Assembly (NCBI GenBank): GCA_012026785.1
Contig: VEOW01000002.1
Location: 1 to 54,849 of the forward strand
Source of the DNA: Chloroflexota bacterium
GTDB taxonomy: Bacteria; Chloroflexota; Limnocylindria; Limnocylindrales; CSP1-4
Direction of reading: 5' to 3'
Length of the DNA: 54,849 bases
Position 1 is the stretch's first letter, and each line of letters starts with the position of its first letter. Both the position numbers and the translations under genes were made by a program. Below the pieces are notes generated by a model. That model was given only the letters and a program-made list of their open reading frames with translations. It was not told the DNA's origin and did not search any database. This document shows, one piece after another, positions 1 through 54,849 of the stretch.

Positions 1-441
1 CGAGCCCTGCCGCGAGGCGAGCTGGTCCGGCGCGAAGCGGCCTACCGCTTCTACTTCCACCCGGCGCGCTACACCAGCCTCGGTCTCGGCGTCATCGAGG
101 CCATGCTGATCGGCCTGCCGGTCGTCGGGCTCTCGACGACCGAGCTGCCGACGGTCGTTGAGAACGGCATCTCCGGGGTCATCGACAACCGGCCCGAGCG
201 GCTCGTCGAGGGCATGGGCCTGCTGCTGGGCGACCGTGCCCGCGCCCGCGAGCGCGGGCGCATCGGACGCCAGGTCGCCCGGGATCGCTTCGGGATCGGG
301 CGCTTCGTCCGCGACTGGAACGCCGCCTTCGCCGAGGTCGCGGGCCGCCCGCGAGCAGGGATCCCGTCAGTTGCCCGCCGGGCACGGGCCGCCACGGGCT
401 CCGACACCGTCACCGCCGGGGCCGGGAGACCGGCCCGATGA
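1..441 (+). CDS. glycosyltransferase (GT4-like), C-terminal part, truncated by window edge
   Basis: Frame open from base 1 (RALPRGELVRREAAYRFYFHPARYTSLGLGVIEAMLIGLPVVGLSTTELPTVV); GT4 C-terminal 'EAMxxGxPVV' motif; TGA overlaps next ATG (ATGA). Confidence 0.8.
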   Translation, partial: RALPRGELVRREAAYRFYFHPARYTSLGLGVIEAMLIGLPVVGLSTTELPTVVENGISGVIDNRPERLVEGMGLLLGDRARARERGRIGRQVARDRFGIGRFVRDWNAAFAEVAGRPRAGIPSVARRARAATGSDTVTAGAGRPAR

Positions 442-2435
442 GCCACCGGATCGCGTTCGTCTCCGAGCACGCCTCGCCGCTGGCGACCCTCGGCGGGGTC
501 GATTCGGGCGGCCAGAACGTCTACGTCGCCCAGCTGGCGCGCCAGCTGGCCGCCCTCGGCGACGAGATCGACATCTACACCCGCCGGGAAGACCCCGAGC
601 AGCCCGAGATCGTCGAATGGCTGCCCGGCATCCGGGTCATTCACGTCCCGGCCGGGCCGGCCTCGGCGCTGGCCAAGGAGGACCTGCCGCCGTACATGCC
701 GGCCTTCCGGTCGTGGATGCTGCGGCGCCTCCAGCACGATCGCGGCTACGACCTCGTCCACGGCCACTTCTTCATGTCGGGCCTCGTCGCGGCCGAGATC
801 AAGGCCGCCCTCGGGATCCCGTTCGCGATCACCTTCCACGCCCTCGGCCGCGTCCGGCGCCAGTTCCAGGGCGACGCCGACCGCTTCGGCGACGAGCGAT
901 TCGCGATCGAGGAGCGAGTCGTCAACGAGGCCGACGCGGTCGTCGCGGAGTGCCCCCAGGACGAGGAGGACCTGGTCCGGCTCTACAACGCCGACCCGGC
1001 CCGGATCACGGTCGTGCCGGCGGGCTTCGACCCGGCCGAGTTCGCGCCGATGAGCCGGCCACTCGCCCGCCTGGAGCTGGGTCTCGATCCCGCCGAGCGG
1101 ATCCTCCTCCAGCTCGGCCGGATCGTGCCCCGCAAGGGCATCGACAACGCCATCCGGGGCCTGGCCGCCCTGGTCCACGACCACGATCTCGCGGCCCGCC
1201 TGCTCATCGTGGGCGGGGCGTCCCGAGAGCCCGATCTCGCCGGCGACCCGGAGTTCGCCCGGCTCGCGGCCGTCGCCCGGGAGTGCGGCGTCGAGGACCA
1301 GGTCACATTCGTCGGACGGCGCGACCGGCACGAGCTGGCGACCTACTACAACGCCGCCGACATCTTCATCTCGACGCCGTGGTACGAGCCGTTCGGGATC
1401 ACCCCGCTGGAGGCGATGGCCTGCGGCACCCCGGTCCTCGGTTCGAACGTCGGCGGCATCAAGTTCAGCGTCCGCGACGGCGAGACGGGCTACCTCGTGC
1501 CACCGAACGCCCCCGCCGCGCTCGCGGAGCGGGCGGCCCACCTGTACCGCCACCCGAAGCTGCTGACCGTCCTCGGCCAACAGGCGATCCGGCGGGTCAG
1601 CGACCTGTTCACCTGGGAGCGCGTCGCCGCCTCGATGGCCGCCGTCTACGACGAGGTCCTCATCACCCGGCGGCTGGAGCGGCGCGACGAGGCCGAGCGC
1701 CTGGCGTCGTTCGATCGTCGATTCGACGACCTGATCGTGACCCTTCGGGCCGCTCGAAGCCGCCTCCGGAACCCGGTCATCGAGGCTGCCGAGATGGTCA
1801 CCGGGACGCTCGCCCGGGACCACAAGGTGCTCGTCTGCGGCAACGGCGGCAGCGCTGCCGAGGCCCAGCACTTCGCGGCCGAGCTCGTCGGTCGCTTCCG
1901 GATCCCGGGCCGGCCGGGCCTGCCGATGATCGCCCTCGGCTCGAACGGGGCCGTCCTCTCGGCCTGGGCCAACGACGTCGACTGGGACGACGCCCTAACG
2001 CGCGAGGTCCAGGCGATCGGACGGCCCGGCGACCTGCTCCTCGGCCTGTCGACGAGCGGGACGTCGCGCAACGTCGTGCGGGCCTTCCAGCAGGCCCGCT
2101 CGATCGGGCTTCGAACGCTGGCTTTCACCGGCGGTGACGGCGGCGACCTGCGGCGCCTCGCGGACCACGCGGTCATCGTGCCCTCCCGCGACACCCAGGC
2201 CATCCAGGAGGTCCACGGCCTCCTCGTCCACGTCGTCAGCGAGCTCGTGGAGCGGCGGCTCGTGGAGGCCGGCTGGTTCGGGCCAGGGGTCGTGGCGCCC
2301 GATGCCCCCTCAACGGGGCAGACCCCGCGACGCGGCGAGGCCCGAGAGCTGGTCGCGGTCCAGGTGGCAGCGGCTCCTGTGGCCCGATCGGCACGCCGCC
2401 GCGAGCGGACGACGGGCCGGAGGGATCGGCGATGA
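438..2435 (+). CDS. fusion protein: GT4 glycosyltransferase (N-term) + GmhA-type SIS sedoheptulose-7-phosphate isomerase (C-term)
   Basis: 665 aa; N-term GGVDSGGQNVYVAQLARQLA...PWYEPFGITPLEAMACGTPVLGSNVGG; C-term VCGNGGSAAEAQHFAAELVGRF...GLSTSGTSRNVVRAF...TQAIQEVHGLLVHVV. Confidence 0.88.
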   Translation: MSHRIAFVSEHASPLATLGGVDSGGQNVYVAQLARQLAALGDEIDIYTRREDPEQPEIVEWLPGIRVIHVPAGPASALAKEDLPPYMPAFRSWMLRRLQHDRGYDLVHGHFFMSGLVAAEIKAALGIPFAITFHALGRVRRQFQGDADRFGDERFAIEERVVNEADAVVAECPQDEEDLVRLYNADPARITVVPAGFDPAEFAPMSRPLARLELGLDPAERILLQLGRIVPRKGIDNAIRGLAALVHDHDLAARLLIVGGASREPDLAGDPEFARLAAVARECGVEDQVTFVGRRDRHELATYYNAADIFISTPWYEPFGITPLEAMACGTPVLGSNVGGIKFSVRDGETGYLVPPNAPAALAERAAHLYRHPKLLTVLGQQAIRRVSDLFTWERVAASMAAVYDEVLITRRLERRDEAERLASFDRRFDDLIVTLRAARSRLRNPVIEAAEMVTGTLARDHKVLVCGNGGSAAEAQHFAAELVGRFRIPGRPGLPMIALGSNGAVLSAWANDVDWDDALTREVQAIGRPGDLLLGLSTSGTSRNVVRAFQQARSIGLRTLAFTGGDGGDLRRLADHAVIVPSRDTQAIQEVHGLLVHVVSELVERRLVEAGWFGPGVVAPDAPSTGQTPRRGEARELVAVQVAAAPVARSARRRERTTGRRDRR

Positions 2436-3196
2436 GCGTGGGGCGGATCGAGCGCCCAGCCCCGGCCGGCCGCCGACCCGAGGGACGGCGGGTCGCGCTC
2501 GTGACCGGCGCCGCGCAGGGCCTCGGCGCGGCGATCGCGGCTGAGCTCGCGACGGCCGGCATGGCGGTGCTGGTCGGCGACGTCCGCGAGGACGCGGCGA
2601 CGAGGCTGGCGCGGGAGCTCGACCCGGCCGGCGGGACCATCGCGGCGATGCGGCTCGACGTGACCGACCGTCACTCCGGCGAGGCCGCGGTGCGGGGCGC
2701 CCTCGAGCGCTTCGGTGGCCTCGACGTCCTCGTCAACAACGCCGGGGTCGACAGCACCCGCCCGTTCGAGGAGATCGCAGCCGACGACTTCGACCGCATC
2801 CTCGCGGTCAACCTGCGGGGTCCGATCGATCTCGCCCGGGCCGCGCTGCCGGCGCTGCGCGAATCCGACCGCGGGATGATCCTCAACATCGTCTCGACCG
2901 CGGCCAAGCGAGCCTGGCCGAACGCGTCCGCCTACCACGCCTCGAAATGGGGCCTACTGGGCTTCTCGCACGCCCTGCATGCCGAGGCCCGGGCCTACGG
3001 TGTCCGGGTCACCGCGGTCATCTGCGGCGGGATGCGGACGCCGTTCATCCTCGAGCGCTTCCCGGACACGCCGCTCGAGAACCTCCAGGAGCCGGCCAAC
3101 GTCGCCCGGACCCTGCGCTGCCTGATCGAGGCCGCCCACGACAGCGTCGTGCCCGAGATCACGATCACCCCGATGGGCGAGACGTCGTGGCCATGA
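2432..3196 (+). CDS. classical short-chain dehydrogenase/reductase
   Basis: VTGAAQGLGAAIA nucleotide-binding motif, NNAG, YHASK catalytic motif. Confidence 0.9.
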   Translation: MSVGRIERPAPAGRRPEGRRVALVTGAAQGLGAAIAAELATAGMAVLVGDVREDAATRLARELDPAGGTIAAMRLDVTDRHSGEAAVRGALERFGGLDVLVNNAGVDSTRPFEEIAADDFDRILAVNLRGPIDLARAALPALRESDRGMILNIVSTAAKRAWPNASAYHASKWGLLGFSHALHAEARAYGVRVTAVICGGMRTPFILERFPDTPLENLQEPANVARTLRCLIEAAHDSVVPEITITPMGETSWP

Positions 3197-3900
3197 GCTC
3201 GAACGGCCTGGCGCCGCAGCGGCGGCCGGCGATCCTGCTCGACAAGGACGGCACCCTCATCGAGGACCTGCCGTACAACGTCGACCCCCGTCGGATCCGC
3301 CTCGCGCCCGGTGCCCGCGAGGCCATCCGGACGCTGGCCGCGGCCGGTCACCGGTTCGTCGTCGTCACCAACCAGTCCGGGGTGGCGCGGGGGTACTTCA
3401 CCGAGGCCGACCTGGCCGAGGTGCACGCCCATCTCGAATGGCTGATCGAGGACCTCGGGGGAACGCTCGCCGGCTTCTACGCCTGCCCCCACCTGCCCGA
3501 TGGCGTGAACGAGTTCGCGCTCGAATGCGACTGCCGAAAGCCGTTGCCGGGCTTGATCCATCGGGCGGCCCGGGACCTCGACATCGACCTCGCCGAGAGC
3601 TGGTTCATCGGCGACACCTGGATGGACGCCGCGGCCGGTCGAGCCGCGGGCTGCCGGACGATCATGGTCGGCCCGGACGCGGCGACGGCCCACGCCCTGC
3701 CCGAGGGTCGGCGACCCGATCACGTCGCCCGTGACCTGCGCGGCGCGGCCCGGATCATTCTCGCCGCCGACGCCGCCAGGGACGAGGCCGCGGAGCGGGC
3801 CCGGGTGGAGGCCCGCCGCGAGCGCCGCTCGCGGGAGCGGCAGTCGCGGGAGCGGCGCTCGCGGGAGCGGGCCCAGCGTCGGACGGGGGCCGCGGCGTGA
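3193..3900 (+). CDS. gmhB: D-glycero-D-manno-heptose-1,7-bisphosphate 7-phosphatase (HAD family)
   Basis: ATG at 3193 overlaps the upstream stop; LLDKDGTLIEDLPYNVDP, VVTNQSGVARGYF, CDCRKPLPGLI, FIGDTWMD; Arg-rich C-terminal repeat tail. Confidence 0.88.
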   Translation: MSSNGLAPQRRPAILLDKDGTLIEDLPYNVDPRRIRLAPGAREAIRTLAAAGHRFVVVTNQSGVARGYFTEADLAEVHAHLEWLIEDLGGTLAGFYACPHLPDGVNEFALECDCRKPLPGLIHRAARDLDIDLAESWFIGDTWMDAAAGRAAGCRTIMVGPDAATAHALPEGRRPDHVARDLRGAARIILAADAARDEAAERARVEARRERRSRERQSRERRSRERAQRRTGAAA

Positions 3901-6017
3901 CCGGCGGCGACCGGATCCTCGCCTCGCTCCACGGCCGCCGGGTGCTCGTCCTCGGCGAATCGATCCTCGATGCCTACGTGACCGGCCACGTCTCGCGCCT
4001 GTGCCGTGAGGCCCCGGTCCCGATCCTCGACGTCGGCGGCCAGAGCGACGCCGCGGGAGGCGCGGCCAACACCGCCGCCAATGTTCGAAGCCTCGGCGGG
4101 CAGCCGCTGTTCGTGTCGGTCGTCGGGGACGACGGGGAGGGTGACCGGCTCCGCGCCGCCCTGCGAGGCGCCGGCGTGGACGACGCGCGCGTCGTCGGGG
4201 TGCGCGGCCGGCGGACGCTGTCCAAGCAGCGCCTCCTCGCCGGCGACCAGATGCTGCTTCGCTTCGACGCCGGCACGACCGAGCCGATCGACGCGGCGAC
4301 CGAGGAGCGGCTCCTGGCGGCGCTCGGCGATGCCCACGCCGAGGCCGACGCCGTACTGGTATCCGACTACGGCTACGGCGTCGTCACGCCCCGGATCCGG
4401 GCCGTGCTCGCCGAGCTGCAGGCCTCCCGGCCGCTGCCGCTGGTCGTCGACGCCCGCGACCTGCGGGCCTACCGCCACGCGAGCCCGACGGTCGTGAAGC
4501 CGAACTACGCCGAGGCGCTGCGGCTCGTCGGCGAGCCGGAGCTGCACGACGAGGCGACCCGGCCCAACCAGGTCGGCCGGCTGGGCGAGCCGCTCCTCGA
4601 GGCGACCGGCGCCCGGATCGTGACCCTGACCCTCGACCGCGACGGGGCGATCGCGTTCGAGCAAGGCCGCCCGCCGTACCGAACCTACGCCCGACCCGCC
4701 GCGTCGTCGCGGGCGGCCGGCGCCGGCGACACCTTCGCGGCGACCCTCGCCCTCGGGACGACGATCGAGCTCGATGCCCCGACGCTCGTCGAGCTCGCCT
4801 CCGCCGCGGCCGGCGTCGTGGTGACCCGCGACGGCACCTCGACCTGCAGCGCCGAGGAACTCGCGGCGGTCCTCGCGACCGTCCGCGGCAAGCGGGTCGA
4901 TGCCGCCGAGCTGGCCCGCCGGGTCGCCCGCGAGCGGGCGGCCGGCCATCGCATCGTCTTCACCAACGGCTGCTTCGACATCATCCACCGCGGTCACGTC
5001 ACCTACCTCAACCGGGCCAAGGCCCTGGGTGACGTGCTGGTCGTGGCCGTCAACGACGATGCCAGCGTCCGCCGCCTGAAGGGCCTCGACCGCCCGATCA
5101 ACACCCTCGACGACCGCCTCGACGTCCTCGAGGCCCTGAGCTGCATCGATCTCGTGGTGCCCTTCGGGGACGCCACGCCCAAGGGGCTCATCGAGGCGGT
5201 CCGGCCGGACGTCTTCGTCAAGGGCGGTGACTATCGTCGGGAGACGCTGCCGGAGGCCGACCTCGTGGAACGGCTCGGCGGCGAGATTCGGCTGTTGCCC
5301 TACGTCGAGGACCACTCGACGACGGCCATCGTCGCCCGGGTCCAGGCCGCGGCCGCGGGCCCGGCCGAGCGCCGCCGGTCTCGCCGACGCGGCCGCCGCG
5401 CACGACGCCAGGACCTCGCCGGGGCGGCCGGCCCGACGCGAAGCGCACGCCGGAGCCCGAGCCGGAGCCGCGGAGGCCGTGCCACCCGGACCGATCGCGC
5501 CGTGGTTCGACCGCCGCCGGGTCCTCGCCATTCGACTCGATTCGATGGGCGACGTCCTGATGACCACCCCGGCGCTCCGGGCGATCCGCCAGTCGCTCGC
5601 CGAGGACGCCCACCTGGCGCTCCTGACGTCGCCGTCCGGAGCCGCCGTCGCGCGTCGGATTCCCGAAGTCGACGAGGTCGTGGTCCACCGTGCCCCATGG
5701 ATGAAGGCGGCCGCCGAGGCCGGCGACGCGGAGGGGCTGCCGGCCCTGGCGCGCCGGCTCGGCCGCGGGGGCTTCGACGCGGCGGTGATCTTCACGACCT
5801 TCTCGCAGTCGCCGTTGCCCGCCGCCATGGCCTGCCACCTGGCCGGCATCCCCCGGGTGCTGGCCCACGTTCGAGAGAACCCGTACGCGCTGGTGTCCGA
5901 CTGGGTCCGCGATCCGGAGTGGCCGGCGCCCGCCCGACACGAGGTTCGGCGGCAGCTGGACCTCGTCGCCGCGGCGGGCTGCACGACCGCCGACGAGCAC
6001 CTCTCGTATCGGGTTGA
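3897..6017 (+). CDS. hldE: bifunctional D-beta-D-heptose 7-phosphate kinase / heptose 1-phosphate adenylyltransferase; recognisable homology ends near 5350, the remainder is Arg-rich and overlaps GT9 in another frame
   Basis: PfkB kinase signature GAGDTFAATLALG; nucleotidyltransferase FTNGCFDIIHRGHVTYL; FVKGGDY; ORF has no stop until 6017. Confidence 0.82.
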   Translation: MTGGDRILASLHGRRVLVLGESILDAYVTGHVSRLCREAPVPILDVGGQSDAAGGAANTAANVRSLGGQPLFVSVVGDDGEGDRLRAALRGAGVDDARVVGVRGRRTLSKQRLLAGDQMLLRFDAGTTEPIDAATEERLLAALGDAHAEADAVLVSDYGYGVVTPRIRAVLAELQASRPLPLVVDARDLRAYRHASPTVVKPNYAEALRLVGEPELHDEATRPNQVGRLGEPLLEATGARIVTLTLDRDGAIAFEQGRPPYRTYARPAASSRAAGAGDTFAATLALGTTIELDAPTLVELASAAAGVVVTRDGTSTCSAEELAAVLATVRGKRVDAAELARRVARERAAGHRIVFTNGCFDIIHRGHVTYLNRAKALGDVLVVAVNDDASVRRLKGLDRPINTLDDRLDVLEALSCIDLVVPFGDATPKGLIEAVRPDVFVKGGDYRRETLPEADLVERLGGEIRLLPYVEDHSTTAIVARVQAAAAGPAERRRSRRRGRRARRQDLAGAAGPTRSARRSPSRSRGGRATRTDRAVVRPPPGPRHSTRFDGRRPDDHPGAPGDPPVARRGRPPGAPDVAVRSRRRASDSRSRRGRGPPCPMDEGGRRGRRRGGAAGPGAPARPRGLRRGGDLHDLLAVAVARRHGLPPGRHPPGAGPRSREPVRAGVRLGPRSGVAGARPTRGSAAAGPRRRGGLHDRRRAPLVSG

Positions 6018-6603
6018 CCCCGGCGCGAGCCGCGCCGTTCGGGCCCTCCTCGGCTCGCTCGGCATTGGGCCCGGGTCGCCATTCGTGGTCGTCCATCCCG
6101 GGGCGACCGCGGCCTCGCGGCGCTACCGGCCCGACGGCTTCGAGGAGGCCGCCGCGGTCTTGGCGAGCCGGGATGGGCTGCGGGTCCTGGTAACCGGCAC
6201 GGTCGGCGAGGCGACGCTCGTCGAGCGCATCGCCCGAGCGGTCCCCGGGGCGGTTGGGCTGGCTGGTCGCCTCGGCATCGACAAGCTCGGGGCCCTGATC
6301 GCGATCGCCCCACTGCTCGTCTCGAACAACACCGGCCCCGCCCACCTCGCCGCGGCCGTGGGAACGCCGGTCGTCGTGCTGTATGCCCAGACCAACCTCC
6401 AGCACACGCCGTGGGCTGTGCCGAGCCGGGTCCTGACCCGTGACGTGCCGTGCCACGACTGCCTCCGGAGCGTCTGCCCGCTCGGCCACCACGCCTGCCT
6501 CGCGCCGGTTGAGCCGGCCGAGATCGTCGCGGCCGCGCGGGAGCTGCTCGGGACATCCGTGGGGGTACCGCCCTCGCGAGCCGAAGTCCTGTTAGAGGGC
6601 TGA
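5479..6603 (+). CDS. glycosyltransferase family 9 (ADP-heptose:heptosyltransferase-like)
   Basis: RRVLAIRLDSMGDVLMTTPALRAIR; VVVHPGATAASRRY; SNNTGPAHLAAAVGTPVV; GTG start at 5479 plausible, ORF frame open from 5227. Confidence 0.85.
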   Translation: MPPGPIAPWFDRRRVLAIRLDSMGDVLMTTPALRAIRQSLAEDAHLALLTSPSGAAVARRIPEVDEVVVHRAPWMKAAAEAGDAEGLPALARRLGRGGFDAAVIFTTFSQSPLPAAMACHLAGIPRVLAHVRENPYALVSDWVRDPEWPAPARHEVRRQLDLVAAAGCTTADEHLSYRVDPGASRAVRALLGSLGIGPGSPFVVVHPGATAASRRYRPDGFEEAAAVLASRDGLRVLVTGTVGEATLVERIARAVPGAVGLAGRLGIDKLGALIAIAPLLVSNNTGPAHLAAAVGTPVVVLYAQTNLQHTPWAVPSRVLTRDVPCHDCLRSVCPLGHHACLAPVEPAEIVAAARELLGTSVGVPPSRAEVLLEG

Positions 6604-6662
6604 TAGCAACGCTCCGGGGAAGCGCCCGGGGCCCGTTCCGGCCCCTCCACCAGACTCCTTTC

Positions 6663-7487
6663 GTGACCCCAACCACCCCGGTCGACGTCCTCATCCCGAC
6701 GTTCGCCCGGCCTGCCGGCCTGGCCGTCACCCTCGCTGGCCTCGCGGCCCAGGTCCACCCGTCGCTGCGGATCGTCGTGTCCGACCAGGCCGACGACGAG
6801 GCCACGTCGTCGGGCTCGCCCGCGGTCAGGGCGATGGTCCGGGTGCTCGAGGCGCACGGCCGCGAGGTGGAGACCCACCGCCACCTGCCGCGCCGCGGGC
6901 TGGCCGAGAATCGCGACTTCCTGCTGCGGCTGGCGCGGGCGCCATATGCCCTTTGCCTCGACGATGACGTCTTCATCGAACCGGACCTCGTCGGCCGGCT
7001 GCTGGCCGCGCTGCGCTACGCGGCCTGCGGGGTCGTCGGCTCGGCGGTCGTCGGGCTGAGCCACCGCGACGACGTCCGGCCGAATCAGCAGGCGATCGAG
7101 TTCTGGGACGGGCCCGTTCGACCGGAGCGGATCGAGCCAGCGTCGGCGGCATGGGATCGTCACCGTCTCCACAACGCCGCCAACCTCGAGCACCTGCGGC
7201 TGGCGCGACCCGGCGATCATGACCGGCTGTACCGGGTCGCGTGGATCGGCGGCTGCGTCCTGTACGACACCGCGAAGCTCCGAGCGGCGGGCGGGTTCGA
7301 CTTCTGGTCCGAGCTGCCAGAGCAGCATGCCGGGGAGGACGTTCTGGCCCAGCAGCGGGTCATGGCCCGCTTCGGGGGCGCCGGCCTGTTTCCGTCCGGC
7401 GCCGATCACCTCGAGCTGCCGACGACCGTCCCGGACCGATCGGTCGACGCGCCCCACGTCCTGCGTCGCCTCGTTCCCTCGAGCTGA
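6663..7487 (+). CDS. glycosyltransferase family 2
   Basis: VDVLIPTFARPAGLAVTLAGLAAQ; CLDDDVFIEPDLV; GTG start. Confidence 0.85.
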   Translation: MTPTTPVDVLIPTFARPAGLAVTLAGLAAQVHPSLRIVVSDQADDEATSSGSPAVRAMVRVLEAHGREVETHRHLPRRGLAENRDFLLRLARAPYALCLDDDVFIEPDLVGRLLAALRYAACGVVGSAVVGLSHRDDVRPNQQAIEFWDGPVRPERIEPASAAWDRHRLHNAANLEHLRLARPGDHDRLYRVAWIGGCVLYDTAKLRAAGGFDFWSELPEQHAGEDVLAQQRVMARFGGAGLFPSGADHLELPTTVPDRSVDAPHVLRRLVPSS

Positions 7488-7727
7488 CGGCGGCCGCGGG
7501 GTCGAATCCGTCGCCTTTGCCCCCGCCGCAACAAGCGACGGTTGGTTGGCGCCTGGCGCGCCGTCTCGGTGCCCCCTGACGCCCCCAACCGTCAGAGCCA
7601 TTCGCCGGGTGCAATCGCTGTCGGTTGAGGCCTCGATTGGACGTCTTGCGGTTGCCCCGGTCAATCCTCAACCGTCCGTTGTTGCGTCCGCCGCAAACGC
7701 GGCCGACGACGGAGCCGCCTCGCGCGG

Positions 7728-8165
7728 TCAGCCCACCTCGCGGAGCAGCCCGGCTCGAACGGCCGGTGGCAGGCCGGCCAGGGCGGCCGCCGCGCGCAGC
7801 CACCGTTCGACCGTCCGCTCATCGATCTCGTCCCCCGGCACGAACGTCAGCCACCTGGCCCGCTTGGTCACGCCCCGGCCCTCCAGCTCGCCGTTGCGAT
7901 CGTCGAGCAGGACGCCGTGGACGAAGCCGATGTGAACGTGGAAATCGCCGGGCTGGGGCCAGATCCAGGCGAAGTACACCTCGCGCCGCTCGACCGGCAG
8001 ATCCAGGCCGATGATCCCCTGGCCCTCGCGGACCCGCTCGACGGCGTCGGGCACCGTCCGGCGCACGATCGCCCGCAGCCGGTTCGAAAGTTCGACCAGC
8101 GGCGGTGGCAGTGGCTCGAGCAGGGCCTCGGGCGGAAGGGCCGAGGGTTGGGTTTGAGGCGCCAT
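7728..8165 (-). CDS. DUF1801/YdhG-like domain protein
   Basis: LSNRLRAIVRRTVPDAVERVREG...VYFAWIWPQPGDFHVHIGFVHG. Confidence 0.65.
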   Translation of the reverse strand: MAPQTQPSALPPEALLEPLPPPLVELSNRLRAIVRRTVPDAVERVREGQGIIGLDLPVERREVYFAWIWPQPGDFHVHIGFVHGVLLDDRNGELEGRGVTKRARWLTFVPGDEIDERTVERWLRAAAALAGLPPAVRAGLLREVG

Positions 8166-8176
8166 TGCGGTAGACT
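8148..8176 (+). promoter_or_regulatory. candidate sigma70-type promoter for tmRNA
   Basis: TTGGGT (8148-8153), 17-bp spacer, TAGACT (8171-8176), 34 nt upstream of the mature tmRNA 5' end. Confidence 0.5.
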
Positions 8177-8210
8177 ATGCCTTCGAACGCGAACAGCCGT
8201 TCGATGCTGT

Positions 8211-8584
8211 GGGGATGCGTGGTCTCGACAGGGTCTGGCTGTCAGCGGACGCGAGCCGAGGTGCCGTCAGGCCTCGCTAAACAGGCGGCAAAACGAAGTA
8301 CCTGCCAACAAGCAGTCGACTCTCGCCCTCGCGGCCTAAGGCCGTAAGGTGAGCGTGGAAGCAGCCTCCGCCCCGCGGGCTGTGGAAGCGTCATGCAGCG
8401 GGGCTGCAGACCGGACGAGCGTCGCGTAGTCCGGGACCAAGCCCGATCTAGGGGAACGTGACTGGACCGCCGGGCAGGGTGCCGATCCTCGGCCCAGCGG
8501 TTGACGAAAACGATCGGACACGCTCGTAGTGGCTGCTGGCGAAGGGTCCTGGACGGGGAGTTCGACTCTCCCCCATCTCCACCA
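8211..8584 (+). ncRNA. ssrA: transfer-messenger RNA (tmRNA), CCA encoded
   Basis: 5' GGGGATGCGTGGTCTCGACAGG pairs with 3' CATCTCC-ACCA; T-arm GAGTTCGACTCTC; tag frame ending ...ANKQSTLALAA-TAA at 8339. Confidence 0.93.
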
Positions 8585-8592
8585 ACTCCCGA

Positions 8593-9204
8593 TCAGGTGC
8601 GATCTCCGGCGAGGAGGCGCGCGCGGCCGTTCGGGCGGTAGGTCAGGATCGTCATCCCGCCCGGGAACGACCGCGACTCGACGAGCTCCATGTCGTGCGA
8701 TTGGCCATGCTCCGGGAAGACCCGCAGCCCGTCGCCGAGCACGACCGGGGTCAGCCGCAGGTTGAGCTCGTCGACGAGGTCGCGCTCGAGCAGCCAGCGC
8801 AGCAGCTCGCCGCTGCCGTGGACCTGGACCTCCCGCCCGGGCTGCGCCTTGAGCTCGCGCACGGCTGCCTCGACGTCACCCGAGATGAAGTGCGTGTTCT
8901 GCCACGTCGAGTCGGTGCGGGTCGTGGACGGCACGTACTTGGGCAGGACGTTGATGCCGTGGGAGACCGGGTCGCCCGAGTCGTGGTTCGGCCAGTAGGG
9001 CTCCCAGATCTCGAAGGTTCGACGCCCGAGGAGGAGGGCATCCGCCCGTGCGAACCACGACAGGAGCCACGGCCAGGACTCCTCGTCGGCGTGCGCCGCC
9101 GTCCAGCCGCCCCGTTCGAACCCGCCGCGCCGGTCCTCGTCGGGTCCGCCGGGACCCTGGTAGACGCCATCCAGCGTGATCATCATCGATGCCGTCAGCT
9201 TCAT
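8593..9204 (-). CDS. dihydrofolate reductase / RibD C-terminal domain family protein
   Basis: MKLTASMMITLDGVYQGPGGPDEDRRGGF...LLLGRRTFEIW...GSGELLRWLLERDLVDELNLRLTPVVLGDG. Confidence 0.85.
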   Translation of the reverse strand: MKLTASMMITLDGVYQGPGGPDEDRRGGFERGGWTAAHADEESWPWLLSWFARADALLLGRRTFEIWEPYWPNHDSGDPVSHGINVLPKYVPSTTRTDSTWQNTHFISGDVEAAVRELKAQPGREVQVHGSGELLRWLLERDLVDELNLRLTPVVLGDGLRVFPEHGQSHDMELVESRSFPGGMTILTYRPNGRARLLAGDRT

Positions 9205-9216
9205 CGGAGCCTCCCC

Positions 9217-10242
9217 TTACCGCCAGCCGAGCTCAGGGGCGACGTACTTCAGGATGCTTTCGACGGCGTGGGCGTTGTACTCGACGCCGAGCTGGTTGGG
9301 AACCGTCAGCAGCAACGTGTCGGCGGCCTGGATGGCCGTGTCCTCGGCGAGCTGCTTCACGAGGACATCCGGCTCGGCGGCGTACGAGCGCCCGAAGATG
9401 GCCTTCGTCTGGGGGTCGATATAGCCGACCTTGTCGGTGTCCTGGTTGCCACGCCCGAAGTAGGCCCGATCGCGGTCGTCGACCAGGGCGAAGATGCTCC
9501 GGCTGACCGAGACCCGCGGCTCGCGCTGATGCCCGGCCGCCGTCCAGGCCTCGCGGAACAGCCGGATCTGCTCGGCCTGGAGCTCGTGGAAGGGCACGCC
9601 GGCGTCCTCGGTCATCAGCGTCGACGACATCATGTTCAGGCCCTGCTGGGCTGCCCACTCCGCGGTCGCCCGCGAGCCGGCGCCCCACCAGATTCGATCG
9701 CGCAGCCCGGGAGCGTACGGCTCCGGGCGGAGCAGCCCGGGAGGATTCGGAAACATCGGCGTCGGGTTCGGCTCGGCGAATCCGGCGCCGGTGATGACCT
9801 TGAGGAAGACCTCCGTGTGCTGGCGCGCCAGGTTGGCGCCGACCGGGTCGTCCTCGCCGGGCTGATAGCCGAAGTAGCGGAAGCCGTCGATGACCTGCTC
9901 GGGTGAGCCGCGGCTGATCCCGAGCTGGAGGCGGCCGCCGGCGATGAGATCGGCCGCGCCGGCGTCCTCGGCCATGTACAGCGGGTTCTCGTAGCGCATG
10001 TCGATGACGGCGGTCCCGATCTCGATCCGCCTGGTTCGAGCACCGACCGCGGCGAGCAACGGGAAGGGCGACGCAAGCTGCTGGGCGAAGTGGTGGACCC
10101 GGAAGTAGGCGCCGTCGGCGCCGAGGTCCTCGACGGCCTCGGCGAGCTCGATCGACTGGATGAGGGCGTCGGAGCCCGAACGGACTTGCGAGTACGGCGA
10201 GTCGGACCAGTGGCCGAACGACAGGAACCCGATCTTCTTCAC
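9217..10242 (-). CDS. LLM class flavin-dependent oxidoreductase (luciferase-like)
   Basis: LAEAVEDLGADGAYFRVHHFAQQLASPFPLLAAVGARTRRIEIGTAVIDMRYENPLYMAEDAGAADLIAGGRLQLGISRGS. Confidence 0.88.
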   Translation of the reverse strand: MKKIGFLSFGHWSDSPYSQVRSGSDALIQSIELAEAVEDLGADGAYFRVHHFAQQLASPFPLLAAVGARTRRIEIGTAVIDMRYENPLYMAEDAGAADLIAGGRLQLGISRGSPEQVIDGFRYFGYQPGEDDPVGANLARQHTEVFLKVITGAGFAEPNPTPMFPNPPGLLRPEPYAPGLRDRIWWGAGSRATAEWAAQQGLNMMSSTLMTEDAGVPFHELQAEQIRLFREAWTAAGHQREPRVSVSRSIFALVDDRDRAYFGRGNQDTDKVGYIDPQTKAIFGRSYAAEPDVLVKQLAEDTAIQAADTLLLTVPNQLGVEYNAHAVESILKYVAPELGWR

Positions 10243-10270
10243 TCGTCGAGTCTATGGGCGGTTGCGAAAG

Positions 10271-10900
10271 CTAGCCCATCGGCCGTTCCGGCGGGACGTC
10301 CAGCCAGCCCTCGCGGTCGGCCCGGATCGCCAGCTCGGTCCGACTCGCGACCCCGAACCGATGGAACATGTGCAGGAGGTGCTTCTCGACCGTCTTGCGG
10401 GCCGCGCCGATCCGGCGCCCGATCTCGTCGTTCGAATGACCCTCGAGGAGGAGTCGCAGGACCTCGCGCTCGCGCTGGGTCAGCACGGCCAGGCCCGTCC
10501 TGCCCTGCCGCACCTGCTCCGTCGTGAACAGCGACTCGCCGTTCGCGACGCGCCTGATGGCGCTCACCAGCTCGTCGAGCGGCGCCGTCTTGAGCAGGAA
10601 GCCCATCGCGCCGAACCGGAGCGCCGCGGCCACGTACTGCGGTGTCTCGAAGGACGACAGGATGAGGACGGCGGGGCCGTCATCGCGGGACGACTGGGCC
10701 ACGAGCTCGATGCCATTGCCGTCCGGCAGGCGAACGTCGAGCAGGACCACGTCGATGTCGTCACGGGCGAGCAGGGCTCGTCCCTCCGCGATCGTCCCAC
10801 CCCGACCGACGATCTCGACGTCGTCGATGGAGCCGAGGGCGGCCTGGAGGCCCCCGATCACGACCGGGTGGTCGTCGACGAGGGCGACCCGGATCCTCAT
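10271..10900 (-). CDS. response regulator, NarL/LuxR family
   Basis: RIRVALVDDHPVVIGGLQAAL receiver; LTQREREVLRLLLEGHSNDEIGRRIGAARKTVEKHLLHMFHRFGV HTH. Confidence 0.93.
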   Translation of the reverse strand: MRIRVALVDDHPVVIGGLQAALGSIDDVEIVGRGGTIAEGRALLARDDIDVVLLDVRLPDGNGIELVAQSSRDDGPAVLILSSFETPQYVAAALRFGAMGFLLKTAPLDELVSAIRRVANGESLFTTEQVRQGRTGLAVLTQREREVLRLLLEGHSNDEIGRRIGAARKTVEKHLLHMFHRFGVASRTELAIRADREGWLDVPPERPMG

Positions 10901-12492
10901 CGACGCCAGGTCAGCCGGATGGTCGTGCCGGCATCGGAGCCGGTGACCGCGAGATCGGCATCGATCGCCTCGGCGCGGCGCCGCATGGAAGCCAGGCCCA
11001 GGCGTCCCCGTTGGGCCGCCTCGCGACCGGCGTTGCGCCCGATACCCACGCCGTCGTCGGCGATCTCGAGCTCGACGACGTCCGGGGCGATCGCCCCGCG
11101 GATGGCGACGCTGCTGGCCCTGGCGTGTCGGAGGGCGTTCGAAACGGCCTCCTGAGCAATCCGGAACGCCGCGAGCTCGACCGCCGGGGGCGGCCGGTGG
11201 TCACGATCGATCCCGGTGGCGTCCTTCAGCGCCACGGCGACTGCGACCGCATCGGTGGTCGAGCGCTCCGCGAGGAACTCGAGCGCCGACGGGAGGCCGA
11301 GGTCGTCGAGCACGGGCGGTCGAAGCTCGGTGGCCACCGCCCGCAGGTGCCCTGCCACGCGTCGCAGCTGGTCGCTCTCGGCGCGCGCCTCGGGCACGAG
11401 CTCCAGGCGGCGGATGACCCCGGTCAGCTCCTGGAGCGGCACGTCGTGCAGCTCGCGGGCCATCCGGGCTCGCTCGGCCTCGAACGCTTCCTCGGCCGCC
11501 TCGCGTCGAATGTCGGCGACGAGCGCATCGCCGAGCCGCCAGAACCACGCCCGTCGGAGCCCCGGGAGCGCCAGGAGTGCGAGCAGGGCGACGACCCACA
11601 CGAGCGCCGCCGGCAGCAGCAGGACATAGACCCCGAGGAGCGCCAGCCCGGCGATCACGGCCAGCAACACGGCGTCGACGAGCGCCGGGCGGGCGAGGTG
11701 GATCGGTTCGCGACGGACGAGCGGCATCAGGGTGTAGGCCGCCAGGACGGCCAGCGTGGCCCAGACCGCCAGGAGGGACCTCGCGCGCTCGAGATCGTCG
11801 TAGCCAGCATCGGCGCTGGCGCGGGCGGCCACCCAGGCCGCGACGAGCGTGACGGCGGCGACGCCAAGGGCCACGGCGAGGGCACGGAGCGGGAGCCGGC
11901 CCCGACGGGTCGCGAGCCACAGCGACGGAACAAGCGGAGCGGCGGCCATCGAGGCGGTCGACAGCTGCGGCTCGCCGAGCAGCTCCAGCGGGGTCGAGGC
12001 GGCAAGGAGCGCGACGCAGGCTGCGGGGAGGACCCACCGACGGTTCGTTCGCAGGAAGACCACGGCAAGGCCGCCGGCAAGCAGGGCGACGATGGCCGCG
12101 GGGAGGCTCCCACGCAGGGCTGTTTCAGCGACTGCGGCGGAGATGGGTTGGGCAACGCCGTGAACCTCGACCTCCAAATACCAACCGCCAGGCTCGATTT
12201 CGGACCGGAACGCGAGGACTCGCTGTCCAGGCTTGACTCCACTGCCCCAGGCGAAGCCGCTCGGTGAGACAGCGGCGATCGATCGACCATCGCCACTCGG
12301 TTCCACCCCTGGCTGCGGATACCCGTCAAAGGCGGCTGACGTCGCCAAGACCGCAAGAACGAAGGCGCCGATCGCGATTACCGTCAGGCCGCCCCGTCGA
12401 AGCCTGTAGCCGATCGCCCTGGGTGGCAATGGAGGAGATCCCGCCCTAAAGCGGAGGGTTTTCCTCCATATACGCGGGGCTGCCCAACCCAT
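10897..12492 (-). CDS. sensor histidine kinase (HisKA_3 / NarX-type) with membrane-spanning N-terminus
   Basis: ARMARELHDVPLQELTGVIRRLE; HATPase motifs ELEIADDGVGI, RGRLGLASMRRRAEAI; ORF could start as far up as 12573; stop overlaps the regulator start. Confidence 0.88.
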   Translation of the reverse strand: MGWAAPRIWRKTLRFRAGSPPLPPRAIGYRLRRGGLTVIAIGAFVLAVLATSAAFDGYPQPGVEPSGDGRSIAAVSPSGFAWGSGVKPGQRVLAFRSEIEPGGWYLEVEVHGVAQPISAAVAETALRGSLPAAIVALLAGGLAVVFLRTNRRWVLPAACVALLAASTPLELLGEPQLSTASMAAAPLVPSLWLATRRGRLPLRALAVALGVAAVTLVAAWVAARASADAGYDDLERARSLLAVWATLAVLAAYTLMPLVRREPIHLARPALVDAVLLAVIAGLALLGVYVLLLPAALVWVVALLALLALPGLRRAWFWRLGDALVADIRREAAEEAFEAERARMARELHDVPLQELTGVIRRLELVPEARAESDQLRRVAGHLRAVATELRPPVLDDLGLPSALEFLAERSTTDAVAVAVALKDATGIDRDHRPPPAVELAAFRIAQEAVSNALRHARASSVAIRGAIAPDVVELEIADDGVGIGRNAGREAAQRGRLGLASMRRRAEAIDADLAVTGSDAGTTIRLTWRR

Positions 12493-12550
12493 AGCGTCAG
12501 AGCGTACGCGGCTTGGAGGGTCGTGGGGGGTCTGATCGGAGGGACGCATC

Positions 12551-13063
12551 GTGCGCAAGCGGATCGGGGGCATCGGAATTCTCGGGCTGATGGTGGTGGC
12601 GATGCCGGGGCTCGTTTCGGCAGGCCCGCCGAGCGACGCGGGTGGCGGTGGCGAGACGCCGAGAGTGACCGTCGATCTCGATGGCCGGCCGATCGACGCC
12701 GGCCGAGCGGCGGAGTTCTACTGCCATGACTTCGACTACCCGGCGATCCATTGCTACCGAGACTCGGCCGACCTGGAGGCCTCGACGGCGGTGACGCTGG
12801 CGGCGGCCGCGGTCGATTACGTCGTCGTCTTCGACTACACCTGGTTCGCCGGGCCGTACATGTACATCTCGCAGGACTACACGGCCCTGGTGTTCCTCGG
12901 CTGGAACGACCGGATCAGCTCGTTCATGGCCCGCAACAGTCAACGCGGGTACCTCTGGACCGACTGGTTCTACAGCGGGACTGGCTACTACTTCTGCTGC
13001 AACCAGCAGGTGGCCTCGCTCGGCAGCTTCAACAACACCTTCAGCTCCGTCCACCGCTCGTGA
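12551..13063 (+). CDS. small secreted protein, possibly peptidase inhibitor I36 / crystallin-like
   Basis: GTG start, signal peptide MRKRIGGIGILGLMVVAMPGLVSAG; aromatic/Cys-rich mature part ending CCNQQVASLGSFNNTFSSVHRS. Confidence 0.6.
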   Translation: MRKRIGGIGILGLMVVAMPGLVSAGPPSDAGGGGETPRVTVDLDGRPIDAGRAAEFYCHDFDYPAIHCYRDSADLEASTAVTLAAAAVDYVVVFDYTWFAGPYMYISQDYTALVFLGWNDRISSFMARNSQRGYLWTDWFYSGTGYYFCCNQQVASLGSFNNTFSSVHRS

Positions 13064-13386
13064 CCGTGAAGGCCGACTTCAGCTCGGCGGAGCCGCGGCT
13101 CAGCATCCGCGTGGCCTGCATCGTCCGTTCCGACCGGACGGCCCCCCACTACCGGATCCGGGCGATCGGCGGGACCGGGCGAGACGGTCGTTCGTGGCGG
13201 CTGAGCGAGGAGGCCGCGATCGCGGCGATCGAGAACGAGCGTGCGTCGTTCTACATCGAAGGCGCGGGCGGCCAGCGGGTCGGCCTGACGGTTGGCATCG
13301 GCGTCGGCAAGCTGTACCTCAAGACCAAGATCGACATGGACTCCCCCGAGGGGCTGCTCGGCCTGCCCGAGTGCGAGGAGCGCTGA
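13060..13386 (+). CDS. DUF3892-like protein
   Basis: YRIRAIGGTGRDGRSWRLSEEAAIAAIENERASFYIEG...LYLKTKIDMDSPEGLLGLPEC; GTGA overlap with upstream gene. Confidence 0.7.
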   Translation: MTVKADFSSAEPRLSIRVACIVRSDRTAPHYRIRAIGGTGRDGRSWRLSEEAAIAAIENERASFYIEGAGGQRVGLTVGIGVGKLYLKTKIDMDSPEGLLGLPECEER

Positions 13387-13513
13387 CGCACCGCTAACGG
13401 CAGGCTGACCATTCCGCGGCTCGACGTGACGACTATCCTGCGGTCATGCGGCTGTCGCGTTCCCGGGCGCCGTCCTAGCGCCGTCGAAGGCCGTCATCGG
13501 GCTGGATCGAACG

Positions 13514-14206
13514 ATGGACCCCCCCGGTCCCGGTCCCGGCCAGCGGGACCACGAGCCGCCACGCGACGCCGAGTCGACGTCCTTCTCCGCGTTCGACCGG
13601 CTCCTGGACACGTGCCGTCGAACGCGGGCCGTCCTCGTCGCGGTTGTCCACGAACGAGCCGACGACGGCGAACAGGTGCGGGCAATTCTCGCGAACGAGG
13701 CCCTCGAGCACGTCGACGCGGTCCTCGACGGCCTGACCTTCCTGGCCCGAGCCGGCTCGTTCACGGGCGAGGAGCTGCGGGCCCTGGTGCGCCGGGCCGG
13801 CATCGTCGAGCGCCCGCGACCCGGGACGCCGGACGCGATCGTGGCCGAGCTCGAGGCGGCCGCGGAACGCCAGCTGGCCGAGCTCGAGCGGGCATCCGCA
13901 CCTCGGGCGCTGCGGGCGGTCGACGGCCGGGCAATGCTGGCCGCTGGCCACGCCCGGGTGGTGTTCTCGATCATCCCCCGGTTGCCGCCGGAGGCCGTGG
14001 CCTGGCCGCAGCCGCACCGCACCTACGCGGACATCCCCGTCCCGCGCAGCGAGGCCGAGCTGCTGTCGCGCGCCGAGGAGCTCGCCGCGGTGCTGTGGCG
14101 GATCGCCGCCGGCGACGGTCGGCGCGACGAGGCGATGCGTCGAACGCTGGCCTTCTACGAAGCCGGTTCGCGACTGTCGATGAGCGGCGCCTTCCGGGCG
14201 GCCTGA
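13514..14206 (+). CDS. hypothetical protein
   Basis: 230-aa ORF with normal amino-acid composition, unlike the Arg/Pro-rich alternative frames. Confidence 0.5.
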   Translation: MDPPGPGPGQRDHEPPRDAESTSFSAFDRLLDTCRRTRAVLVAVVHERADDGEQVRAILANEALEHVDAVLDGLTFLARAGSFTGEELRALVRRAGIVERPRPGTPDAIVAELEAAAERQLAELERASAPRALRAVDGRAMLAAGHARVVFSIIPRLPPEAVAWPQPHRTYADIPVPRSEAELLSRAEELAAVLWRIAAGDGRRDEAMRRTLAFYEAGSRLSMSGAFRAA

Positions 14207-14258
14207 CCGGGAGCGCCCGACAGACCCGCGATCGCCGGGCCGCCTATCCTCGGCGCTC

Positions 14259-14966
14259 GTGAGCCATGGCAGACGAGCGACTCGATGGCCGTTCGCGCTC
14301 GCACTGGGCGTCAGCCTGCTGGGCGCCGGCTGCTCAGCCGGACCAAACGCGACGCCCACCCCGAGCCCGGACCTCGAGCCGACGACCTACACGCTCTGCC
14401 CACCCTCGGGTGAGCTGCCCGCTTCGACGGAGAACGAGGCCGCGATCTCGGTCATCGAGGGTCGGCTGGCGACCCTCGGCATCAGCGGCCAGGTGACGAT
14501 CGGGAGCTGCCTGGACGTCGCGCTCGAGGGGACCCCCGAGGACGACGCGCTGCGTGCGGTCCTGTTCGGGTCCGGTCTGGCCTCGATCGTGGCCGTGCCT
14601 CCCACCCGTGCGGCTGAGGTCGTCGTCGGCCTGGCGCCGCCCGACGAGCTCACGACCGTGGTCGATCCGAACAGCGGCGCGATCGCCGGCGCCACGGTCG
14701 AGGGGCCAGCCGTCGACGTGCAGCTGAGCGACGCCGGCGCCGCGCTCCTGTCGACCTGGACGATGAGTCACGCCGGCGAAGCGCTGGCCCTCGTGATCGA
14801 CGGCCGGGTCATCGGTTCCGTGCCGATCGACGGGACCAACGCCTCGGGGGGCCTCCGAATCCCGGTGACGACCGAGGCCGGGCTCACCCCGGCAGCGGTG
14901 GCGGCGCTGCTGGCCGCCGGCCCGCTTCCCGGCGACTGGCGCCAACCGGAGGCGCCGCAGGGCTGA
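14259..14966 (+). CDS. lipoprotein with SecD/SecDF P1-head-like domain
   Basis: Lipobox LGAGC; VDVQLSDAGAALLSTWTMSHAGEALALVIDGRVIGSVPI resembles the SecDF P1 head repeat. Confidence 0.6.
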   Translation: MSHGRRATRWPFALALGVSLLGAGCSAGPNATPTPSPDLEPTTYTLCPPSGELPASTENEAAISVIEGRLATLGISGQVTIGSCLDVALEGTPEDDALRAVLFGSGLASIVAVPPTRAAEVVVGLAPPDELTTVVDPNSGAIAGATVEGPAVDVQLSDAGAALLSTWTMSHAGEALALVIDGRVIGSVPIDGTNASGGLRIPVTTEAGLTPAAVAALLAAGPLPGDWRQPEAPQG

Positions 14967-15028
14967 GATCTCGCGCGGCGAGCAACGACATCCAAGACGG
15001 GCGCCCGGCGGGCGGCAAGGATCCGCGC

Positions 15029-16279
15029 ATGCATGCCTATCTGCAGGTCCTACGGCGCCGTGACTTCGGATTGCTGTGGGTCGGCGCGACCGTCTCCACG
15101 CTCGGCGACGGGATGACGATCGTCGCCCTGATCTGGCTCGTGCTCGAGCGCACGAGCTCGCCGATCGCCGTCGGCTGGCTGACGTTCCTGTACACCGCCC
15201 CGGTCGTCATCGGCGGCGTCGTCGCGGGCACGCTCCTCGACCGCTTCGACCGACGCCGGGTCATGGCCGCCGACACGGTCGCCCGGGCCGCCCTCATGGC
15301 CAGCGTGCCCATCCTCGACGCCACCGTCGGGCTGCCGACGTGGTGGCTGTACGTCGTGGCAGCCGGCTATGGCGCCTTGATGATGGTCCCGCTCGCCGGC
15401 GTTCCGGCGCTGATCCCGAGCCTTGTCGACGACCACGAGCTGACGAGCGCCAACGCCCTCGAATCGATCTCCTACGGCGTCGGCGGGATCCTCGGGCCGG
15501 CCCTGGCCGGGCTGCTCGTGGCGATCATCGGCGCGCCGGCTGTCATCGGCCTCGATGCGCTGACCTACCTTGGTTTCTTCGGCTGCCTGGTGCTGATCCG
15601 CCCCATCCCCGCCGCTCACGGCAGAGCCGGCGCGGTACCCCGTGGGGGTGGTATCGGCGCGGTGCTTCGGATGCTCATGTCATCGCCGCCGATCGTGGCG
15701 ACGACCCTGATGTTCATGGCGGCCAACGTCGGCCAGGGCATCTTCACGGTCGCGGTGCCGATCTACGCCGTCAACGTGCTGGGGCGAGACGCGGCCGCCT
15801 ACGGCGCCATCCTGGCGGCCTTCTCCGGCGGCCTGCTCCTCGGCTCGATCGTCGTCGGGGCGGTCGGGACCCCCCTCCGGCTCGGCAGGGCCATCGCCGC
15901 GGCCCAGTTCGCGGCCGGTCTCGTACTGCTGGGCTTCGTGGGCCGCCCCGAGCTGCCGGTCAGCCTCGCCCTCGGCGCGGCATTCGGGCTCGGCGCGTCG
16001 CCGCTGACGATCTGGGCCCAGACGATCCGGATGCGCCTCATTCCCGCGGACCAGCGCGGCCGGGCGTTCGCGTTGCTGCGCACGCTCATGCAATCGGCGC
16101 CACCGCTCGGCGGTCTCGCCGGCGGGTTGGTGATCGCCCGGACCGGCATCGACGCGGCGTTCGTCCTGGCATCGCTCGCCATCGCCGTGCCGGGGGCAGT
16201 CGGGCTCGTGGCCCGGGCACTCGACGACGCGTCGGTCTCGCAGGTCGGGGTGGTGGATTCGCGTCTCGCGATCGAGTAA
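15029..16279 (+). CDS. MFS transporter
   Basis: LRRRDFGLLWVGATVSTLGDGMTIVALIWLVLERTSSPIAVG; FDRRRVMAADTVARAALM; multiple TM segments. Confidence 0.88.
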   Translation: MHAYLQVLRRRDFGLLWVGATVSTLGDGMTIVALIWLVLERTSSPIAVGWLTFLYTAPVVIGGVVAGTLLDRFDRRRVMAADTVARAALMASVPILDATVGLPTWWLYVVAAGYGALMMVPLAGVPALIPSLVDDHELTSANALESISYGVGGILGPALAGLLVAIIGAPAVIGLDALTYLGFFGCLVLIRPIPAAHGRAGAVPRGGGIGAVLRMLMSSPPIVATTLMFMAANVGQGIFTVAVPIYAVNVLGRDAAAYGAILAAFSGGLLLGSIVVGAVGTPLRLGRAIAAAQFAAGLVLLGFVGRPELPVSLALGAAFGLGASPLTIWAQTIRMRLIPADQRGRAFALLRTLMQSAPPLGGLAGGLVIARTGIDAAFVLASLAIAVPGAVGLVARALDDASVSQVGVVDSRLAIE

Positions 16280-16288
16280 CCTGCATCA

Positions 16289-17098
16289 ATGGCGATAGCG
16301 GTTACGACGCTGCTCCGCACGCCGCTGCTCGCGATCCAGGATGTCCGCTGCGACGGAGACCGCGACGGGATCGTCGAATGCAGCGTCCTCGACGTCCTGG
16401 TCCTGGCCCGGACCGGCAGCTTCTCGGTGCGGCGCCGACAGGACGAGCAGCTCGTCGACGCCAACCGGGCATTGGCCTTCCGAGCCGGCGAACCGTATGT
16501 CGCTCGCCACGGCGCGCGAACCGGCGACCGCACGACGGTCATCGCGCCGTCGCCGGAGCTGGCCGCCGAGCTGCGTGGCGGCGGCGGCCTGCCCACGCAC
16601 GCGCTCGTCCCGGCGGCGCTCGATCTGGCCCACCGCCGGCTCGTCCGCGGCCTCGAGCGGGACCGGCTGCCGGCGCTCGAGGCCGAGGAGCTCGGATTGC
16701 GGATTCTCGAGATGGCGGTGGGCGGCGCGTCGGCGGACGGCAGCGGCACCTCGAGGTGGGTCACCATCAGACCCGCGCACCGGCGCCTCGTGCGCCGCAC
16801 GATCGAGCTGATGGCGGGTGACCCCTCAGCGCCCCTCGATCTGCGCAGCCTGGCGCACCGCGTCGGCGTTTCGCCGTATCACCTCTCCCGGACGTTTCGG
16901 CGGGTGGTGGGGCTGACGCTCAGCCGCTATCACGCCCGCCTGCGAGTGCGGGCTGCGATCGAGGGCCTCCTGGCCGGGGTGCCGATCGCCGCGCTGGCCC
17001 AGGAGGCGGGCTTCGCCGACCAGAGCCATCTCGCCCACGCTGTTCGGGCCGAACTCGACCTGACGCCCGGCCAGCTCCGGCGCCTTGGGTCGAGCTGA
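16289..17098 (+). CDS. AraC family transcriptional regulator
   Basis: Two HTHs: DLRSLAHRVGVSPYHLSRTFRRVVGLTLSRYHARLRVRAAIEGLLAGVPIAALAQEAGFADQSHLAHAVRAELDLTPGQLRR. Confidence 0.92.
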   Translation: MAIAVTTLLRTPLLAIQDVRCDGDRDGIVECSVLDVLVLARTGSFSVRRRQDEQLVDANRALAFRAGEPYVARHGARTGDRTTVIAPSPELAAELRGGGGLPTHALVPAALDLAHRRLVRGLERDRLPALEAEELGLRILEMAVGGASADGSGTSRWVTIRPAHRRLVRRTIELMAGDPSAPLDLRSLAHRVGVSPYHLSRTFRRVVGLTLSRYHARLRVRAAIEGLLAGVPIAALAQEAGFADQSHLAHAVRAELDLTPGQLRRLGSS

Positions 17099-17126
17099 CC
17101 CGGGGTCGAACTGACCCGGGGTCGAG
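17089..17126. repeat. 16-bp tandem repeat (GTCGARCTGACCCGGG) spanning the AraC stop codon
   Basis: GTCGAG(17089) / GTCGAA(17105) / GTCGAG(17121) at period 16. Confidence 0.75.
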
Positions 17127-17139
17127 AACCGACCCTCAC

Positions 17140-18309
17140 TCAGGCGCGCGGCAGGACCACCACCCGGCGGTTGGGCTCCTCGCCGATCGACTGCGTCGCC
17201 ACCTCGGGGTGCTCGCGCAGCGCGAGGTGGATCCAGCGGCGCTCGAGCGCCGGCATCGGCTCCAGCTGGAGCATCTTGCCGGTCTCGATGACCCGACCGG
17301 CGGCGCGATTCGCGATCTCTCGCAGCTGGCGCTCGCGGCGACCCCGGTAGTCCTCGACGTCCACGAGGACGCGCGTCCAGGCCCCCATCTCTCGGGACAG
17401 CATCAGGTTGACGAGGTGCTGGAGGGCCGACAGCCGCTCACCCTTGCGACCGATGAGCGCCCCGAGCTCGTCGCGCTCGCGACCCTCGCCCACGACGTTG
17501 AGGCGACTCGTCTCGCCAGCCTCGACCTCCACCTTGACGTCGAAGCCCATGTGGTCGAGCAGCTTCTCGAGGATGCCCTTGCCCGCCTCGAGCGCCTCGG
17601 GCGACGCCTCGGCCGCTTCCAGCTCGGCGCGCTCGGCGGCCACCGAGCCGCGGGCTGCCGTGACCTCGGCCTCCTCGCGCTCGCTGAGGCCGGTGCCGCG
17701 CCTGGCGTCGCCGCCCGGCCGGGGTCGATCCTCGCGCCGGCCCTCGCGCCGGTCGTCGCGCCGGGGCCGCTCGTCCCGGCGCCGGTCGTCGGGCCCGCGA
17801 TGGCGCGCGGGCTCCGTCGCGGTGGGGCTGGTCTCGACTTGCTGGCCCTCCAGGGTGCGACCACCGCGGTCGCCGCGGTCGCCGCGGTCGCCGCGGTCAC
17901 GGTCAAAACCGCGACCGCCCCGCTCTCGATCGAATCCCCGTCCGCCACGGTCGGGTCGCTCGCCGCGACCAGCGCGGTCGCCCCGCTCGCCCCGCTCGCC
18001 ACGGTCGCGGTCAAAACCGCGCCCGAAGCCGCGACCCCGGCCTCGCTCATCGTCTCGTTCCCGCATCGGCGCTGGCGGTAGCGGGCGGGCCGCGGCTGCC
18101 TCGCGCTTGGGGGCCGCGCCGCCGAGCTCCGAGCGAGGCGCGGCCAGCACCCGCGCCGGCTCAGCGCCCATGCCGAGCACGCCCCGGCTGCCGGGCGTCA
18201 GGATCTCGAAGTCGAGGTCGTCGAGGCCCACGCCGAACTCCTCGCGGGCCAGTCGAAGCGCCTCCTCGACGCTCTTACCGGTGAACTCTCGATAGGCACT
18301 GCTGTTCAT
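17140..18309 (-). CDS. jag: Jag/KhpB RNA-binding protein (Jag-N, KH, R3H) with long Arg-Gly-Asp-rich linker
   Basis: N-term REFTGKSVEEALRLAREEFGVGLDDLDFEIL; KH LNVVGEGRERDELGALIGRKGERLSALQHLVNLM; R3H LEPMPALERRWIHLALREHPEVATQSIGEEPNRRVVVLP. Confidence 0.92.
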   Translation of the reverse strand: MNSSAYREFTGKSVEEALRLAREEFGVGLDDLDFEILTPGSRGVLGMGAEPARVLAAPRSELGGAAPKREAAAARPLPPAPMRERDDERGRGRGFGRGFDRDRGERGERGDRAGRGERPDRGGRGFDRERGGRGFDRDRGDRGDRGDRGGRTLEGQQVETSPTATEPARHRGPDDRRRDERPRRDDRREGRREDRPRPGGDARRGTGLSEREEAEVTAARGSVAAERAELEAAEASPEALEAGKGILEKLLDHMGFDVKVEVEAGETSRLNVVGEGRERDELGALIGRKGERLSALQHLVNLMLSREMGAWTRVLVDVEDYRGRRERQLREIANRAAGRVIETGKMLQLEPMPALERRWIHLALREHPEVATQSIGEEPNRRVVVLPRA

Positions 18310-19541
18310 CGACGTCTCCCACGCCGACCCTGGCGACCGCGCCGGCGGATGGTCGACTCCGCCGAGGCGCTCCGGTCGAGGGCCGGTCGTTCAGGCTTGG
18401 GCCGCGCCGGCGCTCCCGCCGAACGCGATTGGGTGGCGGTGGATGCGGCCGCCGTGGGCATGGCGACCGGGAAGCGCGGTTTGTGGTCCACGGCGAAGCC
18501 GGGGGTCCAGCCGAAGAGCGGGAACATCCCGCCCCAGCCGGTGGTCAGGAACTGCTGGATGACCTGGTAGATCGTCGACACGATCAGGTAGATGAAGACC
18601 CCGACGGGAATGACGCTGCCGTAGAGGATCGTGATGAACGGCAGCCAGATCGCCATCGTTCGCTGCGTTCGGGCGTTCTGGTCGAGTTGCGCTCCCGGCG
18701 TGTGGGGCGGCAGCGCCATCCGGGAGGCAGCGAGCTGGATGACGGTGTAGACGAGCGCGAAGATCGAGATCCCGGCGCCGAGGATCGGCAGCGCAAACGG
18801 CAGCGGGATCATGCCCTCGAAATGGGCGGCGTTGATGCCCCCGAGCCACGGGACGTGGGGATCCAGGCACGGCTGGATCGACGTCGGGTCGCACGTCACG
18901 GGCAGGACCTTGAACCCGAAGATCGTCAGCATCGGGGTGATGTCGGACGCCGTCAGGCCCTCGCGAACGACCTGGTACATCGGCAGAATGAGGAACAGCG
19001 GCAGCATCGCGACGAGGCAGCCGGCCTGGCTGATGCCGCGCTCCTTCATCAGCGCCGATTGCGCCTGCTGGGCCTTGAGCCGGTCGTTCTTGAAGCGTCG
19101 CTGGATCTCGCGGATCTCGGGCCCGATGGCCTGCATCTGGCGCATCGAAACCATCTGGCGCCGCATCAGCGGGACCATCAGGGTCCGGACGACGATCGTC
19201 GTGAGGATGATCGCGATGCCGATGTCCGGCACGACCAGGTCGATCGCCACGAGGAGCAGCAGGAAGGCCTGGTAGATCGGCGTGAAGAGCCATGCCAGGA
19301 CGCTGATCGGATCGGCCTTGAGGGGCGCCGGGTGAAGGACGAACGGCGTCGGCGCAGGCGTCACGGTCGAGGCTGGGGCCGGGGTCGCGGTGGCGCCGGG
19401 GACGGCCGATGCACCGGGGGCCGCTGTCACCCCCGGCGAGGGACTGACCTGGATCGGGTTGCAGGCCGCGAGGACGATGACCAGGACGGCCAGCAGGCCG
19501 AGCCCGATGCCGATGCGGAACAGGCGCCGCGACTCGCTCAA
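18306..19541 (-). CDS. yidC: membrane protein insertase YidC/Oxa1 with N-terminal lipobox
   Basis: LVIVLAAC lipobox; PLMRRQMVSMRQMQAIGPEIREIQRRFKNDRLKAQQAQSALMKERGISQAGCLVAMLPLFLILPMYQVVREG; TTG start at 19541 overlaps the YidD stop. Confidence 0.92.
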   Translation of the reverse strand: MSESRRLFRIGIGLGLLAVLVIVLAACNPIQVSPSPGVTAAPGASAVPGATATPAPASTVTPAPTPFVLHPAPLKADPISVLAWLFTPIYQAFLLLLVAIDLVVPDIGIAIILTTIVVRTLMVPLMRRQMVSMRQMQAIGPEIREIQRRFKNDRLKAQQAQSALMKERGISQAGCLVAMLPLFLILPMYQVVREGLTASDITPMLTIFGFKVLPVTCDPTSIQPCLDPHVPWLGGINAAHFEGMIPLPFALPILGAGISIFALVYTVIQLAASRMALPPHTPGAQLDQNARTQRTMAIWLPFITILYGSVIPVGVFIYLIVSTIYQVIQQFLTTGWGGMFPLFGWTPGFAVDHKPRFPVAMPTAAASTATQSRSAGAPARPKPERPALDRSASAESTIRRRGRQGRRGRRR

Positions 19542-19789
19542 CGGACCGGGTCGAAGCCGCCGGGGTGCCACGGGTGGCAACGGGCGATTCGCTTGGCGCC
19601 GAGCCACGAGCCCCGCACCAGGCCGTAGCGCTCGATCGCCTGTTCGGTGTAGACCGAGCAGGTCGGCTGGTAGCGGCACGACGATGGGAGCCAGGCGAAG
19701 ACGAAGCGGTAGGCGTGGATCAGCGCGATGCCGGCGCGACCCAGGACGCCGGCGCGTCCGTCGGATCCGTCTTCCGCCACCTGTGTCAC
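19538..19789 (-). CDS. yidD: membrane protein insertion efficiency factor YidD
   Basis: AGIALIHAYRFVFAWLPSSCRYQPTCSVYTEQAIERYGLVRGSWLGAKRIARCHPWHPGGFDPV; GTG start 19789 overlaps the rnpA stop. Confidence 0.92.
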   Translation of the reverse strand: MTQVAEDGSDGRAGVLGRAGIALIHAYRFVFAWLPSSCRYQPTCSVYTEQAIERYGLVRGSWLGAKRIARCHPWHPGGFDPVR

Positions 19790-20118
19790 CGGACCTCCTC
19801 GTCCAGGACGCCTCCCTTGGCCAGGAGACGCCGCAGCGCCTGCATCACCGCCTGATGGTCCGCGCCGAGGATCGCCGGTCGCGCGATCAGCAGCACGTCC
19901 CACCCCGGTCGCAGCGACGGCAGCATCGACCGGATCGCCTCCCGAAGCCGCCGTCGGACGCGGTTTCGAACCACGGCCGACCCGAGCGTCCGTCCGGTCG
20001 CGAGGCCGAACCGCGTGATCCCGTTCTCTGTCCGCAGGGTCCTCGCGGCGAGCAGGGCATTGGAGCGGATCGCCCCGCGCTCCTGGAGCGCCTCGAAGTC
20101 TCGTGGACGGGCGAGCAT
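19786..20118 (-). CDS. rnpA: ribonuclease P protein component
   Basis: MLARPRDFEALQERGAIRSNALLAARTLRTENGITRFGLATGRTLGSAVVRNRVRRRLREAIRS; ORF open upstream to 20439. Confidence 0.9.
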   Translation of the reverse strand: MLARPRDFEALQERGAIRSNALLAARTLRTENGITRFGLATGRTLGSAVVRNRVRRRLREAIRSMLPSLRPGWDVLLIARPAILGADHQAVMQALRRLLAKGGVLDEEVR

Positions 20119-20150
20119 CACCAGCCGCGGCCGGGGGCCGCGTCCAGTCG

Positions 20151-20288
20151 TCAGGCTGTCAGGCGCTTGCGACCGCGGGCCCGCCGCGCGGCCAGGACGC
20201 GTCGTCCGCCCGTCGTCTTCATTCGGGCGCGGAAGCCATGCTCCCTGGCGCGGTGGCGCTTCTTGGGCTGGTAGGTTCGCTTCGTCAT
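20151..20288 (-). CDS. rpmH: 50S ribosomal protein L34 (missed by the ORF track)
   Basis: 45-aa translation [45 protein letters not shown]. Confidence 0.95.
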
Positions 20289-20466
20289 CTGGCTTGACCG
20301 GGATCCTCTTCATTCGGCCTCGGGGCTTCCGTCCGTCTTCGCCCCCAGAAGGCACGCAGACGCGCCGGGCGCCCGAAATCAAGGGCGTGGCGCGTCCATC
20401 GTCGGCCGGATCATAGGTCTGGCCGGCTTCGATCGTCAAACGGAGCGGCGCGCTGCGGCCATCGTC

Positions 20467-20487
20467 CGATACTCCCGGGGAGTATCG
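20467..20487. promoter_or_regulatory. perfect 21-bp palindrome in the rpmH/dnaA divergent intergenic region
   Basis: CGATACTCCC-G-GGGAGTATCG, 10-bp perfect arms. Confidence 0.7.
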
Positions 20488-20497
20488 CGGAATCGCC

Positions 20498-20526
20498 TTG
20501 CGGGGCCTCCCCCGCGGTGCTACCTT
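20498..20526 (+). promoter_or_regulatory. candidate dnaA promoter with extended -10
   Basis: TTGCGG (20498-20503), 17-bp spacer, TACCTT (20521-20526) preceded by TGC; 135 bp upstream of the dnaA ATG. Confidence 0.45.
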
Positions 20527-20661
20527 TCGCCACCCGACGACCCCGGCGACGGGTCAACTCGTCCGTCCCGAGCCCGGTCGAGGCCGTCGGCCCGCGACCC
20601 CGAACAGCCCCGCGCTCAGCCATTTCGCCCCACCCGGCCCAACGGAGATTCCAGATCGAGC

Positions 20662-22071
20662 ATGGACGCGAAGCAGGTCTGGCGCGCCGCACTGGGCGAG
20701 CTGCAGGTGTCGCTGTCGCCCGCCAACTTCGAGACCTGGCTTCGCGATACCGCGCTCATCGAGGTCGATGACACCCGGTTCCGGATCTCCGTCCCGAATG
20801 GCTTCGCCAAGGACTGGCTGGAGAGCCGCTACCGCTCCCTGATCTCCCAGACGCTGGCTCGAATCGTCGGCTACAGCGTCCAGGTCGACTTCGTCGTCGG
20901 ACCCGTCGAGTCGAGCTCGAACGGCAACGGTACCGGCGCCGAGGCGCCCGCCGGGGATGCGGGGGTCGGCCCCGTCGCCAGGCCCGCGCCGCCAGCCTCG
21001 CCGCAGGTGCGCGTGGAGCCCGGTCGCGTCGGCGGCGAGGGCGGCGCGAGCAACATCAACCCGCGCTACACCTTCGCCAACTTCATCGTCGGGTCGGCCA
21101 ACCGGCTCGCCCACGCCGCCTCGCTGTCGGTCGCCGAACGCCCCGGCCACGCCTACAACCCGCTGTTCCTGTACGGCGGCGTGGGCCTCGGCAAGACCCA
21201 CCTGATGCACGCCATCGGCAACCAGGTGATCGCCAAGTTCCCCCGCAAGCGGGTCGTCTACGCGACCTCCGAGAAGTTCACCAACGAGTTCATCACCTCG
21301 ATCCAGCAGGGCAAGATCGACGAGTTCCGGGCCCGCTACCGGCGGATCGACCTGCTGCTCATCGACGACATCCAGTTCATCGCCGACAAGGAGCGGACCC
21401 AGGAGGAGTTCTTCCACACCTTCAACGCGATCCACGAGGACGGCAAGCAGATCGTGCTGTCCTCGGATCGGCCGCCGAAGGCGATCCTGACGCTCGAGGA
21501 GCGGCTCCGCTCGCGGTTCGAATGGGGCCTCATCGCCGACCTGACCGCGCCGGACCTCGAGACCCGGATCGCGATCCTCCGGGCCAAGGCGGAGGAGGGC
21601 GCCGTCCCGATCAGCTCGGACGTCATCGAGTTCATCGCCCGCAAGGTCGTTTCGAACATCCGCGAGCTCGAGGGTGCCCTTAATCGCATCGTGGCCTACG
21701 CCTCGATGGGCGCCATGCCGATCTCGATCGAGCTCGCCCAGGCCGTCCTTTCGAACGTCCTCTACAACCCCAAGAAGCGCCAAATCACGCCCGAGCGGAT
21801 CGCCAAGGCCGTCTCCGAGTACTACGGCGTCGGGCTGGACGCGTTGCGCGGCCAGAAGCGCGACAAGGCGATCGTCGTGCCGCGCCAGATCGCGATGTTC
21901 CTGATGCGCGAGGAGACCGACGTGTCCCTCCTCCGGATCGGGGCCGAGCTCGGTGGCCGCGATCACTCGACCGTTCTCCACGCCTGCGAGAAGATCGGCC
22001 GCGAGTCGGCCGGCAATGACGAGCTGCGGCGCGAGATCGCCGCGGTCCGCGAGCTCATCTACGCCGACTGA
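20662..22071 (+). CDS. dnaA: chromosomal replication initiator protein DnaA
   Basis: NPRYTFANFIVGSANRLAHAA; LFLYGGVGLGKTHLMHAIGN; LLIDDIQFI; GGRDHSTVLHACEKI. Confidence 0.98.
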   Translation: MDAKQVWRAALGELQVSLSPANFETWLRDTALIEVDDTRFRISVPNGFAKDWLESRYRSLISQTLARIVGYSVQVDFVVGPVESSSNGNGTGAEAPAGDAGVGPVARPAPPASPQVRVEPGRVGGEGGASNINPRYTFANFIVGSANRLAHAASLSVAERPGHAYNPLFLYGGVGLGKTHLMHAIGNQVIAKFPRKRVVYATSEKFTNEFITSIQQGKIDEFRARYRRIDLLLIDDIQFIADKERTQEEFFHTFNAIHEDGKQIVLSSDRPPKAILTLEERLRSRFEWGLIADLTAPDLETRIAILRAKAEEGAVPISSDVIEFIARKVVSNIRELEGALNRIVAYASMGAMPISIELAQAVLSNVLYNPKKRQITPERIAKAVSEYYGVGLDALRGQKRDKAIVVPRQIAMFLMREETDVSLLRIGAELGGRDHSTVLHACEKIGRESAGNDELRREIAAVRELIYAD

Positions 22072-22797
22072 GCCGCCCGGCGCCCGGAGTGCCGCGCCCG
22101 CCGCCCCGTGATTCAGCCGTCGACCGTGCACGGGACTCTCGATTCTTCGGCTGAACGGCCATGGCCGGCCACCCGGCGTCGCGCGGAAGGCTTTCAGCCG
22201 TCGAACGGGGCGCCCGGTGCGGGGGTCGTCGGCTGAGGTCGAAGAATTCGAGGCCGGGGACTTGTCGGCGACCGTTCAGGCGAAGAATCGTGCACGGGAT
22301 GCGGGGTGGTCGCCCGGTGCAGCCCAGTTGGGGGGCGGAGTCGTCGCGGGATCCCGGGTCGAACGGCCAGCCTCGGGTTATCCACGATGCCGGACGCCGG
22401 ACGGTGGGTTACCGGTGGACTCGCAATGCCAAGCGAGCGTCATGACATGCGGATGCAATGTCGGACAAGTCGGCGTGGGCCGTGGATGCCGGGCTGGAAC
22501 ACGAGAGGCCGGTGCGTCGTGCGGGGCAGCTGTCCACGGCCAGAACCACGCCGTATCCCGGGTGGGCTCTCGGCGGTACACGATGATCGGACGGCCGTCC
22601 ACCGCCACTTCGAGCGTGGTCGAGCACGGGCATCCACCACGTCCACAGGATGATGATGGTGATGACGGACCAATGAGAATGGGCGAAGATACTCACACCT
22701 ACCCAGAGGGGGCTCCGCGGCGGCCTGCGGCCATCGCGCCGCGGACGTGCAAGCTGCCCGGAACGATGTCCGCCCCGCGCTTTTGGAGTGACGTGAC
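22072..22797. other. oriC: putative replication origin region (dnaA-dnaN intergenic)
   Basis: About 0.73 kb with no convincing gene between dnaA and dnaN; TTATCCACG at 22378-22386; other GTCCAC-type degenerate boxes; inverted repeat 22140-22158/22272-22290. Confidence 0.65.
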
Positions 22798-23916
22798 GTG
22801 AAGCTCTCGGTCATGCAGGAGAACCTGGCCCGCGGCCTGTCCGTCGTCAGCCGCGCCGTGTCCGCCCGGAGCACGCTGCCGGTCCTCGCGAACGTCCTGC
22901 TCAAGACCGAGGACGGCGGTCTGCGCCTGACGACCACCAACCTCGAGATCGGTCTCGTGTACTGGGTGCCCGGCAAGGTCGAGACCGACGGCGCGACGAC
23001 CGTGCCGGCGAAGCTGCTGACCGACCTGGTCGGCTCGCTCGGCGGCGGCGACCGGATCGACCTGGAGACCGGCGCCGGCGAGACCCTCCACCTGAAGTCC
23101 GGTCGCTTCGAGTCCCACATCAAGGGCATCGATGCTGACGAGTTCCCATCGATCCAGGTGGCCGGCGAGCGACCCACGACCCGAATCGCGCAGAACGTCC
23201 TCAAGCGGGCGCTCGACGAGACGGCCTTCGCCGCGGCCACCGACGAGGCCCGGCCGATCCTGACCGGCGTGCTGTGCCGCTTCGAGGGCGACACCCTGAC
23301 CCTGGCCGCGGCCGACAACTACCGGATCGCGGTCAAGACGATCCCCATCCTCGACGCGGTCTCGGACACGAGCGTCGTCATCCCGGCGCGAGCGTTGAAC
23401 GAGCTCGCGAGGATCCTCGGCGACACCGACGACCCGGTCGACGTCGTGCTCGCCCAGGGCCGCAACCAGGTCATGTTCCACATGGAGGGCATCGACCTCG
23501 TCAGCCGGCTGATCGACGGCCAATTCCCGAACTACCAGTCGGTCCTGCCGAAGGCCCACACGACGCGGGCCGTGCTGGATCGCGAGGAGCTCCTGCGAGC
23601 GGTTCGTCCCGCGGCCCTCATCGCCCATGAGTCGGCCAACATCGTGAAGCTCCAGATCAGCGCCAACGGCGAGTCCGGCATCACCGTCAGCGCGAATGCC
23701 GAGGTGGGGGACCACGTCGGCCAGGTGGAGGCCAACGTCGAAGGCGACGGGACGTCGATCGCCTTCAACGCCAAGTACCTCGCCGACGTGTTGACCAACG
23801 TGGCCGCCGAGCAATTCGCGCTGGAGCTCCAGGGGCCGCTGGCGCCCGGCGTCTTCAAGCCCGTGGGCGACGACCGCTACGTGCACGTCGTCATGCCCGT
23901 TCGAACGACGTCGTAG
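22798..23916 (+). CDS. dnaN: DNA polymerase III beta sliding clamp
   Basis: MKLSVMQENLARGLSVVSRAVSARSTLPVLANVLLKTEDGGLRLTTTNLEIG...DDRYVHVVMPVR. Confidence 0.97.
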   Translation: MKLSVMQENLARGLSVVSRAVSARSTLPVLANVLLKTEDGGLRLTTTNLEIGLVYWVPGKVETDGATTVPAKLLTDLVGSLGGGDRIDLETGAGETLHLKSGRFESHIKGIDADEFPSIQVAGERPTTRIAQNVLKRALDETAFAAATDEARPILTGVLCRFEGDTLTLAAADNYRIAVKTIPILDAVSDTSVVIPARALNELARILGDTDDPVDVVLAQGRNQVMFHMEGIDLVSRLIDGQFPNYQSVLPKAHTTRAVLDREELLRAVRPAALIAHESANIVKLQISANGESGITVSANAEVGDHVGQVEANVEGDGTSIAFNAKYLADVLTNVAAEQFALELQGPLAPGVFKPVGDDRYVHVVMPVRTTS

Positions 23917-23952
23917 CCGGCCGGTCACGGCGGGACGGGCGACGGCGCGAGA

Positions 23953-25107
23953 GTGCGGCTCGAGGCGCTCGACCTCGTCGGGTTCCGGGCGTACGACGAG
24001 CTCGCGGCCCGGTTCGGCGACGGCCCACAGCTGATCTGGGGGCCGAACGCGGCGGGCAAGACGAGCCTGCTCGAGGCCATCGTCGTCCTGGCCCGCGGGA
24101 GCTCGCATCGGACCGGCGGGGACGCCGAGCTGATCCGCTGGGGGGCGGAGGTGGCCCGGCTCGCCGGGTCCGTGGGTGACAACGCGCTCGAGGTCGTGCT
24201 GGTCCGGCCCGGGTCACCGGCGGCCGCCCAGGGCGGCCGGAAGCGGATTCGGGTGAACGGCGTGGCGAGACGCGCCGCTGCCCTCGGCGAGCGCCTCCGC
24301 GTCGTGCTGTTCGCGCCGGAGGACATGCTCCTCGTCGTCGGGTCGCCCGGTCTCCGTCGCTCGGTCATCGACCAGCTCGCCGCCGCGGCCGTGCCGGGGT
24401 ATGCGGCCGAGCTGTCGACCTATGGCCGGGCGCTGCAGCAGCGCAACGGCCTGCTCCGAGCGATCCGGGAAGAGACCGCCACTCGAGACGAGCTGCGCTA
24501 CTGGGACCGCCCGTTCCTCGCTGCCGGGTCGGCCGTCGTCGAGGCCCGCCTCGCGCTGCTTGGCCGGCTGGCCGAGCCGCTCGCGGCCGCCAATCTGGAG
24601 ATCGCGCCCGAAGAGGTGGATGCCGGTCCACTGCGGCTGGAGTACGCCACCAACGCCCCGGCCGCGGCGGGTGAATCTGCCCGCGAGGCCCTCGCCCGCC
24701 GGCTGGCCGAGACCGCCGAGAAGGAGGTCTGGAACGGCACGACGCTGGTCGGCCCGCACCGCGACGACGCCACCTTCCGGCTGGCCGGCCGGGACCTCGC
24801 CGACTTCGCGTCGCGGGGCCAGCAGCGGACGGCGATCCTGGCCCTCAAGCTGGCCGAGCTGGACCTGCTGGCCTCGGTCGACGGGCGGCCGCCGCTGCTC
24901 TTGCTCGACGACGTCTTCTCGGAGCTCGACCCGGCACGGCGCGGGCACCTGGTGCGGCGCATCGCGGCCCTGCCGCAGGCCTTCGTGACCACGACCACGC
25001 CCGACGATCTCGACCCGGCCCTGCTCCGGGCGGCCACGGCCTGGCAGGTCGTGCCCCGCGAGGGTGGTGCGGGAGCATCGCTGCGGGCGGCGGGCGGCCG
25101 GGCATGA
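23953..25107 (+). CDS. recF: DNA replication and repair protein RecF
   Basis: LEALDLVGFRAYDELAARFGDGPQLIWGPNAAGKTSLLEAI; FASRGQQRTAILALKLAEL; LLLDDVFSELD. Confidence 0.96.
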   Translation: MRLEALDLVGFRAYDELAARFGDGPQLIWGPNAAGKTSLLEAIVVLARGSSHRTGGDAELIRWGAEVARLAGSVGDNALEVVLVRPGSPAAAQGGRKRIRVNGVARRAAALGERLRVVLFAPEDMLLVVGSPGLRRSVIDQLAAAAVPGYAAELSTYGRALQQRNGLLRAIREETATRDELRYWDRPFLAAGSAVVEARLALLGRLAEPLAAANLEIAPEEVDAGPLRLEYATNAPAAAGESAREALARRLAETAEKEVWNGTTLVGPHRDDATFRLAGRDLADFASRGQQRTAILALKLAELDLLASVDGRPPLLLLDDVFSELDPARRGHLVRRIAALPQAFVTTTTPDDLDPALLRAATAWQVVPREGGAGASLRAAGGRA

Positions 25108-25490
25108 GCGACGAACCTCGCCGGCGCCGGCCGATGTCGCGGATCGGCGACATCATCCCCGCGACGGCCGCCCGCCTGGGCCTCGAGGGCGAGCTCCGCC
25201 GCGCGCGTGCCACGGCGACCTTCGACGCCATCGTGGCCGAGCTGGCGCCGGCGGCGCATGGCGCCTGCCGGGCGATCGGCGTCGTGCCGGCCCAGGCCGG
25301 GATCGACGAGGGCGTCGAGGGCCAGGTGCTCGTCGTCGAGGCGGATGCCCCAATCGTCGCCCAGGAGCTGCGGCTGAACGCCTCGGCCCTCGCCTCGGCC
25401 TTCGCGGCCGCACCGGCGGGAACCGCAATCTCGGGTCTGCGCGTCACGGTGCGGCGGCGTCCTCAGTCCGATCAGGGACGCGTGCGATAA
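25104..25490 (+). CDS. DUF721-like protein (DciA-type)
   Basis: Position after recF; RIGDIIPATAARLGLEGELRRARATATFDAIV...LVVEADAPIVAQELRLNASALASAF. Confidence 0.7.
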   Translation: MSDEPRRRRPMSRIGDIIPATAARLGLEGELRRARATATFDAIVAELAPAAHGACRAIGVVPAQAGIDEGVEGQVLVVEADAPIVAQELRLNASALASAFAAAPAGTAISGLRVTVRRRPQSDQGRVR

Positions 25491-25529
25491 TCGCCGACCC
25501 GACCCAGGAGCCTGGCTAGAGGGGACGCA

Positions 25530-27767
25530 GTGGCCCATCGCATCCAGATGAAGCTCGGCGCCGTCCCGGAAACCGAGCGAACGCCGGACTCGCCCGACAC
25601 GGTGCTCCACGTCGAGCCGCGCGTCGGGGCCCAGACGCGCGCGAAGGGGCCCCTGTACCTCCTGGTGCCGTCGCGCGTCGCGGGGTCGCGGGCCAGGGAG
25701 GCCACGGCGCTGGTCGCCGATTCGATCCGGAGCGAGTACTACTACGACGAATCGGCGGGCATCCGGGTCTGCTTGACGAAGGCCATCCAGGCGGCGAACA
25801 AGCGGTTGACCCACGCCCGCGAGCGCGGGGCGCTCGGCAACGTCGCCGGCCCCATCGGCGTCGGCATCGCGGTTGTCCGGGACAACGAGCTGTACGTCTG
25901 TACGGTCGGGCCGGCCGAGGCCTACCTCAACCGGAGCGCCCGCCTGTCGACCCTCCCCGACCCGCATCGCGAGCGGGGCCTGCCGTCGAGCGAGGTCGAT
26001 CCCGACGTCTGGCGTGGCGAGATCAACGTCGGCGACCAGCTGATGCTCATCTCGCCGAACGTCTCGGCGTCGTTGGGGCCCGACGCGCTGAAGGACGCGC
26101 TGCTACAGCTGCACCCGCAATCGGCCGTTGAGCTCCTGAGCCGCCAGTTCGTCGGTGGCGGCGGGCGGGGCAGCGACGGCATCCTCGTCGTGGAGGCCGC
26201 CGAGGTGGCGGTCGCCAGGGCCGGCTTCGCGCCCGTGCCCGTTCGGCCGGCGGAGCCATTGGCCGGCGCCCCCGATCGCTCGCCGATCCCGCTCGCCGAT
26301 TCGGTCGCCGGGGGGTTCGCGGCCGCGCAGTCGGCCGGACGCTGGGCGCGCCTCGCGGCGGGGACTGCCCTCGGCCGGATGCTGCTCCGGATCCAGGATG
26401 CGCTCCCGACGCGGCGGGTGCCGTCGCGTCGGGTCACGCCGCTGCGCGCGCGGCGGGAGATGCAGCGCCGTGCCGCGGTCGCGGTCCTGTCGCTCGTCGT
26501 CGTCGTCGGCGGCCTCGGCGCCGCCGTGTTCGCGCTCGGCGGTCGCCAGCCGCCCGGCGAGGCGATCTCGTCGATCGACGCCGGCCAGCAGGCGCTCGAG
26601 GGGGCCCGGGCCAACTACCGGCGGGTAATCGGCCCGGGCATCGACCTCGTCGAGACCGACCCGCGGCGGGCCGAGGATCTCCTGACCGACGCCCTCGAGC
26701 AGATCGACCGGGCCCGGAGCGCCGGCATCCCGCTCGCGACGACCGGGCCGCTTCGAACCCAGATCGTCGCCGCGCTCGACCGGCTGTACGCAGTCATCGA
26801 GGTCGGCTCGAGCCCGATCTTCGAATTCCCCGACGACCCCGCGGTCGACCTCCGGGCCGTCGTTCGGGGGCCCGACGGGGTGCCGTACGTGCTCGATGCC
26901 GCCACTGCCTCGGTCTACCGAGTCGATGTCGCCGCAGAGAAGGCGACGGCCATCTTCCGGGAGGGCAGCAAGGCCAACGGGGCGACCCAGGCCGCCCCCA
27001 AGCTCATGGCCGTCGGCGTCCGCGACGTCGTGATCGTCGACGCCAAGAACGTCGTCTGGCGCTGGCGACCCGCCAACACCGAGGGCGAGGGCACGATGCG
27101 CCGGGTCCGCGTCCAGGGCGCCGGCGAATGGGGCGACGACATCGTCGGCCTCGGGACGTTCGTCCGCAACGCCGAGGCCGGGCTCTACAACCTCTACATC
27201 ATCGACCCGTCCGAGGAGCAGATCCTGCGCTACTCGCCGGCCGCGGACGGAAGCGGCTTCCCGGCGGCCTTCACCGGGGTCCTCGCGACGACGCGCGACG
27301 TCAGCGGGTTCCGCTCGCTCTACATCGACGGCGACATCTGGGTCGTCGACGACGGGCGGATCCTGCGCTTCGTCAATGGCCAGAGCGAGGGCTGGGAGGC
27401 CGAGAGCCCCGGCGACGAGATCCTGCGCGCGCCACCGGAGTACACGCTCATCGCCTCGGGCAGCGGCCGCCGAGAGGGCGTGCTGTACGGATTCGATCCC
27501 GAGAACGAGCGAGTGATCGCGCTCAACAAGGCCAACGGCAGCTACCTCGAGCAGTATCGGCTGGCGGGCGGCTCGGAGGCGTGGGCCGGCCTCGTCGGCT
27601 GGTACGTCGAGCCGGGCGTCGCCGAGGAGCCGGACGCCCTGGTGTGGCTCAGCGCGACGGGCCTCCATCGCTCCACCCTGGAGGCCCTGTCGAGCGGCCC
27701 CGGGGCCTCGCCGAGCGGCGAGCCGAGCGAGAGCGCGGAGCCCGCCTCACCGACACCCGAACCCTGA
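25530..27767 (+). CDS. PP2C-like domain / TM / beta-propeller-like extracytoplasmic protein
   Basis: N-term AGPIGVGIAVVRDNELYVCTVGPAEAYL...GDQLMLISPNVSASL...GSDGILVVEA; TM VAVLSLVVVVGGLGAAVFALGG; repeated strand pattern in C-term; Pro/Ser-rich tail. Confidence 0.7.
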   Translation: MAHRIQMKLGAVPETERTPDSPDTVLHVEPRVGAQTRAKGPLYLLVPSRVAGSRAREATALVADSIRSEYYYDESAGIRVCLTKAIQAANKRLTHARERGALGNVAGPIGVGIAVVRDNELYVCTVGPAEAYLNRSARLSTLPDPHRERGLPSSEVDPDVWRGEINVGDQLMLISPNVSASLGPDALKDALLQLHPQSAVELLSRQFVGGGGRGSDGILVVEAAEVAVARAGFAPVPVRPAEPLAGAPDRSPIPLADSVAGGFAAAQSAGRWARLAAGTALGRMLLRIQDALPTRRVPSRRVTPLRARREMQRRAAVAVLSLVVVVGGLGAAVFALGGRQPPGEAISSIDAGQQALEGARANYRRVIGPGIDLVETDPRRAEDLLTDALEQIDRARSAGIPLATTGPLRTQIVAALDRLYAVIEVGSSPIFEFPDDPAVDLRAVVRGPDGVPYVLDAATASVYRVDVAAEKATAIFREGSKANGATQAAPKLMAVGVRDVVIVDAKNVVWRWRPANTEGEGTMRRVRVQGAGEWGDDIVGLGTFVRNAEAGLYNLYIIDPSEEQILRYSPAADGSGFPAAFTGVLATTRDVSGFRSLYIDGDIWVVDDGRILRFVNGQSEGWEAESPGDEILRAPPEYTLIASGSGRREGVLYGFDPENERVIALNKANGSYLEQYRLAGGSEAWAGLVGWYVEPGVAEEPDALVWLSATGLHRSTLEALSSGPGASPSGEPSESAEPASPTPEP

Positions 27768-27770
27768 CCG

Positions 27771-28487
<717 letters not shown>

Positions 28488-28494
28488 TCGGGCC

Positions 28495-29079
28495 ATGGGT
28501 CGACTCGTCGAGATGGCCATCGAGAGCGTGCGGGTGCACATGCTCTCCAATCGCCACGTGGTCATCCTCAAGGATTCGGAGGGTGATCGCTACTTGCCGA
28601 TCTGGATCGGCCCGTGGGAGGCCAGCGCGATCGCGATGCGCCTACAGGGCGTGACCGCGGAGCGGCCGCTGACCCACGACCTCTTCGCCGCGGCCCTGGC
28701 CCAGCTGGGCGTGCGGGTGGACCACGTCGTCATCTCCGAGCTGGCGGATGAGACCTACCACGCCCGGATCCACCTCGACCGAGACGGCCAGGACGTCGAG
28801 GTCGACGCTCGGCCCTCGGACGCCCTGGCCCTGGCGGTCCGGGTCGACGTCCCGATCTACGCGGCCGAGGAGGTTCTCGACCAGGCCGCCCTGGGGATGG
28901 ATCCCGACGCCGGCGACGCCGACGAGGACGAGGAATCCGGTGAGCCGGGCCGGAAGGCCCCGCTCGAGTCGGTCGGCGGCGAGAGCTCGGATCCGCGGCT
29001 GGACCTGTTCCGCGACTTCGTGAACTCGCTGGAGGTCGATCCCGGCGCGGGCGGCGAGAGCGGCGGCCGCCGCAGCTGA
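28495..29079 (+). CDS. bifunctional nuclease family protein (DUF151)
   Basis: MAIESVRVHMLSNRHVVILKDSEGDRYLPIWIGPWEASAIAMRLQGV...ARPSDALALAVRVDVPIYAAEEVLD. Confidence 0.93.
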   Translation: MGRLVEMAIESVRVHMLSNRHVVILKDSEGDRYLPIWIGPWEASAIAMRLQGVTAERPLTHDLFAAALAQLGVRVDHVVISELADETYHARIHLDRDGQDVEVDARPSDALALAVRVDVPIYAAEEVLDQAALGMDPDAGDADEDEESGEPGRKAPLESVGGESSDPRLDLFRDFVNSLEVDPGAGGESGGRRS

Positions 29080-29094
29080 CGGGCCGGCTGGCGG

Positions 29095-29871
29095 TCAGCC
29101 GAGGATCGGCGCGCCGCGCCGGAGGGCGCGCCGCGGCGAGGCCCACAGCCGCAGCCGGAGCGACCAGAAGTCGCGAACCGCGCGGAGGATGACCTGGGGC
29201 TTCGCGCCGGTCGGGCTGCCGGCCGTCCGCGGGTAGTGGGGCACCCCGACCTCGACGATCCGCCGTCCAGCCGCACCGAGCTTGATCAGCAGCTCGGCCG
29301 AGAAGAAGGCACCGCCCGATTCGACGTTGATGCCCTCCAGCGCCTCGCGCCGGAACAGCTTGCAGGCGCAGTCGATGTCTCGGACCCGGAGGCCGAAGAA
29401 GATCCGGTTGGCGAGCCGGTAGAGACGGGCGTAGAGCGTTCGAACCGGGGGGTCGGCCCGCTTGATCCGGTAGCCGGCGACGACGTCGGGCGTTCGAACC
29501 CGGTCGATCGGCTCGAGCATTCGATCGATCAGCCGGCCCAGGTCGGCGACCCTGAACTGGCGGTCGCCATCGGTGAACGCCAGGTAGCCGAGGCTCGCCG
29601 CGGCGAAGCCCGATCGAAGGGCCGCACCGTAGCCGAGGTTCGTCGGGTGGTGGACGGCCCGGACCTCGGGATGGGCCGCCGCCAGCTCGTCCGCGATCGC
29701 CGGCGTCTCGTCGCGCGAGCCGTCGTCGACGATGATGATCTCGAACCGTTCGGCGAGCTCTGGCAGGGCCCCGAGCGCCTCCTCGACGAGGCCGCGGACG
29801 TTGGCGGCCTCGTTGTGGGCCGGGAAGAAGTAGGTCAGCTCCGCCAGGCGCTGGGCCCGCGTGTCCCTCAC
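29095..29871 (-). CDS. glycosyltransferase family 2 (dolichyl-phosphate mannosyltransferase-like)
   Basis: LTYFFPAHNEAANVRGLVEEAL; IIIVDDGSRDETPAI; FTDGDRQF; overlaps next gene. Confidence 0.9.
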   Translation of the reverse strand: MRDTRAQRLAELTYFFPAHNEAANVRGLVEEALGALPELAERFEIIIVDDGSRDETPAIADELAAAHPEVRAVHHPTNLGYGAALRSGFAAASLGYLAFTDGDRQFRVADLGRLIDRMLEPIDRVRTPDVVAGYRIKRADPPVRTLYARLYRLANRIFFGLRVRDIDCACKLFRREALEGINVESGGAFFSAELLIKLGAAGRRIVEVGVPHYPRTAGSPTGAKPQVILRAVRDFWSLRLRLWASPRRALRRGAPILG

Positions 29872-31514
29872 GGCACGTCGTCCAGGCGGCCCCGGACCTC
29901 CCACAGGCCGGTGTTGCCGGCGCTCGCCACCAGGGCCATCTCGAAGCGGGCCTGCAGCTCCGGTTGGTCGCGCTCGAGGCGGATGACGAAGACCGGGCGC
30001 TGGCCGAGGTAGCGGTCGATGACGTCGGGGGCCCGGCCGAGGTTGAGATCGAGCATGGTGCGATCATCGACCACGAAGAGGTCGGTTCGCTGGCCCTCCA
30101 CGTGCTGGGCGTACCACAGCGGCGTCGAGGTGCTCCACCAGCTGATGACGACGGCGTCCTGGGGCAGGACCGGCAGGACCTCGTCGAGCCAGTGCCGGGC
30201 GGCCGTGTCGTTCGATCGGTCCGCCACGGCGGCGCGCGGCCCGAGGTCCGCGACGCCCGGCGCGAGCAGGGCCAGGCCGACGACGCCGGCGACGACCGCG
30301 CCGACCCGGTCCCAGCGTCGCGGCTCGGGTGGCGATCCCGGGACCAGCCGGCCGAGCGGGCCGCGGAGCCGGCCCTCGTCGTCGACGAGGGCGGTCGTGA
30401 GGAGGTTGGCGACCTCGGCCCCGAGGATCCCGAGCCACGTCCAGGCCCACAGCGCGGGGCCGAGGTAGTAGCGCTCGATGTCGGCATTGGAGTAGGAGGT
30501 GTTGAAGAGCAGCGTCGTGACCATCGCCACGCCGCTCAGGAGCGCGTAGGCCGGGACCCGCCGAGCGGCCACGAGGAACGCCAGCGGCACGACCGGCGCC
30601 AGCCAGCCGAGCTGGCGGGAGGCGAGCGTCACGATCGCGTCCAGCTTCCCGGGCAGGTTCGAGAGCGGATCGGCCAGCGAGCCCTGGAACTGCTGGGCCA
30701 GGGCGATGTACCAGAAGCCGTCCCAGGTGCCGGGCCGGCCATAGACGAGCGGCGCCGGAAGGACGCCCCCCCGGATTGGCAGCTCGAGGTAGACGAGCGC
30801 CAGCGTCCCGGCGCTGACCCCGAGGCACGCGGCGACGAACAGCGGCCGTCGCAGCAGCCCCGGCTCGACGGCGAGGACGAACAGCGCGATCGCCGGGGCG
30901 AGCAACAGGGTCAGGGAGTGGTTGCCGGCCGAGAGCCCGAACAGCGCCGCGGCGAGCAGGAGCCGGCGATCGTTGGCCGAGGTCTCCAGCTCGTCGCGAT
31001 CCTGCTGCCAGCGAACGAGGGCCAGGGTCAGCAGTGCCACGAGGGCCAGGTGAAGTGGGTGCGGATCGGCCCGGGTCGCGTTCAGCCACACGACCGGCGT
31101 GATGGCCAGGCCCAGGCCGGCCGCGAAGGCGACCGGCAGCCAGCCGGCGAGCCGGCGGACGAGGGCCATCGCCGCCACGGCCGCCACGGCCGTGAACAAC
31201 AGCGACAGGACGGTGACCCGGAAGGCCGGCTCGCCGAGGGGCGTCAGAAGGATCGTGCCGAGGAAGCCGAGGATGACGTAGGTCGGGTAGCCCGGCGAGT
31301 GGGCCGTGCCGAGGATCGGCAGCACGGTCTGGAACTCGCCGGTGTCCCAGAAGCCGATGCCGGGCATCAGGCCCGGCCAGCCGTTGGCGACGACCACGCC
31401 GAACAGCACGGCCCCGGGCAGGCCGCGCTGGGCGGCCTCGACCAGCCGCGTCCCGAGGGTCGGCGGCCGCTCGGCGATCGGGACCGCGGTCGCGGCCTCG
31501 GCGCTGGTCAGCAC
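29868..31514 (-). CDS. DUF2723-like membrane glycosyltransferase
   Basis: GFWDTGEFQTVLPILGTAHSPGYPTYVILGFLGTILL; many TM segments. Confidence 0.8.
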   Translation of the reverse strand: MLTSAEAATAVPIAERPPTLGTRLVEAAQRGLPGAVLFGVVVANGWPGLMPGIGFWDTGEFQTVLPILGTAHSPGYPTYVILGFLGTILLTPLGEPAFRVTVLSLLFTAVAAVAAMALVRRLAGWLPVAFAAGLGLAITPVVWLNATRADPHPLHLALVALLTLALVRWQQDRDELETSANDRRLLLAAALFGLSAGNHSLTLLLAPAIALFVLAVEPGLLRRPLFVAACLGVSAGTLALVYLELPIRGGVLPAPLVYGRPGTWDGFWYIALAQQFQGSLADPLSNLPGKLDAIVTLASRQLGWLAPVVPLAFLVAARRVPAYALLSGVAMVTTLLFNTSYSNADIERYYLGPALWAWTWLGILGAEVANLLTTALVDDEGRLRGPLGRLVPGSPPEPRRWDRVGAVVAGVVGLALLAPGVADLGPRAAVADRSNDTAARHWLDEVLPVLPQDAVVISWWSTSTPLWYAQHVEGQRTDLFVVDDRTMLDLNLGRAPDVIDRYLGQRPVFVIRLERDQPELQARFEMALVASAGNTGLWEVRGRLDDVP

Positions 31515-31535
31515 TGGCTCGCTACCACCCGCTCG

Positions 31536-32999
31536 TCACCACCCGAGGATGTTGCCCCAGATGACGCCCCACAGGTTGATCGCCACCGATGCCCCGATCA
31601 GCCACGCCCCCAGCAGGCCGACGCCGTTGCGACGGGCCATGCCGAGGGCCACGAGGATCGCGCCGAAGACGACGAAATCGTTGCTGAAGCGGTACCCGAA
31701 CTGGACCCAGCCCTGGCTGAAGTGCATGAGGTTGACGAAGGCGATGGCGAGGATCGCGCGCCAGGCCCCGGCGACGAGCCGGCTTCGACCGCGCAGCAGG
31801 GCCGGCAGCGCGAGGAGGTAGGCCGGGCTCGTCAGGAGGATGCTCATCCCGATCGGCCGCGGCGCCGCGAGCGGGCAGGCCGGGTCGAACAACCCCCGGG
31901 TGGCACCCGGCTCGGTGCACACGGGATCGCCGTCGCCGAACGGCCCGGGCAGCCGGTCGGGCAGGATCGCCGGGGCCGACGCGAACATGACCCCGACGTT
32001 CTGCGGCAGGTAGCGCGGGTCCTCAATGCTCCACTCGGGGTGGTAGCCGAGCGCCGCATAGCCGGCGGCCTCGCGCTGGTACTGGTACTCGTAGCCCGGG
32101 TGGAACAGGTGGCCGGTCGTGGCGACGTTGTAGGCCAGCAGGAGCCCGATCGGGATGGCCGCGCCGAGGCCGGCGGAGACCGACCGCCGGGTCCACGACC
32201 CACCACTCCCGACGAGCATGAAGAACGGCGCCGCGAAGACGACCGTCAGGCGGGCGGTGCAGGCCAGGCCGAACAGCAGGCCGGCGACGAACTGGCGACG
32301 GTCGAGCAGCTCGAGCGGACGGCGGACGGCGGCGACGACGTCGCCGGCAAGACGAGCCGGCGCCGGCGAGGCCTCCACCTCTTCGTCGGCGGTCGGGTCG
32401 AACCGCAGCGCGATTCCGACGGCCAGCAGGGTCAGGTCGACGGCCACGACGTGGGCGAAGAACCAGGTCGTGCCGAGCTGCGCGGCGTACCAGAACACGG
32501 TCCCGAAGCCCAGGAACACGGTCGTCGCCAGCCGGATCGTCCGGGAGACGGGCAGCTGGCCGAAGACGCGCCAGGCGAGCCACACGCCGAGGACGCCGGC
32601 CGCCACGGACACCGCTCGAATGTCGGTCGCGCGCCCCCACAGGGCCACGAAGGGCACGAGGACGACCGCCGGCAGGGGCGGGAACGGCAACAGCGCGCCC
32701 CGTGGGTTCGGGTCCCCGGTCAGCTCCCGCAGCGGATAGACGTCCTGCATCCAGTCGTTGCCCCACGGGAACCCTCCGCCGTCGACGGGCCAGTCGATGA
32801 CGGCCGTGCCCCGGAGGAAGGCCTCGGCCTGCCACACGAAGTGGTTGTAGTAGCGGTCCGAGCCGGGCAGCCAGAACGCGCCCAGCGCCAGCACGACGAG
32901 CACGACGCCGGGCACGAATGCCGGCAGCAGCTCGATCAGGGTGGCGATCCGATCCGAGGGCCGGGAGCCCACGGCGCCCTGTGCTACGCTCCCACCCAC
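31536..32999 (-). CDS. integral membrane GT-C-like protein
   Basis: Multiple TM segments; SDRYYNHFVWQAEAFLRGTAVIDWPVDGGGFPWGNDWMQDVYPL; GTG start at 32999 (alternative 32972). Confidence 0.7.
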   Translation of the reverse strand: MGGSVAQGAVGSRPSDRIATLIELLPAFVPGVVLVVLALGAFWLPGSDRYYNHFVWQAEAFLRGTAVIDWPVDGGGFPWGNDWMQDVYPLRELTGDPNPRGALLPFPPLPAVVLVPFVALWGRATDIRAVSVAAGVLGVWLAWRVFGQLPVSRTIRLATTVFLGFGTVFWYAAQLGTTWFFAHVVAVDLTLLAVGIALRFDPTADEEVEASPAPARLAGDVVAAVRRPLELLDRRQFVAGLLFGLACTARLTVVFAAPFFMLVGSGGSWTRRSVSAGLGAAIPIGLLLAYNVATTGHLFHPGYEYQYQREAAGYAALGYHPEWSIEDPRYLPQNVGVMFASAPAILPDRLPGPFGDGDPVCTEPGATRGLFDPACPLAAPRPIGMSILLTSPAYLLALPALLRGRSRLVAGAWRAILAIAFVNLMHFSQGWVQFGYRFSNDFVVFGAILVALGMARRNGVGLLGAWLIGASVAINLWGVIWGNILGW

Positions 33000-33028
33000 C
33001 TCACCGCTCGCAGGAGATCGTTCGCGTC

Positions 33029-36000
33029 TTGACAGGTCCCGCAGTCGGTGGGCCCGACCCGGGCAGGGGGGCTCCGTCGCGGACCGGGGCAGCGTCGCGG
33101 ACCGAGGCGGCGGACGCCACGTGGGGCATCCTGATCCTCCTGGCCGTTGGGCTCGCCCTTCGGCTCATCATCGCATACCTCCTGCCCGACTCCGGATTCC
33201 GGGTCGACATCAGCTCGTTCCAGTTCTGGGCGAACGAGCTGGCGGACAACGGCATCCCGGGCTTCTACGCTCGCGCTGCCGATCCCGTCACGGGCTTCTT
33301 CGCTGACTACACGCCCGGCTACCTGTACGTTCTGTGGGCCGTCGGGACGGTGGCCAACGTCCTCGGGATGGCCGGGCCCGGCGAGCTCATCAAGATCCCG
33401 CCGATCCTGGCCGACCTCGTCCTCGGCTACCTCGTCTGGTCGATGGCCCGCGAGCTCGGGGCCGGCGAGCGGGCGGCCCGGGTCGGCGCACTCCTCGTGG
33501 TCCTCAACCCGGTCACGTGGGTCGACAGCACGATCTGGGGCCAGGTCGACTCGGTCGGGCTGATTCCCTTGTTGCTGGCCGTGCGGGAGCTGTGGCGCGA
33601 CCGGCCAGAGCGGGCGGCGGTCCTGGCGATGGTCGCCGCCCTGATCAAGCCCCAGCTCGGGATCCTCATCCCGATCGTGGCCGTCGTCACGATCCGCCGG
33701 GCGCTCATGCCCAGGGGGGCATACGGCGAGGACGATCCCGATCCCTCGACCTACAGCCGGACGGCCTTGGAAGCCCGGATCCGCGGGCCGATCCGGATCC
33801 TCACGACCGGCGCCGCCGGGCTGCTGACGGCGCTCGCCCTGTCCCTCCCGTTCGGGCTCGGCCTGCCGGGCCTGATCGGCCAGATCTTCTCGACCGCGGC
33901 CGGGTACCCGTATCTCTCGGTCAACGCCTACAACCCCTGGGCGCTCGTCGGCCAGGCCCGACCGGATGGCGGCGTCGATGGCATCGCGGTCAACCGCCAG
34001 TGGGTCTGCGATTCGACGACGGTGCCGCGCGAGGCGTTCGACATCCGGATCGGCGACTGGCTCCTGTACCACGTGCCGGCGCCCCCACCCGACGCGCGTT
34101 GCATCGGCGATCCGGGGGTCACCTTCGGGGCGCTCCCGGCGGTCGCCGTCGGGGCCCTGCTGCTGCTCGCGGCGGTCGCGATCGTCGCGGCCGTCGTGTG
34201 GCGCCGACCCGACCGCCGAACGATCCTGGTCGGCCTCGTCGTGCTCAGCGTCGCGTTCTTCGTGCTGCCGACGCGGGTCCACGAGCGCTACCTGTTCCCG
34301 TTCGTCGGGATCGCCGCGATCCTCGCCGGGGCCTCACTCCGCTGGCGGGTCGCGTACGTCCTCGGCAGCGCGGCCGTCTTCGCCAACATGTACGCCGTGC
34401 TGACGACGCTCTACACCGACAACCCCGGCATCTCGGACTGGTTGGGGATCGGGCCGCTGCTCACCTCCTACTGGGGCGTCGCCGCGGCGGCCGCGGCGGT
34501 CACCGCGGTCTTCGCCTGGGCCGTGCTCCAGCTTCGGGCCGAGGCCGACGAGCAGCTCGCCGACGAGCTCACGGCCAGCGCGGACGAGCCCGGGGACGAG
34601 GAGCTCGAATTCGAACCCTTGCCGGAGCCGGCAGCCCCGACGGTTGGCTGGGGGGCGCCGACGGCAACCGCATTCGAACCCGTCCGTCCGGGTCCCCCGG
34701 CCGGGCCGCCTGTGCCAAGCACGGGCCTTCCGCCCGCGGCCGGCGCGCTGGCGCCCGCCTGGGACGAGCCGGGGCTCGCGGGCGAGGGGCCGTGGGCCTG
34801 GTTCGTCGCCCGGTTCCGCGCCCGGCCCGTGCGCGCCGACCGGACGGCCGGCCTGTCGAACGAGCGGGGCGGCCGCTTCGACAAGCTCGACGTCTGGATC
34901 CTCGTGGTCCTCGCGATCGCCATGCTGAGCATCCGACTGTGGCGGTTGCCCGAGCCGTACCAGATGCACTTCGACGAGGTCTACCACCCGCGGACGGCGA
35001 CCGAGTTCCTGCAGGACTGGCGCTACGGCATCGACCACAACATCTACGAGTGGACCCACCCCCACCTGGCCAAGTACGCGATGGCCCTCGGGATCATGGC
35101 CTTCGCCGACGACCGGGTCGTCGCCACGAGCCGGCTCGGGCAGGCCGTCGTCGACGCCACGATCGAGCCCCGCCGCGACGACACGCTCGCCGGCGCCCCG
35201 CTCGAGGGCGACCGGCTGTGGGTCGCGACCGGGAGCCAGGTTCTCGGCTACGACCTGCGCACCCGCGAGCTCACCGCGACGGCCGACTTGCCGGGCGTCG
35301 TGGCCGTCGCGATCGAGCGGCCGCTCGCCCGGCTGTATGCCGCCACCCGGAGTGGCGAGATCCTCGAGGCTGATCTCGGCCCGCTCGACGCGACGCGCGG
35401 CCAGGGCGTCTCCCCCCTCGACCTGCGCGACCTCCTCGACCTCGGCGCGCCGATCGAGGCGCTGTTCATCACGACCGACGGCAGCCGCCTGGCTGCGGTG
35501 CTCGCGCCGTCCGCCGAGGACGCCGCCGTCCAGGAGGTCGTGACGATCGACACGGGCGCCGGCACGGTCGTCGGCCGGACCGAGCTGACCGGGGTGACCC
35601 AGCTCGCCGACGGCGGCCAGGGCCGAATCGCGATCGCCACCGCCGAAGGCCTGGCGTTCATCGATCCCGAAACCGGGGAGGTCGGCGACCTCGTCGACGT
35701 CGAAGGCCCGGCGACCGGCGCGGTGAAGACGAGCGGCATCAGCGACGACCCCATCCTCGTGCCCTATTCGGCCGCCGACGGGCCCCGGGTGGCCGTCGTC
35801 ATCGCCAAGCCCGACGAGACACCGCGGGTCAGCACGTCCTTCGTGCTCCCGGGCACCCGGGCCGGCCGGGCGTTCTTCGACACCGCAAGCCGGATGGTCC
35901 ACGTCGAGGGCTCCCGCCCCGACCAACCCGGGACGACGACGGTCTACGTCATCGAGCCGCACGGAAACCCACCGACTGTGTACGCCGACGCGGCGCTGCC

Positions 36001-38311
36001 GTTCGAGCCGGTCGCGATCGTCCTCGACGACAACGAGCGCTACCCCTCGAGCGATCGCCAGCAGCTGCTGGCGCTCGATGCCGGCGGCGAGGTCGCCGCT
36101 GTGCCGATCGGGCGCCATGCCTTCGCCTGGCGCCTGCCGGGTGTCGTCGCGGGCGTCCTCATGGCGCTGAGCCTGTACCTGCTCGCCCGGATCCTGTTCC
36201 GGCGCCGCAGCATCGCGGTCATCGCCGGCCTGCTGGCCCTCGCCGACGGGATGCTGTTCGCCCAGAGCCGGATCGGGATGAACGACGCCTACGTCGGGCT
36301 CGGCATCGTCGCGGCCTACATGGTCTTCGCCGCGCTGTGGCTGCGGCCGCCACGGGGTGCCCGCGGTTGGCTCGCCTTCGTCTTCGGGATGCTGGCCGTC
36401 GGCCTGCTGCTCGGGCTGGCGCTGGCCTCGAAGTGGGTCGCCGCCTACGCCATCGGCGCCCTCGGCGTCCTGGTCCTGTCACGCAGCGCGCTCGGCCGGC
36501 TGCTGGCGATCCTCGGTCTGATCGTCGCGTCGACGGCGCTCGGCTACCTCGCGATCTCGGTCCCCGAGGGCGAGACCGGCGGCAACTACCTGTTCCTCGC
36601 GATCATGGTCGCCCTGACGCTCGCGGGCGTCGTCGCCAACGTCGCCCACCCGATCGCCTGGACCCTCGAGGAGCAGCGCCTCGCGACCTTCGCGGCACCC
36701 GTCGCCGGGGGGCTGGCGCTGCTCGTCGGAGCCGCCCGGGGCGATCCGCTCGCCCCGCTCGACCTCGGGCCGCTGGCCGTCACCCCGCTGGAGCTGGCCA
36801 TCGCGGGCCTCGTGTTCGGAGCGGCCGTGCATACGGGCTTCGTGATCACCGGCCGCCTCGGCTTCGGGCCGCTCGCGCAGGCCGCCGGACCCGGCGAGCC
36901 CGGCGCGGCCCTCGATCCGCCGGCGCCGGCCCCGACCGGCTGGCTGCGACTGGGCAGCGGCTTCGGGCTGCCGGCCGCCTGGCTGGCGATCTGTCTCGTC
37001 GTGGTTCCGGTGGCGGTCTATGTCGTGTCGTACATCCCGTGGGCCTTCATCGAGAACCACCAGCTCATCGAGGGCTGGCCGGCTGGTCACACCGGGCAGA
37101 CGCTCATCGATCTCACGGCCGACATGTACAACTACCACAACCGTCTGAGCTCGGCCCACCCCGCGTCGTCGCCGTGGTGGGCGTGGCCGTTCGACCTGAA
37201 GCCGGTGTGGTTCTACCAGGAGAGCTTCGCCGGCGGCAGCGCGGGAGCGATCTACGACGCCGGCAACCTCGTCGCCTGGTGGCTGGCCGTGCCGGCGCTG
37301 GCGTTCGTGGCCTGGCAGGCCTTCGCCCGGCGCAGCCCCGCCCTCGCACTCATCGCGATCGCCTTCGCCTTCCAGTGGCTGTCGTGGGCCCGGATCGCCC
37401 GGGCGGCCTTCCAGTACCACTACTACACCTCGCTGCCGTTCGTCTTCCTGGCGCTGGCCTACTTCCTGGCCGAGTTGTGGCACGGGCCGTCGCGCCGGAC
37501 CTGGCTCCTCGCGCGCGTCTCAGCCGGCCTGGCCGTGCTGGGGCCGTTCACCCTGTGGCTGCTCCACCGGCCGCTGTGCGCGGTCGTGCGGGTCACCGAC
37601 GTCAACCCGGGCTCCCAGGCCTGTCCGACGGTCATCCCCGAGATTCCCGTCGCGCCCGGGGCGCTGGCGCTCGCGATCGTCCTGGGGATCGGCGTGCTGT
37701 TGCTCCTGCGGGAGCTGCTGGCGCTCGCCGACGAGGCGGATGCGGCGTCACTCGAGGGCGGGGCCTGGGGCTCGGCCGGGTTCCGGGACCGCCTCCGCAC
37801 GACGATCCTCGTCGGCGCCGGCGTGGTTGTCGCGGTCGGGTTCGTGACGGCCTTCCTGCGGGGCGGTGAGACGATCAACATCCCGAACGTGCCGGTCGAG
37901 CCGATCGCGCTGGTGGTGCTGCTGGCGCTGTCGCCGGTGGCGGCGTATGTCGCCACGGCGCGAGATTCGCGTCGGTTCGTGATCGGCGCGCTGCTGGCGA
38001 TCGGCGTCTGGTTCGTGCTGTGGTACCCGAACATCAGCGGCCTGCCGATGCCCTCCAACCTCCACAACGCCTACCAGGGCTTCCTGCCGACCTATCTCTA
38101 CCCGTTCCAGTTCCCGGTCAGCACCCTCGACCGCTCGGTCGATGCACCCTCGCTGTTCGACGTGGGGCCGGCGATCATGCTCCTCGCGATCGCCTTCACC
38201 GCCCTCGTGGTCGGCTACTCGACCTGGTCATGGCGGGTCGCCCTCGCCGAGCGGCGCCTCGAGCGCGCGGCCGCCACGGGAGCGCCCGGCGTACCGGCCG
38301 CCCCGGAGTAG
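33029..38311 (+). CDS. giant tandem GT-C protein: N-terminal GT-C domain + C-terminal PMT-like mannosyltransferase with a propeller-like insertion in loop 1
   Basis: SD AGGAG before TTG 33029; first module VDISSFQFWANELADNG...NPVTWVDSTIWGQVDSVG; second module MHFDEVYHPRTATEFL...EWTHPHLAKYAMALG then ~370-aa soluble insert then FAWRLPGVVAGVLMALSLYLLARILF...DGMLFAQSRIGMNDAYV. Confidence 0.85.
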   Translation: MTGPAVGGPDPGRGAPSRTGAASRTEAADATWGILILLAVGLALRLIIAYLLPDSGFRVDISSFQFWANELADNGIPGFYARAADPVTGFFADYTPGYLYVLWAVGTVANVLGMAGPGELIKIPPILADLVLGYLVWSMARELGAGERAARVGALLVVLNPVTWVDSTIWGQVDSVGLIPLLLAVRELWRDRPERAAVLAMVAALIKPQLGILIPIVAVVTIRRALMPRGAYGEDDPDPSTYSRTALEARIRGPIRILTTGAAGLLTALALSLPFGLGLPGLIGQIFSTAAGYPYLSVNAYNPWALVGQARPDGGVDGIAVNRQWVCDSTTVPREAFDIRIGDWLLYHVPAPPPDARCIGDPGVTFGALPAVAVGALLLLAAVAIVAAVVWRRPDRRTILVGLVVLSVAFFVLPTRVHERYLFPFVGIAAILAGASLRWRVAYVLGSAAVFANMYAVLTTLYTDNPGISDWLGIGPLLTSYWGVAAAAAAVTAVFAWAVLQLRAEADEQLADELTASADEPGDEELEFEPLPEPAAPTVGWGAPTATAFEPVRPGPPAGPPVPSTGLPPAAGALAPAWDEPGLAGEGPWAWFVARFRARPVRADRTAGLSNERGGRFDKLDVWILVVLAIAMLSIRLWRLPEPYQMHFDEVYHPRTATEFLQDWRYGIDHNIYEWTHPHLAKYAMALGIMAFADDRVVATSRLGQAVVDATIEPRRDDTLAGAPLEGDRLWVATGSQVLGYDLRTRELTATADLPGVVAVAIERPLARLYAATRSGEILEADLGPLDATRGQGVSPLDLRDLLDLGAPIEALFITTDGSRLAAVLAPSAEDAAVQEVVTIDTGAGTVVGRTELTGVTQLADGGQGRIAIATAEGLAFIDPETGEVGDLVDVEGPATGAVKTSGISDDPILVPYSAADGPRVAVVIAKPDETPRVSTSFVLPGTRAGRAFFDTASRMVHVEGSRPDQPGTTTVYVIEPHGNPPTVYADAALPFEPVAIVLDDNERYPSSDRQQLLALDAGGEVAAVPIGRHAFAWRLPGVVAGVLMALSLYLLARILFRRRSIAVIAGLLALADGMLFAQSRIGMNDAYVGLGIVAAYMVFAALWLRPPRGARGWLAFVFGMLAVGLLLGLALASKWVAAYAIGALGVLVLSRSALGRLLAILGLIVASTALGYLAISVPEGETGGNYLFLAIMVALTLAGVVANVAHPIAWTLEEQRLATFAAPVAGGLALLVGAARGDPLAPLDLGPLAVTPLELAIAGLVFGAAVHTGFVITGRLGFGPLAQAAGPGEPGAALDPPAPAPTGWLRLGSGFGLPAAWLAICLVVVPVAVYVVSYIPWAFIENHQLIEGWPAGHTGQTLIDLTADMYNYHNRLSSAHPASSPWWAWPFDLKPVWFYQESFAGGSAGAIYDAGNLVAWWLAVPALAFVAWQAFARRSPALALIAIAFAFQWLSWARIARAAFQYHYYTSLPFVFLALAYFLAELWHGPSRRTWLLARVSAGLAVLGPFTLWLLHRPLCAVVRVTDVNPGSQACPTVIPEIPVAPGALALAIVLGIGVLLLLRELLALADEADAASLEGGAWGSAGFRDRLRTTILVGAGVVVAVGFVTAFLRGGETINIPNVPVEPIALVVLLALSPVAAYVATARDSRRFVIGALLAIGVWFVLWYPNISGLPMPSNLHNAYQGFLPTYLYPFQFPVSTLDRSVDAPSLFDVGPAIMLLAIAFTALVVGYSTWSWRVALAERRLERAAATGAPGVPAAPE

Positions 38312-38565
38312 GGCGCCCCGGAGCCCGACGCTGCCCCAGCTCGGCGCCGGCGCTTACCCACACCCCGCGCCGCTTTCACTCCTTCGATTCTCATGTGCTG
38401 GTCATTTCTGGGCGTAGAAGGGCCCAAGGGCTTCGATTCAGTCGGGGCTCCCCCCGCAGCATCCCGATTTCATGCTCCCTCGAGATCGGGCCGGGACAAA
38501 CGCCGAGCACGTGGCCCGCCTCGCCGGTCGATGTCGCTTCCAAGGGCCAGAAATGCTCAGGCAGT

Positions 38566-38812
38566 GAGCGGCGGAGGCGCCTAGAACCCATTCGGCCGAG
38601 GCGGCGCTTAGGTCCCTCCTCCCAGCGTTTCCCATCACATGCTCGCGTGACGGACACGGCCACCCACCTCGATCCCCAGACTGGCGTTACCTCCCCTCAC
38701 ATGCCTGCCTGGCGGGCAACTGAGACCACATGGCCGTGACGCTGCGCGCGAGACGGGCATGCGATGGGAGTTGGGCTCCGGGAGCGGCGGAGGCGCTGAG
38801 AACCCATTCGGC
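38566..38812. repeat. direct repeat pair in noncoding DNA
   Basis: GAGCGGCGGAGGCGC(C/-)T(G)AGAACCCATTCGGC at 38566-38596 and 38782-38812. Confidence 0.7.
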
Positions 38813-38835
38813 GCCGGGAGGCCGCCCGCTCCGGC

Positions 38836-40020
38836 TTAGGCCGCGGGCACGGCGAGGCGCGGGTCCGATGGGACGTCGGCGTGGAAGCTGGAAGGGAGCT
38901 GGTTCTGGGCGGCGAGGCGGCGGATGACGAAGCCGTAGTACTCCTCGACCTTGGCCGTGACGCGCTCCCAGCTGTACTCCTCGGCGCGCTCGAGCCCCGA
39001 GCGGGCCATCGACTCGCGCAGCTCGTCGTCGGCGAGGACCTGGGCGAGGGCGGCGGCAAGGGCCTTGGGCTTGTGGGGTGGGACGAGCAGGCCCTCGCGA
39101 CCGCGCCGGACGACGCCCTTGTAGCCGTGGATGTCGCTGCACACGATGGCGGTGCCGGCGGCCATCGCCTCCAGCAGGACGATCCCGAACGACTCGCGCC
39201 CGGTGGCGGGCGAGCAGTAGACGTCGGCGGTCTTGAACAGCGCGTCGCGCTCCTCGTCGGTGACCCGGCCCAGGAACTCGACGTTCCCGAGCTTGCGGGT
39301 CTGGAGGTAGCGCCGGGCCTCCTTGGCCTGCGGCCCGGCGCCGACGACCAGGAGCCGGCAGTTGCAGCCGGTCCGGCGCAGGATCCGGTAGGCCTTGAGC
39401 AGGTCGAGGAGCCCCTTGCGCGGCTCGAACCGACCGACGAACAGGATGTTCTTGGTGCCGTCCTGCCAGCGCGCGATCGGCACGGCCCGGGCGAAGCGGG
39501 CGGTGTCGACGCCGTTGGGGATGACCTTGTAGTCGCCCGGGAAGTAGCGGTCGATGAAGTGCCGGGCGGCGGCCGAGACGGCGATCCGGCCGTGGAGACG
39601 GCGGGCGTAGCTTCCCAGGAACCGCGACCCGAACTCGTAGGCCGGTGAGAAGCCGCCGTAGGCATGGAAAGTCCCGATGTTCACGCTCGTCGACAGCCGC
39701 AGCGTGACCAGCGACAGGAACGGCACGAACGGCTCGTGGAAGTGGAGCAGGTCGAACTGCTCGCGCTCCAGGACCTCGCGCACCTGCGACAGGTAGCGCG
39801 GCGAGACGGTCACCGTGCCGACCGAGCCGTTCGAGGGAACGGAGATGCCCTTGCCGATCCGGATGACGTCGCCCTCCGAGGCGCGCTGCAGGCCGTGGCT
39901 GCTGGTGATGATCCGGACGTCGTGCTCGCGCAGCCGGAGGTTCTCGTAGAGGTAGCGGACGTGCTGGTTGACGCCGCCCGGGAGCGGATAGACGTACGGC
40001 GTAACCAGCCCGATCTTCAC
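38836..40020 (-). CDS. GT4 glycosyltransferase, PimA-like (phosphatidylinositol mannosyltransferase candidate)
   Basis: GTG start 40020: KIGLVTPYVYPLPGGVNQHVRYLYENL; NGSVGTVTVSPRYLSQVREVLEREQFDLLHFHEPFVPFLSLV; NGVDTARF; GRESFGIVLLEAMAAGTAIVCSDI; recalled similarity to mycobacterial PimA. Confidence 0.85.
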   Translation of the reverse strand: MKIGLVTPYVYPLPGGVNQHVRYLYENLRLREHDVRIITSSHGLQRASEGDVIRIGKGISVPSNGSVGTVTVSPRYLSQVREVLEREQFDLLHFHEPFVPFLSLVTLRLSTSVNIGTFHAYGGFSPAYEFGSRFLGSYARRLHGRIAVSAAARHFIDRYFPGDYKVIPNGVDTARFARAVPIARWQDGTKNILFVGRFEPRKGLLDLLKAYRILRRTGCNCRLLVVGAGPQAKEARRYLQTRKLGNVEFLGRVTDEERDALFKTADVYCSPATGRESFGIVLLEAMAAGTAIVCSDIHGYKGVVRRGREGLLVPPHKPKALAAALAQVLADDELRESMARSGLERAEEYSWERVTAKVEEYYGFVIRRLAAQNQLPSSFHADVPSDPRLAVPAA

Positions 40021-40838
40021 GATGCCTGGCCCTCGCCACCGCCCCGGACCGGCGCGAGCACCAGCTCGCCGGACCGCCCGTGGGGTGGATACCCGAGGTC
40101 GCGGCGCGTGCCGTCGCGCCGCAGGCGGCCGCCCACCTCGGCCCGGACGTCGCGGCCGTACTTGCGCAGCTGCTTGCCGAACGTCCCGACCTGGGCGCCC
40201 GGCGGGTGGAACGAGCCGTGGTGATGCGTCGTCCGGGCCAGGATGGCGGCCCGGAGGTCCTCGGCGGTGCGACCCGGGAAGGTCGTGTAGCCGATGCCGA
40301 TGGCGGCGAGCTCGTGGGCGTCCGAGTTGCCGAGCCGGGCGAGCCCGTGCTCCTCGGCGAACCGGACGACCTTGCCGTGCCACGGCCGCCCGAGGGTCGT
40401 CGGGTTGAACGCCTCGATGCCATCAGGCCAGAACCGATCGTCGTCGCCCAGCAGCCGCCGCAGGACGAAGCCCTGGGCGCACAGCGGATAGGGCACCAGC
40501 GGATGGGCCGGAATGGCCACCCCACCCTGGGCGTGGACCTCGGCGATCGTCGAGCGGAGCGAGCGGAACGGCTTCACCCGCTCCTGCAGCCACAGGCCCA
40601 GGAGGTGCCCGCCGAGGGTCGTGATCTCCTCGCCAACGACGACCTCGAACGACAGGCCTCGATCCTCGGCAATCCGCCGCCCGGCGAGCGCGGCATCGAT
40701 CCGCTCGTGGTCGGTGATCGCGATGACGTCGAGGTCGGTGTTGCGCTCGACATGGTCGAGGACCTCGACGACGCCGGCCGTCCCGTCCGAGGCGAGGGTG
40801 TGGATGTGGAGGTCGGCTCGACCCAGCCGGGGCGTCAT
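40017..40838 (-). CDS. PHP domain phosphoesterase
   Basis: RADLHIHTLASDGTAGVVEVLDH; VIAITDHERIDAAL; AHPLVPYP; NSDAHEL. Confidence 0.9.
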   Translation of the reverse strand: MTPRLGRADLHIHTLASDGTAGVVEVLDHVERNTDLDVIAITDHERIDAALAGRRIAEDRGLSFEVVVGEEITTLGGHLLGLWLQERVKPFRSLRSTIAEVHAQGGVAIPAHPLVPYPLCAQGFVLRRLLGDDDRFWPDGIEAFNPTTLGRPWHGKVVRFAEEHGLARLGNSDAHELAAIGIGYTTFPGRTAEDLRAAILARTTHHHGSFHPPGAQVGTFGKQLRKYGRDVRAEVGGRLRRDGTRRDLGYPPHGRSGELVLAPVRGGGEGQAS

Positions 40839-41854
40839 GCGGCGATCTCCGGCGCAGGTGCCTGGCGACGGTTCCGCCGCCGCCGCCCACCCGTCGCCGT
40901 GGCCCCCTCCGCCAGGTCGTCCCAGATCGGGTGGAAGACGGCCTGCCACTGCTCGGGGGCCTCGGCGACGTACTCCTCGAAGGCCCGCGCCTCGGCCTCG
41001 AGGTAGGCCTCGACGCGGGCTCGACGGGTCGGACCCTCCGGGATGGGCACCGGTCCGCCGCGGGCGTGCTGGATGCCGTCCTTGGCCTGCCACGTCCCGA
41101 AGCCCCGGGGCACGGCGCCGGTCTCGAGGGCCAGCAGGGCCGGTCCGGCGGGGAGGCGTGCCGGATGCCCGAACAGGGACGTCTCGCTGCCCCCACCGGT
41201 CAGGTCCCGATCGGCGACGAGCCCGACCGGCTGGCCGCGCCGGAGCGCGGCGGCGAGCTCACGGCGGGCCGCGACCAGGTCGACGAGACGGACGCCCATC
41301 CGCTCTCGCGAGGCGACCAGGAAGGCCTGGAGGTCGGGATCGCCGACGACCTCGGTGGGCACGACGCCGGGCCGGCCGGATCGGCGGATGAAGTAGAGCG
41401 CGGCGAGCTCGAACCAGCCGAGATGGAGGCCGACGAACAGCACGCCGTTGGGATCGGCGAGCGCGTCCGGGACGAGCTCCGGCGTGTCGACGACGAAGCG
41501 TCGCTCGACGTCGGCGGGCGACATGGCGTCGGCCCGGGCGAGCCGGACGTAGTAGCGCGCCGCGTGCCGGAAGGCGTCCCGGACGAGGCGGTTGAGCGCC
41601 GCCGCGTCGGTCGCCGCGGCCCAGCGCGCCGGATCCCCCTGGTGCGTCGCGGCCATCCACGCCGCGATCCGGGCGAGGTTCCGCCGCGCCAGGCGGCGCC
41701 GCTCGGGCGCGAGGCGGTACCAGACATCTCCGACGAGGTCCGCCGCGGCCAGCAGCGGCCGCTCCGGCAGCCGCGCCAGGAGCCAGGCTCCAGCGACGAG
41801 CGCGCGGCCGCGCAGCCGGCGGATCCACGAGGGTCGCGGCGCCGAGGCGTCCAT
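40835..41854 (-). CDS. LpxL/HtrB/PatA-like acyltransferase
   Basis: LFVGLHLGWFELAALYFIRR (HX4E motif), VGLVADRDL, GPALLALETGAVP; ATG 41854 overlaps upstream stop. Confidence 0.88.
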   Translation of the reverse strand: MDASAPRPSWIRRLRGRALVAGAWLLARLPERPLLAAADLVGDVWYRLAPERRRLARRNLARIAAWMAATHQGDPARWAAATDAAALNRLVRDAFRHAARYYVRLARADAMSPADVERRFVVDTPELVPDALADPNGVLFVGLHLGWFELAALYFIRRSGRPGVVPTEVVGDPDLQAFLVASRERMGVRLVDLVAARRELAAALRRGQPVGLVADRDLTGGGSETSLFGHPARLPAGPALLALETGAVPRGFGTWQAKDGIQHARGGPVPIPEGPTRRARVEAYLEAEARAFEEYVAEAPEQWQAVFHPIWDDLAEGATATGGRRRRNRRQAPAPEIAA

Positions 41855-42867
41855 CAGCCGGTGGCGAGCCCTTCCGCCGCTGTCCCGAGGGCCGGGTGCC
41901 CCTCGACCGCACGTCGCGCGAGCTCGGCCCGCTCGGCCTCGGTCTCGGGCCACTGGGCCTTGAAGCTGTACCAGTGCTCGGGGGCCGCGGCGATCGCCGC
42001 CTCCAGGGCATCCGCGATGGCCTGGGTCGCGCGGGCGATCTCGGCCGGCTCGGTCGACGCGACGCGCATCGGCTCGCCATAGCTGATCTGGTAGCTCTTG
42101 CTGTCGGCCGAGCGACGAATCGCGATGTGGACGATGTCGGCCCCGGTCCTCGCGGCCAGGACCGCCGGACCGGCGGGCAGGGTCGTCCAGGCGCCGAACA
42201 TTCGAACCGGGACGTCGTCGGGCTTGTAGCCCCAGTCGACGATGAGGGCCAGGACCTCGCCGCGCTTGAGGATCGAGTACAGCTCGCGGAGGCGCCGCCA
42301 GGGGATCATTCGAACGCCCCACGTCTCACGCTGCTTCGTGAGATGTTCGAACAGCTCGGGGAAGCTCGTGTCGTCCGCCACCGCGGCGATCGGCCAGCCG
42401 TGACGGGCGATCCCGCGAGCGATGCCCTCGAGGTTGCCGATGTGGCCGGTCGTGAGGATCAGCCCCCGGCCCGACTCCTTCCAGTACGCCTCCAACGGCA
42501 GGAGGTTGGAGGTATCGACGAGCGCCTCGGCCTCGTCGTCGGACAGCCGCGGCAGCCGCATCAGCTCGACGACGTAGCGGGCGTACGAACGGTAGGCGCC
42601 CAGCGCCCGTCGCCGGACCTCGAGGCTGCCGGGCGACTTGCCGGTCACGTGGGCGAAGTTGACGTGGACCGAGCGGCGCTTCGAGGGCACGAGGAAGAAC
42701 GACAGCTGGAGCATGAAGGCCACGATCCAGCGCGCGATCGGGACCGGAAGGCTGCTCAGGATCCACGCCCCGAGGCGGTAGACGTAGACCGCCGAACGCT
42801 CGATCGGACGGGGGCCCTGAGGCCCCCGCCGATGGGGTGCCTTGATCGGTCGGCCGCTTGAGTTCAC
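41854..42867 (-). CDS. LpxL/HtrB/PatA-like acyltransferase (second paralogue)
   Basis: [18 protein letters not shown] (HX4E motif), [37 protein letters not shown]. Confidence 0.88.
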
Positions 42868-44135
42868 GCCCCGGTCGCCGCCTTGGGGCCGGTCGGCGCG
42901 GGCGTCGCCCCGGCCTGCGCTGCCGTCGACGGCCGTGCCGCCAGCTTGCGGAGCGTCCGCTTGACCGGCTTCTCGGTCCCGACGAGCGTCTCGTTGTCGT
43001 CGCCGCGGATGAACGCCTCGACGCGGTTGAACGCGATGTCGTCGTGGATCTGGATCGGCGGGCTCTTCATGAAGTAGCTCGACGGGGCCACGAGCGTGCC
43101 CTTCAGGCCGCGATCGAGGCCCAGCTTCAGGCAGCGGATGGCGTCGGTGATGACGCCGGCGCTGTTGGGGCTGTCCCAGACCTCGAGCTTGAGCTCGGCG
43201 TTGAGCGGGACGTCGCCGTAGGTCGTGCCCTCCATCCGGATGTAGCACCACTTCCGGTCGAGCAGCCACGGCACGTGGTCCGACGGCCCGACGTGGACGT
43301 CGTCGTCGCCGAGCTCGTAATCGAGCATGCTCGTGACGGCGTTGGTCTTGCTGATCTTCTTGGACTCGAGCCGCTCGCGCTCGAGCATGTTGAGGAAGTC
43401 GGTATTGCCGCCGAAGTTGAGCTGGTAGGTGCGATCGAGGCGAACGCCGCGGTCCATGAACAGGCGCGTCAGCACCCGGTGGCTGATCGTCGCGCCGACC
43501 TGGCTCTTGATGTCGTCGCCGATGATCGGCAGGCCCTCCTCGGCGAAGCGGCGCTGCCAGTACGGCTCACGGCCGATGAACACCGGGATGGCGTTGATGA
43601 AGCCGACGCCGGCGCGGAGCGCCTGCTCGACGTACCACTTCGTCGCCTCCTCGCTGCCGACCGGCAGGTAAGAGACCATGACGTCGACCTCGCGCTCCTG
43701 GAGGATGCCGACGATGTCGGCCGTCGGGCCGGGCGCCTTCTCGATGATCTGGCTCAGGTACTTGCCGAGGCCGTCGTGGGTCATGCCGCGCTCGACGGGC
43801 ACGCCCATGTGGGGCACCTGCTGGAAGACGTAGGTGTTGTTGGGCTTCTGGTAGATCGCCTCGGACAGGTCTTTGCCGACCTTGTTCTTGTCGACGTCGA
43901 AGGCGGCCACGAACTCGATGTCGCGGATGTGGTAGCCGCCGAGGTTGACGTGCATCAGCCCCGGGACGAAGTCGTCGTCGTTGGCGTTCTCGTAGTAGTA
44001 GCGGCCCTGGACGAGGCTGCTGGCGCAGTTGCCGACGCCGACGATCGCGACGCGGATCTTGCCGTCCTTGCGACGGGCAGCGCCGGCCCAGGTGTTGGTC
44101 GGCGTGTGGCCGTTCTTGCCGTTGGTCTTGGCCAT
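42864..44135 (-). CDS. ino1: inositol-3-phosphate synthase
   Basis: [65 protein letters not shown]. Confidence 0.95.
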
Positions 44136-44206
44136 GCTGTGGTCTCCCTGGTGCTCCCGTTGTGGATGTGCGTTCGAGGTGGTTCCGTGATCTGGGCGCG
44201 TCCGGC

Positions 44207-44836
44207 TCAGCCCTCCTTCAGCTGTTCGCGGACATGGAGGATGCGCTGGGCGGTCGTGATGGCCGCCAGCGCCGCGATGACGAGCAGGGCCAGCCCGAGC
44301 CAGGCCTGGCCGAAGCCAAGGACGCCGCTGGGGATCCCGGCCAGTACGAGGCCGGCCGCGAGGAAGACGAGGCGAATCTCGCGCGGGGCGAAGCCGACCT
44401 CGCCATGGAGGCCGAGCGATTCGGCCTTGGCCCGGGTGTAGGTGACCATCGAGGCGAACGTCAGCGCCAGGCCGGCGAGGATCACCCCGACCGTGAACTG
44501 GGCGGCTGCCGCGCCGATCGCGATCCCGGCGTAGACGAGGTTCTCGCCGGTCCGATCGAGGGTCGAGTCGAGAAAGGCCCCGAAGCGGCTGGCCTGACCG
44601 GTCGCCCTCGCGAGCGCGCCGTCGAACAGGTCGAAGATCCCGAAGGCCAGGACCATGACGCCGGCCACGAGCCACGCCTGGCCGGCCGCCGCGAGCGCGG
44701 CGACGCAGGTCCCGAGGAAGCCGATGATCGTCAGGGCATTGGGCGTCAGGCCGAGGCGGCCGAGGCCGCGGGCGATCGGCGTCGCGAGGTCGCGGACCCG
44801 CTGGCGCGTGGCGGGCGACACGAACGAGCCGGTCAC
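44207..44836 (-). CDS. CDP-alcohol phosphatidyltransferase (phosphatidylinositol-phosphate synthase candidate)
   Basis: CDP-OH-P motif [30 protein letters not shown] 44836 overlaps ArsR stop. Confidence 0.9.
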
Positions 44837-45252
44837 GAGGCCGTCTGCTCGCGGGTCCGACCGATGCCGAGGACCCGCCGGTCGTGGTCGGCGAAGCGCT
44901 CGAAGGCCTCCGGGAGGAGCCTTGAGACCGTCTCTCGGCCGACCCGCCGCGTCTCGATCAGACCGGCGCTTCGAAGGCGGCCGAGGTGCCACGACACGAG
45001 CGGCTGCGACAGCCCGACCTGGTCGATGAGCTCCGAGACGCTCGCGTCGCCCTTGGCGAGCCGGCGGACGATCCGCAACCGGTTCACGTCGGCCAGGGCC
45101 TTGTGGACGAGGCGCAGGGCGCGCAGCTCCTCGGGCGGGTCGACGACCGCGGCGAGGGTGGTTCGAATGTGGGCGGGGGATGGGGCCACGACGGGGCGCT
45201 CCGGCGGCTTCGTTGTCCGGCAGACGACTTCTGGTCGGCCGGCTTGGATCAA
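44833..45252 (-). CDS. ArsR family transcriptional regulator
   Basis: [68 protein letters not shown] start at 45252 uncertain. Confidence 0.88.
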
Positions 45253-45282
45253 CGGGGGTTTATATCAATATGCGTTGATCCA
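45245..45282. promoter_or_regulatory. inverted repeat, candidate ArsR operator
   Basis: TGGATCAAC-N20-GTTGATCCA flanking AT-rich TTTATATCAATATGC. Confidence 0.6.
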
Positions 45283-45507
45283 CCGCCCGCTGTCAAGACC
45301 CAGAGTGGCACGGCCGTCCGGCCACGCGCTTGCTGACCGGCGTGACCGGGGCATGGACGCTGCGAGCACGAGGGCGGCCCCCAAGGGCTCGGATCGACGG
45401 GAGCTGCGGTCCCGTTCTGCCCGTGGTGAGCGTGGCTCGGGACAAGGGGGCGCTGCAGCACCCGCCGGGCGGCCGCGCGGCAGGGCTTGTCGGGTCAGCT
45501 TGTGCGT

Positions 45508-45532
45508 GCCGTGTCCATGGTGCGGACACGGC
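45508..45532 (-). terminator. hairpin downstream of the ABC exporter operon
   Basis: GCCGTGTCC-N7-GGACACGGC perfect 9-bp stem about 30 nt past the stop at 45563; no T-tract. Confidence 0.4.
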
Positions 45533-45562
45533 CGAGGGCCCCGTCCGTCAGCATGTAGCCCG

Positions 45563-46282
45563 TCAGGCGGCGGGTAACCGCGTCCAGCGCCAACCGAGCC
45601 ACAGTGCGGCGAACGCCGGGACGGCGAGCCAGGCGAGGAGGCCGAGCAGGACGATCCGGACCAGCCAGATCGCCTCGAAGGCTTCGGCCCTGGCGCCGAG
45701 GCCGAGGCCGAGCGTGTCCAGCCGGGCGGCGAGGCGCCCGAGGTCCTCGGCCGCCGTCGAGGCGTCGGTTTCGTTGGTCGCCAGTGACTCGGCCGTCGCG
45801 GTCAGGTTGGAGGACAGGGTTCGAGCCCGGTCGGCGACCTGCGAGAAGCCGGTCCCGAGATCGGCAAACGGCTGGGTGCCGAAGACGCTCACCCCGGAGA
45901 CCAGGGCCAGCTGTTCGAACGCCGTCGCCATGTCGGTCGTGAGAGCGGCGCCCTCCCGGGCGGCGGCGGCGCTCTCCCGGAGGCTGACGCTCGCGTTCGC
46001 TGAAGCCGTCCCGGTCTGGCGCAGGGCCTCGGAGGCATCATCGAGGAGCGCCACCAGCTCCATCCGCTGGTGTTCGATGTCTCGAACCGCACCTTCGAGG
46101 GGCCCGAGGGTGCCGATGATCACGGCCGCGACCCCCGCGAGGACGATCAGCCCGGCGAGGCCGAAGCCCAGCAGCCCGGTGCCGACGTGGCGCTGTCGGG
46201 CACGCCGCGCGGCGGCTCGTCGTCGGTGCGCCGGACCTCGGCCCACGGACCGCGGCTCCAGCGAGCCGGGTCGCGGCCTCAC
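45563..46282 (-). CDS. membrane protein with coiled-coil-like extracytoplasmic region, cotranscribed with ABC exporter
   Basis: TM LGFGLAGLIVLAGVAAVIIG, Ala/Leu/Thr-rich helical middle, C-terminal TM; GTG overlaps the permease stop. Confidence 0.6.
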   Translation of the reverse strand: MRPRPGSLEPRSVGRGPAHRRRAAARRARQRHVGTGLLGFGLAGLIVLAGVAAVIIGTLGPLEGAVRDIEHQRMELVALLDDASEALRQTGTASANASVSLRESAAAAREGAALTTDMATAFEQLALVSGVSVFGTQPFADLGTGFSQVADRARTLSSNLTATAESLATNETDASTAAEDLGRLAARLDTLGLGLGARAEAFEAIWLVRIVLLGLLAWLAVPAFAALWLGWRWTRLPAA

Positions 46283-47460
46283 CTGGGCTGCAGCTCCCGC
46301 CGGAGCAGGATCCAGCTGAAGAACAGGAGCGTGCCGGCGATCGCCGCCAGCGCCAGGAGCTGCCACGGCTGGGTGGCGTCGCCGCGCAGCATCAGGTCCT
46401 GGAGGAGCGCCACGCCGTGGGGCACCGGCAGGAAGTAGGCACCGGCGCGCACGATCGGCTCAAACTCCTCCAGGCGCAGCGCGAAGCCGCTGAAGAAGAC
46501 GGCTGCCAGGAGCGTCATCAAGGCCAGCTGGACGGCCTGGCGCTCGGAATCGGAGATGACCGAGATGAGCAGGCCGAGACCAAGCGACGCGACCAGCAGC
46601 AGCGTGACGACGAGCGCGATCTCGGCCGGGGAGCCGCGTAGCGGGACACCGAGGACCCCGACGAGGAGCCAGACCGACACGAAGGCGATGGCGCCACCGA
46701 GCAGGCCGAACGCGGCAACCTTGCCGAGGACGACCTCGGTCGCCCGCATCGGCGACGCCCGGAAACGGTCCATCGTGCCGCCGGCGCGCTCGCGCACGAT
46801 CGACAGGGCGATCAGGGTGACGGCCATGTGCTGGAGCACCAGAGCGAGTGCCGCCGGACCGAAGAACCCGACGATCGTCGGCTCGATCGGCGCGATGTTC
46901 TCGACGCTCGGCTTGGTCGGCGAGGCGATCACCTCGGGTGGGACGTTGGCGAGCTCGCCGGCGCCGTTCTGGATGACGTAGGTCTGCCCCTCCTCGGCGC
47001 CGACGCGGTACAGCTCGCGGTTGACGGCCGAGGAGATCGTCTCGGCGAGGAACGCGGTGTAGTTGGCCTCGACCGGGTCGACGACGTTGGTGACCACGGT
47101 CAGGTCAGACTGGCGACCGGCACGCATCTCGCCGGGCAGGTCGTGCGGGGCGACGATCAGCATGTCGACCTCGCCGTCACGGAGCCGTTCCTCGGCCGAC
47201 GGCCGATCGGTCACGACGTCGACGACCCGCAGGCCGCGGACGTTGACCGCCTCGTAGCGCTGGCGCTCGGTCGGCAGCTCGGAGGATGGATCGACCACGA
47301 CGATCGCGCTGAGGTCACGCTTGATCCCCTGGTAGCCGAGCCCGAAGACGGCCAGGATCAGGAACGGCCCGATGATCAGGCTGAACACCGCGCCAGGCCG
47401 GCGAAGAACCTCGACGATCTCCTTGCCGATGAGGGCGAAGATCCGGACGATCAGCTTCAC
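46279..47460 (-). CDS. ABC-2 type transporter permease
   Basis: KEIVEVLRRPGAVFSLIIGPFLILAVFGLGY; LSIVRERAGGTMDRFRASPMRATEVVLGK. Confidence 0.93.
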   Translation of the reverse strand: MKLIVRIFALIGKEIVEVLRRPGAVFSLIIGPFLILAVFGLGYQGIKRDLSAIVVVDPSSELPTERQRYEAVNVRGLRVVDVVTDRPSAEERLRDGEVDMLIVAPHDLPGEMRAGRQSDLTVVTNVVDPVEANYTAFLAETISSAVNRELYRVGAEEGQTYVIQNGAGELANVPPEVIASPTKPSVENIAPIEPTIVGFFGPAALALVLQHMAVTLIALSIVRERAGGTMDRFRASPMRATEVVLGKVAAFGLLGGAIAFVSVWLLVGVLGVPLRGSPAEIALVVTLLLVASLGLGLLISVISDSERQAVQLALMTLLAAVFFSGFALRLEEFEPIVRAGAYFLPVPHGVALLQDLMLRGDATQPWQLLALAAIAGTLLFFSWILLRRELQPR

Positions 47461-48446
47461 GCGGCACGCTCGCGATCAGCTCGCTCGGCCGCCGCCACCT
47501 CGTCGCCCGCCACCTCGTCGGCCGTCACGTTCTCGCCGTCGAGTTCGCGCCGGACGAGCTCGGTGAAGACCTCCTCGAAGCTCGCCCGGTGCTCACGAAC
47601 CGAGACGACTTCGACGCCGTCGCCCGAGACCGCCTGGACCGCGTCCGCGCTGGCCTCCCCGGCGTCGTCGACGACGAGCTGGAAGTCACGCGGGCCGGTC
47701 TGGCGAATGTGACGGATGCCTGGGGCCGTGCCCAGGTGGGCGGCATCGAAGAGCTCCTTCGTGGTGACGTCGAGGACCTCGCCGCCAAATGCCGCGCGCC
47801 GGAGCTCGTCCGGCGTCCCGGACGCCAGGACCCGTCCATCGACGATCAGGACGACCTCGTCGCATTGCTCGGCCTCGGTGACGTACTGGGTCGTGACCAG
47901 CACCGTGGCGCCCGTGTCGCGGAGGCGGTGGACCTCCTGCCAGACCGTCTCGCGCAGGATCGGGTCGAGGCCCGCCGTCGGTTCATCGAGCACCACCAGG
48001 TCGGGCTCGTGGACGAGCGCCGCAGCCAGCTCGAGGCGTCGCTGCATGCCGCCCGACAGGTCGCGGGCCCGCCGTCCCCGGACGTCCCACAGCTCGACGA
48101 GCTCCAGCACCGCCCGCCGGCGCGCCCAGCGTCGCCAGAACAGCAGGCCATACAGGCTGGCCGCGAAGTCGACGTTCTCGAGGACGGTCAGATCGGGGTA
48201 CAGGCTGAACTTCTGGGGCATGTAGCCGATCCGCCGCCGCGTGCCCCGGTGGAAGGCCGCGGGCGGCTCGCCGAGGACCTCGCCCCGCCCGCCGGTCGGG
48301 GCGATCGAGCCGGTGATCATTCGAATGGCGGTCGTCTTGCCCGAGCCCGATGGCCCGACGATCCCGACGACCGTCCCGGGCCGGACCTCGAGGTCGATGC
48401 CGGCGACCGCGACCGTCTCGCCGAATTGGCGGGTCACGCCCTGCAT
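47457..48446 (-). CDS. ABC transporter ATP-binding protein
   Basis: Walker A VGPSGSGKTTAIRMITG; LSGGMQRRLELAAALVHEPDLVVLDEPTAGLDP; ORF open to 48698 so the start may lie further upstream. Confidence 0.93.
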   Translation of the reverse strand: MQGVTRQFGETVAVAGIDLEVRPGTVVGIVGPSGSGKTTAIRMITGSIAPTGGRGEVLGEPPAAFHRGTRRRIGYMPQKFSLYPDLTVLENVDFAASLYGLLFWRRWARRRAVLELVELWDVRGRRARDLSGGMQRRLELAAALVHEPDLVVLDEPTAGLDPILRETVWQEVHRLRDTGATVLVTTQYVTEAEQCDEVVLIVDGRVLASGTPDELRRAAFGGEVLDVTTKELFDAAHLGTAPGIRHIRQTGPRDFQLVVDDAGEASADAVQAVSGDGVEVVSVREHRASFEEVFTELVRRELDGENVTADEVAGDEVAAAERADRERAA

Positions 48447-48691
48447 TCGAACGGCCGGCCGTTCGGCGGGTCGTGCTGCGGGGGGTTGCGGCTCGCCCGC
48501 GGCTGTGGGCCGGGGCTCGCCCGCGACAGGCCTGGCGTCGATGGCCGTTCTCCTGTGACGTTGGGTTGGCGCGGTGGTGGCTCGACGCGCAGCGCGTCGC
48601 GCGCCGAGAAGCGTGGCCCGCCAGCGCTTGCACCCTGACTGCGAGCCGGGCGGCCCCGGCAACGGCCGCGTTGCGCCATACACTCCCCCGG

Positions 48692-50287
48692 ATGCCACGC
48701 GGCACCGCTTTCCTCCTGCTCGGCGTCATGGGCACCGGCGTGTTCCTCGCCGGCCTCGAGCTCATGATCACGGCCGTCGCCCTGCCCGCGATCCTCGTCG
48801 ACCTCGCCGACTGGCGCCACCTCCGGACCGCGTCGTGGATCGTCAACGGCTACCTGCTGGTGTCGATCGTCACGATGCCGCTCGCCGGCCGGCTCGCCGA
48901 TCGGTGGGGGGTGCGGCGGGTGTTCCTCGGCGCGCTCGTGGTGTTCGTCCTCGGCTCGGCCCTCGCCGGACGAGCACAGACGCTCGAAGAGCTGATCGCG
49001 GCGCGCCTCGTCCAGGCGCTCGGTGGCGGCGCGCTCGTGCCGGTCGCGACTGCGGCCGCGTCGCACCTCTTCGATGGCGCCGCCCGGCCGCGCGCGCTCG
49101 GGGTCATCGGGGCCCTGACCTTCCTCGGCATGGCCGCCGGGCCGTTCGCGGGGGCGTTCATCATGCAGGCCATCCACCCGACCTCGGTCCTCGAGTCGCT
49201 GCGCCTCGACCGCGAGCTCGCAACGACGCTCACCGATGCCCTCGGGGCGCCGTGGCGGTACGTCTTCTACGTCAACGTCCCGATCGGGATCGCGGCATTG
49301 GCGATCGGCTGGGCGGCGACCAGCCACTGGGACACTGCCCGCCGGGGCGGCGGTCTCGATCTCGTCGGCGCGACCGCCTTCTCCCTCGGTCTGGGCCTCC
49401 TGCTCGTCGGGCTGACGCTCGCCGGCGCGGCGCCCGATCCTGCGCTCGGCCTCGACTGGCCGAGCCTCGTCGCGGCCCTGGCCCTCGCGGCGGTCGTGGC
49501 CATCCTCGTCGCCCTGGTGGCGGGGGCGCGCCACGCCGAGCCGTTCGTCGATCCGGGTTGGTTCCGAGCGCCGGGCTTCGCCTCGGCCGCGCTCATCTCG
49601 CTGCTGACCGGCTACGGCTTCGCCACGGCGATCATCGGCGGGGCGGTCTTCGTCGACCGCGTGCTGTACGGCGGCCCCGACGTCCAACGGGTCGCGCTCG
49701 GCTCGCTGGCCGGCGCAACCGCGGGCGGCGCGCTCGCGTCGGGGCTCGCCCTCCGGGCCGTCGGCATCCGGCTCACGACGGTCGTCGGGCTGGGGCTCGC
49801 GATCGTCGCCCTGGCTCGAATGGCCAGCTGGACGCCGTCGACCGGGCTGCCGGAGGTCGCCCTCGTGCTGGCCGCCTTCGGGGCCGGCTTCGGGCTGACC
49901 GTGACGCCGCGCTCGACAGCCGCCGTCGAGGCCCTCGGGCGAACGGCCTTCGGTGTCGCCTCGGCCACGGTCACGGTCGCTCGAATGATCGGCATGGCCG
50001 TTGGCCTGGCCGTCCTGACGGCCTTCGGCTCGACCGTCATCGACCGCCTGTGGGCGCAGATCTACTCGACGCCCGACGCCTACAAGGCGTTCATCCCGGA
50101 ATCGCTTCGAAACCGTCCGCTGGAGGACGGGCTGGTCGTCCAGGCACTGGAGCAGTGGGCCTCGGTGGAAGCCGCGCAGATCCTCGTCGGCATCTTCCTC
50201 GTCGCCGCCGGCGTCATGGCGCTAGCCCTCCCGGCCGCCGTGGCCCTGCGCCGAGCCGGTGGGACGTCCCGGAGGTCCAATCCTTGA
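48692..50287 (+). CDS. MFS transporter, DHA2-like
   Basis: LELMITAVALPAILVDLADWRHLRTASWIVNGYLLVSIVTMPLAGRLADRWGVRRVFLGALVVF; 14-TM-like length. Confidence 0.92.
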   Translation: MPRGTAFLLLGVMGTGVFLAGLELMITAVALPAILVDLADWRHLRTASWIVNGYLLVSIVTMPLAGRLADRWGVRRVFLGALVVFVLGSALAGRAQTLEELIAARLVQALGGGALVPVATAAASHLFDGAARPRALGVIGALTFLGMAAGPFAGAFIMQAIHPTSVLESLRLDRELATTLTDALGAPWRYVFYVNVPIGIAALAIGWAATSHWDTARRGGGLDLVGATAFSLGLGLLLVGLTLAGAAPDPALGLDWPSLVAALALAAVVAILVALVAGARHAEPFVDPGWFRAPGFASAALISLLTGYGFATAIIGGAVFVDRVLYGGPDVQRVALGSLAGATAGGALASGLALRAVGIRLTTVVGLGLAIVALARMASWTPSTGLPEVALVLAAFGAGFGLTVTPRSTAAVEALGRTAFGVASATVTVARMIGMAVGLAVLTAFGSTVIDRLWAQIYSTPDAYKAFIPESLRNRPLEDGLVVQALEQWASVEAAQILVGIFLVAAGVMALALPAAVALRRAGGTSRRSNP

Positions 50288-50371
50288 GGACGACGCTACA
50301 TCTGGACGACCAGCAAGACTACATTTGGTCGAACCCCGGCCCCCGACGTAGCCGGTTCTCGGAGGCAGCGC

Positions 50372-51067
50372 TTAGACGCACACCCGCGGTTTCGCCTTGG
50401 GATGGGCCTCGGTGGGGTCGGCGGGCTCGGCCGAGTCGAAGTCGGCGACGACCTGGAGCTTGGTCGATGACTCGAGCGGACCCTCCGAGGTCTGCAGCCA
50501 GACGGACTCCCAGTCGGCGGCCGCGGCGGCATCGAGGCTCTTGGTATGGCGGCGGACCTCGACGATCTTGTACAGGAACCGCCAGTTGTCGCTGGTGTAG
50601 ACCTCGACCGTCCAGCCGATCATCCGCTGGCCGGCGTTGCGGCGGGATTCTCTGAGCAGCGGCAGGAACATGCCCGTCCGCGCGTGGGCATAGATGTAGG
50701 TCGCTCGACCCTGCCCGGGCTGGCCCATGAAGGGCAGGTAGAGCGCGACGTCGCACAGCGGGAAGGCGCCGTACTTGTCGTCGTCCTGGAGCATGATCGG
50801 GAGGTCGATCCCGAGGCGCCGGACGACGACTCGCGTCACGACCCGATCGGGCGGGAACGTCGGCTCGGCCGTTTCCCCGGGCGGCGGCAGGACGACGGTC
50901 GTGTCGATCGTCGGCAGCGGCTCGAAGGTCGCCAGCGCCACCGGCGGCGGCGGTTCCTCGACGGCGCTCGTGTACGACAGCAGGCCGTTCCCGAGCAGGA
51001 TGACCCCGGCGGCGGTCAGCAGGGCCGGCAGGAGGCGAAGTCGGAAGCGGCTGGCCAGCGTGTCCAC
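50372..51067 (-). CDS. sortase-like membrane-anchored protein
   Basis: N-term TM; RRLGIDLPIMLQDD; ATYIYAHARTGMFLPLL; VWLQTSEGP at the expected TLxTC position. Confidence 0.65.
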   Translation of the reverse strand: MDTLASRFRLRLLPALLTAAGVILLGNGLLSYTSAVEEPPPPVALATFEPLPTIDTTVVLPPPGETAEPTFPPDRVVTRVVVRRLGIDLPIMLQDDDKYGAFPLCDVALYLPFMGQPGQGRATYIYAHARTGMFLPLLRESRRNAGQRMIGWTVEVYTSDNWRFLYKIVEVRRHTKSLDAAAAADWESVWLQTSEGPLESSTKLQVVADFDSAEPADPTEAHPKAKPRVCV

Positions 51068-51117
51068 GGCGCCGGAAGCCTAGCATCGGCCGCGTTGCAG
51101 CCGGTCGACGCCCTCGA

Positions 51118-52584
51118 TCAGATCCCGATCGCTCGCGCCGCCTGGCCGACGACGTCGAGGAGCGGGCCCGGCAGGATGCCGAGGAGGACCGTCAGGACGC
51201 TGGCCGCCGCCAGGCCGCCCCACAGCAGGCGGCCGTGGGCGAGGGCCGGCTGCTCCGCGTCGGGCTCGCGCATGAACATGTAGACGACGACCCGGAGGTA
51301 GTAGAACGCGGCGGCAGCGGCGTTCAGGACCACGAGGACCGCGAGGACGCCGAGCGCCGCGTGACCATCCTGGCTGGCCTGGACCGCGGCGAGGATGACG
51401 TAGTACTTGGCGAAGAAGCCGGCCGTCGGCGGGATGCCCGTGAGCGACAGCAGGAAGAGCGTCATCAGGGCGGCCAGCCAGGGCTCCCGCCGGACGAGGC
51501 CGGCGAACGTGGCCAGTCCCGAGGTCACGCCCGCCCGGCGCTGGATCGCGGCCACGACGGCGAACGCGCCGAGGTTCATGACCGAGTAGGCGGCGCCGTA
51601 GTACAGCAGCCCCTCAAGGCCCTCCATTCGACCGACCGCGAACGCGGCGAGGCCGACGAGCATGTAGCCGGTGTGGGCGATCGAGGAGTAGGCGAGCATC
51701 CGCTTGACGTTCGTCTGGGTCAGGGCCACGAGGTTGCCGAGGGTCATCGTCAGGACGGCGAGGACGATGACGACCTGGACCCAGTCGGCGCTGAGCGGTC
51801 CGAGCGCCTCCGCGAACAGGCGCAGGATCAGCGCGAAGGCGCCGCCCTTCGGGCCGACCGAGAGGTAGCCGGTGACCGGGGTCGGCGAGCCCTGGTAGGC
51901 GTCGGGCGTCCAGTAGTGGAATGGCACCGCGGCGATCTTGAAGGCCACCCCGGTGGTCAGGAACGCCAGGCCCATGACCAGGCCGGCCGAGAGCGGCGCC
52001 CCGCCGGCGAGGGCGTCCCGGACGTCCTCGATGCGGGTCGTCCCGAGCATCCCCCACACGAACGCCAGGCCGAACAGGAAAATGGCGGAGCTGAACGAGC
52101 CGAGGAGGAAGTACTTGATCGCGCCCTCGGTCGAGTACCCGTCGGTCTTGTGGTAGCCCGCGAGCATGTAGCCCGGCAGGACCATCAGCTCGAGGGCGAT
52201 GAACAGCACCAGCAGGTCGGCCGAGGCGCTGATCAGCATCGCCCCGGTCATCGCGAACAGCAGCACGACCGCGAACTCGCCGAGGGGCAGGCCGCGCGGC
52301 TCGAGGTAGTCGGGCGCGAAGACGATCGTGAAGGCCACGATCGTGATGAACAGCAGGTCCAGGAACGTCGTCAGCGGATCGACGACATAGCTGCCGCCGA
52401 AGGCCGTCACCCGCTCGCCGCTCGCCCCGACCGCGACCGTGACGGCCGCCACGACCGCCAGCCCGACGAGGGTCGTGACGAGGACCGGTCCGCGGCGGCC
52501 GGGCCAGGCGAGATCGACCGCCAGCACGACCAGGGCCAGCAGCACCGCCAGCCCGAACGGCGCGATGGTGACGAGGTCGTTCAC
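51118..52584 (-). CDS. nuoN: NADH-quinone oxidoreductase subunit N
   Basis: MLISASADLLVLFIALELMVLPGYMLAGYHKTDGYSTEGAIKYFLLGSFSSAIFLFG; KIAAVPFHYWTPDAYQGSPTPVTGYLSVGPKGGAF. Confidence 0.96.
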   Translation of the reverse strand: MNDLVTIAPFGLAVLLALVVLAVDLAWPGRRGPVLVTTLVGLAVVAAVTVAVGASGERVTAFGGSYVVDPLTTFLDLLFITIVAFTIVFAPDYLEPRGLPLGEFAVVLLFAMTGAMLISASADLLVLFIALELMVLPGYMLAGYHKTDGYSTEGAIKYFLLGSFSSAIFLFGLAFVWGMLGTTRIEDVRDALAGGAPLSAGLVMGLAFLTTGVAFKIAAVPFHYWTPDAYQGSPTPVTGYLSVGPKGGAFALILRLFAEALGPLSADWVQVVIVLAVLTMTLGNLVALTQTNVKRMLAYSSIAHTGYMLVGLAAFAVGRMEGLEGLLYYGAAYSVMNLGAFAVVAAIQRRAGVTSGLATFAGLVRREPWLAALMTLFLLSLTGIPPTAGFFAKYYVILAAVQASQDGHAALGVLAVLVVLNAAAAAFYYLRVVVYMFMREPDAEQPALAHGRLLWGGLAAASVLTVLLGILPGPLLDVVGQAARAIGI

Positions 52585-54251
52585 GAGGCACCCTCGGGCG
52601 CCGCCTCACCGGGCTGCTCCTCGCCGGCGCCGCCGCCACCCAGGACGACGTTCGCCAGCTGGACGATGACGGCCGCCACGACGATCCCGAGCCCGACCGC
52701 GGGGATCAGCGGTTCGACCGTGATCGCGCTGCCGGCCGCGACCGCGGCGAGCGCGCTCGTGACGCTGCCCCGGATGAGGTCGAGCAGGATGCCCGGGAAC
52801 AGGCCGAAGACCACGACGAGTGCGGCCAGCGGCGCGAGCGTCAGGATCTCGGTCGGGGTCATGTCCGAGAGGTGCGAGCGGAGGCCGAGGAGGAACGCCG
52901 ACGGCTCGCCGAAGAAGATGCGCTGGAACATCCACAGCAGGTAGGCCGCGCCCAGGATCATGACCAGGGCCGCGATCCCGGCCGCCCACGGGTTGACCGC
53001 GAACGTGCCGAGCAGGGCCAGGAACTCGCCGACGAAGCCCGACAGGCCGGGCAGGCCGGCCGAGGCCAGGACGAAGAACCCGAATACGGCGGCGTAGACC
53101 GGCGTCAGGCCGGCCAGCCCGCCCATCTTGGCGATCGTCCGGTCGTGGGTCCGCTCGTAGATCACGCCCACGAGCAGGAACAGGGCGCCGGTGATCAGGC
53201 CGTGGTTGACCATCTGGAGGATCGCCCCCTGCATCCCCTGCTCCTGGAACACGAAGATGCCCAGGGTCACGAAACCCATGTGGCTGACCGAGGAGTACGC
53301 GACCAGCTTCTTGAGGTCCGGCTGGACGAGCGCCACGATCGCGCCATAGATGATCCCGATCAGGCTGAGGACGATGATCAGCGGGGCCCACGTGTGCGCG
53401 GCCTCCGGGAACAGCGGCAGGGCGAAGCGGATGAACCCGTAGCCGCCCAGCTTGAGCAGGACGCCGGCCAGGATCACCGAGCCGGCGGTGGGTGCCTCCA
53501 CGTGCGCGTCGGGGAGCCAGGTGTGGAACGGGAACATGGGAACCTTGATCGCGAAGGCCAGGAAGAAGGCCCCGAAGGCGAGGAACCCGAACGTGCCGCC
53601 GAACAGGCTGGTGGCCCCGGCCGCGGTCAGCTTCGCGACGGCGAAGGCGCCGTCCCAGCTTCCGGTCGACGCCTGGTAGGTGAACGCGGTCGCCAGGATC
53701 GCGACCAGCATCAGCAGGGAGCCGACGAGGGTGTACAGGACGAACTTGATCGTCGCGTAGATCCGGTTCTTGCCGCCCCAGATGCCGATGATCAGGTACA
53801 TCGGGACCAGGACCAGCTCCCAGAAGATGTAGAACAGGAACAGGTCCCGGGCGATGAACACGCCGATCATGCCCACCTCGAGGATGAGGAAGGAGACCAT
53901 GTACTCCTTCACCCGGTGCGTGATGGGCCCGAACGAGGCGAGGATGCTGATCCAGGTCAGCGTCGTGGTGAGGACGACCAGCACCATCGCCAGGCCGTCG
54001 ACGCCGACCGCGTACGCGATGCCGAAGGCGGTGATCCAGGGCACGGCCTCGGTGAACTGGAAGGCGGCGCCCCCGGCGTCGAACCCGGCCAGCATCACCA
54101 GCGACACGACCCAGGCCGCCAGCGCGAACCCGAGCGCGACGGAGCGCGCGAGGTTCGGCCGCGAGGTGGGCATGAAGGCGACCACCAGCGCGCCCAGCGC
54201 CGGCAGGAACGTCACGAGGGTGACCAGCGGCAGGCCGTCGAGGCCGGTCAT
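52581..54251 (-). CDS. nuoM: NADH-quinone oxidoreductase subunit M
   Basis: FYIFWELVLVPMYLIIGIWGGKNRIYATIKFVLYTLVGS; KVPMFPFHTWLPDAHVEAPTAGSVILAGVLLKLGGYGFIR; ATG 54251. Confidence 0.96.
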   Translation of the reverse strand: MTGLDGLPLVTLVTFLPALGALVVAFMPTSRPNLARSVALGFALAAWVVSLVMLAGFDAGGAAFQFTEAVPWITAFGIAYAVGVDGLAMVLVVLTTTLTWISILASFGPITHRVKEYMVSFLILEVGMIGVFIARDLFLFYIFWELVLVPMYLIIGIWGGKNRIYATIKFVLYTLVGSLLMLVAILATAFTYQASTGSWDGAFAVAKLTAAGATSLFGGTFGFLAFGAFFLAFAIKVPMFPFHTWLPDAHVEAPTAGSVILAGVLLKLGGYGFIRFALPLFPEAAHTWAPLIIVLSLIGIIYGAIVALVQPDLKKLVAYSSVSHMGFVTLGIFVFQEQGMQGAILQMVNHGLITGALFLLVGVIYERTHDRTIAKMGGLAGLTPVYAAVFGFFVLASAGLPGLSGFVGEFLALLGTFAVNPWAAGIAALVMILGAAYLLWMFQRIFFGEPSAFLLGLRSHLSDMTPTEILTLAPLAALVVVFGLFPGILLDLIRGSVTSALAAVAAGSAITVEPLIPAVGLGIVVAAVIVQLANVVLGGGGAGEEQPGEAAPEGAS

Positions 54252-54849
54252 CGGGGCTGCCCCACGATCAGCAGGAACGAGCCGGCCATCACCAGCAGCC
54301 CGATCGCGATGCCCAGCGCGTAGTTCTGGACGCGGCCGGTCTGGATCAGGCGCAACCCACCGCCCGCGCCCCGCACGACGGTGCCCACGCCGTTGACGGT
54401 CCCGTCGACGATCGTGCGGTCGAACCACCACAGGACCGCCGCCACGCGTCCGCCGATCCGGATGAACAGCAGGTCGTTGATCTCGTCGAACCACCACTTG
54501 TTGAGCGACGCGCGGTACAGGAACCGGGTGGCGCCACTGGAGGCGACGACGCCGTCCACCGTCTTCTGGCGGCCGCGGCGGCCGAAGAAGCCGAACAGGA
54601 CCCAGCCGACGACCAGCCCGACGCTGGCGACGGCGACGCTGGCGACGATCAGGATGCCGTCGATCCCGAACAGCTCGTATGCGTGCGGCTCGCCGTAGAG
54701 GTGGTGCTCCGACGCCGCGAACACCGGCTCCAGCCAGCCCTTGAGCAGCCCGGTGCCCTCGGGGTTGAGCGGCGGGCCACCCCACGTGAGGGCGAGGCCC
54801 AGCAGCGCCGCCGGGATGGCCAGCAGGATCAGCGGCAGCGTCACCACCC
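54248..54849 (-). CDS. nuoL: NADH-quinone oxidoreductase subunit L, C-terminal part, truncated by window edge
   Basis: Operon position upstream of nuoM; NKWWFDEINDLLFIRIGGRVAAVLWWFDRTIVDGTVNGV. Confidence 0.9.
   Translation of the reverse strand, partial: VVTLPLILLAIPAALLGLALTWGGPPLNPEGTGLLKGWLEPVFAASEHHLYGEPHAYELFGIDGILIVASVAVASVGLVVGWVLFGFFGRRGRQKTVDGVVASSGATRFLYRASLNKWWFDEINDLLFIRIGGRVAAVLWWFDRTIVDGTVNGVGTVVRGAGGGLRLIQTGRVQNYALGIAIGLLVMAGSFLLIVGQPR

Follow-up and report, generated by a model that had tools for sequence, protein, structure and literature searches.

Bacterial protein O-mannosyltransferases (PMTs) have been described without a bulky soluble domain, and what makes up for the absence of the MIR domain in them has been posed as an open question (PMC12331936). 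The window analysed here, meaning the whole 54,849-nucleotide stretch of contig VEOW01000002.1 from a Chloroflexota bacterium, raises this question from another side: what kind of enzyme is encoded by the forward-strand gene at 33029..38311, an open frame without stops that has full-length relatives, and what might the soluble domain within it do? The original prediction was of a ~1760-aa tandem GT-C enzyme with a propeller-like domain inserted into a PMT, and the uninterrupted open reading frame (ORF), with support for both modules, agrees with it. Read from the N-terminus, the ~1760-aa protein has a first GT-C module, then a linker rich in Pro, then a PMT (GT39-type) module that carries the insert. 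The stop-to-stop frame spans 1836 aa, reduced to 1797 aa if translation begins at ATG 32918 and to 1760 aa from 33029. Because ATG 32918 would overlap the divergent gene at 31536-32999(-), GTG 33026 or TTG 33029 is preferred as the predicted start codon, with an uncertainty of a few codons.

The window's assembly is fragmented and of metagenome type, with 260 contigs, and so large a frame could in principle be an artefact, either a misassembly fusing two genes or a spacer without a fold. Against this, dozens of independent assemblies carry the same uninterrupted ORF; a search of 60 relatives gave a match in 57, mostly as single long ORFs, and those from independent assemblies are intact, range from about 1140 to 1900+ aa and carry the insert at the same place. 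Misassembly was rejected on these grounds, and with a confident propeller fold and the inserted PMTs forming one clade, the probability of an artefact of either kind is vanishingly small. The architecture, a tandem GT-C protein with a loop-1 propeller, is certain for practical purposes.

The identity of the second module as a PMT holds as family membership. In Pfam, the C-module scored above cut-off for PMT, from residue 1029 (E 4.5e-9; 36.7 bits, cut-off 22.7), and for PMT_4TMC (E 4.7e-11; 43 bits, cut-off 32.4), and these profiles, together with the motifs, assign it to the PMT (GT39) family. The NCBIfam model PrMnsylTfPmt (NF058602) gave 36.3 bits (E 2.9e-9), far short of an 800-bit cut-off that defines the actinobacterial equivalog and not the GT39 family as a whole; on sequence grounds the protein is a relative and not an equivalog. 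Among 14 control genomes PMT_4TMC found a match only in Corynebacterium glutamicum, and in its own genome the window protein is the sole match.

The motifs quoted in the original prediction were all located, FDEVYH at residue 648, HPHLAKY at 677 and AFAWRLPG from 1031. FDEVYH (34970..34987, +) contains the loop-1 catalytic DE motif (D649), the D and E of which are invariant in 45 sequences and align with FDEV of the solved fungal Pmts. HPHLAKY (35057..35077, +), recognised by motif scan and alignment, starts the second loop-1 helix, and the insert begins after it. Beyond the insert, TM2 of the PMT module (WRLPG..., 36128..36196, +), delineated by hydropathy, charges and the Pfam PMT match, has RRR after it on the inner side. 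SRIGMND (36266..36286, +) holds a second conserved acidic residue, D1086, which is invariant in the 45 sequences, matched in alignment by the R....D of solved Pmts and equivalent to MtPMT D176. The PMT_4TMC region (37100..37576, +), placed by its Pfam match and by alignments to Pmt4, includes PWWAWP (residues 1382-1387) and R1458-x-x-F1461. Across the 45 sequences D649, D1086, R1458, F1461 and PWWAWP are invariant or nearly so, and most align with the solved fungal Pmts; R1458 and F1461 are themselves invariant; what aligns them with the solved Pmts is a stretch below threshold, together with the motif itself. Mutagenesis of MtPMT has demonstrated a need for D74, D176, R441 and an aromatic residue at 444, as well as for residues in EL4, W362 and P396 among them, and its EL4 PW.WP element has been linked to peptide recognition (PMC12331936). 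The counterparts in the protein studied here are D649 for D74, D1086 for D176, R1458-x-x-F1461 for the R441/Y444 pair and PWWAWP for the EL4 P/W residues; ScPMT1 likewise has F at the R-x-x-Y/F position.

Hydropathy and alignment place ~340 non-membrane residues between HPHLAKY (677) and WRLPG (1034). A soluble insert between HPHLAKY and TM2 had been anticipated at ~370 aa; its presence stands and its size is revised to ~340 aa (residues ~692-1030; 35102..36118, +), a predicted extracytoplasmic stretch that is missing from non-inserted PMTs. AlphaFold2 modelling of this stretch from a 60-sequence alignment, followed by Foldseek, was the check that the original prediction had put forward, and it returned a compact and confident propeller (pLDDT 93.1, pTM 0.92), with 27 strands, a number that fits seven blades, and no helix longer than 5 residues. 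Against the PDB, the top matches were seven-bladed WD40 propellers (probability 1.00, E 4e-12, TM 0.63-0.68), and on these models the insert is predicted to be a member of the beta-propeller superfamily, with four-stranded blades in a radial array, its position in PMT loop 1 being given by alignment. Modelled whole, propeller included, the C-module reached pLDDT 84.8 and pTM 0.88; the 50 Foldseek matches listed for it were essentially all propellers, and so uninformative on the PMT core. The window's insert alone, as a single sequence, had no match in Pfam; across 60 homologues many propeller families matched weakly, and the insert profile matched solved propellers including YncE. The propeller is thus visible only through family-wide profiles and structure prediction. 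It has its fold and this weak profile similarity in common with WD40 and YVTN (YncE-like) propellers, but is only 9-15% identical to them, and is embedded in the loop of a membrane enzyme. A MIR or carbohydrate-binding trefoil was rejected as a candidate for the insert, with no Pfam MIR match and a predicted propeller fold, and a search of plasmids for the propeller found none.

Per-column conservation in 35 class sequences identified EPHGN (35954..35968, +) as the centre of the propeller's most conserved stretch (Y-V-I-E-P-H-G ... Y-A-D-A); outside the EPHG patch the insert is variable, and the conservation of the patch could be structural. Some members of family f1 have longer inserts (e.g. 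L124:7294-8544 and L098:8226-9476), with ~70 extra residues inside the propeller, the profile of which resembles the N-terminal part of a penicillin-binding protein (4ovd, E 1.9e-7). The window's protein is without this extra segment.

By charge count, basic residues lie on the inner side of TM1 and TM2, and the insert is acidic (51 D/E to 26 K/R); because of these flanking positive-inside charges and the acidity of the insert, the propeller and loop 1 are placed outside. This arrangement is distinct from that of the PMTs with which it was compared. MtPMT (Rv1002c) and its actinobacterial relatives (GT39) share the GT-C fold, the DE of EL1 and the second Asp of EL2, the R-x-x-aromatic motif of EL5 and the PW.WP of EL4 (PMC12331936), but MtPMT is a single module without a bulky soluble domain, whereas here there is a ~340-aa EL1 propeller and a fused N-terminal GT-C module. 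Eukaryotic PMT1/2/4 and POMT with MIR have the same type of catalytic module and, likewise, one large extracytoplasmic beta domain. As the original prediction had noted, however, MIR sits in a different loop, LL4, between TMH7 and TMH8 (PMC7759382), and is a beta-trefoil, where the present protein has a propeller, carried by loop 1 between TM1 and TM2. The protein is not a MIR-domain PMT, the type defined by a beta-trefoil in loop 4. A fused GT-C pair with a loop-1 propeller was not seen among the protein mannosyltransferases compared, and the literature searched yielded nothing relevant on a PMT with a beta-propeller, or on Limnocylindria with a mannosyltransferase.

Propellers, and WD40 propellers above all, are classic docking folds, and the insert's best Foldseek matches are of that type. 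It could accordingly be read as a platform for protein-protein docking, whether at the Sec exit, with neighbouring GT-C proteins or with a dimer partner, that makes no contact with the acceptor; three further GT/GT-C genes are conserved alongside, and MIR domains also aid PMT dimerisation (PMC12331936). Insertion right in the catalytic loop argues instead for an effect on the active site, and any docking partner is hypothetical, which leaves a pure docking role quite improbable.

An architecture search in Chloroflexota, a second check proposed at the outset, covered 399 sampled genomes and confined insert-covering matches to the window's own class, Limnocylindria, a class that has been described together with its families CSP1-4 and Limnocylindraceae (PMC13212565). 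Outside the class only the stretch from TM2 onward matches, in ORFs of 538-755 aa, and these ordinary Chloroflexota PMTs have a short loop from E/HPPLxK to GWR: HPPLGK to SRIGTND spans 68 residues in one of them (L172), compared with about 400 in the inserted protein. Within the class, PMT_4TMC is found in 81 of 83 genomes, usually once and in a long fused ORF, and in families f1, f2, f3 and f5 the fused protein is usually the genome's sole PMT_4TMC protein. Genomes of family f4 (L187-L193) have, beside the fused protein, an extra ordinary PMT of 495-534 aa without a propeller. In a tree of PMT cores from which the insert had been removed, all 36 inserted proteins form one clade (100/97), with the ordinary f4 PMTs far from it on their own long branch. 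In a scan of all GTDB species with the conserved loop motifs (356 hits), the 80 best loci were all from Chloroflexota, with Candidatus Limnocylindrales and Candidatus Aquidulcis among them. The inserted architecture arose once, and is class-wide in Limnocylindria. A whole bacterial class therefore has a PMT with a different soluble domain in a different loop, joined directly to the catalytic loop, and with a fused second GT-C module. Since non-inserted homologues occur elsewhere in the phylum, and in some cases in the very genomes that carry the inserted protein, removal or swapping of the domain can probe the role of a soluble domain in PMTs.

The N-terminal GT-C module (residues ~30-503; 33116..34537, +) is weakly like GT87 and ALG6/ALG8, and its invariant elements are a first-loop Asp (D60) and the DY.P.Y and WGQxD motifs. 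Pfam GT87, which we take to be the family associated with PimE, matched 23 of 37 N-module members at E<=1 (best 2.6e-6), and Alg6_Alg8 did about as well (22 of 37, best 1.3e-6). The window member's own GT87 score of 21.2 bits lies below the curated cut-off of 25, and against solved structures in the PDB the N-module profile gave only spurious matches, with none to PimE. Similarity to the GT87 and ALG6-ALG8 (GT57) GT-C enzymes, PimE among them, is at the level of profiles and of the invariant first-loop Asp; those enzymes differ in being separate proteins. The linker to the PMT module (34535..34876, +), predicted from composition and charge count to be cytoplasmic, is acidic and Pro-rich (19 Pro in 114 aa), with a basic stretch at its end before TM1. 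In one relative (L048, G030:C67), a divergent second copy with a 3001-aa frame, roughly 900 extra residues lie between the two GT-C modules; it retains the DE motif and the propeller (FDEVLYG, HPPLSKE).

Synteny was counted over 80 loci, many of them incomplete; in most complete loci the gene sits between a polyprenyl-phosphate-sugar-synthase-like gene and a phosphatidylinositol (PI)-mannoside-like operon. The former is a GT2 (29095..29904, -; 49/80 loci) that resembles polyprenyl/dolichyl-phosphate sugar synthases (Pfam GT2 4.3e-27; DPM synthase 5mlz 3.4e-9). Its best NCBIfam match, PpgS (5.3e-15), is far below cut-off, and it resembles synthases of the GalNAc, mannose and formamido-arabinose types to a comparable degree. 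It adjoins the gene across families f1, f2, f4 and f5, and likely supplies the lipid-linked donor. On the same strand are a TMEM260-like GT-C protein (29868..31514, -; Pfam 5.6e-28; 43/80 loci) and, as the divergent neighbour, a further multi-spanning GT-C-like protein (31536..32999, -; 51/80 loci) with a weak match to the NCBIfam LA_3751/LA_3752 family (4.6e-5). TMEM260 is a eukaryotic O-mannosyltransferase, and its relative here may be a second protein-mannosylating enzyme.

The convergent neighbour is a PimA-like GT4 (38836..40383, -; 50/80 loci), probably translated only from about residue 118 of its frame. It matches PimA in the PDB (4n9w/2gej) at E 4e-66 and with 227 bits, against 85 for the next family of solved GT4s. 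The rest of the operon (40835..44992, -), assigned from NCBIfam best matches, Pfam and synteny, encodes two PatA-like acyltransferases (48/80 and 43/80 loci), an inositol-phosphate synthase (36/80) and a phosphatidylinositol phosphate synthase. With a PHP phosphoesterase as well, 38836-44992(-) amounts to a near-complete PI-mannoside-like set, conserved in Limnocylindria. The conserved neighbourhood suggests that this uncultured class mannosylates proteins and makes PI mannosides; the literature searched yielded no paper that links PI mannosides with Chloroflexi.

This operon, which would suit a lipid acceptor equally well, favours, together with the GT87 similarity of the N-module, the main rival reading, in which the tandem enzyme would act on a lipid or cell-wall glycan (PI mannosides or a lipomannan-like polymer), with the propeller binding the growing glycan and not proteins; the extra ordinary PMT of f4 could then do the protein work. 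Several observations count against it. The C-module is of PMT type, down to PMT_4TMC and the EL4 PW.WP that is linked with peptide recognition in MtPMT, and is usually the sole PMT_4TMC protein of f1, f2, f3 and f5 genomes. Distant families, moreover, keep the GT2, and PIM-like genes were not found in their examined flanks. A lipid or glycan substrate is accordingly considered unlikely.

The reading that we favour, at a probability of roughly one half for the full model including the N-module's role, is that of a bacterial protein O-mannosyltransferase, present across the class, whose propeller handles the acceptor; its activity, sugar and acceptor, and the roles of propeller and N-module, are what we infer from the features above. 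Both GT-C modules would work at the membrane's outer face, fed with polyprenyl-phosphate mannose from the neighbouring GT2, and the PMT module, through D649/E650, D1086, R1458 and the EL4 PWWAWP, would transfer mannose onto Ser/Thr of exported proteins. The propeller, anchored between TM2 and the second helix of loop 1, would lie over the active site, where it may bind or position the exported acceptor or an already mannosylated chain, and so play from loop 1 the part that the MIR beta-trefoil plays from loop 4 in eukaryotes; MIR binds mannose and influences processivity (PMC7759382). The analogy would be functional and not homologous, as fold and loop differ. The fused GT87/ALG6-like N-module probably extends the first mannose, much as the separate PimE of M. 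tuberculosis adds to a mannose placed by PMT (PMC12331936). A more specific proposal, offered tentatively and perhaps doubtful as a whole, is that one polypeptide both starts and extends an O-mannan on exported proteins, with an independently acquired loop-1 propeller that stands in for the eukaryotic MIR domain by holding acceptors that are mannosylated or rich in Pro; this convergent solution would have become fixed when the class arose. If true, such a polypeptide would represent a convergent answer to how bacterial PMTs cope without MIR.

Elsewhere in the window, a tmRNA gene is present at 8211-8584 (+), with the tag peptide ANKQSTLALAA.
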